A stretch of 35,859 bases of DNA from Acidimicrobiia bacterium (lineage in GTDB: Bacteria > Actinomycetota > Acidimicrobiia > Acidimicrobiales > CATQHL01). Under the pieces are notes generated by a model. The model saw only the letters and a program-made list of their open reading frames with translations. It was not told where the DNA came from and searched no databases. Every line of letters starts with the position of its first letter. The stretch's first letter is position 1. The stretch is taken from positions 1 to 35,859 of the forward strand of contig VXNF01000095.1 in the NCBI GenBank assembly GCA_009840735.1, written 5' to 3'. This document shows positions 1 through 35,859 of the stretch, in pieces. The translations under genes and the position numbers were made by a program.

Positions 1-112
1 CGTGCTCGTGCTCGTCGTCGTGCTCGTGCTCGTCCTCGTGGTCGTCGTGGTCGTCCATGTGGTCGTCGTGCTCGTCGTCGTGCTCGTCGTGGTCGTCCTC
101 GTCGGCGTGTCC
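1..112. repeat. Degenerate GTC/GTG/CTC trinucleotide tract encoding the ZnuA His/Asp/Glu loop
   Basis: On the plus strand this stretch is nearly all GTC, GTG and CTC triplets. Read on the minus strand these are GAC, CAC and GAG, giving the Asp/His/Glu-rich loop of ZnuA. The tract is imperfect and has no spacers, so it is coding low-complexity sequence and not a CRISPR. Confidence 0.8.
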
Positions 113-703
113 GTGGCCTCCGAACATGTCGGCGTCGAACTCGATGGTGGTCACCTGCTCGGCCGCAGAGAAGATCGGTGTGCCGTCGGCCTTCGCCGCG
201 GCAAGAGTGTCCGCCAACGCCTGTTCGAGTTCCAGGCCGTTCTCCACGATCAGGTCGGCCGCGTCGAGCCGGGCGCGGTCGGCCATGGACGCCTCGAAGT
301 CGTGCGGGTCGGCGACCGGCGGGATGATGGACTCCACCTCGGCCAGCCCGCCGCACGCCACGTTCTGGGCGATGTCCGCCCAGATCGTCGTGGTGGCGAT
401 GATCTGGGCCGGCGGCTGGTCGCCGTCGCTGTCGGCCGCGGGCGATGGGGTCTCGCTGGGCGAGGGAGACGTGGCGGGCGGTGGCGGGGCCGTGGGTTCG
501 GCCTGTTGGTCGGCAGCGGTTGCGGCCGGCTCGGGCGGGCTTGCGGCAGGTGCAGCGTCGGAGGACTCCTCAGAGGCGCAACTCGCCAGCACGAGTGCCA
601 GAGCGCAGCCGACTACGGTCGCTCGCCGAAGCGGCGTCCGGCGCACTGCGGCGAGAGCGCGACGGGTGTGCGTTGCGGGATTGAGATTCAGAATGAGATT
701 CAT
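1..703 (-). CDS. znuA: Zinc ABC transporter substrate-binding lipoprotein, ZnuA-like (3' part cut by window edge)
   Basis: Periplasmic/extracytoplasmic metal-binding lipoprotein that would deliver Zn(II) to a ZnuBC-type importer. Only the first 234 residues are in the window. Visible: an Arg-rich n-region and hydrophobic segment ending in a lipobox (LASC, Cys42); a Ser/Pro/Ala-rich tether (about 43-95); the start of the binding domain (ATTTIWADI); the family motif DPHDFEAS with the probable first metal ligand His134; and, from about residue 195 to the edge, a run composed almost only of His, Asp and Glu, typical of the zinc-scavenging loop of ZnuA proteins. The ATG at 703 is chosen because a -10-like TATGCT lies 7 nt upstream. 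It is transcribed divergently from znuC with two Zur-type palindromes between them. The permease gene (znuB) is not in the window and may lie beyond the left edge. Specificity for Zn rather than Mn is inferred from the His-rich loop and the adjacent zur. Confidence 0.88.
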   Translation of the reverse strand, partial: MNLILNLNPATHTRRALAAVRRTPLRRATVVGCALALVLASCASEESSDAAPAASPPEPAATAADQQAEPTAPPPPATSPSPSETPSPAADSDGDQPPAQIIATTTIWADIAQNVACGGLAEVESIIPPVADPHDFEASMADRARLDAADLIVENGLELEQALADTLAAAKADGTPIFSAAEQVTTIEFDADMFGGHGHADEDDHDEHDDEHDDHMDDHDDHEDEHEHDDEHEH

Positions 704-716
704 GCCCGAGAGCATA
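704..716 (-). promoter_or_regulatory. Putative znuA -10 element, leaderless arrangement
   Basis: The minus strand reads TATGCT (716-711), then 7 nt, then the znuA ATG (703). This places the expected transcription start at or next to the start codon. Zur box A (724-738) would fall between the -10 and -35 positions, as expected for a repressor site. Confidence 0.55.
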
Positions 717-723
717 CTGCAAT

Positions 724-738
724 TGAGAACCGATCTCA
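724..738. promoter_or_regulatory. Putative Zur operator, box A
   Basis: TGAGAACCGATCTCA is a 15-bp palindrome with perfect 5-bp arms (TGAGA/TCTCA), resembling Fur-family boxes. It lies in the znuA/znuC divergent region, 8 bp upstream (znuA direction) of the proposed znuA -10, and zur is encoded 1.1 kb away. Confidence 0.65.
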
Positions 739-742
739 CTAT

Positions 743-757
743 TGAGAACGAATCTCA
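743..757. promoter_or_regulatory. Putative Zur operator, box B
   Basis: TGAGAACGAATCTCA has the same TGAGA/TCTCA arms as box A, with its centre 19 bp away (about two helical turns), so two dimers could bind the same face. It lies next to the expected -35 position for the rightward znuC transcript. Confidence 0.65.
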
Positions 758-778
758 CCGCTCAGCGGCTCGCGCCGC

Positions 779-791
779 TAGCGTGAGTGAC
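779..791 (+). promoter_or_regulatory. Putative znuC-transcript -10 element
   Basis: TAGCGT (779-784) is followed by 7 nt and GTG at 792, which opens a short ORF coupled to znuC. The spacing matches the other proposed leaderless starts in the window. Zur box B ends 21 bp upstream of this hexamer. Confidence 0.5.
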
Positions 792-842
792 GTGAGACAC
801 CCTCGATCTGCCTGGCCGCAGAACACCGCTCGGCTGCTGTGA
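792..842 (+). CDS. Possible 16-codon leader ORF overlapping the znuC start
   Basis: GTG at 792 opens a 16-codon reading frame (begins MRHPRSAW, ends TARLL) that stops with TGA at 840-842. The stop overlaps the znuC GTG (839-841) as GTGA, so ribosomes finishing here could restart on znuC. A -10-like TAGCGT lies 7 nt before its GTG. No Shine-Dalgarno sequence is visible for znuC, so translational coupling would explain how znuC is initiated. The peptide matches no family I know. It may serve only as a ribosome-delivery leader. Alternatively the GTG frame is chance and the region is plain 5' UTR. Confidence 0.35.
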   Translation: MRHPRSAWPQNTARLL

Positions 843-1720
843 CAACGGCGCTCGCGCCGGCACGCCAGCCGGAGACCACGAGCGGCCCACCGTCGCTGCG
901 CGCCGAGGGCGTCACGTTCAGTTACGGAGATCGCCCCGCCATCAGCGAGGTCACGATCCACCTTCCGGCAGGCTCCGTGACAGCCCTCATCGGGCCCAAC
1001 GGCTCGGGCAAGACGACGCTCCTGCATGTGCTGGCCGGGCTGCTCGATCCCGCGTCCGGCGCTGTCGAGGGGCCCGACCGAGTGGCCTACATGCCCCACC
1101 AGCACGGCATCGGCGTCTGGATGCCCCTCACGGTGCGCGAGGTCATCGGCATGGGGCGCTACAGGCTCCGCGGCCTGATCGGCAGGCTGAACGCCGCCGA
1201 CCGGCGCCGGGTCCGCGACGCCGCGGAACTTCTGGAAGTGGCCGATCTGCTGCGCCGGCAGTTCGGCGAGTTGTCCGCCGGTCAGCGCCAGCGGGTACTC
1301 ATGGCGCAGACCATCATGCAAGAGGGCGATCTGTTGCTGCTCGACGAGCCGATCACCGGCCTGGACCTGGCGAGCCAGGGGAGGATCCTTGAGGTGATCA
1401 AGGCGGAACGCGCCAAAGGCGCAATCGTGGTCCTTTCCACCCACCATTTGGACGAGGCGCGCCGCTGCGATCACGTGGTGCTGTTGGCGAACCGATTGGT
1501 GGCGCAGGGGCCGCCGGCGGAGGTTCTTGTCGCCGAGGTCCTGCAAGCCTCCTATCAGGGGCGGATCGTGCAGGCCGGCGACTGCTGCGGGCCCGAGGTT
1601 GACTGCTGCGGCCCGCCCGATGTTGGCGAGGACTGCTGCGAGCATCCAGCGGACCGGCTGCTGGTGCTGGACGACCACGCCCACGGCCACGGCGACCACG
1701 ACGAGCGCGCCCACGCTTGA
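839..1720 (+). CDS. znuC: Zinc ABC transporter ATP-binding protein, ZnuC-like, with Cys/His-rich C-terminal tail
   Basis: Cytoplasmic ATPase of a metal importer, 293 residues. Visible: Walker A GPNGSGKTT (Lys58), Q-loop region MPHQHGIG, signature LSAGQRQR, Walker B LLLLDEP and the switch His in STHHLDE. The core domain ends near residue 245. The remaining tail is unusual: three Cys-Cys pairs in repeated contexts (DCCGP, DCCGP, DCCEH), then a His/Asp cluster (DDHAHGHGDHD). This suggests direct metal binding or sensing by the ATPase, which is inference. The GTG start overlaps the stop of a short upstream ORF. It is divergent from znuA under shared Zur-type boxes and convergent with zur. Assignment to zinc rests on this context. 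A Mn or other metal importer is possible from the ATPase alone. Confidence 0.88.
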   Translation: MTTALAPARQPETTSGPPSLRAEGVTFSYGDRPAISEVTIHLPAGSVTALIGPNGSGKTTLLHVLAGLLDPASGAVEGPDRVAYMPHQHGIGVWMPLTVREVIGMGRYRLRGLIGRLNAADRRRVRDAAELLEVADLLRRQFGELSAGQRQRVLMAQTIMQEGDLLLLDEPITGLDLASQGRILEVIKAERAKGAIVVLSTHHLDEARRCDHVVLLANRLVAQGPPAEVLVAEVLQASYQGRIVQAGDCCGPEVDCCGPPDVGEDCCEHPADRLLVLDDHAHGHGDHDERAHA

Positions 1721-1741
1721 GAGGCCCGCCGGCGCGCCGCC

Positions 1742-1807
1742 GCGTCAGGCTCGGTAGCCGCCAGCACGTCGCCCGTCGGCGTCGACCAGAGCGCGCCCGC
1801 CTGACGC
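1742..1807. terminator. Inverted repeat between convergent znuC and zur
   Basis: GCGTCAGGC (1742-1750) is perfectly repeated in inverse as GCCTGACGC (1799-1807), separated by 48 nt that can itself fold. It fills the gap between two convergent genes. There is no U-tract, so a role as a bidirectional terminator is tentative. Confidence 0.3.
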
Positions 1808-1865
1808 ACTCGGCCCGGCTGATCCGGGGAACGGCCCGGTTCGGTCGCTGTCGTTCTAGGCGGTG

Positions 1866-2312
1866 TCAGGAGCAGGGAGCGCAGTACCCGAAGGCATCGA
1901 TGCTGTGCTCGTCAACGCGAACGCCGTGGAGGTTGGCCGAGCGGTTCAGTTCCGCTTCGATGGCCCGCTCCACCTCGGGGTCCAAGTCGATGTCCACGAT
2001 GGCGCCGCAGGCACGGCACACGAGGTGGTGGTGGTGGCGCCCGAGCTGTTCGGACAGTTCGAAGTGGGCGTAGCTGGCGCCAACGTTGAGGCGGCTGACC
2101 GCGCCGGCCTCCTCGAGCACGGCGAGGGTCCGATAGACCGAACTCTGGGGCACCTGCGGCGTGCGCGGCAGGATTTCCGGAATGGTCAACGGTCGGCCTG
2201 CGTCGGCCAGCACGTCGATCACGAGACGGTGGTTGGACGTGAACCGCCGGCCCTTCGCCTCGAGGCGCAGCAGAACCTCATCGTGAAGGTCGTCTCGATC
2301 GGTCAGCGACAC
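1866..2312 (-). CDS. zur: Fur-family metalloregulator, probably the zinc uptake repressor Zur
   Basis: DNA-binding metalloregulator of 148 residues, the usual Fur/Zur length. The N-terminal winged helix contains RRFTSNHRLVIDVL and the recognition-helix region PQSSVYRTLAVLEEAGAVSR. The C-terminal dimerisation domain has the metal-binding run HHHHLVC and two CxxC pairs (CRAC and CAPC) expected to hold the structural zinc. The GTG at 2312 is preferred over longer forms because TACGCT lies 7 nt upstream and the Fur homology begins soon after it. It sits next to znuA/znuC, whose intergenic region holds two Fur-family palindromes, so Zur is preferred over Fur or Mur. It is convergent with znuC and divergent from the MalY-like gene. 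I saw no TGAGA-type box in its own promoter. Confidence 0.88.
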   Translation of the reverse strand: MSLTDRDDLHDEVLLRLEAKGRRFTSNHRLVIDVLADAGRPLTIPEILPRTPQVPQSSVYRTLAVLEEAGAVSRLNVGASYAHFELSEQLGRHHHHLVCRACGAIVDIDLDPEVERAIEAELNRSANLHGVRVDEHSIDAFGYCAPCS

Positions 2313-2325
2313 GCACGCGAGCGTA
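2313..2325 (-). promoter_or_regulatory. Putative zur -10 element, leaderless arrangement
   Basis: The minus strand reads TACGCT (2325-2320), 7 nt, then GTG (2312). This decides the zur start. Confidence 0.5.
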
Positions 2326-2378
2326 CCGTTGCGCCCGGACAGGACGGGGCGGAGCGGCCACGTTCCCGGCGGCGGTGC

Positions 2379-2390
2379 CACAATGGCGGC
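2379..2390 (+). promoter_or_regulatory. Putative -10 element of the MalY-like gene
   Basis: CACAAT (2379-2384) followed by 6 nt and GTG (2391). It keeps the A2 and T6 positions of a -10 hexamer, and the layout matches other leaderless candidates here. Confidence 0.4.
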
Positions 2391-3590
2391 GTGCGCAGCG
2401 GCGAGCCCGACGACGGTGCCGGTGGCCGCCATGACGGTGTGGCCGATCGGGTGGACGAGCCGGCCAAGCGGGCAGGCGGCAACCTGAAGTGGGGTATCGA
2501 CCCGCCGGGCGTGCTGCCGGCCTGGATCGCCGAGCACGACCTGGGCCCCCCGCCGGTGGTGCGCCACGCGCTACGGCGTCTGGCCGACCTGCCCGATGTC
2601 GGCTACAGCCGGCGAGCTGAGGAGTTGGGCCAGGCGTTCTGCGACTGGGCGGCCCAGCAGCACGGCTGGCGCCCCGATCCGGCGCTCGTGGTCCCGACAG
2701 CGGACGTGCTGCAGGGCATATGGACTGTCGTGGCGGCATTCTCCGCTCCCGGCGACGGAGTGATCAGCACACCTCCCGTCTACCCGTACTTTCACGACGT
2801 CGCCCCCGAGCTGGACCGGCGCAGCCTGGAGTGCCCGCTGCGTCACGATGCCGACGGCTGGCGTCTCGACTTGGACGACCTAGCAGCGCTGCTGGCGCGC
2901 GAGCCGGCCGCCCGAGTTCTGCTGCTGTGCAGTCCCCACAACCCGACCGGCCACCTCTACAGCCGCGAGGATCTGCAGGCCATTGCGGAGCTGACGCATC
3001 GCCACGATGTGCTCCTCGTGAGCGACGAGATCCACTTCGATCTCGTCTACCCGGACGGGACGCACTGCCCGACGCTGGCGCTGCCGGCGGCGGCGGGCCA
3101 CACCGTCGCCCTCTACTCGGCAGGGAAGGCGTTCGCCATCTCGGGCCTGCGCGCCGCGGTCGCCGTCTTCGGGAATGAAGACCTGCACGACCGCTTCAAC
3201 AAGGCGATGCCCCCGCACCTGCTCGGCGGTGTGGGCCGCGCCGGCGTCGAGGCGGCGATCACGGCGTGGCGCCACGGTGCAGGCTGGCTCGACGACCTGG
3301 TGGCGTTGTTCGACCGGCACCGGCAGATGGTGCTCGACGTGCTGGCGGCGGAACTGCCCGACGTCGGCTGCCACCTGCCCGCATCCACGTTCCTCGCCTG
3401 GCTGGACCTGTCGGCGTGCGAGCTGGGCCCGCATCCCGCGGCGAGGCTCGTCGAGACGGCTCGGGTCCGCACCTCGGAGGGCCGCGAGTTCGGCACCGGC
3501 GGTGCGGGCCATGTGCGCCTCAATTTCGGCACCTCCACGGTCGTGTTGGCGGAGATCCTGGATCGGCTCGTGGGCGCCCTGCGTCGCTGA
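2391..3590 (+). CDS. MalY/PatB-type PLP aminotransferase (putative C-S beta-lyase)
   Basis: Fold-type I PLP enzyme of 399 residues, close to the usual length of the MalY/PatB family, whose members cleave cystathionine or cysteine conjugates. Visible in order: the N-terminal family motif (KWGIDPPGVLPAWIAEHDLG), PLP-phosphate region (TADVLQGIWTVV), VYPYF, the Asn of SPHNPTG, the Asp of VSDEIHFDLV, and the PLP lysine in YSAGKAFAISG (Lys246). The C-terminal Arg of GAGHVRLNFGT would bind the substrate carboxylate. The GTG at 2391 is chosen because a -10-like CACAAT precedes it and the family N-terminus aligns. It shares a 78-bp divergent region with zur and converges with the liv operon. Beta-lyase activity is inferred from family. 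An aminotransferase role cannot be excluded. Confidence 0.85.
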   Translation: MRSGEPDDGAGGRHDGVADRVDEPAKRAGGNLKWGIDPPGVLPAWIAEHDLGPPPVVRHALRRLADLPDVGYSRRAEELGQAFCDWAAQQHGWRPDPALVVPTADVLQGIWTVVAAFSAPGDGVISTPPVYPYFHDVAPELDRRSLECPLRHDADGWRLDLDDLAALLAREPAARVLLLCSPHNPTGHLYSREDLQAIAELTHRHDVLLVSDEIHFDLVYPDGTHCPTLALPAAAGHTVALYSAGKAFAISGLRAAVAVFGNEDLHDRFNKAMPPHLLGGVGRAGVEAAITAWRHGAGWLDDLVALFDRHRQMVLDVLAAELPDVGCHLPASTFLAWLDLSACELGPHPAARLVETARVRTSEGREFGTGGAGHVRLNFGTSTVVLAEILDRLVGALRR

Positions 3591-3599
3591 TCGGCCGCC

Positions 3600-3618
3600 G
3601 AGCCGACCGGGCCGGCTC
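3600..3618. terminator. Hairpin between convergent MalY-like gene and liv fusion gene
   Basis: GAGCCG (3600-3605) and CGGCTC (3613-3618) form a perfect 6-bp stem with a 7-nt loop in the 26-bp gap between convergent genes, overlapping the liv stop codon. There is no U-tract. Confidence 0.35.
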
Positions 3619-6460
3619 AGTCGCCTAGGCGGCCGGGTGGCTGGTGCGTCGATCCCAGATAGGAGGCGATGACCGCCGGGTCGGCGCGGAGCTGCGCCGG
3701 TGTCCCCTCGGAGATGACAGAGCCCGCCTCCAGGCAGTACATGCGGTCAGATATCCCCATGACCAGCGGCACGTTGTGCTCGATCACCACCACTGCGGCG
3801 CCGAGTTCGGCCTGCACCTCCTTGATCCTGGGCCCGAACCCCTCGGACTCCCGTTGGGAGAGGCCGCTGGCGGGCTCGTCCAGCATCAGCACGCGGGCGC
3901 CGCCGGCCAGCATGCAGCCCAGTTCCACGACACGGCGGGCACCGGTGGACAGCTCCGAGACGAAGCTGCCGGCGAGGTCTCCGATGCCCAGGTAGTCCAG
4001 CACCTCGGCCGCCTCGGCCCGCTTCTGGCGCTCGGCGCCCGGCGACGGCGCCACCCCCAGCAGCGACGGCACCAAGAGCGATCTGCGACGGGCCTCCAGC
4101 GCCACCATCAGGGTCTCCGCCACGGTCAGATCGGGGTACAGGCGCGCCGACTGGAAGCAGCGACCCAGACCGCGTCGGTGACGCTCGTGGGCTCTAAGGC
4201 CCGACACGTCGCGGCCGAGCAGCTCCACGGTGCCCGAGGCGGCCACGAAGCCGCTGACCGCGTTCATGAGGGTGGACTTGCCCGCACCGTTGGTGCCGAT
4301 GAGCCCCACCAACTCGCCGCGGCGCACCTCGAAGTCCACCTCCCGCACCGCGGCGTTGCCTCCGAAGCTGACGCTCAACGCCTGCGTGCGCAGCCACACC
4401 GGCGAGTCGGGCACCGCCGGTCGGGGCGGCGGGGCCAGAGCGGCCGCGGACACGGGGCGCCTCTCGGGCGCGCCGCGGGCGCCCCAGCGCGAGCGGCTGA
4501 GCAGTTTGAGCGCGGCGTCGCGGCCGTCGTAGAGGAGCTGCACGAGCCCGCCCGGCAGATACAGCAGCAACACCAGCAGGCCGATGCCCGAGGTGGCCAG
4601 GCGGATCCACTCCGGCGGCGCCGTCGGGTCGAACAGCGCCGGGATCCCCTTGACCCACAGCACGCCCAGGAACGGCCCGGCTATCGAGCCGAGGCCGCCG
4701 ATGACCGAGATGGCGACGACGTCGATGGAGAAGTCGGGGGCGAAGGTGTTGGCCGGGCTGAGGTTCTCTTGCAGCGTGCCGTAGAGGGCGCCCGCCAAGG
4801 CTGCCACCCCGCCGGCGACGGCGAACGCCGTGATCTTCATGCGGGCGACCGACACCGTGCTGGCCGCGGCCATCTCCTCGTTCTCCCGCACCGCCAGCAG
4901 CGAGCGGCCGATCCCGGTGCGCCGCAACCTCGCTAGCAGCACCGTCACGAAGATCAGAAAGCCGAGGCACAAGAAGTAGAACGACTTGCGGGAGGCGCCG
5001 AAGTCGAAGGGTCCGAGCACCGGCTCCTCCACTGGGCGAACCGACGTCGTGCCGCCGGTGAAGACGTCCTGGGCCAGGATCCAGTTGGCCGAGGCCACGG
5101 CGAAGGCGAGCGTGGCCACCGCCAAGAACAGGCCGCGCACCGCCAGCGCTGGCACCCCTACCGTCAGCGCCGCCAGCGCCCCGATCAACGTACACAGCAC
5201 CACCGCCGTGCCCCAGTTCAGCCGCAGCGACAGGTCGAAGGCGTCGAACGGGATGGGAATGTCGTGCCCCTTCGTCAGGGCGACAAGGCAGAACGCCCCG
5301 AGGCCCACGAAGGCGAACTGGCCGAGCGAGATCTGCCCCGCCCAGCCGGTCAGCAGCGTCAACGAGAGCGCCACCATGGTGTGGATGAGGATCCCCGTCC
5401 AGAGCCACAGCGACGTGGGGGAGTCCACGAGCCATCCCAGCAGCCCGAAGAAGACGAAGATGCCGCCCAACCCGACAGCGCCGAGGTGGCGCACGATCGC
5501 CAGGTCAGCGAACTGGCGCGGCACCGCCCGCAGCTTCGGCGACAACGACCAGCCCGCCTCGTCGCGCCGGGCGCGGGCCGCGAACAGCACCGACACCACC
5601 ACGGCTGCGAACAGGAACAGATCCACGATCGAACGGTCAGCCGACGCCACGTTGTCGCGCACGATCTTCTCGCCGATGCCGACGGCGACGCCTCCCACCA
5701 GGGTCAGGGGAAGCGAACGCATCCGGGCGATCAGGCTCACCACGAGCGCCCGCAGCAGCAGAGGCGGCGCCAGGGCGACCGAGCCGGTCTGGGCGGCGCT
5801 GACGCCTTCCAGGGGCGCGAAGAACACCGCGGTGGCCGCCGAGAGCGACCCGGCGATGCCCCACAGGGCCGTGGAGATGCGCCGCGTGCGGATGCCGTAG
5901 GCGCGGGCGGTGTCGGGATTGGCTGCTGCGGCCCGCGCCGCTAGGCCGAAGCGGGTGCGGTGCAGCACCAACCCCAGGCCGCCTATCAGCAGCGGCACCG
6001 CCACGATCACGACCAGCTCGCGGCTCAGGATGCGGAGATCGTCGGTGACCTGCCAGCGCAGCTCGAACGGCGGCGGGATCGGCCCCGGTCGCAGAACCGC
6101 CGGCAGGTTGATCTTGGCCAGGACGAGCAGCTGGCCCACACCGATGGTGGCGATCAGCAGCACCAGCCGCGAGGACTGCGCCAGGCGCCGGATGATGGTC
6201 AACTCCACGGCGCTGCCGACGAGGAAGCCGCCTGCGATCGCCGCCGCGAAGGCCAGCCACCAGGCCAACCCGTGCCCCGTCAGCAACAGCACGAAGGAAG
6301 CGGCGCAGAGCGCCCCCACCTCGGCGTGGGCGAAGTTCAGGATCCCACTAGCCCGATAGACGAGCACGAAGCCGGCGGCCAGGGCGGCGTAGGTGAGGCC
6401 CGTGACGCCGCCGGTGAGGAGGTCCTGCTGGGAGATCCCCCAGCCGGCCAGTTCAATCAC
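3617..6460 (-). CDS. livHMG: Branched-chain amino acid ABC transporter: LivH-LivM-LivG triple fusion
   Basis: A single 947-residue chain carries both permeases and one ATPase of a Liv-type (HAAT) importer. Residues about 1-300 are a LivH-like permease (GILNFAHAEVGALCAA, multiple hydrophobic segments, ATIGVGQLLV). About 330-645 is a LivM-like permease (LTGWAGQISLGQFAFVGLGAF, RNEEMAAAS-type loop, VVAISVIGGLGSIAGPFLG). A Pro/Ala/Arg-rich linker follows (about 655-690). About 692-947 is a LivG ATPase with Walker A GTNGAGKST (Lys728), signature LSTGARR, Walker B LMLDEP and the switch His of VIEHNV. These parts are usually separate genes. No stop codon or frame change separates them here, so this is a true fusion or a very large assembly coincidence. 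Its ATG overlaps the livF stop by 4 nt (ATGA), implying translational coupling. Substrate is inferred from family. Confidence 0.93.
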   Translation of the reverse strand: MIELAGWGISQQDLLTGGVTGLTYAALAAGFVLVYRASGILNFAHAEVGALCAASFVLLLTGHGLAWWLAFAAAIAGGFLVGSAVELTIIRRLAQSSRLVLLIATIGVGQLLVLAKINLPAVLRPGPIPPPFELRWQVTDDLRILSRELVVIVAVPLLIGGLGLVLHRTRFGLAARAAAANPDTARAYGIRTRRISTALWGIAGSLSAATAVFFAPLEGVSAAQTGSVALAPPLLLRALVVSLIARMRSLPLTLVGGVAVGIGEKIVRDNVASADRSIVDLFLFAAVVVSVLFAARARRDEAGWSLSPKLRAVPRQFADLAIVRHLGAVGLGGIFVFFGLLGWLVDSPTSLWLWTGILIHTMVALSLTLLTGWAGQISLGQFAFVGLGAFCLVALTKGHDIPIPFDAFDLSLRLNWGTAVVLCTLIGALAALTVGVPALAVRGLFLAVATLAFAVASANWILAQDVFTGGTTSVRPVEEPVLGPFDFGASRKSFYFLCLGFLIFVTVLLARLRRTGIGRSLLAVRENEEMAAASTVSVARMKITAFAVAGGVAALAGALYGTLQENLSPANTFAPDFSIDVVAISVIGGLGSIAGPFLGVLWVKGIPALFDPTAPPEWIRLATSGIGLLVLLLYLPGGLVQLLYDGRDAALKLLSRSRWGARGAPERRPVSAAALAPPPRPAVPDSPVWLRTQALSVSFGGNAAVREVDFEVRRGELVGLIGTNGAGKSTLMNAVSGFVAASGTVELLGRDVSGLRAHERHRRGLGRCFQSARLYPDLTVAETLMVALEARRRSLLVPSLLGVAPSPGAERQKRAEAAEVLDYLGIGDLAGSFVSELSTGARRVVELGCMLAGGARVLMLDEPASGLSQRESEGFGPRIKEVQAELGAAVVVIEHNVPLVMGISDRMYCLEAGSVISEGTPAQLRADPAVIASYLGSTHQPPGRLGD

Positions 6461-7239
6461 GCCTCGGCCCCCGCGGTCGTGCTGGTCGGGGACTGCTCGG
6501 CGTCGCCCAGGAATGCTGCCCGCAGCAGGTCGGGGCGCTGGCGCAGCTCCTCGGTGCGACCCTCGAAGACCAGCCGGCCGCGCTCGAGGAACATGGCCCG
6601 GTCGGCGAAGTCTAAGGCCAAGCTGACCGACTGCTCCACGATTAGCATGGTCCGGCCCTGGGCGCGCAGCAGCGCTAGGGCGCCGAGCAGCTCTTGCACC
6701 ACGATCGGCGCCAGGCCGAGGCTCAGCTCATCGATCAGCAGCAGCTCGGGGCGGTGTTGCAGGACCATGGCCAGCGCCAGCATCTGCCGCTGGCCCCCGG
6801 AGAGGTCTCGGGCCGGATCGTCGAGGCGCTCAGCCAGCGCAGGGAACAGCGCCAGCACCTCCTCGCGCCGCTGCCGGTGCTCCTCTCGCCGCAGGCTGCT
6901 GGCGCCGAGCAGGGCGGCGGCGAGGTTGTCGCCGACGCTGAGCGGGGCGAACGTTCCCTCCCCGCCGCGCAGCTGAACCACCCCCAGCCGGAAGCGGGTC
7001 TCGGGCCCGGCGGAGGTAATGGTGCGTCCTGCGAGGCGGATCGAGCCCTCCGTGGGCGACAGCAGCCCTCCCAGGGTTCGCAGCAGCGTCGTCTTGCCCG
7101 CCCCGTTGGCGCCCAACAGCGCCACCGTCTCGCCCGCCGCCAGGCAAAGATTCACGCCGAACAGCACTTGCACGTGGCCGTAGCCGGCGGAGAGCTGTCG
7201 CACATCCAGCAGGGGAGAGTCGGAGGATCCGGGCTGCAC
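6457..7239 (-). CDS. livF: Branched-chain amino acid ABC transporter ATP-binding protein LivF
   Basis: Second ATPase of the Liv importer, 260 residues. Walker A LLGANGAGKTT (about 40-50), signature LSGGQRQM, Walker B LLLIDE followed by LSLGLAP, a tail typical of LivF, and an IVEQSV switch segment in which the usual His is Gln, as in many LivF proteins. It is the first gene of the leftward unit and overlaps livHMG by ATGA. The GTG at 7239 is supported by CAGAAT 7 nt upstream. Divergent from it are two lipoprotein binding proteins that complete the importer. Cytoplasmic, docking on the permease dimer with the LivG part of the fusion. Confidence 0.92.
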   Translation of the reverse strand: MQPGSSDSPLLDVRQLSAGYGHVQVLFGVNLCLAAGETVALLGANGAGKTTLLRTLGGLLSPTEGSIRLAGRTITSAGPETRFRLGVVQLRGGEGTFAPLSVGDNLAAALLGASSLRREEHRQRREEVLALFPALAERLDDPARDLSGGQRQMLALAMVLQHRPELLLIDELSLGLAPIVVQELLGALALLRAQGRTMLIVEQSVSLALDFADRAMFLERGRLVFEGRTEELRQRPDLLRAAFLGDAEQSPTSTTAGAEA

Positions 7240-7252
7240 CGCCGCGATTCTG
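7240..7252 (-). promoter_or_regulatory. Putative livF -10 element, leaderless arrangement
   Basis: The minus strand reads CAGAAT (7252-7247), 7 nt, then GTG (7239). Confidence 0.4.
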
Positions 7253-7343
7253 CCCCATTGGCCGCGGTCGGCTCCGAATTCCGATCCTCAGGCCATTCGG
7301 GGACCGATTCCGGTGCCGGTCCGAGCGCGGCCGAGGGCTCGAA

Positions 7344-7357
7344 TAGCATGCGCGGTT
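7344..7357 (+). promoter_or_regulatory. Putative -10 element of the first binding-protein gene
   Basis: TAGCAT (7344-7349), 8 nt, GTG (7358) in frame with the lipoprotein. Used to choose the 7358 start over the ATG at 7439, which has no Shine-Dalgarno sequence. Confidence 0.45.
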
Positions 7358-9238
7358 GTGGGGACGGCTTGGGGAGCAGCGCCGAGCCGGGTGGCGTCTC
7401 GGACGGCGTCGCGACGCGTCGTGGCGCGGCGGTCGGCCATGTGCCGGGCGGTCCGGGGATCGGTCGGGCTTCTGCTGGCGGTGCTGCTGGCGGCTTGCGG
7501 AGGCGGCGGCGACGGTGCCGACAGGGGGGCGGCGGCTTCGAGCGGGACCGCCGGTCGGTCCGCCTCAGCCGGGGGCGGGGGAGGCGTTGCTGGGGCTGCG
7601 GCGCCGATCCCCGCGGGGACCCCCGGCGGGGCCACCCCCGGCGAAGAGTCCGACGACGGTGGTCGGGGGAGGGTCGGCGACTCCGACGAGGTTGCCGGGC
7701 CGGCGCCTGCCGGCGACCGGGTCAGTGCCGACCACGGGACCCTCGGGCCGACCCCGGCAGGGCAGGCAGCCGAGGCCCCCGCGCCACACGAGGCGACTTC
7801 AGGCGCGGAGACCGCCGGCGTCTACGCCGACCCGCGCGGCGGGGTGTTCGCCGAGTTTCAGCGGGGCTTCGACCGGGATCACCCCTTCAGTTCGCTGGAG
7901 GCCTTCTGCTTCCCCCACGATGAGCCCGCCGCGCCGCGCCGCCCCACCGACGAGGGCATCGGCGCCGACAGCGTCACGTTCGTGCATCTGCGCACCCGAA
8001 TCGAAGAGATCGTGGAGCTGGGTTTCGCCGCGCCGGTGGGCGACCCCACGGACATGTTCGAGACGTTCACCCGGATCGTCAACGACCGCTGCGGCGGCGT
8101 GCGGGGCCGCCAGATCGACCTGCGGCTCGTCGAGGTGCCAGGTCTGGGCTTCGGCGGCACCGACATCGACACCCTGCGCAACGCTGCCTGCATCGAGGCC
8201 ACCGAGGACCACAAGGCCGTCGTGGCGCTCAACACGACCAGCTTCCAGGGCACGGCCCTGCTCTGCATCGCCGAAGAGCACGACACCGCCTTCATCGGCA
8301 ACCAGGCCTTGCCCGAGGAGTACGTGCAGCGCGGCGACGGGCGCCTGCTGACGATGGCGACCACCCTCGAGGCGAACCTGCGCGCCCTGGCGAGCCGCCT
8401 CGTGGCTGAGGGCGCGCTGGAAGGTCGCCGGGTGGGGGTGGTGGCCCCCAGCACGCCGGGCGAGGCCGAGGCCACCGAGACCAGCCTCGTGGCGGGCTTG
8501 GAGGCCGCGGGGGTCGATGTCCGGTTCTTCGACGTGTTGGACTGCTCGGGCACCTCGGTCTGCACCGGAGGAATGTCCGCCTCGGTCCAGCGTCTCATCG
8601 AGGAGCGCATCGACGTGCTGTTCCCCACCTTGAACGCCGTCAGCCTGCCCTTGTACCTGACCGAGATGGTGGCCCAGGGCGTCCCGGCGGGTGCCGTGCA
8701 GTTCTACAACTCCGACTTCAACAGCCACGGCAACGAGGTGGTGGCCGCTCTGGTGGTGACCTTCGGGGGTGATCCCGCGGGGGCTCTGTACGACGGCACC
8801 GTGCTGCTAGTTCACGCCGACGCGGGACGCTTCCGAGAACCGGACTACCGCCCAGCCGCCTTCGACGAGATGTGCATGCGGGAGTACCGGGAGAACTCTC
8901 CGCTCGGCCAGGACTACGACCCCACCGACCCTGCGGAGACCTCGAAGTACGGGATGGTCGGTCTGGTCTGCAGCGTGTACCGGACGGCGTTGCGCGCTCT
9001 GCACGACGCCGGCCACAACCCTGCCCGAGCCGACGTGTTCGCCGCCTTGGAGAACCTGGGGCCGGTGGACGTGCCGGGGATGCTGCCCGCGTCGCTGGCG
9101 CCGGGCAAGTGGGCGATGAGCGACTCTCTGCTGCCGGTGACCTTCCGCTATCCGTGCCCCGGCGCGGGCCGCAGCGGGGAAGCCGAAACCTGCCTGGTGC
9201 CGTCGGACTACAGCCAGATGCAGGTCGGCGCCCCCTGA
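7358..9238 (+). CDS. Branched-chain amino acid ABC transporter substrate-binding lipoprotein (paralogue 1)
   Basis: Extracytoplasmic binding protein of the Liv-type importer encoded divergently. 626 residues from GTG 7358, or 599 from ATG 7439. A lipobox LLAAC (Cys47, or Cys20 from the shorter start) is followed by a Gly/Ala/Pro-rich low-complexity tether of roughly 100 residues, then a type I periplasmic binding fold beginning near YADPRGGVFAEFQRG. Recognisable stretches include DPTDMFETFTRIVND, GRRVGVVAPSTPGEAEA and YNSDFNSHGNEVV. The 7358 start has the leaderless promoter layout but gives a long Arg-rich n-region. The 7439 start aligns better with paralogue 2, so the choice is open. It is a tandem duplicate of the next gene. 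The ligand is not evident. Amino acids are inferred from the neighbouring permease fusion. Confidence 0.85.
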   Translation: MGTAWGAAPSRVASRTASRRVVARRSAMCRAVRGSVGLLLAVLLAACGGGGDGADRGAAASSGTAGRSASAGGGGGVAGAAAPIPAGTPGGATPGEESDDGGRGRVGDSDEVAGPAPAGDRVSADHGTLGPTPAGQAAEAPAPHEATSGAETAGVYADPRGGVFAEFQRGFDRDHPFSSLEAFCFPHDEPAAPRRPTDEGIGADSVTFVHLRTRIEEIVELGFAAPVGDPTDMFETFTRIVNDRCGGVRGRQIDLRLVEVPGLGFGGTDIDTLRNAACIEATEDHKAVVALNTTSFQGTALLCIAEEHDTAFIGNQALPEEYVQRGDGRLLTMATTLEANLRALASRLVAEGALEGRRVGVVAPSTPGEAEATETSLVAGLEAAGVDVRFFDVLDCSGTSVCTGGMSASVQRLIEERIDVLFPTLNAVSLPLYLTEMVAQGVPAGAVQFYNSDFNSHGNEVVAALVVTFGGDPAGALYDGTVLLVHADAGRFREPDYRPAAFDEMCMREYRENSPLGQDYDPTDPAETSKYGMVGLVCSVYRTALRALHDAGHNPARADVFAALENLGPVDVPGMLPASLAPGKWAMSDSLLPVTFRYPCPGAGRSGEAETCLVPSDYSQMQVGAP

Positions 9239-9301
9239 CGCGCTCGGTTGCGCCGTGACTGCCGCCCGAGTTGCGGCTCTGAGCTGAAAAACCCTGTGGG
9301 T

Positions 9302-9313
9302 TAGAGTGGGGAC
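9302..9313 (+). promoter_or_regulatory. Putative -10 element of the second binding-protein gene
   Basis: TAGAGT (9302-9307), 6 nt, GTG (9314). It gives paralogue 2 its own promoter despite the short 75-bp gap after paralogue 1. Confidence 0.45.
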
Positions 9314-11080
9314 GTGCGAACTCCGCCCCGGTTGCGGGGCCTCGGCGCGGCGGTGCTGGTCACGGGCCTGCTGGCCGCGGCCTGCGGGGGCGACCCCGAG
9401 CCGACGAGCGGTGGGCCTCCCACAACGGCCGCTGAGCAAACTCGGGCGCCCGAGGACGCCGTAGCGCCCGAGGCCGCCTCGGGCCCAGACGCCTCGGCGG
9501 TGACGCCTGCTGAGGCCCCGATTGACACGGGGGGCGCCACCGCCGACGAGCTGGCTGAGCCCGAGACGCTCCCGGCGCCGCCCGTGGCGAGCCCCGCGGC
9601 GACCGACGGCCCCGGCGAGTCGGCCACCGAGACCGGGGATGCGGGCGAGCCGGCGGCGGGCTTCTACGAGGATCCCCGCGGCGGAGTCTTCGTGGAGTTC
9701 CAGCGGGGCTTCGACCGCGGCCACCCCTTCGCTACCCTCGGCGCTTTCTGCCTGCCCCATGAACCGCCGCCGGAGCCCCGCCGGGCCACCGACAGCGGCA
9801 TCGGCGCCGATTCGATCACGCTCGTCCATATGCGCTCGCTGGTCGAGGAGCTCGTGGGCCTCGGCCTCGGCGTCGATGTGGGCGACCCCACGGACATGTT
9901 CGAGACGCTGACCCGGATCGTCAACGAGCGCTGCGGCGGCGTGCGGGGACGGCTCATCGATCTTCGGTTGGTGGAGGTGACGCTGCTCGGCACCGGCGGG
10001 TCCGACATCGACACGCTCCGCAACGCCGCCTGCATCGAGGCCACCGAGAACCACGACGGCGTCATCGCGATGAACACCACGACCTTCGCGGGTACCGCTC
10101 AGCTCTGCATCACCGAGGAGCACGACTCGGTGCTCATCGGCCACGATCCCCAGACCCGGGAGTACTTGGAGCGCGGCGGCGGTCGCCTGCTCACTACCTC
10201 CACGACTTTGGAGGAGATCCTCATGTCGTTGGCGCGCTACGTGGTCGACACCGGCGCGCTTGCGGGCCGCCGCGTCGGCGTCGTAGCCCCCAACACGCCC
10301 GGCGAGGCCGAGGCGGTCGAGGCGAGCCTCGTGCAGGTCCTGCGTGAGGCCGGCGCGGACGTGGCCGCCTTCGACGTTCTCGACTGCGCCGGCACGTCCA
10401 TCTGCGCCGGCGGCATGGCGGAGTCGGTCCAGCGAATGGCCGATGAGGGTGTGGACGTGCTGTTCCCGCTGCTCAACCCGGTCTCGCTGCCAGGTTACAT
10501 CACCGAGATGGTGGCCCAGGGCTTCACGCCCGGCGATGTGCAGTTCTACAACTCGGACTTCAACAGTCAGGGCAACGAGGTGGTGGGTGACCTGATCTTG
10601 AGCTTCGGCGGCCCCGCCGCGGGCGAACTCTACGACGGGGCGACGCTGCTCGTGACCACCGACCAGGGCCGTTTCCGCCTCGACAGCTACCAGCCCGACG
10701 CCTTCGGCGAGATGTGCATGCGGGAGTACCGGGAGAACTCGCCGCTGGGGGTCGACTACGACCCGCGCGACCCCGATGAGACCAACAAGTACGGGATGCT
10801 GGGGCTGGTCTGCAGCGTCTACCGGGTGGCGCTGCGGGGCATCTACGACGCGGGCCCCAACCCCAGCCGAGCCGACGTCGTCGCTGCGCTGGCGAACCTG
10901 GGGCCGGTGGACCTGCCGTTCATGCTGCCCGCGTCGCTGGCGCCAGGCAAGCGGGCGATGGTGGACTCGCTGCTGCCGGTGACCTTCCGCCATCCCTGCC
11001 CGACCGAGGGCGCCGGCACCCGCAACGACATCTGCCTGGTCCCCAGCGACTACAGCGAGCTGCGCCTGAAGTCTCGCTGA
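9314..11080 (+). CDS. Branched-chain amino acid ABC transporter substrate-binding lipoprotein (paralogue 2)
   Basis: 588-residue extracytoplasmic lipoprotein, tandem paralogue of the preceding gene. Signal peptide with lipobox LLAAAC (Cys24), then an Ala/Pro/Glu/Thr-rich tether to about residue 115, then a type I periplasmic binding domain. It shares long near-identical blocks with paralogue 1: EDPRGGVFVEFQRGFDRG, GDPTDMFETLTRIVNERCGG, YNSDFNSQGNEVV and EMCMREYRENSPLG. The tethers differ while the binding domains are conserved, as expected for a duplication with relaxed linker constraint. The GTG at 9314 is fixed by a -10-like hexamer 6 nt upstream and by the signal peptide. It converges with menB. 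Probably both paralogues use the same LivHMG-LivF transporter with different ligands, which is inference. Confidence 0.87.
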   Translation: MRTPPRLRGLGAAVLVTGLLAAACGGDPEPTSGGPPTTAAEQTRAPEDAVAPEAASGPDASAVTPAEAPIDTGGATADELAEPETLPAPPVASPAATDGPGESATETGDAGEPAAGFYEDPRGGVFVEFQRGFDRGHPFATLGAFCLPHEPPPEPRRATDSGIGADSITLVHMRSLVEELVGLGLGVDVGDPTDMFETLTRIVNERCGGVRGRLIDLRLVEVTLLGTGGSDIDTLRNAACIEATENHDGVIAMNTTTFAGTAQLCITEEHDSVLIGHDPQTREYLERGGGRLLTTSTTLEEILMSLARYVVDTGALAGRRVGVVAPNTPGEAEAVEASLVQVLREAGADVAAFDVLDCAGTSICAGGMAESVQRMADEGVDVLFPLLNPVSLPGYITEMVAQGFTPGDVQFYNSDFNSQGNEVVGDLILSFGGPAAGELYDGATLLVTTDQGRFRLDSYQPDAFGEMCMREYRENSPLGVDYDPRDPDETNKYGMLGLVCSVYRVALRGIYDAGPNPSRADVVAALANLGPVDLPFMLPASLAPGKRAMVDSLLPVTFRHPCPTEGAGTRNDICLVPSDYSELRLKSR

Positions 11081-11112
11081 CCGCAGCCGGCGGGTGCCCG
11101 CGCCGCAGCCGG
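11081..11112. terminator. Small hairpin flanked by direct repeats between convergent genes
   Basis: GCGGGTGCCCGC (11090-11101) is self-complementary around a short loop. It is flanked by two copies of CCGCAGCCGG (11081-11090 and 11103-11112). It occupies the 33-bp gap between the convergent binding-protein gene and menB. Terminator function is only suggested by position. Confidence 0.25.
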
Positions 11113-11113
11113 T

Positions 11114-12124
11114 TCAGGGCCGCCGAGGGAACCGGCTGAAGTCCGGCGGGGTGCGGTTGAGGTAGCTGTCCCGGCCGTGCTGGGCCTCGGGGGTCTGATA
11201 GAAGAGCAGCGTGGCGTCGCCGGCGAGCTGCTGGATGCCGGCCAGCCCGTCGTCGGCGGCGTTCATGGCGGCCTTCAGCATCCGCAGGGCCAACGGCGAG
11301 TGCTCGAGCATGCGCCGGCACCAGCGGACCGTCTCGACCTCCAGTTCCTCCAGCGGGACCACCGCGTTCACCAGGCCCATCTCCAACGCCTCGCTCGCGC
11401 CGTACTGCCGGCACAGGAACCAGATCTCCCGGGCCTTCTTCTGGCCGACGTGGCGGGCCAGCAGGCCCGAGCCGTAGCCGCCGTCGAAGGAGCCCACCTT
11501 CGGGCCGGTCTGGCCGAACACGGCGTTGTCGGCAGCGATGGTGAGGTCACAGACGATGTGCAGCACGTGGCCCCCGCCGATGGCGTAGCCGGCCACCATG
11601 GCGACCACGGGCTTGGGGGTGCGTCGGATCTGGACCTGGAGGTCCAGCACGTTTAGCCGCCCGACGCCGCGCGCCGCTACCTCGTCGTCGCCCAGGTAGC
11701 CGTCGTCGCCCCGGATGCGCTGATCGCCTCCCGAGCAGAAGGCCAAGTCTCCGGCGCCGCAGAGGATCACCGCGCCGATCTGGTCGTCGTCGCGCGCCCG
11801 GTTGAGGGCGTCGGCCAACTCGAAGAGCGTCTGGGGGCGGAAGGCGTTGCGCACCTCAGGGCGACAGATCGTGAGCTTGGCGACGCCGTCGGCCTGGGCG
11901 TAGGAGATGTCGCGGTACGACGAAGCGGCTTCCTGCCAGTCCGCGCCGGGCACGATGAGGCTGGCGTCGCGGTCGGCGGCCCCGCGTGGCCGAGGGGCGG
12001 TGAAGCAGTCCGCGCCGAGGGACGCCGGGGTCTCGGGTGTCGTGGCCTCGGATGTCGGGGTCTCGGGTGTCGGGGCCTCGGGTGTTGGGTTCTGACTTGT
12101 TGGGGTCTCGCTGGGGAGCTGCAC
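11114..12124 (-). CDS. menB: 1,4-dihydroxy-2-naphthoyl-CoA synthase MenB, with a repetitive N-terminal extension
   Basis: Crotonase-family enzyme that cyclises O-succinylbenzoyl-CoA to DHNA-CoA in menaquinone synthesis, 336 residues. Visible: [13 protein letters not shown], oxyanion/substrate motif [16 protein letters not shown], the MenB signature [14 protein letters not shown], and the C-terminal PDFSRFPR. The signature has Gly after QT, as in E. coli-type (bicarbonate-dependent) MenB. From memory, the mycobacterial enzyme has Asp there. The first about 50 residues are additional to the family and contain four PTPET-like pentapeptides. The GTG at 12124 is chosen because AGGAGG (12129-12134 on the plus strand as CCTCCT) ends 4 nt upstream, one of the few clear Shine-Dalgarno sites here. 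It is last in the leftward men cluster and probably has its own promoter. Confidence 0.93.
12029..12088 (-). repeat. Four 15-bp units encoding Pro/Thr/Glu pentapeptides in menB
   Basis: Codons 13-32 of menB spell four imperfect five-residue units ([20 protein letters not shown]), each from a 15-bp repeat. The unit is a multiple of three, so copy changes would keep frame. No structured domain is expected here. Confidence 0.65.
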
Positions 12125-12128
12125 GCGG

Positions 12129-12191
12129 CCTCCTGTGTCGATCACGCCCGGCCGCCGGTGCCGGAGCCTTCCCGCAGCCACCAACACGGTA
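12129..12191 (-). promoter_or_regulatory. Putative menB promoter and Shine-Dalgarno site
   Basis: The minus strand has TACCGT at 12191-12186, which would start a transcript near 12179, and a strong AGGAGG at 12134-12129, 4 nt before the GTG. This contrasts with most promoters in the window, which lie directly on the start codon. Confidence 0.35.
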
Positions 12192-12241
12192 TTGCCCGCA
12201 CGCTGCCGCGGCGCGCCCGCCCGGCGGTTCCCGAGCGGTTG

Positions 12242-12263
12242 GCCAGGGGCGTCGGCCCCCGGC
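12242..12263 (-). terminator. Strong hairpin just after menC
   Basis: GCCAGGGGC (12242-12250) pairs with GCCCCCGGC (12255-12263) with one mismatch and a 4-nt loop, starting 5 bp past the menC stop. It has no U-tract. It could terminate or attenuate the men transcript before menB, consistent with a separate menB promoter. Confidence 0.45.
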
Positions 12264-12268
12264 GATGC

Positions 12269-13366
12269 TCAGGCGAAGGCTTCGACGAGCTGGATGTCGG
12301 CGGCGGGGTCGGGCGCAAGCCCCAGGCCGGGACCCGGCGGCAGCCGGAGCGCGCCCTGCCGAACCGCCGGCGGTTCGCACACGTCGCGCCCCAGCAGCGC
12401 GGAGGTGCCCAGGCCCGCCGCCGGCCCGCCCGCGGCGGCAGCGGTGTGCGCCGCGGTGGCTGTGCCCACGGCGCTCTCCAGGAACGAGCCGATGATCGCC
12501 GCGGTGGCGGTCTCGGCCAGCGCGGACGCGGCCCGCAGCACCCAGATCGGGCTGCCGAGGGCCGACGGCTTGAGAACGGCGGCCGCCACCCCGAGCGGCA
12601 GACAGGAACGAATCTCTCCCAGCGGCGGCAGGCTCTCGTCGGCGGCGAGTGGGACCGCGCTGCGGGCCTGCAACCGTCGCAGCTGCGGGAGGCCGCGGCA
12701 GGGTTCCTCGACCAGCTCGGGCTCGAAGCGTGCCAGCGCCGCGACGGCGTCGGCTGCTTCAGCCCCCCAGGCGCCGTTGGCGTCGAGGCGCAGCGCAGCG
12801 GCGGGCGCGGCCTCCCGCAGAGCAGCGACTCGGGCCACATCCGCGGCCAGCAAGGCGCTGCCGACCTTCAGTTTGAGCGTGCGATGGCCGGCGGACACCG
12901 CCTCGGCGGCGGCGGCGGCGACCGCGGCGGGGCTGTCGCCGGCGATCAGCGCGGCGGTCGGCACCTGCCCCGCCGGCGAATCCGCGGGGCCGGGCGCTTC
13001 CGCAACCAGGAACGATGCTAGGGACACGTCGCGCCGTCGGGCCGCCAGATCGGCGGCCGCCCCGGCGATGGCCGCCCAGGCGCACGGTGCCTCGCGCAAG
13101 CTGTCCTCGGCGCGGTCCGCCAGCGCCTCGGGCGCCTCGAAGGGGGCGGCGGCTAGCAGCCAATCGGCCAGCACCGCACCGGTGGCGTCCAGGCCGGGGC
13201 CGCCCCAGCCCGCCAGCGGGGCGGCCTCGCCCCAACCGGCGCGCCCCTGCTCGTCTCGCAGGCACACCAGCAGGCCGCGCCTGCGCCGCAATTCGCCGCG
13301 CCCGGTGGGCAGCGCCCGCCGCAGCGGCAGCTCGTAGCGGTACAGCGCGGCGCCGGGGCGGTCCAT
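12269..13366 (-). CDS. menC: o-Succinylbenzoate synthase MenC
   Basis: Enolase-superfamily enzyme that dehydrates SHCHC to o-succinylbenzoate, 365 residues. The catalytic set is visible in order: KxK in TLKLKVG, the metal ligands Asp in RLDANGAW, Glu in ELVEEPC and Asp in AADESL, and the base Lys in VLKPSALG. The N-terminal capping domain (YRYELPLRR, GWGEAAPL) is intact. It follows menD by 41 bp and precedes menB by 144 bp in the same direction. The ATG at 13366 has only a weak NANNN-like element (TAACCC) 6 nt upstream, so co-transcription with menD is likely. The protein is rich in Ala, reflecting the base composition. Confidence 0.92.
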   Translation of the reverse strand: MDRPGAALYRYELPLRRALPTGRGELRRRRGLLVCLRDEQGRAGWGEAAPLAGWGGPGLDATGAVLADWLLAAAPFEAPEALADRAEDSLREAPCAWAAIAGAAADLAARRRDVSLASFLVAEAPGPADSPAGQVPTAALIAGDSPAAVAAAAAEAVSAGHRTLKLKVGSALLAADVARVAALREAAPAAALRLDANGAWGAEAADAVAALARFEPELVEEPCRGLPQLRRLQARSAVPLAADESLPPLGEIRSCLPLGVAAAVLKPSALGSPIWVLRAASALAETATAAIIGSFLESAVGTATAAHTAAAAGGPAAGLGTSALLGRDVCEPPAVRQGALRLPPGPGLGLAPDPAADIQLVEAFA

Positions 13367-13407
13367 GCGAGCGGGTTACCGCCGCCCGGGCCGCCGCAGG
13401 CCCGGGC

Positions 13408-15192
13408 TCATTCCCGGTGCGGGGTGCGCGCCAAGGCGTCTCGCACGAATTTCTCGACGAGCCGGTGCTGGGCCACGTTCGCTGCGGTGTCCACCGGGAC
13501 CTCGACGACGGCCACGCCGCCGGCCGCCCCTGCGGCCTCCAAGGCCGCCAGCAGTGACGCCTCGTCCTCGGCCCGCCAGTGACGAGCGCCGAGTCCTGTC
13601 ACAACGGCGGCCAGGTCGGCGCGGTGGGGGGTGTCGAAGAACTGATCGAACACAGGCGCCGGAACCGCCGCGGCGACTGGCAGGAACGAGAAGATGCCCC
13701 CGCCGCCGTTGTTTGCCACGACGACGGTGAGATCGATCCCCAGACGTGCCGCGCCCAGCAGGCCCCCCAGATCGTGCAGCAGCGCCAGGTCGCCGGTCAG
13801 CAAGACGAGGCGCGCTGCGGTGCCCGCGGCCATTCCCGCGGCGGACGACACGACGCCGTCGATGCCGTTGGCGCCCCGGTGTGCCACCACCCGCGGCGCC
13901 AGCGGGTGCGGGGCCAGGAAGGCGTCCAGGTCCCGGACGGGCATGCTGTTGGAGGCGTAGAGAACCGTATCCGGCCCGAGCACCGCGCCCAGCATCCGGG
14001 CCAGGGGGGCCTCGAGCAGCGGTGCCGGCTGCAGCGTCGCCGCGATGGCCCGCTGGGCGGTGGACTCGGCCAGCCGCCACGAGCCAGCCCAAGCTGACCG
14101 GTCCCGCGCACCGTCCGGCGGCCGACCCCGCTGGGTTCGCGGCGCGTCGGCTTCGCTCACCTCGGCGCCGAGGCACGCCAGAGCGCCCCGCGCCAGCGGC
14201 CCGGTCGGGCTGCGCCAGCGGCCGGCGGGAACCGTCGTCGGCTCCTCCCAGCGATCCAGAGGATCCACCAGCCACATTGCCGCGCCCCAGTTCGCCAGGC
14301 CCTCTCGCAGCGCCCGCGAGGCCGTGGGGTGACCCGCTCGCACGACCACCTCGGGCCGATGGGTCTCCCAAAAGGACGGGGTGCGGGCGAGATGCTGGCC
14401 CGCCGCGACGACGGTCGCGCCTCTGGCGTTGCCGGTGCGCAGGCCCGAGGCGGCGTCCGCGATGATCGGCCAACCGGCGTGTACGCCGAGCCGCTTCACC
14501 GCGTCGGCGTCCGCCTCGTCGAGGTCTGTGGGCCCGATCGCCAGCACGCCCCGCTCGTGGCTGCGTACGAGCCGGGCCAGCTCCGCTGCCTCGCCGGGGT
14601 CCGCCGCCGGTTCGAGCCGCGCTGGCGCCGCAACGGTCGGGCCGCTGCCAGCGTTGAGTTCGTCGCCAGCCGGCTCGAGCGGTTCCCGCAGCGGCACGTT
14701 TAGGTGGACCGGGCCGCCGGGCGGGCCTACCGCCGCGGCCACCGCCCGCTGGGCCGCGAAGCGAGCGTGAGCCGGATCCACCTCCTCGGGCACCGGCAGG
14801 TCGGCGGCCCAGCGGACGTGGCCGCCGTAGAGGCCAATCTGATCGATCGTCTGGCCGGCGCCGCGGTCTCGCAGTTCCGGCGGGCGGTCGGCGGTCAGCA
14901 CCACGAGGGCGACGCCGTCGTAGAACGCCTCGGTCACCGCCGGCAGGTAGTTGGCGGCGGCGCTGCCGGAGGTGCAGATCAGGGCGACGCAGCCGCGCCG
15001 GGCCTTGGCGAGGCCGAGGGCGAAATAGCCGCCGGACCGCTCGTCCAAGCAGACCCAGCAGCGCAGGCCACCCTCGGCGTGGGCGGACAGCACCAGCGGG
15101 GCCGAACGCGAGCCGGGCGAGCAGACCGCGTGACCCACGCCCCGGCTCGCCAGCTCCCCGAAGAACGCGCCGAAGTACTCGTATGCGGTCAC
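13408..15192 (-). CDS. menD: 2-Succinyl-5-enolpyruvyl-6-hydroxy-3-cyclohexene-1-carboxylate (SEPHCHC) synthase MenD
   Basis: ThDP-dependent enzyme joining isochorismate and 2-oxoglutarate-derived succinyl semialdehyde, 594 residues, a little longer than the typical MenD (about 550). Visible: N-terminal pyrimidine-binding domain with SPGSRSAPL, the catalytic Glu in CLDERSGGYFALGLAK, TSGSAAANYLPAV and LTADRPPELRDRGAGQTID. The C-terminal ThDP/Mg motif is GDLALLHDLGGLL with NNGGGGIFSFLP. The GTG at 15192 overlaps the menF TGA by 4 nt (GTGA), showing tight coupling to isochorismate synthase, whose product it uses. A longer in-frame reading upstream is rejected because it would run through menF. 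Confidence 0.94.
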   Translation of the reverse strand: MTAYEYFGAFFGELASRGVGHAVCSPGSRSAPLVLSAHAEGGLRCWVCLDERSGGYFALGLAKARRGCVALICTSGSAAANYLPAVTEAFYDGVALVVLTADRPPELRDRGAGQTIDQIGLYGGHVRWAADLPVPEEVDPAHARFAAQRAVAAAVGPPGGPVHLNVPLREPLEPAGDELNAGSGPTVAAPARLEPAADPGEAAELARLVRSHERGVLAIGPTDLDEADADAVKRLGVHAGWPIIADAASGLRTGNARGATVVAAGQHLARTPSFWETHRPEVVVRAGHPTASRALREGLANWGAAMWLVDPLDRWEEPTTVPAGRWRSPTGPLARGALACLGAEVSEADAPRTQRGRPPDGARDRSAWAGSWRLAESTAQRAIAATLQPAPLLEAPLARMLGAVLGPDTVLYASNSMPVRDLDAFLAPHPLAPRVVAHRGANGIDGVVSSAAGMAAGTAARLVLLTGDLALLHDLGGLLGAARLGIDLTVVVANNGGGGIFSFLPVAAAVPAPVFDQFFDTPHRADLAAVVTGLGARHWRAEDEASLLAALEAAGAAGGVAVVEVPVDTAANVAQHRLVEKFVRDALARTPHRE

Positions 15193-16628
15193 TGTGCCAG
15201 AACGCGCCCCAGTGGTGCGTCGTCGGTGACCGCGGGCAGCGCCTCGAGCTTGGCGGCGGTCTCGCGCAGCTCGGCGACCGGATCGGACCCGTCCACCACG
15301 CCGGAGCCGGCGAAAAGCGAGATCTCGTTGCTGTCTGGATCCAACAGGCCCGACCGAAGCGCCATGCACAGCTCGCCGTTGCCGTTGAGGTCTGTCCAGC
15401 CGACCGGGCCGGCGAACCAGCCGCGGCTCGCCGGCTCGTGGCGGCGCAGGAACTCCAGCGCAGCCGCCACCGGCTGTCCCGCCACTGCCGGGGTGGGGTG
15501 CAGAGCCTCAGCCAGCTCGAAGATGGTGCCCGCAGCCACCCCGAAGCGTCCGCGTAGCGGGGTACAGAGGTGCTGGATGCCCGGCAGCGAGCGGACGTGC
15601 GGCACCGCCGGGGGAGGATCCAGGCTCACGCCCGCGGCGGCTAGGCCGCGGCGCAGGTGATGAACCACGATCTCGTGTTCTCGTCGCTCCTTGCGGTTCG
15701 CCAGCATGGCCGCCGCTGAGGCGGCGTCCGCCGCGGCGCTCTCGCCGCGGGCGCACGATCCGGCCAAAGCGTCCGCCTCGACGACGCCATAGCCGGTGCG
15801 GACGAGCAGCTCGGGCGTGGCGCCCAGCAGGGTCCGGTTCCCGGAGCTGACCGCGAATGTGGTCGCCGTGGGGTACCCGGCGGCCAGCCGCCGCAACAGC
15901 TCGACCGCGGCCGCGGCCCCCGGTGCCCCCGCAAGGCGCAGCGTCACCTGCCGGGCCGGCACGACCTTGCCGAACGCGCCGGCGCGGATGCGTTCCAGCG
16001 CCGCTTCGATGGTGGCTAAGTACTCGTCGTCCCCAGCGGTGCCGCTCGAGCCGATCAGCGCCAGAGGGCACGGCCTCGGATCCGACTCCGAGGCGGACCG
16101 CAGGAGCTGCAGGCTGCGCCGCGACGCTTCGGCCAGCCGCTCCGCCGGGGCGGTCACGAGCCAGCGCAGCTCGCCCCCCGCGGCGACTCCCAGCAGCTCC
16201 GGCAGCACGAGCATCCCGGCGTCGAAACCCGACCAGCGAGACTGGCCCCCGCCGGGCTCAGAGTCGAACGCGAACCCGCCGCAGAGGATCGGCCCCGCCG
16301 GCAGCCCGCCGGAGGCGCGGCCGGCCCGCGCCACCGGCGGCCTTGCGACGGGGCCGTCGAACCAACCTGCCACCTCGCCGCAGAAGCGGGCGGCCTCAGC
16401 GAAGCGGCCCTCCTGGCTCGCCGGTCGCCACCGCAGCGTGGCGCCGAGCCCGACGATGGCGAGGTCCCGCTCGGGCTGGATCCAGCAGAAACGTCCACCG
16501 CTCGCCGGCGCCGCGGCGAAGGCGGCGAGCGGGTCCGCCGCCGCTGCCGGCAGCTCCCGCCAGCGCAGGTCCCCCGCCGCGCTTGGCCCCGGTGCGTCGA
16601 CGGGCGCCTCCCCGGCCGCCAGGCTCAT
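15189..16628 (-). CDS. menF: Isochorismate synthase MenF
   Basis: Chorismate-utilising enzyme that makes isochorismate for menaquinone synthesis, 479 residues. Visible: FGKVVPARQVTLRL with the general-base Lys, LLGATPELLVR, EADALAGSCARG, the HEIVVHHL segment, LHPTPAVAGQPV, and the C-terminal GWTDLNGNGELCMALRSGLL and FAGSGVVDGSDP. This set marks isochorismate synthases rather than anthranilate synthase, and the operon context agrees. Salicylate synthase is unlikely given menD overlap. The ATG at 16628 fits the family start. GAGACT lies 6 nt upstream, but a stronger TATACT lies farther up at 16771-16776, so menF may be read from a leader of about 135 nt. First structural gene of the leftward men cluster. 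Confidence 0.92.
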   Translation of the reverse strand: MSLAAGEAPVDAPGPSAAGDLRWRELPAAAADPLAAFAAAPASGGRFCWIQPERDLAIVGLGATLRWRPASQEGRFAEAARFCGEVAGWFDGPVARPPVARAGRASGGLPAGPILCGGFAFDSEPGGGQSRWSGFDAGMLVLPELLGVAAGGELRWLVTAPAERLAEASRRSLQLLRSASESDPRPCPLALIGSSGTAGDDEYLATIEAALERIRAGAFGKVVPARQVTLRLAGAPGAAAAVELLRRLAAGYPTATTFAVSSGNRTLLGATPELLVRTGYGVVEADALAGSCARGESAAADAASAAAMLANRKERREHEIVVHHLRRGLAAAGVSLDPPPAVPHVRSLPGIQHLCTPLRGRFGVAAGTIFELAEALHPTPAVAGQPVAAALEFLRRHEPASRGWFAGPVGWTDLNGNGELCMALRSGLLDPDSNEISLFAGSGVVDGSDPVAELRETAAKLEALPAVTDDAPLGRVLAQ

Positions 16629-16659
16629 CGGGGGAGTCTCGGCAGCGGTCCCAGGGCGA

Positions 16660-16764
16660 TCAGCCGCACCGCAGCCGCGGGCGCCTCGACGGTGCGTCCG
16701 CGCCGGGGCGCCGGCGAGCCCCCGCACGCGGGTCCCAGGGGGCGGTTTCCACGTCGTGCTGCAC
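16660..16764 (-). CDS. Possible 34-codon leader ORF upstream of menF
   Basis: GTG at 16764 opens 34 codons (begins MQHDVETAPWDPRAG, then mostly Arg, Pro, Ala and Gly) ending in TGA at 16660, 31 nt before the menF ATG. A perfect-looking -10, TATACT, lies 6 nt before the GTG, so the frame would be translated from a leaderless mRNA. It resembles no known family. It could be a regulatory leader peptide, or chance reading in GC-rich DNA. The strong promoter hexamer makes the transcript itself more likely than the peptide. Confidence 0.3.
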   Translation of the reverse strand: MQHDVETAPWDPRAGARRRPGADAPSRRPRLRCG

Positions 16765-16776
16765 GCCGGGAGTATA
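16765..16776 (-). promoter_or_regulatory. Putative men operon promoter -10
   Basis: TATACT (16776-16771 on the minus strand) is among the best -10 matches in the window and lies 6 nt before a GTG. It points toward menF across a 135-nt leader. It also sits in the divergent gap with the M23 peptidase gene. Confidence 0.55.
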
Positions 16777-16867
16777 CGAGCGCGCCACCGCGGGCAGTCC
16801 GGTCGGCGGGCGTGGCGCGGCGCCCCACGGGTGGCGCCCTCAGCCATTCGCGGCATCGTCGGCTTGC

Positions 16868-16881
16868 TACGCTGCCGCGAC
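16868..16881 (+). promoter_or_regulatory. Putative -10 element of the M23 peptidase gene
   Basis: TACGCT (16868-16873), 8 nt, GTG (16882). Decides the start; the protein then begins directly with a signal peptide. Confidence 0.5.
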
Positions 16882-18072
16882 GTGCGATCCTCAGGCCCTC
16901 CTCGGCATCGCCGGACGGCGCGGCGGTCGATTGTGCTTCTCATCTGCCTGCTCGGGACGCTGCCCGCCGCCGCGCCGAGCGCCGCGCAGGAGACCATCGC
17001 CGAGGCGCGCGCCGAGTTGGAACTCATCGAGGAGGAGAAGCTCGCCCTGCAGGCCCGCATCGACGTCCTGGCCGCGGAGGACGTCGACGTGTTCAGGGCG
17101 CTCAAGGCGGCCGAGCAGCTCGTGGCGCGCCAGGTGGCGCAGGTGGAGGCCGCCGAGCAGCAGCTGCGGGCGCAGGTCGCCGTCCAACGCCAGAACGAGG
17201 CGGCGATCGGCTGGACGCAGCTTGACATCGCCGCCCTCCGCCAAGACGCTGAGGCGGTCATCGTGGAGGTGTACCTGCAGGCGGGCAGCGAGCGGACCGC
17301 CACGCTGCTGGCCTCAGACGATCTGACCCACGGGCTGCGCCGCCTCGCCCTGCTGGAGGCCGTCCACGGCCACGCTGAAGATCTGGTAGAGGACATCCGC
17401 CTGGCCGAGGACCGCTACGACGTGGCGCTGGCCGAGGCGGCGCAGACGGTGGCCGAGGTGGAACGCCTGCGGGAGATTCTCGAAGGCGACCTGGCCGTCT
17501 TGGAGCAGCGGCGCGCCCAGCAGGCCGCCATCAAGGCCGAATTGGACAGTCGCAAGCGGGCCATCGAGCGGGAGTACGCCGCCTGGGACCAGGAAGCCTC
17601 CGAACTGGAGCAGTTCATCCGGGAGGCGAAGTACCGCCAGCAGCTCGAGGAATTCCAACGGGCGCAGGAGGAGGCGGGGGCCGCGCCGAGCGGTTTCGTC
17701 TGGCCCACCGCCGGGGTCGTGAGCTCCGGCTACGGCAACCGGCTCCACCCCATCCTGGGCGTGTACCGGCTGCACGCCGGAATCGACATCGGCAAGACGC
17801 ACGGTCAGCCCGTGCATGCGGCCCGCGGCGGCGTCGTCGTCACGGCCGGGCCCTGGGGCGGCTACGGCAACGCGGTCGTGATCGATCACGGCAGCGGGCT
17901 ATCCTCGGTCTATGCGCACCTCTCGCAGGTGACCGCGCGCCCCGGGACGATCGTGGACGCCACCAATCTGGTCGGCAACATCGGCTCGACGGGCCTCTCG
18001 ACCGGCCCGCACCTGCACTTCGAGATCCGTGTGAACGGCACGGCCGTCGACCCGCTGGGCTACCTGCCGTGA
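16882..18072 (+). CDS. Secreted M23 (LytM-type) peptidase with coiled-coil region
   Basis: 396-residue exported protein. An N-terminal signal peptide (RRSIVLLICLLGTLPAAAPSA) is followed by a long Glu/Ala/Gln-rich coiled coil (about 35-260) and a C-terminal LytM domain. The zinc site is complete: His in NRLHPILG, Asp in HAGIDIG and HxH in GPHLHFEI. The layout matches EnvC/NlpD-like murein hydrolases or their activators, acting outside the membrane in cell-wall cleavage at division. Because all metal ligands are present it is probably an active endopeptidase. Its stop overlaps the pncB GTG (GTGA), an unexpected partner for NAD salvage. No ftsE/ftsX genes are in the window. Confidence 0.88.
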   Translation: MRSSGPPRHRRTARRSIVLLICLLGTLPAAAPSAAQETIAEARAELELIEEEKLALQARIDVLAAEDVDVFRALKAAEQLVARQVAQVEAAEQQLRAQVAVQRQNEAAIGWTQLDIAALRQDAEAVIVEVYLQAGSERTATLLASDDLTHGLRRLALLEAVHGHAEDLVEDIRLAEDRYDVALAEAAQTVAEVERLREILEGDLAVLEQRRAQQAAIKAELDSRKRAIEREYAAWDQEASELEQFIREAKYRQQLEEFQRAQEEAGAAPSGFVWPTAGVVSSGYGNRLHPILGVYRLHAGIDIGKTHGQPVHAARGGVVVTAGPWGGYGNAVVIDHGSGLSSVYAHLSQVTARPGTIVDATNLVGNIGSTGLSTGPHLHFEIRVNGTAVDPLGYLP

Positions 18073-19379
18073 CCGCGCCGGCCGCGGCCACCGCGCTGCT
18101 GACCGATCAGTACGAGCTGACGATGATCGACGCCGCCCTGCGCTCGGGGGCGGCCGACCTGCCTGCGGTCTTCGAGGTCTTCTGCCGTCGCCTGCCGCGG
18201 GGACGCCGCTACGGGGTGGTCGCCGGCACCGGTCGCCTGCTGGCGGCGCTGGAGGACTTCCGCTTCGGCCCCGCCGAGCTGGACTTCCTGCGCCGGGGCC
18301 GCATCGTGTCTGAGGCCGGGCTGGCGCGCCTGGCGGACTTCTGCTTCTCCGGTGACATCTGCGGGTACCGGGAGGGGGAGCTCTACGTTCCCGGCTCACC
18401 CATCCTGACCGTGCGCGGCAGCTTCGCCGAGGCGGTCGTGCTGGAGACCCTGGTGCTGTCGATCCTCAACCACGACTCCGCCATCGCGGCCGCGGCGGCG
18501 CGGATGCGGGCCGCCGCGGGTGAGCGGATGCTGCTGGAGGGCGGCAGCCGGCGCACCCACGAGGAAGCAGCCCCGGCGGCGGCCCGCGCCGCCTACGTGT
18601 GCGGATTCGACGCCACCTCCAACCTGGAGGCCGGGCGCCGCTTCGGTGTCCCGACCGGCGGCACCATCGGCCACGCCTTCATCCTGGCGCACACCGATGA
18701 GCGCGCCGCCATGGCCGCGCAGGCCGAGCTGCTCGGCGCCGACAGCACCTACCTGGTGGACACCTACGACGTGGCCGAAGGCGTGCGGCGGGCAGTGGAG
18801 GCCGCCGGTGCGGCCCTCGGCGCGGTTCGCATCGACTCGGGAGACTTGGCGTCGGCGGCGGCGGCGGTGCGTCGCCAACTCGACGAGCTGGGCGCCGGGC
18901 GGACCCGCATCATCCTGTCGGGCGACCTGGACGAGCACGACATCGCCGCGCTGGCCTCGGTGCCCGCCGACGGCTATCTCGTGGGCACCGAGCTAGTGGC
19001 CGGCGCGGGTGCGCCCACGGCCGGCCTCGTGTACAAGCTCGTGGAGATCGACGGGCGACCGGTGCGCAAGCGGTCCCTGGCCAAGTCGTGGCGCCCGGGC
19101 GCCAAACGCGCCTTCCGGCTGCTAGACGGGTCCGGCGTGGCGACCGTGGAGCTGCTGCTGCGGCCCGGCGAGCCGGCGCCTCCGGGAGCGCTGGCCCTCC
19201 AGACCGACCTTCTCCTCAGCGGCGAGGTGCCCTCTGCGGCGGATGACGATCCGACCGCTAGGGCGGCGGGCGCCCGCGCCTATCATCGCGAGGCGCTCGC
19301 CCGGGTGGCGCCCGCGGCGCTGGACCTGAGCCCCGGCGAGCCCTGGCTGCGCATTGAGCCAGCCCTGGAGGAGACGTGA
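18069..19379 (+). CDS. pncB: Nicotinate phosphoribosyltransferase
   Basis: Converts nicotinate and PRPP to nicotinate mononucleotide in NAD salvage, 436 residues, cytoplasmic. Visible: the N-terminal family motif LLTDQYELTM, RLPRGRRYGVVAG, EGGSRRTH, the conserved His region GTIGHAFILAH, and the phosphate-binding RIDSGDL. The GTG at 18069 overlaps the peptidase stop (GTGA), and its own TGA overlaps the pncA GTG, so three proteins would be made by coupled translation. Pairing with pncA supports nicotinate over other phosphoribosyltransferase substrates. Confidence 0.93.
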   Translation: MTAPAAATALLTDQYELTMIDAALRSGAADLPAVFEVFCRRLPRGRRYGVVAGTGRLLAALEDFRFGPAELDFLRRGRIVSEAGLARLADFCFSGDICGYREGELYVPGSPILTVRGSFAEAVVLETLVLSILNHDSAIAAAAARMRAAAGERMLLEGGSRRTHEEAAPAAARAAYVCGFDATSNLEAGRRFGVPTGGTIGHAFILAHTDERAAMAAQAELLGADSTYLVDTYDVAEGVRRAVEAAGAALGAVRIDSGDLASAAAAVRRQLDELGAGRTRIILSGDLDEHDIAALASVPADGYLVGTELVAGAGAPTAGLVYKLVEIDGRPVRKRSLAKSWRPGAKRAFRLLDGSGVATVELLLRPGEPAPPGALALQTDLLLSGEVPSAADDDPTARAAGARAYHREALARVAPAALDLSPGEPWLRIEPALEET

Positions 19380-19972
19380 GAACGCCCGGCGACAGCGACG
19401 ACCGCGCACTGGTGATCGTGGACGTGCAGAACGACTTCTGCGACGTGGCTGGCGCCGCGCTGCCCGTGGCCGGGGGTGCGGCCCTGGCGCGGCGCATCAG
19501 CCGCCACGTCCGCCGCAGCGGCGGGCGGTACGCAGCCGTCGTGGCGACCCGCGACTGGCACATCGACCCCGGCGACCACTTCTCAACGGCGCCGGACTTC
19601 GCGGGCACCTGGCCGCCGCACTGCGTCGCCGGCAGCAGCGGCGCCGACTTCCACCCCGACCTGGAGACCGCGCTGGTGGAGGCAGTTTTCTCCAAGGGGC
19701 AGTTCTCGGCTAGCTACACGGGCTTCGACGGGGTCTCCGGCGATGGCGCGACCCTGCATGACTGGCTGGAATCCCGCGGGCTGACGGCGCTGGACGTGGT
19801 GGGGATCGCCACCGACTACTGCGTGCGCGCCACCGTGCTCGACGCCGCCCGGCTGGGCTTCACCACCCGGGTGCTGGCCGATCTCTGCGTCGGCGTGGCG
19901 CCAGACAGTACCCGCGCCGCGCTGGGCGAGATGGCTGCTGTGGGCGAGGTCGTCACCGGGGCGTCGGACTGA
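19376..19972 (+). CDS. pncA: Nicotinamidase (isochorismatase family)
   Basis: Hydrolyses nicotinamide to nicotinate, the substrate of the upstream PncB, 198 residues. The catalytic triad is visible: Asp16 in VIVDVQNDFC, Lys107 in FSKGQFSAS and Cys149 in TDYCVRAT. Metal-site residues are seen in TRDWHIDPGDHF. The GTG at 19376 overlaps the pncB stop by 4 nt. Another isochorismatase-family hydrolase is possible from sequence alone, but the DxH metal motif and pncB linkage favour nicotinamidase. It ends at a strong hairpin. Confidence 0.93.
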   Translation: MRTPGDSDDRALVIVDVQNDFCDVAGAALPVAGGAALARRISRHVRRSGGRYAAVVATRDWHIDPGDHFSTAPDFAGTWPPHCVAGSSGADFHPDLETALVEAVFSKGQFSASYTGFDGVSGDGATLHDWLESRGLTALDVVGIATDYCVRATVLDAARLGFTTRVLADLCVGVAPDSTRAALGEMAAVGEVVTGASD

Positions 19973-19980
19973 GCGACGCC
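19958..19980. terminator. Strong hairpin at the end of pncA
   Basis: GGGCGTCG (19958-19965) and CGACGCCC (19973-19980) form a perfect 8-bp GC-rich stem with a 7-nt loop that includes the pncA stop codon. It lies between convergent genes, so it could serve both directions. No U-tract. Confidence 0.5.
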
Positions 19981-19996
19981 CACCGGGGCCGCCGAC

Positions 19997-20605
19997 TCAG
20001 CGGATGGCCCGGGCGGCGCTGCGGAAGGACATCAGTTCAGCGAGGCCGCGCACCGTGTCGGTCAGGGCGCCCACGGGGTCTTCGTGGCGCGGCGTCTCGA
20101 CGGCGTTCTGCAGGCGGATCTCCTTGACGGAGAATCGCAGGCGGTGCTCGATCATGCTCATCAGCAGCGTCTGCTGGCTGCTCGCCGCCGGCAGGTGGGA
20201 GATGACCTCCTTGAGCGCCGCGGCGTCATAGAGCCGCACTGGCGAGCCGCTGTCGTTGCGCCAGATTCCGAACGCCAAGCCGGTCAACGGGCGCAGCCCC
20301 CGTCCGACCAGCGAGCGCCGATCCCCGACCGCGACCCGCGCCCCGGCCTCGTAGCTGTCCAACAGGGCGGAAACGTCGCTGTAGCCGAGCCGAACGTAGC
20401 CCCCGACGAGCAGGATCAGATCCGGGCGGGTCACCAGCGCCAGGGCGCAGGCCTCTTTGGGGTCGAAGCGCTTCCCGTCGGCGGGCGCCAGCACCTTGTG
20501 CTCCCGAGCCAGCGCGGCGAGCGTCTCCTCGATCATCAGGGCGTCCCCGCCCGAGGGCCGCATCAGCACCGCGGTGACGCTGCGCCGCCGCGGGGGAGTG
20601 CTCAC
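19997..20605 (-). CDS. Unknown protein resembling a degenerate GT2-type glycosyltransferase domain
   Basis: 202 residues, no signal peptide or membrane segment seen. I do not recognise a named family with certainty. The order of features resembles a GT2/DPM1-like nucleotide-sugar domain: MIEETLAALAREHKVLAPAD near the N-terminus, then ALVTRPDLILLVGGYVRLGY where GT2 enzymes carry the DxD strand, then SYEAGARVAVGDRR, and a later DSGSPVRLYDAAALKEV like the acceptor-side motif. The DxD acidic pair is absent (VGGY), so if the relationship is right it may not be catalytic. The GTG at 20605 is preceded by TAGCGT 8 nt upstream, whose TAG is also the stop of the upstream membrane-protein gene. A shared role of the two in the cell envelope is only a guess. 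Confidence 0.6.
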   Translation of the reverse strand: MSTPPRRRSVTAVLMRPSGGDALMIEETLAALAREHKVLAPADGKRFDPKEACALALVTRPDLILLVGGYVRLGYSDVSALLDSYEAGARVAVGDRRSLVGRGLRPLTGLAFGIWRNDSGSPVRLYDAAALKEVISHLPAASSQQTLLMSMIEHRLRFSVKEIRLQNAVETPRHEDPVGALTDTVRGLAELMSFRSAARAIR

Positions 20606-20619
20606 GGGCAGCGACGCTA
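20606..20619 (-). promoter_or_regulatory. Putative -10 element overlapping the upstream stop codon
   Basis: The minus strand reads TAGCGT (20619-20614), 8 nt, GTG (20605). The TAG is the stop codon of the preceding gene (20619-20617). Confidence 0.45.
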
Positions 20620-21645
20620 CCGGCTCGGTTCGACGGGGCTATCCGCCGCCGCGCCGCTGGCGGGGGCGGGATGCTCCGAGCCGGTCAGGCAGATAGCGGC
20701 CACACCGAAGGCGAACAACGCGGCAGTGGCCAGCTGCGCCACGAAGCCTTGGCCGACGCCGTAGTCCACCGTGATCCGCAGGCCGTTGTCGAGATCCTGG
20801 CTGTAGTCCAGGGAGTAGTCCACGGCCAGCGCGGCGGCGATGTCCGCCACGAAGTAGACGAGGAAGCCGCTCACGAAGGCGGCGGCGAGCTGGCGGCTCA
20901 GCATCCAGGCCGCCAGCGGGGCCGCCAGCGCGAAGATCAGCCAGCCGACCAACTCGGGGATGAACTGCGCCCCCTCGAGGCGGGCGACTAGGTCCCGGTG
21001 CAGGACGTCCGGCGCCAGAGGCTCGCCCAGCGCGCCGCCCGACTCGTTGACCGGCCTCCGGGTGACGGTGATCTCATAGGTGGGCAGGAATCGGGCCGCG
21101 ATCCAACCGGTGCTGGCCGCGGCGAAGCCGAGCACCAGCCACGGGCTGCGCGGGCGGCGGTCCGCGCAGCAGCCGCGGCACCACTCCGCCCCGGCGACTC
21201 GGGCGGCGTAGCCGGCCGTCGCCAGCTGAGCGACGTAGGAGGCCAAGCCCAGCCAGAACCCGGCGCCGGGGGAGGCGTCGTTGTAGGTGAACATGCCGAA
21301 GCTGTTCTCGGCGATGACGTAGAACATGCCGACAGTGAGCCCGCAGATCCCGACCGCGCCGGCGGTGCGGTGAGCGGGCCGAGAAGCGCAGAACACCATT
21401 GCCGCGAAGGCGCCCATGGCGATGCAGTTGAACCACAGGTTCACCGGGTCGCGCACTAACAGGCCGGTCTCATCGTCCCAGGTGAAATACAGCGACAGGA
21501 TCCACAAGGCGAGAGTGGCGACACCGAGTTGGCACACCGCCAGCGCTCGGCGCTGCTCCGGGTTGCCGGCTGCGTAGAACGGAACGATCAGGCCCCCGAG
21601 ACTGCTGCCGCTGCCGGCAACGCCACTCTCGGCAGCGTCAGTCAT
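20617..21645 (-). CDS. Multi-pass membrane protein of unknown function
   Basis: 342 residues with about seven to eight hydrophobic segments (for example LGVATLALWILSLYF, GAFAAMVFCA, VLGFAAASTGWIAA, FVSGFLVYFVADIAAALAV). Between two of them lies a Cys-rich loop, WCRGCCADRR, and a hydrophilic region (about 195-230) follows TYEITVTRR. I do not recognise the family. The ATG at 21645 lies directly downstream of a 16-bp tandem repeat whose copies each contain an ATG in other frames. No clear -10 was found. It is followed by the GT2-like protein 11 bp downstream. Confidence 0.7.
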   Translation of the reverse strand: MTDAAESGVAGSGSSLGGLIVPFYAAGNPEQRRALAVCQLGVATLALWILSLYFTWDDETGLLVRDPVNLWFNCIAMGAFAAMVFCASRPAHRTAGAVGICGLTVGMFYVIAENSFGMFTYNDASPGAGFWLGLASYVAQLATAGYAARVAGAEWCRGCCADRRPRSPWLVLGFAAASTGWIAARFLPTYEITVTRRPVNESGGALGEPLAPDVLHRDLVARLEGAQFIPELVGWLIFALAAPLAAWMLSRQLAAAFVSGFLVYFVADIAAALAVDYSLDYSQDLDNGLRITVDYGVGQGFVAQLATAALFAFGVAAICLTGSEHPAPASGAAADSPVEPSR

Positions 21646-21690
21646 CGCAGCAGTCAGTCATGGCAGCAGTCAGTCATGGCAGCAGTCATG
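21632..21690. repeat. 16-bp tandem repeat spanning the start of the membrane-protein gene
   Basis: GCAGCAGTCAGTCATG occurs at 21647-21662 and 21663-21678, with a shortened copy at 21679-21690 and a diverged copy at 21632-21646. On the minus strand each copy reads ATGACTGACTGCTGC-like, so several ATG codons precede the real one; they open frames that end after 7-11 codons. A 16-bp period shifts frame at each copy. Confidence 0.75.
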
Positions 21691-21817
21691 GCAGTCCTAT
21701 TGATCCGCGCGGGCGGGCGGCGCCGCGCCGGGCCGTCGCGGCGGTGCGCGCCGCGGCACGTCGTGCAGGCTATCCGCCGGGACCGGCGCGCCCGCGAGAG
21801 CCGCGCCGGCCCGCGGT

Positions 21818-21830
21818 TAGAGTCCCTGCC
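21818..21830 (+). promoter_or_regulatory. Putative -10 element of the threonine aldolase gene
   Basis: TAGAGT (21818-21823), 7 nt, GTG (21831). The same hexamer occurs before the second Liv binding protein. Confidence 0.5.
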
Positions 21831-22868
21831 GTGCCCTTGCCGCCGGCGGTGGATCTCTACAGCGACACCCAGACGAAACCCACCGCCGCCATGCGCCGTG
21901 CCATGGCGGACGCCGAGGTGGGCGACGAGCAGCAGGGCACCGACCCCACCGTGAACCGTCTCTGCGCCCGCGTGGCGGAGATGCTGGGCCACGAAGCGGG
22001 GCTCTTCCTGCCCACCGGCACGATGTGCAACCTCGTGGCTGTGGCCACCCACACGTCTCCCGGCGACGCCATCGTGACCTCGCTGGACAGCCATATCGTG
22101 CGCTCCGAGACCGGTGGCGCGGCCGCCTACTCCGGCGTCATAACCGACCTGCTCGCAGGCGACCGCGGGCGGTTCAGCCCCGAGGCGACCGCCGAGGCGC
22201 TGGCGCCGGGGCACGTGTACCGCCCCTGGCCGCGGCTGGTCTGCCTGGAGCAGACCCACAACTTCGGCGGCGGGACGGTCTGGCCCCTGGAGCAGTACCG
22301 GGCGGTGGCGGAGGTCGCGCGCACGGCGGGGGTGGCGGTCCACACCGACGGCGCCCGGCTCTTCAACGCCACGGTGGCCTCGCGTACCGAGCCGAGGGTC
22401 TGGGGCGAACCGGTGGAGAGCATCTGGATCGACTTCACCAAGGGGCTCGGCGCGCCGCTAGGTGCGGTGCTCGTCGGCGGGCGCGACTTCATCGAGGCGG
22501 CGCGGGTCCACAAGCACCGCTGCGGCGGCGCCATGCGACAGGCGGGCATCGCCGCCGCCGGCTGCCTCCACGCCTTGGACCATCACATAGATCGTCTCGC
22601 CGCCGACCACGCCAACGCGGCCCGCCTAGCCGAGGGGCTCTCGGCCCTCGGGGTGGGCACTGAGCCCGTGGAGACCAACATGGTCTGGATCGACATCGCC
22701 CCCACCGGGCTGCGCGCTGCAGAGTTCCTGGAACGCCTCGCGGCGCGGCATGTGCGGATGAGCCGGGTGGAGGAGCGGGTGCGCGCCGTGACCCACCTAG
22801 ACGTCTCCGCCGACGACATCGAAACCGCCGTCGCCGCGGTCGCCGAAACACTCGAAGCTCTACCGTGA
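21831..22868 (+). CDS. ltaE: Low-specificity L-threonine aldolase family PLP enzyme
   Basis: Fold-type I PLP enzyme of 345 residues, the usual aldolase length, cleaving L-threonine or allo-threonine to glycine and acetaldehyde in characterised relatives. Visible: the N-terminal signature DLYSDTQTKPTAAMRRAM, the cofactor-stacking region FLPTGTMCNL, SHIVRSETGG, LEQTHNFGGG, HTDGARLFNA and the PLP lysine in DFTKGLGAPLGAV (Lys204). All typical blocks are present and the gene looks intact. The GTG start follows a -10-like hexamer by 7 nt. It stands alone between divergent and tandem genes. Other beta-hydroxy amino acid aldolase substrates are possible. Confidence 0.9.
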   Translation: MPLPPAVDLYSDTQTKPTAAMRRAMADAEVGDEQQGTDPTVNRLCARVAEMLGHEAGLFLPTGTMCNLVAVATHTSPGDAIVTSLDSHIVRSETGGAAAYSGVITDLLAGDRGRFSPEATAEALAPGHVYRPWPRLVCLEQTHNFGGGTVWPLEQYRAVAEVARTAGVAVHTDGARLFNATVASRTEPRVWGEPVESIWIDFTKGLGAPLGAVLVGGRDFIEAARVHKHRCGGAMRQAGIAAAGCLHALDHHIDRLAADHANAARLAEGLSALGVGTEPVETNMVWIDIAPTGLRAAEFLERLAARHVRMSRVEERVRAVTHLDVSADDIETAVAAVAETLEALP

Positions 22869-22950
22869 CCCGCACCGGGGGCTAGAGCCGGCGGCTTCGG
22901 CGCCGACGGCGGTGGCTGGCGAGGCTAGCCGCAACCGGCGCGGCGGGCAA

Positions 22951-22988
22951 CTTCAAATATATGGACACACACTAACATATACATAGAG
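22951..22988. promoter_or_regulatory. AT-rich patch with inverted repeat upstream of the DUF1015 gene
   Basis: In otherwise GC-rich DNA this stretch is mostly A and T. TATATG (22958-22963) and CATATA (22976-22981) form an inverted repeat separated by 12 bp, and the flanks extend the match imperfectly. It lies 70-100 bp before the DUF1015 start, so an operator or upstream promoter element is plausible. Confidence 0.4.
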
Positions 22989-23050
22989 ATGCGCGCCGAA
23001 CGGAGGCGGCGGGTTTCGCTTGCTCGGTACACGAATGCAATCATTGGGTC

Positions 23051-24448
23051 GTGAACGCAGCGGAGTCCGCAGCCCCCGGCGGCGAGCCGGCAGGCCATCG
23101 CGGGTCGGTGCTGTGGCCGTTCTCCGCCAGCGTCGTGCGTCAGGATTGGGCCGACCGGGTCGTCTCGCCGGCGTATGAGGGCCTCGGCGTGGAGGAGCGA
23201 CGAAGCCTGATGCTGGCGCAGCCCGACAGCTACATGCACGCCACGCGCTCGCCGGAGGACGTCGGCTACGCGCTCAGCCCGGCCGAGTTGGCGGTGCTGA
23301 ACCAGATGGCGCTGATTCGGCTGCTGCGCCTCGGCGCCTTCGAGTCTCGCCCCGCCCCGGCGGTCTACGTGTACCGCCTCGTCGGCTACGGCTGCCGCCA
23401 GCGCGGGATCGTCGGGGTCGTCCCGCTCGCCGCCTACCGGCGCGGGCGGATCCGGCCCCATGAGCGCACCCACGCCGACCGCGAGGAGATGCTGAGCGAG
23501 TTCTTGGCCCTCACCAGCGCCCAGTCCAGCCCCGTCGGTCTGACGTTCCGGGGCACGCCGCGCGTCGCCGCGCTGCTCGACGCCGTCGAAGCCGGCGCGC
23601 CGCCGCTGTTGGACTTCGTCGATCCTAACGAGGTGGCCCAGCGGGTCTGGGAGGTGACCGAGCCGGCGTTCCTGGAGGTCCTCAACGAGGAACTCGAGGG
23701 CCAGAACCTCTACGTCACCGACGGCCATCACCGCCTCGCCGCGGGCCTCGTGGTGAGCGAGCGGGTGCGCCGCCAGCGCGAGGCCTCCAGCGCCGCCGGC
23801 GGCTATCTCCCCAGCGACATCGTGCTCACCACGTTGGGCCACGAGCCGCCGGGCATGCTGCCGATGCCTTCCGGGGAGGCCCCCGGCGAGGCGCCCGAAG
23901 CCTCGACGGCCCGCGACCCCACGAGCGACTTGCTGGCCAGCGACGCGATTCTGGCCGCGCTGTTCCCCCACGACGAGCTGCGCCTGCTGGTTTTCCACCG
24001 GCGGGTCACGCCGGCGGTGGCCACCGACGGCGCCGCCATCGAGGAGGCGCTGGGGCGTCTGGGGTCGCTGGAACCCATCGAGCTCGCAGCCGCCGAGCCG
24101 CCCCGGCCGGGCGTCTTCGGCGTGTACCTGCGGCGGCGCTGGTTCCGCTTCACGCCGACGGCGGGGGTGCGCGGAATCGACTCCGGCTGGCTGCAGGAGC
24201 ACGTGCTCGCCCCGACTTTCGGGATCGACGACCCCGAGCAGACCCGCAACATCGAGTACATATCCGCGATGCTGGGGGCCGAGCAGGTGGCCCGACGCTG
24301 CGACGAGTCCGGCGGCGTGGGTTTCGTGCTGCGTCCCGTCACGATCGAGACGATGATGGCCACCGCCGACGCTCGCCAGATCATGCCGCCCAAGTCCACC
24401 TACTTCCATCCCAAGCCCCGCTCGGGAGTGTTCCTGCGATTCCGCTAG
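23051..24448 (+). CDS. DUF1015 family protein
   Basis: 465-residue soluble protein. It carries the hallmarks of DUF1015: an N-terminal region around VVSPAYEGLGVEER, the motif YVTDGHHRLAAGL, and the C-terminal block IMPPKSTYFHPKPRSGVFLR. The biochemical role of the family is not established to my knowledge. The GTG at 23051 is chosen because homology starts just after it and AATCAT (23039-23044) ends 6 nt upstream. An AT-rich inverted repeat lies farther up. The stop is 2 bp before the next gene, so co-expression with the HlyIII-like membrane protein is likely. There is no sign of truncation; a Pro/Glu-rich insert near residue 280 (MPSGEAPGEAPEAST) is a probable disordered loop. Confidence 0.85.
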   Translation: MNAAESAAPGGEPAGHRGSVLWPFSASVVRQDWADRVVSPAYEGLGVEERRSLMLAQPDSYMHATRSPEDVGYALSPAELAVLNQMALIRLLRLGAFESRPAPAVYVYRLVGYGCRQRGIVGVVPLAAYRRGRIRPHERTHADREEMLSEFLALTSAQSSPVGLTFRGTPRVAALLDAVEAGAPPLLDFVDPNEVAQRVWEVTEPAFLEVLNEELEGQNLYVTDGHHRLAAGLVVSERVRRQREASSAAGGYLPSDIVLTTLGHEPPGMLPMPSGEAPGEAPEASTARDPTSDLLASDAILAALFPHDELRLLVFHRRVTPAVATDGAAIEEALGRLGSLEPIELAAAEPPRPGVFGVYLRRRWFRFTPTAGVRGIDSGWLQEHVLAPTFGIDDPEQTRNIEYISAMLGAEQVARRCDESGGVGFVLRPVTIETMMATADARQIMPPKSTYFHPKPRSGVFLRFR

Positions 24449-24450
24449 GC

Positions 24451-25266
24451 ATGTTCCGACGGGCCGCTCGGTTCCGCCGCGGCGGCGCTCTTGACGCTCT
24501 GTCCGATCGGGCCCAAGGTGCGCTGAGGCTGCTGTGGCGACGCTGCGCGGCGATCTGGCGGCCCGACCGCCGCGGCGCGGCCTCCGGAGCGATCCCGGAC
24601 ATCTCCGCGGACCCGTACCGGCTGAGCTCGCTGGACCCGCCGAGCTGGCGGGGGCGGCTGCACGCCGCCATGGTCCCCCCGGCGGCGGCGGGCGGCGCCT
24701 GGCTAGTGGCGGCGACGCCAGGCACCGCCAACCGGGCGGTCGTCGCCCTCTACGCCACGAGCGTGCTGGCGATGTTCGCCGTGAGCGCCGTCTTCCACCT
24801 GCGTCGCTGGGACGACGCGGGCTGGCTGCGGATGCGCCGCTGGGACCACACCCTGATCTTCGCTTTGATCGCCGCCAGCTACGGCGCGATCATGGGCCTC
24901 GGCGTGCCCGGTTGGCCCCGGACGTGGCTCGTCGGCGCCGCCGTGACGCTCTGCGGCGCTGGGATCGCCGTGCGATGGTTGCTGCTGCATCCCCCCTTCA
25001 GGCTCATGACCATGCTCTTCGTGGCCACGGGAGGCGTGTCGCTGATCGCCATTGTGCCGATTCTGCGAGGGCTGGGCAGGCTCGGCACCGCTGTCGTGCT
25101 GGGCGGCTGCGCGGTCTACTTCCTGGGCGCCCTGGCGCTCGGGCTGCGCCGGCCGAACCCGTGGCCCGGGCGCTTCGGGTACCACGAGGTGTGGCACCTG
25201 AACGTGGTCGTCGCGGTCGGCTGCCAGTACTGGGTCGTCGCCGCCGTGGTGGTGCCAGCCCTGTGA
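24451..25266 (+). CDS. Hemolysin III / PAQR-like membrane protein
   Basis: 271 residues with a basic N-terminal extension (about 1-70) and seven predicted hydrophobic segments. Family features: the His-containing segment SAVFHLRRW, the RWDHTLIFALIAASYGA block, and the C-terminal GYHEVWHLNVV with two His that bind metal in PAQR/HlyIII proteins. These are membrane hydrolase-like proteins; the bacterial members have no settled function, and the name hemolysin is historical. It starts 2 bp after the DUF1015 stop (ATG 24451), so it is likely translated from the same mRNA. The 64-bp gap after it, before the convergent CopD-like gene, shows no convincing terminator. Confidence 0.82.
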   Translation: MFRRAARFRRGGALDALSDRAQGALRLLWRRCAAIWRPDRRGAASGAIPDISADPYRLSSLDPPSWRGRLHAAMVPPAAAGGAWLVAATPGTANRAVVALYATSVLAMFAVSAVFHLRRWDDAGWLRMRRWDHTLIFALIAASYGAIMGLGVPGWPRTWLVGAAVTLCGAGIAVRWLLLHPPFRLMTMLFVATGGVSLIAIVPILRGLGRLGTAVVLGGCAVYFLGALALGLRRPNPWPGRFGYHEVWHLNVVVAVGCQYWVVAAVVVPAL

Positions 25267-25330
25267 GCGGGTCGAGCGCGGCGCCCCAGGCAGCGTCCCG
25301 ACGCAGCGGCGCCGGCCCGGCGGTCGGCGG

Positions 25331-25795
25331 CTAGGCGGGGAGGGACTGGAAGCTGGCGGCGATGAGCAGCGCGGCCAGCGCGGTCAGCGAGGCGACGCTG
25401 GCGAAGAGCGCCCGCTCCGGCGCCCGCTGCGCCCGACCGTGCAGCCAGGCGCCCACCCCAGAGGCGGCCACGAGGGCGATCTTGACGAAGAACAGCGTCT
25501 TCCAGGCGCCGGTGCTGGTGGCCCACTCGTCGTTGGAGACGACCTCGCCGAGGCTCCAGAGTCCTGTGATGATGGCGAGGGCGAAGAACGGCCAGGCAAT
25601 GCGACCGAAGCGGTGCGCCGCCTTCTGGGTGACGCTCTGCTCTCCGTCGGGCGTCGGCGCCGCGGTGCGGTCGATCCTGCGCAGCAACGGAATGAGCCCC
25701 GCCACGACGATCTGCCCTCCGACCCAGACGCATACGCTCACGAGGTGCAGGAAGCCGCGCAGGGCGTCGAGGTTGAGCGAGAAGTCTCTGATCAT
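25331..25795 (-). CDS. CopD-like integral membrane protein
   Basis: 154 residues with four hydrophobic segments (LRGFLHLVSVCVWVGGQIVVAGLIP, IAWPFFALAIITGLW, TLFFVKIALVAASGVGAWLHG, VASLTALAALLIAASF). The motif LHLVSVCVWVGG and the KIALVA segment are typical of CopD-domain proteins, some of which are copper-related. The ATG at 25795 is fixed by a strong AGGAGGT 5 nt upstream, one of few clear ribosome-binding sites in the window. No periplasmic CopC domain is attached, so copper transport is not assured. Confidence 0.72.
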   Translation of the reverse strand: MIRDFSLNLDALRGFLHLVSVCVWVGGQIVVAGLIPLLRRIDRTAAPTPDGEQSVTQKAAHRFGRIAWPFFALAIITGLWSLGEVVSNDEWATSTGAWKTLFFVKIALVAASGVGAWLHGRAQRAPERALFASVASLTALAALLIAASFQSLPA

Positions 25796-25800
25796 CGGGC

Positions 25801-25807
25801 ACCTCCT
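25801..25807 (-). promoter_or_regulatory. Shine-Dalgarno site of the CopD-like gene
   Basis: AGGAGGT on the minus strand, 5 nt before the ATG (25795). It rules out the longer in-frame start near 25936. Confidence 0.7.
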
Positions 25808-25916
25808 CAGTCCGGCAGCGACTGCCGCCGAGCCAACCCTATAGCCGCTCAGCCCAAGCGCAGCCCGAAGCCGGCAGCGGTGTGCGATCGGCGGCGCGGC
25901 GGGGGAGACTGAGACC

Positions 25917-26651
25917 ATGAGCTTCGACACCGACACCTACATCGCCGCCACGGCGCGGGAGGGCGCTGCGGTCGGCGCGGTCGCCGCCGCCGGCGACCTC
26001 GACGCCCCGGTCCCCAGTTGTCCACGCTGGCCGCTGCAGAAACTCATCGGCCATCTGGGCTGGGTCTACAACTGGGTCAGCGAACACATCGAGAGACGGT
26101 CGGCCACGGTGCTGGACCGCGACGCCTTCCCCCGGCCTCCAGCCGGCGAGGCGGTGATCGACTGGTACGGGGCGGCGCACGCCCGCGTGCTGGAGGCGCT
26201 GGAGGGAATCGATCCCGCCGAGGCGGTGTGGAGCTGGGCCGGGATCAACACGGGGGCCTTCTGGCACCGACGCCTGGCACAGGAGAGCCTCATCCATCGC
26301 TGGGACGCCGAGAACGCAGTAGGCGAGCCCGGGCCTCTCGACAGCGACCTAGCGGCCGACGGAGTGGACGAGCTCGTCGAGGTGATCCTTCCGTTCGGGG
26401 CTCGCTCGGCGCAGGGGCCGCTGCCGGAGGGGACCCTGCACCTGCACCGCACCGACGGCCACGGAGAGTGGCTCTGTCGGATTGCCGAGGGCCGCATGGA
26501 GGTCGAACGGGTCCACGGGCGCGGCGACGTGGCGGTGCGCGGCACCGGTGAGCAGCTCGACTTGGTGCTCTGGCGGCGCATCGAGCCGGATGATGTCGAG
26601 GTCTTCGGCGATCTTGGCGTGCTGGCCGCCTGGACGGCTCTGGGCCGCTGA
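25917..26651 (+). CDS. Mycothiol-dependent maleylpyruvate isomerase family (TIGR03083/MDMPI-like) protein
   Basis: 244 residues. The N-terminal four-helix DinB-like domain is recognisable from WPLQKLIGHLGWVYNWVSEHI, the AFWHRRLAQESLIHRWDAENAVG segment with conserved His and the family-typical HRWD, and a C-terminal domain with a GTGEQLDLVLWRR stretch like the SCP-type end of MDMPI proteins. His residues of GHLGW and HRRLAQESLIHRWD would form the metal site. Members use mycothiol as a cofactor where studied, and many actinobacterial paralogues have unknown substrates. The ATG at 25917 has GAGACT ending 6 nt upstream. It is divergent from the CopD-like gene. Confidence 0.82.
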   Translation: MSFDTDTYIAATAREGAAVGAVAAAGDLDAPVPSCPRWPLQKLIGHLGWVYNWVSEHIERRSATVLDRDAFPRPPAGEAVIDWYGAAHARVLEALEGIDPAEAVWSWAGINTGAFWHRRLAQESLIHRWDAENAVGEPGPLDSDLAADGVDELVEVILPFGARSAQGPLPEGTLHLHRTDGHGEWLCRIAEGRMEVERVHGRGDVAVRGTGEQLDLVLWRRIEPDDVEVFGDLGVLAAWTALGR

Positions 26652-26692
26652 AGCGTCGGGCACAGCGGGCGCTCGGAGCAGGTCGCGATCAG

Positions 26693-27442
26693 GTGGTACC
26701 CGCGGCGTCGCTGCCCGGCGCTGAAGCGGGCGGAGAGGATCCCGCTCCGCCGGATTCGGGCCGGGACCTGTGGGCGGCCGAGCCCGACGCCGACGACGCG
26801 TTCGTCCCTCCTTGGTGGGTCGGCTACGACACGCTGCTTGCCGTCGTGGCGTTCGTGGCGCTGTTCCGCTTCTGGGGGCTGGGTCCGGCCATCGGCGCCA
26901 TCACTGTCATCTCGCTGCTCTCGGGCGTCCTGCGGGTGCGCAGCGGCGTGGGGGTGGGCAAGCTGCTGCCGCTGGTGACGATTGGCGTCGTGGCGCGGGG
27001 CGTCGTCGGGATCCTCACCGACAACGACGACATCTACTTCGGCATCGGCATCGGCTACAAGTTCGCCATCGCCGCGGCTCTCATGCTGTCGGCGCCGCTG
27101 AAGCTCAACCCGGCCACCGACCTCGTGGCTCGCACGCTGGGGCTGCCCGCGCTGGTCTGCTCCCACGAGGCGTACCGGTCGGCCGTCGACCGGATCATCG
27201 TGGTGTTCGGACTGCTGCTGGGGGCAGCGGCCGGCTTCGACATCTGGTTCCTGGGCGTGACCGACCCCGACGAGTACGTGCTCTTCCGCTACCTCATCAA
27301 CTGGCCGCTCTATGTGGGCTTTACGACGCTCAGCCTGCTGTTCCTCTCCCGGCGGCTCGGCCGGATCCCCGGCTTCCCAGGGCTCATGAACCTGCTGGAG
27401 CAGCAAGCCGAGGCGCGCACCGCCGCCCGCAAGCGGCGCTAG
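26693..27442 (+). CDS. Multi-pass membrane protein, VC0807/DUF3159-like in outline
   Basis: 249 residues. A hydrophilic acidic N-terminus (about 1-40) is followed by paired hydrophobic segments (TLLAVVAFVALFRFWGLG, AITVISLLSGVL, LLPLVTIGVVARGVVGIL, IIVVFGLLLGAAAGF, INWPLYVGFTTLSLLFL) and a basic C-terminal tail. The overall plan resembles VC0807 or DUF3159-like proteins, but I cannot confirm the family by eye. GTG 26693 is the longest consistent start; a weak purine-rich stretch precedes it. It is followed by an ABC-2 exporter ATPase after 16 bp, so it may be part of that unit. Confidence 0.65.
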   Translation: MVPAASLPGAEAGGEDPAPPDSGRDLWAAEPDADDAFVPPWWVGYDTLLAVVAFVALFRFWGLGPAIGAITVISLLSGVLRVRSGVGVGKLLPLVTIGVVARGVVGILTDNDDIYFGIGIGYKFAIAAALMLSAPLKLNPATDLVARTLGLPALVCSHEAYRSAVDRIIVVFGLLLGAAAGFDIWFLGVTDPDEYVLFRYLINWPLYVGFTTLSLLFLSRRLGRIPGFPGLMNLLEQQAEARTAARKRR

Positions 27443-27458
27443 CGAGTCTGGAGGCCGA

Positions 27459-28400
27459 GTGAACGCCCCCTCCGCCGCCACGCCCGCGGTGGCGGTGCGC
27501 GGCCTCATCAAGAGCTACGGCGCCGTTGCGGCCGTGCGCGGCATCTCCTTCGAGGTGGCCGCAGGCGAGGTGTTCGCCATCCTGGGTCCCAACGGCGCCG
27601 GCAAGTCCACGACCGTGGAGATCCTCGAAGGCCACAGGACGGCGGACGACGGCGTGGTCTCGGTGCTGGGATTCGACCCCGCCGCCGCGGGGCGCGAGTT
27701 CCGGGACCGGGTGGGGATCGTGCTGCAGGAGTCCACGGTGGACACCTCGGAGGTGACCGTGGCCGAGGCGCTGGACACCTTCGGGGCGGCCTACCGGCGA
27801 CCCCGCGACCGCGGCGAGGTGCTGGAGTTGGTGGGCCTAGCGGGCAAGGAGGACGCCCGCCTGAAGGCGCTCTCAGGCGGTCAGCAGCGGCGCATCGACC
27901 TAGCGCTGGGGCTCATCGGCGACCCTGATCTGCTGTTCCTGGACGAGCCCACCACCGGTTTCGACCCCGAGGCGCGCCGCGCCGCCTGGGAGATGATCAA
28001 AGGTCTGCGCAGCCTCGGCCGGACGATCATCCTGACCACCCACTACATGGAGGAGGCCGAGTGCCTGGCCGACCGCGTCGCGGTCCTAGTAGACGGGCGC
28101 ATCGTGGCCTGCGCCCCGCCGTCACGGCTCCTGGGATCAGAGCGCGCCACGGTTCGTTTCCGGCTGCCGGCCGGCGCCGCGCCGGGCGACCTGCCGGCGC
28201 TCGTGGCCGCGGCGGTCGAGGTGGACGGGGACCGGGCGGCGCTCAGCACCGAGCGCCCCACCGCCATGCTGGCCGAGTTGACCGCCTGGGCGGTCCGCCG
28301 GGGGATCGAACTGGCGGACCTGCACGTCAGCCCGCCGAGCCTGGAGGACGCCTATCTGCACCTCATCGGCGCCGACGGGGACGGGAACCGTGCGAACTAG
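27459..28400 (+). CDS. ABC-2 type exporter ATP-binding protein
   Basis: 313-residue ATPase of a DrrA/CcmA-like exporter. Walker A GPNGAGKST (about 45-53), Q-loop VLQEST, signature LSGGQQRR, Walker B LLFLDEPTTGFDPEARR, and the switch His in LTTHYMEEAE. The C-terminal extension (about 225-313) is typical of this exporter class. A GGAGG Shine-Dalgarno site (27450-27454) lies 4 nt before GTG 27459, consistent with an internal gene of an operon. It overlaps the permease gene by 11 bp. Substrate cannot be read from sequence; drugs or lipids are common for the class. Confidence 0.92.
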   Translation: MNAPSAATPAVAVRGLIKSYGAVAAVRGISFEVAAGEVFAILGPNGAGKSTTVEILEGHRTADDGVVSVLGFDPAAAGREFRDRVGIVLQESTVDTSEVTVAEALDTFGAAYRRPRDRGEVLELVGLAGKEDARLKALSGGQQRRIDLALGLIGDPDLLFLDEPTTGFDPEARRAAWEMIKGLRSLGRTIILTTHYMEEAECLADRVAVLVDGRIVACAPPSRLLGSERATVRFRLPAGAAPGDLPALVAAAVEVDGDRAALSTERPTAMLAELTAWAVRRGIELADLHVSPPSLEDAYLHLIGADGDGNRAN

Positions 28401-29262
28401 CCGCGCCCGCGCCGAGCCTTCCGCCGCCGAGCTTTCCGCTAGGGCCTGGCCGTCCTGGGGGCGCCTGGTTTGGGTGAGCATGCGCAGCCAGAACCGGACG
28501 TTCTGGCGCAACCCGGTGCCGGTGTTCTTCACCCTGGGGCTGCCGCTGATCATGCTGGTGCTGTTCGGTTCGTTGTTCAGCTGGGACATCGACGTGGGCT
28601 TCGGCCCGATCCCCGCGGCGCAGTTCTACGCTCCAGCCCTAGCCGCGTTCACGGCGGCCAACGCCGCCCTGTCCAACGTCGGCATCACCTTGGCCTTCCA
28701 GCGCCAGTTCGGGCTTCTCAAGCGGATCAAGGGCACCCCGCTGCCGCCGTCGGCGTTCCTGGGCGGCACGGTGGTCTCCTCGGTGTGGATCGCCCTGCTG
28801 GGCACGCTCATCATGTTCCTGGCGGGCGTGCTGTTCTTCGACGTGGGCATCGCCGCGGCCAAGATTCCCGCAGCGGCGCTGTCCTTTGCCGTGGGCACCG
28901 CGGCGTTCGCCGGGCTGGGCCTGGCGCTGGCGGCTCTGTCGCCCAGCGGCAACACCGCCCCGGCGGTGGCCAACGCCGTGATCCTGCCCATGGCCTTCGT
29001 GTCCAACGTGTTCGTACCGGCCGAGGACCCTCCCGACTGGCTGCGGATCCTGGGCGACGTGCTGCCGCTCAAGCACTTCAGCAGCGCCTTCTCCGCCGCC
29101 TTCCACCCGGCGGTGGCGGCCCCGGCCTGGCGGGGCACCGACCTGGCGATCATGGTCGCCTGGGGCGCGGGCGGTGCGCTGGTGGCGTGGCGCTTCTTCG
29201 ACTGGATGCCGCGGGTGGCCGGCGGGCGGCGCGCCCCCAAGGCTGCCGCCGGGCAGGCCTGA
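28390..29262 (+). CDS. ABC-2 type exporter permease
   Basis: 290 residues with six hydrophobic segments in the ABC-2 arrangement: PVFFTLGLPLIMLVLFGSLF, the FYAPALAAFTAANAA block, IALLGTLIMFLAGVLFF, the AALSFAVGTAAFAGLGLALAAL block, ANAVILPMAFVSNVFVP, and a last one near the C-terminus. The PMAFVSNVFVPAEDPPDWLR motif and PLKHF are characteristic. It pairs with the overlapping ATPase gene, and two of each would form the exporter. The GTG at 28390 lies inside the end of the ATPase gene. Confidence 0.9.
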   Translation: MRTSRARAEPSAAELSARAWPSWGRLVWVSMRSQNRTFWRNPVPVFFTLGLPLIMLVLFGSLFSWDIDVGFGPIPAAQFYAPALAAFTAANAALSNVGITLAFQRQFGLLKRIKGTPLPPSAFLGGTVVSSVWIALLGTLIMFLAGVLFFDVGIAAAKIPAAALSFAVGTAAFAGLGLALAALSPSGNTAPAVANAVILPMAFVSNVFVPAEDPPDWLRILGDVLPLKHFSSAFSAAFHPAVAAPAWRGTDLAIMVAWGAGGALVAWRFFDWMPRVAGGRRAPKAAAGQA

Positions 29263-29263
29263 G

Positions 29264-29286
29264 GGCCGAGGCGCCGCGCCTGGGCC
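29264..29286. terminator. Hairpin after the exporter operon
   Basis: GGCC-G-AGGC and GCCT-G-GGCC arms pair around a GC-rich loop immediately after the permease stop, in the gap to the convergent deacetylase gene. One mismatch, no U-tract. Confidence 0.4.
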
Positions 29287-29311
29287 CGGCCCAGAGTGCC
29301 TGTCTCCGTGG

Positions 29312-29338
29312 GCCTGCCGGAGAGCGCCTGCCGGAGAG
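29312..29338. repeat. Short direct repeat, 13 bp twice
   Basis: GCCTGCCGGAGAG at 29312-29324 and 29326-29338, separated by 1 bp, in the convergent gap just before the deacetylase stop. Confidence 0.7.
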
Positions 29339-29345
29339 TCCGGGC

Positions 29346-30071
29346 TCAGAGGTCGCTGATCAGCTTGAACGCCTCGGCTTGGGCCAGGCCTGCCGCCTCG
29401 CCCGCTTCGGCGGCCTCCCGGCGGATGCGCTGCCGGAACGCCTCGCGCTGGCTCCCGTCGTCGTCGGCGCCGATCCCCATTGTGGACTCGAGCTGGCTCT
29501 CGTGGGCTTCCAACGCCGCCACCTTCGCATCGATCCAGCCCGACGCGTCCTCGTAGTGGTCCGGCTCGTCAGCCTCGAACAGCAGCAGGTGCGCGGGGCG
29601 GTGCGCCGGCAGGTTCTGCTCGGCGAAGAAGTGCGGGTCGCGGGCCGCCACGACAGCCTCGGTCACCAGCAGCCCCGCTTGGCGGTGGTCGGGGTGGATG
29701 CGGTAGCGCTTCCAGGGGTCGTGGCCCAGCACCGCCGCCGGGCGCAGCCGGCGGATCCACGACGCCAGCAGGGAGCGTGCCCCAAGGTTCGCCTCCAACT
29801 CGCCGTCGGTGTAGCCCAAGAACACAACCTCGCCGCCAGCGCCGAGGCGCCGGGCCGCTTCGCGCTGCTCGGCCTGCCGGCGCACCACCAGCTCAGCGGT
29901 GTCGATCTGGGGATCCCAGGATCCCTTCGAGCCGTCGGTGCAGACCGCCAGATGCACCGTGCATCCCGCCGCCGCCCAGCGGGCCAGCGTGGCGCCGCAG
30001 CCGAACTCGCTGTCGTCGGGGTGCGCCGAGACCGCCAGGGCGCTCGCAGGGGTCGCAAGGTTGTCGTTCAC
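29346..30071 (-). CDS. PIG-L family (LmbE/MshB-like) deacetylase
   Basis: 241-residue zinc-dependent N-acetylglucosamine deacetylase fold. Zinc-site motif AHPDDSEFGCG (His17, Asp19/20) at the start, a later HPDHRQAG supplying the third ligand, and KGSWDP in the substrate loop. Relatives include MshB and Mca of mycothiol metabolism and deacetylases of other glycoconjugates. A mycothiol role fits the MDMPI-type protein 3 kb away but is not proven. The GTG at 30071 overlaps the cofC stop as GTGA, so it is translated after CofC. The C-terminus is Ala/Glu-rich helix. Confidence 0.85.
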   Translation of the reverse strand: MNDNLATPASALAVSAHPDDSEFGCGATLARWAAAGCTVHLAVCTDGSKGSWDPQIDTAELVVRRQAEQREAARRLGAGGEVVFLGYTDGELEANLGARSLLASWIRRLRPAAVLGHDPWKRYRIHPDHRQAGLLVTEAVVAARDPHFFAEQNLPAHRPAHLLLFEADEPDHYEDASGWIDAKVAALEAHESQLESTMGIGADDDGSQREAFRQRIRREAAEAGEAAGLAQAEAFKLISDL

Positions 30072-30670
30072 GAGACCCTGCCCGCGCCGGCCGCCGCAGG
30101 CATGCGCAGCAGCGGCGGCAGACGTTGCAGGTCCTCGGGCAGGTCCACGTCCCAGTTCAGGTCCAGGTCGTGGCGCACCCGCAACCGAAGCCCCAGCCGA
30201 CGCGCCTCATCGCAGTGCCGGCGAAACGAGCCCGCGCCGTAGGAGAAGCAGAAGCCCGCCGCCGCGGGGACACACAGCACGTTGGTGCCGTCGGCGCGCC
30301 GGTCCGGCACAACGGTCACCCCGCCGGCGCCGGTCAGGTGGTCGAAGCGGCGGGCGGCCGGCAAGTCGCCGTGCGCCACCACCACTTCGAGGTAGCCGTG
30401 GTCGGCCAGCACGCCGACGCCGTGGCTGACGGCGCCGTTCAGCCCCGTGCCCGGACACCACACGACCTCCGCCCCGGCAGCCTCGGCCCACGTCGCCACC
30501 TCGCGGTCGTCGCAGACCACCGCGGCGTGCAGTGGCGCGGCGGCCCGGAGCACATGGGCGGCCATGCGGCGGGCCAGCTCGGCGCGTTCGTCGGCGCCGA
30601 GAACCGCCTCGAGGCGCAGCTTGGCTTGACCGAACGCCTTGACGGGCACCAGCACGGCCGCTTCGGTCAC
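30068..30670 (-). CDS. cofC: 2-Phospho-L-lactate (or phosphoenolpyruvate) guanylyltransferase, CofC/FbiD-like
   Basis: 200-residue nucleotidyltransferase that activates 2-phospholactate or PEP for coenzyme F420 synthesis. Visible: the N-terminal VPVKAFGQAKLRL (VPVK-KSRL-type motif of CofC), VVCDDREVATWA, the AHGDLP metal motif, VPDRRADGTNVLCV, FSYGAGSFRRHC and a C-terminal DVDLPEDL. The GTG at 30670 has TAGACT 7 nt upstream. It is followed by the PIG-L gene with a 4-nt overlap. Divergent from gpsA. No other F420 genes (cofD/fbiA, cofE/fbiB) are in the window. Confidence 0.88.
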   Translation of the reverse strand: MTEAAVLVPVKAFGQAKLRLEAVLGADERAELARRMAAHVLRAAAPLHAAVVCDDREVATWAEAAGAEVVWCPGTGLNGAVSHGVGVLADHGYLEVVVAHGDLPAARRFDHLTGAGGVTVVPDRRADGTNVLCVPAAAGFCFSYGAGSFRRHCDEARRLGLRLRVRHDLDLNWDVDLPEDLQRLPPLLRMPAAAGAGRVS

Positions 30671-30683
30671 CCCCGAGAGTCTA
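30671..30683 (-). promoter_or_regulatory. Putative cofC -10 element, leaderless arrangement
   Basis: The minus strand reads TAGACT (30683-30678), 7 nt, GTG (30670). Confidence 0.5.
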
Positions 30684-30772
30684 ACGATCAGCCGCCGCAG
30701 GGCCCGAAGCGCTCAGACCTCGGCGCCGCTCGTCTGCGGCTCGCAAGTCTCGATAGCGACGAGCGCGGGCGG

Positions 30773-30785
30773 TACTGTCTGTTCG
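30773..30785 (+). promoter_or_regulatory. Putative gpsA -10 element, leaderless arrangement
   Basis: TACTGT (30773-30778), 7 nt, GTG (30786). The protein's Rossmann fold begins three residues after this start, leaving no room for a longer N-terminus. Confidence 0.55.
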
Positions 30786-31787
30786 GTGCAGCGGTTGACG
30801 GTGGTGGGCGCCGGCTCGTGGGGGACCACGGTGGCGTCCTTGGCCGCCCCAGAGGTGCCGACGCGGCTGTGGTGCCGGCGGCGCGAGGTGGCCGAGGAGA
30901 TCAACCAGCGACGCACCAACTCCCAGTACCTCCCCGGCTTCGACCTCGATCCCAGTCTCGAAGCCCACCACGGCCTGCCCGCCGCGCTGGCCGGCGCGGA
31001 CGTCGTGGCGATGGCGGTTCCGTCCCACGTCTTCCGCGGCGTCCTGGCGGAGGTGGCGGGACACCTCGAACCGGGCGTGCCCGTCGTGAGCCTCAGCAAA
31101 GGGCTCGAGCAGGGTTCGCACCGCCGCATGTCCGAGGTCGTGGCCGAACTGGCGCCCGGTCGCCCGGTGGGGGTCCTCACGGGACCGAATCTGGCGCGGG
31201 AGGTGCTGTCCGGCTCGCCGGCTGCGGCGGTGCTGGCCATGGCCGAGGCGGCCGAGGCCGAGCGCCTGCTGCCGGTCTTCACCCGGCGGCACTTCCGGGT
31301 CTTCGTGGGTCGGGACGTGGTCGGCTGCGAGCTCGGTGGCGCCCTGAAGAACGTGGTGGCCCTGGCGGTGGGCATGGCCGAGGGGCTCGGGCTGGCGGAC
31401 AACACCCGGGCCGCCCTCATCACCCGCGGCCTGGCCGAACTGACCCGCCTGGGCGTGGCCATGGGCGGCGACCGGGGCACCTTCGCCGGCTTGGCCGGCC
31501 TCGGCGACCTGTTGGCGACGTGCCTCAGCCCCCAGAGCCGCAACCACCACGTCGGGGTGGAGCTGGGGCGGGGGAGGACCCTCGGCGAGATCACCGCCGC
31601 CATGCAGCAGGTTGCCGAGGGTCCCCGCACCGCCCGAGCGGTCCTCGAGCTGGCTGGTGAGCACGGCCTGTCCATGCCCATCGCCTCGGAGCTGTGCGCC
31701 GTGCTCGACGGGGAGCGAGACCCGGCCGAGGCCTACGGGAACCTGCTGGGGCGGAGCCTGCGCCCCGAGACCGAACACGCAAGCTAG
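30786..31787 (+). CDS. gpsA: NAD(P)-dependent glycerol-3-phosphate dehydrogenase
   Basis: Reduces dihydroxyacetone phosphate to sn-glycerol 3-phosphate for phospholipid synthesis, 333 residues, cytoplasmic. Visible: dinucleotide motif VVGAGSWGTTVA at the N-terminus, LWCRRREVAEEIN, GPNLAREVLSG, the catalytic Lys region LGGALKNVVALAVGMAEGL, DNTRAALITRGLAEL, and SRNHHVGVELGRG. The GTG at 30786 is fixed by the start of the Rossmann strand and by the TACTGT element. It is followed 8 bp later by an unknown gene with its own Shine-Dalgarno site. Confidence 0.95.
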   Translation: MQRLTVVGAGSWGTTVASLAAPEVPTRLWCRRREVAEEINQRRTNSQYLPGFDLDPSLEAHHGLPAALAGADVVAMAVPSHVFRGVLAEVAGHLEPGVPVVSLSKGLEQGSHRRMSEVVAELAPGRPVGVLTGPNLAREVLSGSPAAAVLAMAEAAEAERLLPVFTRRHFRVFVGRDVVGCELGGALKNVVALAVGMAEGLGLADNTRAALITRGLAELTRLGVAMGGDRGTFAGLAGLGDLLATCLSPQSRNHHVGVELGRGRTLGEITAAMQQVAEGPRTARAVLELAGEHGLSMPIASELCAVLDGERDPAEAYGNLLGRSLRPETEHAS

Positions 31788-31795
31788 GAACCGGC

Positions 31796-33244
31796 ATGCG
31801 CGGTCGCAGCGACCCGCCGCGGCGCCGCTGGACGGTGCTGTCGGCGGGCGGATCGACCGGCGGGCTGGCGATCGACGACGCCGGGCGCGCCGCGCTGGGT
31901 CGCCGCGGCTGGTCGTTGGACTGGGAGGTCAGCGCCGGCGGGCACCGCTACGCGCCCGGCGCCTCAGTTACGCTGCGCCAGCGCACACGCGGCGCCGATG
32001 AGGGCGCGCCGGTGGCCATCGAGACGGTGCTCCGGGCCGGCGAGGGCGACGTGTGCCTCCGCAGCTATGTGGCTGTGCCGGCCGGCGGAGGCGGCGCCGT
32101 CGGCGTCTTGGAGTTCGCCAACCAGACGTCAGCCCCGGTGGCGCTCACCCTCACGGTGCGATCAGGCGACTACTGGCGGCCCGACGGGCTCGGGCTGGTG
32201 GAGCTGGACGAGTCGGGCATTCTGGCCAACGGGTCACGGGCGTTGTGGTGGTTGCGTCCGCCGCGGGCCCAGCAGGCTGCCGCCGACGCTTCGGAGGTCG
32301 TTAGCCCCCCGGAGCTGCCCACAGCCGCCGCGACGGCGCCGCAGCGGGCGCGCAGCCGCAACGGCCAGGCTGTCGCCACGGCCAGCTGGCCGGTCACCCA
32401 CGGCGGTGCCCTGCGGGTCCTTCTGCCACTGACGATCGCCGACGGCTCAGCGACCGCCCCCGCCGCGGTCCCCACGCTGGATCAGGTGGGTCGAGGCTGG
32501 GACCTTCACACCGCCTCGGGCCTGCGGCTGAGCGGCCTGGCCGAAGGCCTCCTCGAGGCACTGGTGGCCGACGCGGTCCGCCGCCTTCTCGCCCTCGATG
32601 TCGGTCCTGATGCCGCCGCTGGCCCCGACGGACGCTTGACGCCGCCGGAGCGGGCTCTGGCGGCGGCGGCGCTGGCGGGCGCCGGCCATCCGCAGCGAGC
32701 CGCCGAAGTGGCCCCGGCGCGGGCGGCGCGCAGCCCCACCGCCGCGGCCCGGCTGGCCCGCCGGGAGCTGGCTCGGATCACCGCTCCCTACGGCGACGCC
32801 GCGACGGCGGTGCGCGAGATGGCCGACACCGCCGGCGCAGGCGGTAGCTGGGCGGGCGAGCGGACCGGCGACGACCCCAGCAGGCGCGCCGCGTTCCTGC
32901 TGGCTGTGCGCGAGACCCTGGTCCGCGAGGATGACGGCTGCCTCGACTTGCTCGGCGGCCTGGACGCCCCCGAGGCGCGGCAATCGATCGAGGTTCATCG
33001 TCTCGGCACCGGCCACGGCTTCCTGTCCTTCGCGGTCCGCTGGCACAACGCCGTGCCGGCCCTGCTCTGGGAGCTGGCCCCGCCGGGCACCCGGCTCGAG
33101 TCGTGGGCCTGCGCCCTGGTCGGTGCCGTCGGCGCTGCGGGTGCCGGGACCGGGGGCGGCGCCGGGCCGACGCTGCGCGCCAGTCGGCTCTCCGCTGGTT
33201 GGAGCACCACCGAGCGCGCCGGTGAGGCTCTGCTGGGTACCTGA
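31796..33244 (+). CDS. Unknown 482-residue protein between gpsA and rnhB
   Basis: I do not recognise a family. The ATG at 31796 follows AGGAA by 5 nt and the gpsA stop by 8 bp, so it is probably co-transcribed with gpsA. The N-terminal half (to about 230) is rich in short beta-like stretches (VLSAGGSTGGLAIDD, GAVGVLEFANQTSAPVALTL, DYWRPDGLGLVELDESG). The middle is an Ala/Arg-rich helical region (about 255-395). The C-terminal part contains LSFAVRWHNAVPALLWEL. No signal peptide or membrane span. A beta-sandwich followed by a helical domain would suit a carbohydrate-active or scaffold protein, but that is speculation. Confidence 0.72.
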   Translation: MRGRSDPPRRRWTVLSAGGSTGGLAIDDAGRAALGRRGWSLDWEVSAGGHRYAPGASVTLRQRTRGADEGAPVAIETVLRAGEGDVCLRSYVAVPAGGGGAVGVLEFANQTSAPVALTLTVRSGDYWRPDGLGLVELDESGILANGSRALWWLRPPRAQQAAADASEVVSPPELPTAAATAPQRARSRNGQAVATASWPVTHGGALRVLLPLTIADGSATAPAAVPTLDQVGRGWDLHTASGLRLSGLAEGLLEALVADAVRRLLALDVGPDAAAGPDGRLTPPERALAAAALAGAGHPQRAAEVAPARAARSPTAAARLARRELARITAPYGDAATAVREMADTAGAGGSWAGERTGDDPSRRAAFLLAVRETLVREDDGCLDLLGGLDAPEARQSIEVHRLGTGHGFLSFAVRWHNAVPALLWELAPPGTRLESWACALVGAVGAAGAGTGGGAGPTLRASRLSAGWSTTERAGEALLGT

Positions 33245-33349
33245 AGCGTTCCAGCGCGTGCGGGGCGCGGTAGCCGCGGCGCCCACCGCAGGTGCCGGGG
33301 GCGGCGCCGGGCCCGTTCAGATTTGCGGCCCGGCAGCACCCTCGGCGCT

Positions 33350-33364
33350 TACAGTCTCGCGGCG
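33350..33364 (+). promoter_or_regulatory. Putative rnhB -10 element
   Basis: TACAGT (33350-33355), 9 nt, ATG (33365). No Shine-Dalgarno sequence lies between. Confidence 0.45.
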
Positions 33365-34099
33365 ATGGGCACCCGTCGCCGCGCCGCCGCCAAAGCGGCC
33401 CCCGACTTGGCCCGCGAGCGGGAACTGTGGGATGCGGGGGCCGGCGTAGTGGCCGGAGTCGACGAGGCGGGTCGGGGTGCCTGGGCGGGTCCGCTGGTCG
33501 TGGCGGCGGCGGCCCTGCGAGCCGGTGACCCCCGAGGCGCCTCGCTGGGGGAGGTGCGGGACTCCAAGCAGCTCAGCCCGGCGCTCCGCCAGCGGATCTT
33601 CGACCGGCTCCGAGGTGAATGCGCCGGCTGGGCTGTGGGTTCCGCCAGCGCCGCCGAGTGCGACGAGTTGGGCATGTCCGCCGCTCAGCGCCTTGCCACG
33701 CGCCGCGCCCTCTTGGAGCTGCCGGTCCGTCCCGAGGCGCTGCTGCTGGACGGGCGATGGGACTTCGCTTCGCCTCCGGCGGGCTCGCCGGCGGGGGCGG
33801 GTTTCGACGGCCCGGTGCGCGCCGTCGTCGGCGGCGACGCCCGCTGCGTGTCGGTGGCGGCCGCCTCGATCCTGGCGAAGGTCTGGCGAGACGGCCTGAT
33901 GGTCCGACAGGCGGCGCGCTTCCCCGGCTACGACTTCGCTCAGAACAAGGGCTACCCGTCGCCGCGCCACCGCGCCGCGCTGGCCGCCCTGGGCGCCTCG
34001 GCCATTCATCGTCAGTCTTGGAAGTTCATGGATCGGCTGCCCGCAGACGCCGGGCGCCAGGCTTCGCCGCCGCAACTCCGCCCGGCGGGGCGCCGCTAG
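33365..34099 (+). CDS. rnhB: Ribonuclease HII
   Basis: Removes ribonucleotides from DNA and RNA-DNA hybrids, 244 residues. Active-site motif GVDEAGRGAWAGPLVVAAA (Asp33, Glu34), DSKQLSPALR, the third acidic residue in LLLDGRW, and the fourth in GGDARCVSVAAASILAKVWRD, followed by NKGYPSPRHRAAL. The Arg/Ala-rich first about 25 residues and last about 20 are outside the core. The ATG at 33365 is set by the TACAGT element and by the core homology starting at about residue 28. Its TAG stop is part of the -10-like hexamer of the next gene. Confidence 0.95.
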   Translation: MGTRRRAAAKAAPDLARERELWDAGAGVVAGVDEAGRGAWAGPLVVAAAALRAGDPRGASLGEVRDSKQLSPALRQRIFDRLRGECAGWAVGSASAAECDELGMSAAQRLATRRALLELPVRPEALLLDGRWDFASPPAGSPAGAGFDGPVRAVVGGDARCVSVAAASILAKVWRDGLMVRQAARFPGYDFAQNKGYPSPRHRAALAALGASAIHRQSWKFMDRLPADAGRQASPPQLRPAGRR

Positions 34100-34110
34100 C
34101 ATCGCAGGCC
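34097..34110 (+). promoter_or_regulatory. Putative -10 element overlapping the rnhB stop codon
   Basis: TAGCAT (34097-34102), 8 nt, ATG (34111). The TAG is the rnhB stop codon. The same hexamer and spacing precede the first Liv binding protein. Confidence 0.4.
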
Positions 34111-34437
34111 ATGGGTCAGCCCGTCACGGTCATCGAGCGTCCGTCGTCTCGTCCCGGCGTGGTCCGATTCGAGATCAACCGATCACTCACCGGCATGGGT
34201 CACGAGCACTACGGCGGCCCTCCGCCGGCGACGCGCACCCGGCCCCCCGACGAACTGGCTCGGCGCCTGTTCGCCAGCGGGCGCATCGACGGCATGCACA
34301 TCAACTCCAACGTGATCACCCTCGACATGAGCAAGGGCGCCGACACCGCCGGGCTGCGGCAGGTCATCGAGGACCTATTCATCCACTACCGCCCCGGCGT
34401 CGAGGTGCCGACCGGCGAGCAACTCACAGCCGGCTAG
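34111..34437 (+). CDS. Small Nfu_N (NifU N-terminal)-like protein
   Basis: 108 residues. The layout resembles the Nfu N-terminal domain: a beta start (VVRFEINRSLTGMGHEHY), a short Pro-rich loop, then ELARRLFASGRIDGMHINSNVITLDMSKGA, where family members read LARxLFxxxGVxxVxxxxNxITVTK-like, and a C-terminal helix with VIEDLFIHY. There is no CxxC motif, so it would not itself bind an iron-sulfur cluster. It starts 11 bp after rnhB and overlaps the Fic gene tail-to-tail by 4 bp. Assignment is by pattern only. Confidence 0.6.
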   Translation: MGQPVTVIERPSSRPGVVRFEINRSLTGMGHEHYGGPPPATRTRPPDELARRLFASGRIDGMHINSNVITLDMSKGADTAGLRQVIEDLFIHYRPGVEVPTGEQLTAG

Positions 34438-35705
34438 GCATCGGCGGCGAATCGGGCCGCCGCCACCGAGGCGACGTTCGGGGTGCCGGAGCGGTGAAGT
34501 TCCCAGCAGTCGTTGAGCAGGTCGTGGCGTTGGTCGACGATCCGCAGCATCTGCGGCATTTCGAGCGCTCTTCGGCCGGTCGCCTCGTCGACGGTCTCCG
34601 ACAGTGCGCCGCGGGCGCATAGCGTGGCCACGGCGCGTCTGACTGCCCGCGGGGATCGCCCGGTCGCCGCACAGAGATACTCGACGCCTGCGGCGGGCAT
34701 GGTGGACATTCTCTTCAGGATCGCCGTCGCGGCAGAGTCGCTCCGCAGTCGCAGGTCGGCCCAGGTGCGCTCCATGTCTGCGACTGCCTGTGCGGCGACT
34801 CGGACGTAGTAGCAGGCGACCGCGGCGGCGTCGGCGATGTAGCGGATCGTCTGGCATGCCGCCTGTGAGCGCTCCTCGGTGCTCGCGCCGCCGATGTAGG
34901 TCTGATAGGGCCGCAGCGCGGCGACGTAATCCTCGCGGCGAGCGTCGATGGCAGCCGACAGCGGCAGCGGCACCGGCATCGTCAGGTCGCGGTGCAACAC
35001 GCAGTGCATCAAGGCCCGCCCGACGCGACCGTTGCCGTCGTCGAAGGGATGAATGGTCTCGAACTGCAGATGGGAGATCGCCGCTTTCGCCAGCACCGCC
35101 AACCACGGTGGAGTCGAGACGAATTCCATGGTGTCCGCCAGCAAGGATTCGACGAGTTCCGGCGGCGGCGGCACAAAGTGCGCGCGCGCAGGGGTTCTCT
35201 CGGCTCGGTGGCCGATCCAGTTCTGCTCGCTGCGAAGCCGGCCGGCGTCGCTCGCCTCGGTCGTGCCAGCGAACAGCCTCCGATGCATCTCCTCGATGTC
35301 GGCGGCTCGCAAGGCGGCTGAGCGGCGCTGGCCCAGGTCGGCAGCGAAGGCGTTGAGGCGCGTGTTGCCCAGGGCGTGTAGGTCGGCCTCGGCCCGTTGC
35401 GCGCTGCGGTGCGCGCGCATCGACTCCAGCAGGCTCAGCGACCTCAGCGTGGTGCGGATGCCTTCCACGCTGCTCGATGCGATCGCCTCGGTGCGGTTGA
35501 GGCACCAAGACAGCGCCGGCGACTGCCGCACCTCAGACTGCACCGCCCGCAGTTGCCCGTCGGCGGCGCCGAGCCGAAAGAGCGTGCCGGAATCTGGCTG
35601 CAGCGCCCATCCGGCAATCCGGTGCGGCACGAAGGCTTCGTAGGGCTCGCTCACCTGCGAGGTGCCCCGCCAGTAGTGATAGGTCTGCGGCGACAGGTAC
35701 CCCAC
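34434..35705 (-). CDS. Fic-domain protein (probable AMPylase) with N-terminal inhibitory motif
   Basis: 423 residues. The N-terminal part contains the class II autoinhibitory motif S-xxx-E-G (SSSVEG, Ser77-Glu81-Gly82). The Fic core motif HPFDDGNGRVGR begins at His219, with QFETI before it and HFVPPPPELVESLLADTMEF in the upstream flap. The C-terminal region (about 330-400) looks like a winged helix: AGVEYLCAATGRSPRAVRRAVATLCARGALSE. This matches the common Fic/DOC family with a C-terminal DNA-binding-like domain. It would AMPylate a target protein; the target is unknown. No antitoxin gene precedes it, consistent with internal inhibition. The GTG at 35705 is chosen because TAAGGT lies 7 nt upstream and because further upstream the sequence is an artefact-like homopolymer region. 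Confidence 0.9.
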   Translation of the reverse strand: MGYLSPQTYHYWRGTSQVSEPYEAFVPHRIAGWALQPDSGTLFRLGAADGQLRAVQSEVRQSPALSWCLNRTEAIASSSVEGIRTTLRSLSLLESMRAHRSAQRAEADLHALGNTRLNAFAADLGQRRSAALRAADIEEMHRRLFAGTTEASDAGRLRSEQNWIGHRAERTPARAHFVPPPPELVESLLADTMEFVSTPPWLAVLAKAAISHLQFETIHPFDDGNGRVGRALMHCVLHRDLTMPVPLPLSAAIDARREDYVAALRPYQTYIGGASTEERSQAACQTIRYIADAAAVACYYVRVAAQAVADMERTWADLRLRSDSAATAILKRMSTMPAAGVEYLCAATGRSPRAVRRAVATLCARGALSETVDEATGRRALEMPQMLRIVDQRHDLLNDCWELHRSGTPNVASVAAARFAADA

Positions 35706-35718
35706 GCCGCCGACCTTA
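35706..35718 (-). promoter_or_regulatory. Putative fic-gene -10 element, leaderless arrangement
   Basis: The minus strand reads TAAGGT (35718-35713), 7 nt, GTG (35705). Confidence 0.4.
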
Positions 35719-35729
35719 TCGCCAGTCCC

Positions 35730-35859
35730 GGGGGGGGGGGGGGGATAAAAAAAAAGGGGCCCCCCACACCCGACCACACCCCAGATGCGCCCCGGTGGAC
35801 CCACCAACCCCCCCCCGCTCGCCCACAAAACCTCGGCCACTTGGGGGCCAAGTCCCAAC
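35730..35859. other. Homopolymer-rich terminal region, probable sequencing or assembly artefact
   Basis: A 15-base G run (35730-35744) is followed by 9 A (35747-35755), 4 G, 6 C, and later a 9-base C run (35808-35816). Nothing like this occurs elsewhere in the window. Reading frames that pass through it translate to Gly/Pro/Phe runs. It looks like a low-quality contig end and not a gene or repeat. Confidence 0.75.

Follow-up and report, generated by a model that had tools for sequence, protein, structure and literature searches.

The window (the whole stretch of DNA analysed, 35,859 nucleotides) begins within the genes of a putative Azt/Znu-type zinc ABC transporter and its probable regulator. 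Along the locus znuB and znuA come first, next the oppositely oriented znuC, and last a regulator gene that faces it. The genes identified in the window are:

2–703, minus strand: 5' part of a znuA/aztC-like gene for a zinc-binding lipoprotein (Pfam ZnuA, 8.2e-19; AztC is the best NCBIfam match)
839–1720, plus strand: znuC/aztA-like ATPase gene with a Cys/His-rich C-terminal tail (AztA, 209.7 bits, cut-off 220)
1866–2312, minus strand: Fur-family regulator gene, probably zur (Pfam FUR, 2.2e-17)

The contig end cuts znuA inside a His/Asp/Glu-rich repeat, and the remainder of the gene, followed by znuB/aztB, opens contig C45 of the same assembly (G000; 2,719,572 bases, 126 contigs, 84% complete). 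The source is probably a sponge-associated acidimicrobial actinobacterium; by our own reading, the isolate names of relatives (SB0668_bin_6 for L040, IRC4_bin_37 for L041) suggest sponge metagenomes. The znuB-znuA/znuC/regulator order is kept in the congeners G002, G007, G001, and G005, and the znuC-znuA-znuB core is also present in G008, a member of another genus.

The nearest NCBIfam families of the three subunits are AztA, AztB, and AztC (NF040873, NF040871, and NF040870), and the transporter is best described as Azt-like. The resemblance to AztABC extends to the top-scoring family of every subunit, although all three scores fall under the equivalog cut-offs (besides AztA of the window, AztB 268.5/280 and AztC 232/350 for the G007 proteins), and the system here departs from AztABC in its binding protein, which carries a long acidic-His repeat loop, and in its ATPase, which has a Cys/His tail. 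The loop (window 1–110; L082:8740-10329) is long and differs strongly between congeners: that of G007 consists of about nine near-identical HDHDEEDDHDDHEDE units, G002 has units of another kind, and in G001 and G005 the composition is mostly acidic. It probably interrupted the assembly where the contig ends, and may serve to collect zinc while its repeats turn over fast. The ATPase tail (window 1590–1717) contains three CC motifs and a His-rich end, DCCGPEVDCCGPPDVGEDCCEH...DDHAHGHGDHDERAHA, and is common to G002, G004, and G007, with different tails in G001, G005, and G008. It is possibly a metal-sensing tail on a transporter ATPase.

Operator boxes and the znuA promoter

The region between znuA and znuC contains the following elements:

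711–716, minus strand: znuA -10 element, TATGCT, 7 nt before the ATG (703–701), a leaderless-type spacing
734–739, minus strand: znuA -35-like element, GTGAGA, 17 nt from the -10 and overlapped by box A
724–738, unstranded: candidate operator box A, TGAGAACCGATCTCA, a Fur/Zur-type 7-1-7 repeat (pattern match, centre 731)
743–757, unstranded: candidate operator box B, TGAGAACGAATCTCA (pattern match, centre 750)
722–758, unstranded: 19-bp tandem unit holding boxes A and B (TRF, 1.9 copies, 88% match)
779–784, plus strand: znuC -10 element, TAGCGT, 7 nt before the GTG at 792 (TAGCGT-N7-GTG kept in 4/4 close genomes)
792–842, plus strand: leaderless-type leader ORF of 16 codons, VRHPRSAWPQNTARLL and stop
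839–842, plus strand: GTGA overlap of the leader stop and the znuC start (ATGA in congeners)

Two TGAGA-N5-TCTCA palindromes with centres 19 bp apart had been noted from the sequence alone, and both are exact. The 2,719,572-base assembly contains no further exact match, and none at all to the reversed control pattern. A search allowing one mismatch yields no excess (7 matches for the box pattern, 7 for the reversed control), and a wider regulon with more exact boxes was rejected, since none were found in the assembly. Each box is a 15-bp inverted repeat with a 1-bp centre that lies over a metal-uptake promoter and resembles the 7-1-7 Zur site of Streptomyces coelicolor, whose consensus is TGAAAATGATTTTCA (quoted in PMC2823685). 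We regard the two as putative 7-1-7 operators of the Fur/Zur type. The TRF result, a 19-bp unit present in 1.9 copies, suggests that a single operator was duplicated in tandem.

The znuA gene is predicted to be leaderless from its -10-to-ATG spacing, and its -10 element is kept as TATGCT or TATACT in three congeners. The promoter scan found no consensus sigma-70 match, so that the -10 elements and the leaderless spacing are the sole basis of the promoter calls. The sequence-only reading put box A in the expected -10/-35 spacer of znuA; it covers much of the spacer along with most of the -35-like element, which is the layout of a repressor site. It is exact in all three close congeners, in which box B reads TGAGA-N5-TCCCA (one mismatch) and the centres are 18–19 bp apart. 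L014 and L015 are more distant congeners; their best box, TGAGAACCATACTCT, lies across the start codon of znuA, more than 100 bp from znuC. The region of the window aligning with that box (682–702) contains TGAGATTCA twice in the same orientation, 12 bp apart, over the first znuA codons, and may be a decayed or half-site operator.

The case is weaker on the znuC side. The sequence-only reading described a compact divergent promoter with box B abutting the znuC -35, a description that suits this genome but not its lineage. In the window, box B overlaps the expected -35 position (756–761, CACCGC, without resemblance to the consensus) by 2 bases and is 21 bp from the znuC -10 element; the corresponding distance is 57 bp in G004 and 141 bp in G002 and G007. 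Adjacency of box B to the znuC promoter is thus a trait of this genome, absent from the other close members of the lineage, and the conserved operator target is znuA. Zur control of znuC is putative, and a weaker claim than control of znuA.

These distances, as well as the position of the best box in L014 and L015, favor a view in which the tandem boxes repress only the leaderless znuA-znuB genes, znuC is constitutive or separately controlled, and box B comes near the znuC promoter here only because the spacer is shorter. We consider this a contender, at somewhat under even chances. Against it, several other families of the order have a single box of the TGAGAAT-N-ATTCTCA type directly in front of the homologous ATPase gene (TGAGAATCATTCTCA in L039, TGAGACTCATTCTCA in L036, and TGAGAACTATTCCCA in L026 are examples), which makes control of znuC-type genes by such boxes plausible, and other bacteria are known to have divergent znu genes under Zur control. 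The locus illustrates how a difference in spacer length alters which divergent promoter an operator can reach, and an operator motif of the type TGAGAAY-N-RTTCTCA is now available for metal-uptake genes of the order.

Leaderless starts and the ORF preceding znuC

Leaderless initiation was presupposed by the sequence-only reading, and the genome bears it out. Starts of the form TANNNT-N6-8-RTG number 75 against 11.1 expected in ~0.90 Mb of the source genome (G000), 24 against 4.5 in G007, and 39 against 6.4 in G008; expected counts are taken from other -10-to-start spacings, and all counts are approximate because gene calling relied on a simple rule of codon-position GC. Given this excess in three genomes, it is very probable that leaderless transcription is used regularly in the lineage. 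The signature is present at znuA, at the leader ORF, and at the regulator gene (TACGCT-N7-GTG). A recognisable Shine-Dalgarno sequence is missing from many genes here, and a strong one from most of the genes called.

The 16-codon ORF was proposed to begin at the 5' end of the znuC transcript and to end on the znuC start, and comparison with relatives was named as the check. Four close genomes were compared (that of the window, G002, G004, and G007). The frame is open for 16, 19, 19, and 19 codons, respectively, and in each its TGA (840–842 in the window) overlaps the znuC start, as GTGA with the GTG at 839–841 in the window and as ATGA in the other three. The sole indel among them is 9 nt long and preserves the frame. 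All four thus combine a -10 element ~7 nt before the RTG with a kept TGA/RTG overlap, and in none of them is there a Shine-Dalgarno sequence at znuC. The more distant L014 and L015 are without the leaderless leader, and GGAGAGGAGG, a Shine-Dalgarno sequence, precedes their znuC ATG.

The proposal survives as a layout, but not as a conserved peptide. Pairwise comparisons reveal no purifying selection on the leader peptide (0–5 synonymous versus 7–10 non-synonymous changes per pair), and a functional peptide was dropped for want of an excess of synonymous change. Likewise, the suggestion that znuC translation depends on the leader agrees with the layout kept in 4/4 genomes, but genome-wide the number of RTGA-coupled leaderless ORFs shows no excess (3 observed versus 2.7 expected in 0.90 Mb); coupled leaders as a genome-wide device were discarded, the count being at chance level. 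A further leaderless-type ORF, TACGGT-N8-VRVAVREPKRKTAL and stop, is found at L079:15352-16677; through a GTGA its end coincides with the start of what is probably a membrane-protein gene.

The absence of peptide conservation and the background rate of coupled leaders would both be expected if the ORF were incidental, with znuC having a 47-nt 5' UTR and its GTG recognised directly without a Shine-Dalgarno sequence, as for many genes of this genome. The open frame and GTGA overlap would then be by-products of high GC and of a Val/Met-Thr start: a neutral frame of this length stays open in three lineages ~65% of the time, and any RTG-A start yields RTGA automatically. What speaks against an incidental ORF is that the -10 element is exactly 7 nt from the GTG, a typical leaderless spacing here, in 4/4 genomes, that the only indel keeps the frame, and that the overlap survives exchange of ATG and GTG. 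We view an incidental leader as possible, at roughly one chance in three. Because spacing, frame, and overlap are kept together, translation of the leader and its feeding of znuC are somewhat favored, at slightly better than even chances.

Several other candidates were rejected. A riboswitch or other known RNA element was dropped, as an Rfam search of positions 1–3000 returned no match; so was a leader RNA with a stable or attenuator-like fold (z-scores of -0.26 and 0.32), and the scan reported no terminator-like site. An extended znuC was likewise rejected, as the window has no in-frame ATG, GTG, or TTG ahead of 839.

The regulator and a model for the locus

The boxes were attributed to an encoded Zur. 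A Fur-family gene does lie next to znuC, both here and in congeners, and it is the sole FUR match in its own, incomplete, assembly, whereas G002 and G004 have three each. Three observations bear on the subfamily of its product. First, its nearest solved relatives include, at similar scores, Fur proteins as well as the S. coelicolor and Mycobacterium tuberculosis Zur proteins. Second, pairwise alignment places a Ser at the Cys position of the two Zur proteins, so that the sensor-site Cys (the YRRC position of actinobacterial Zur) is lacking. Third, its HFELSE motif has a Glu at the position of E81 of E. coli Fur (FEL). The Ser/Glu pattern is constant in the genus members aligned, and among the aligned positions are residues that we take to be metal-binding. 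With no Zur-type cysteine at the aligned position, we infer zinc specificity from synteny; the name Zur, given by location and by the Azt-like transporter, is plausible.

The Ser and Glu residues, and the relatedness of AztC-like binding proteins to Mn/Fe binding proteins, would suit a Fur- or Mur-like iron/manganese sensor acting at the boxes instead of a zinc sensor. We judge this unlikely, because the best score of each transporter subunit is to the zinc Azt system, the ZnuA loop and the ATPase tail have His-rich stretches, and the box is like the S. coelicolor Zur site.

Fur-type control combined with a leader-fed znuC is, as a whole, the explanation that we prefer, with moderate confidence. 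The region would be the control region of the zinc transporter, with znuA-znuB on its left and znuC on its right. When metal is plentiful, a Fur-family repressor, most likely the product of 1866–2312, would bind the tandem 7-1-7 pair and block RNA polymerase at the leaderless znuA promoter. The znuC gene would be transcribed the opposite way from TAGCGT, its mRNA beginning at or beside the GTG at 792. A 70S ribosome would initiate there on the 16-codon ORF, terminate at 842, and restart on the overlapping znuC GTG, and the leader may be a ribosome-delivery device rather than a sensor peptide. In this genome alone, the shorter spacer would set box B against the znuC promoter, and both sides may be co-repressed. 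It is very improbable that the leaderless leader places the ATPase level under post-transcriptional control by the capacity for leaderless 70S initiation, apart from repression-only znuA-znuB; if true, zinc-starvation ribosomes would be one example of that capacity setting the ATPase level.

Comparison with known systems

In E. coli and other gamma-proteobacteria, znuA and znuCB are divergently transcribed, with Zur-type operators between znuA and znuC. The present locus shares this divergence and operator placement, but znuB accompanies znuA, the promoters are predicted to be leaderless, and the operator sequence is different.

Other parallels come from the actinobacteria. In Corynebacterium glutamicum, leaderless znu transcripts have been experimentally mapped, with Zur boxes over the core promoter (PMC2823685). 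As in that regulon, palindromic Fur-family boxes overlap the predicted leaderless core promoters of zinc-transporter genes, a divergent pair included; the motif there is a 21-bp 10-1-10 repeat, whereas here there are two 15-bp boxes, arranged as a 19-bp tandem unit, with a leader ORF on one side. Shell et al. (2015, PMC4633059) described mycobacterial leaderless small ORFs that an RTGA couples to the gene that follows, and noted that small-ORF placement and coupling can persist without peptide conservation; according to a 2025 review, short ORFs of this sort are a means to deliver ribosomes (PMC12548453).

The combination of these devices had been presented as not known. Although no published case joining Zur, leaderless transcription, and a leader peptide was found in the open-licence literature, each device has been published separately, as leaderless RTGA-coupled ORFs (PMC4633059) and as leaderless Zur-controlled znu genes (PMC2823685), and the locus is therefore a fresh instance of known devices and mostly ordinary. 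Like the mycobacterial coupled ORFs (PMC4633059), it has an mRNA predicted to start at an RTG, a short ORF, a TGA overlapping the next RTG, and an architecture that is kept while the peptide is not. It differs in being a sequence prediction, in an acidimicrobial actinobacterium, at a zinc-transporter gene, and with no genome-wide enrichment, and it would extend leaderless initiation and the RTGA-coupled small-ORF layout from mycobacteria to uncultured acidimicrobial bacteria.
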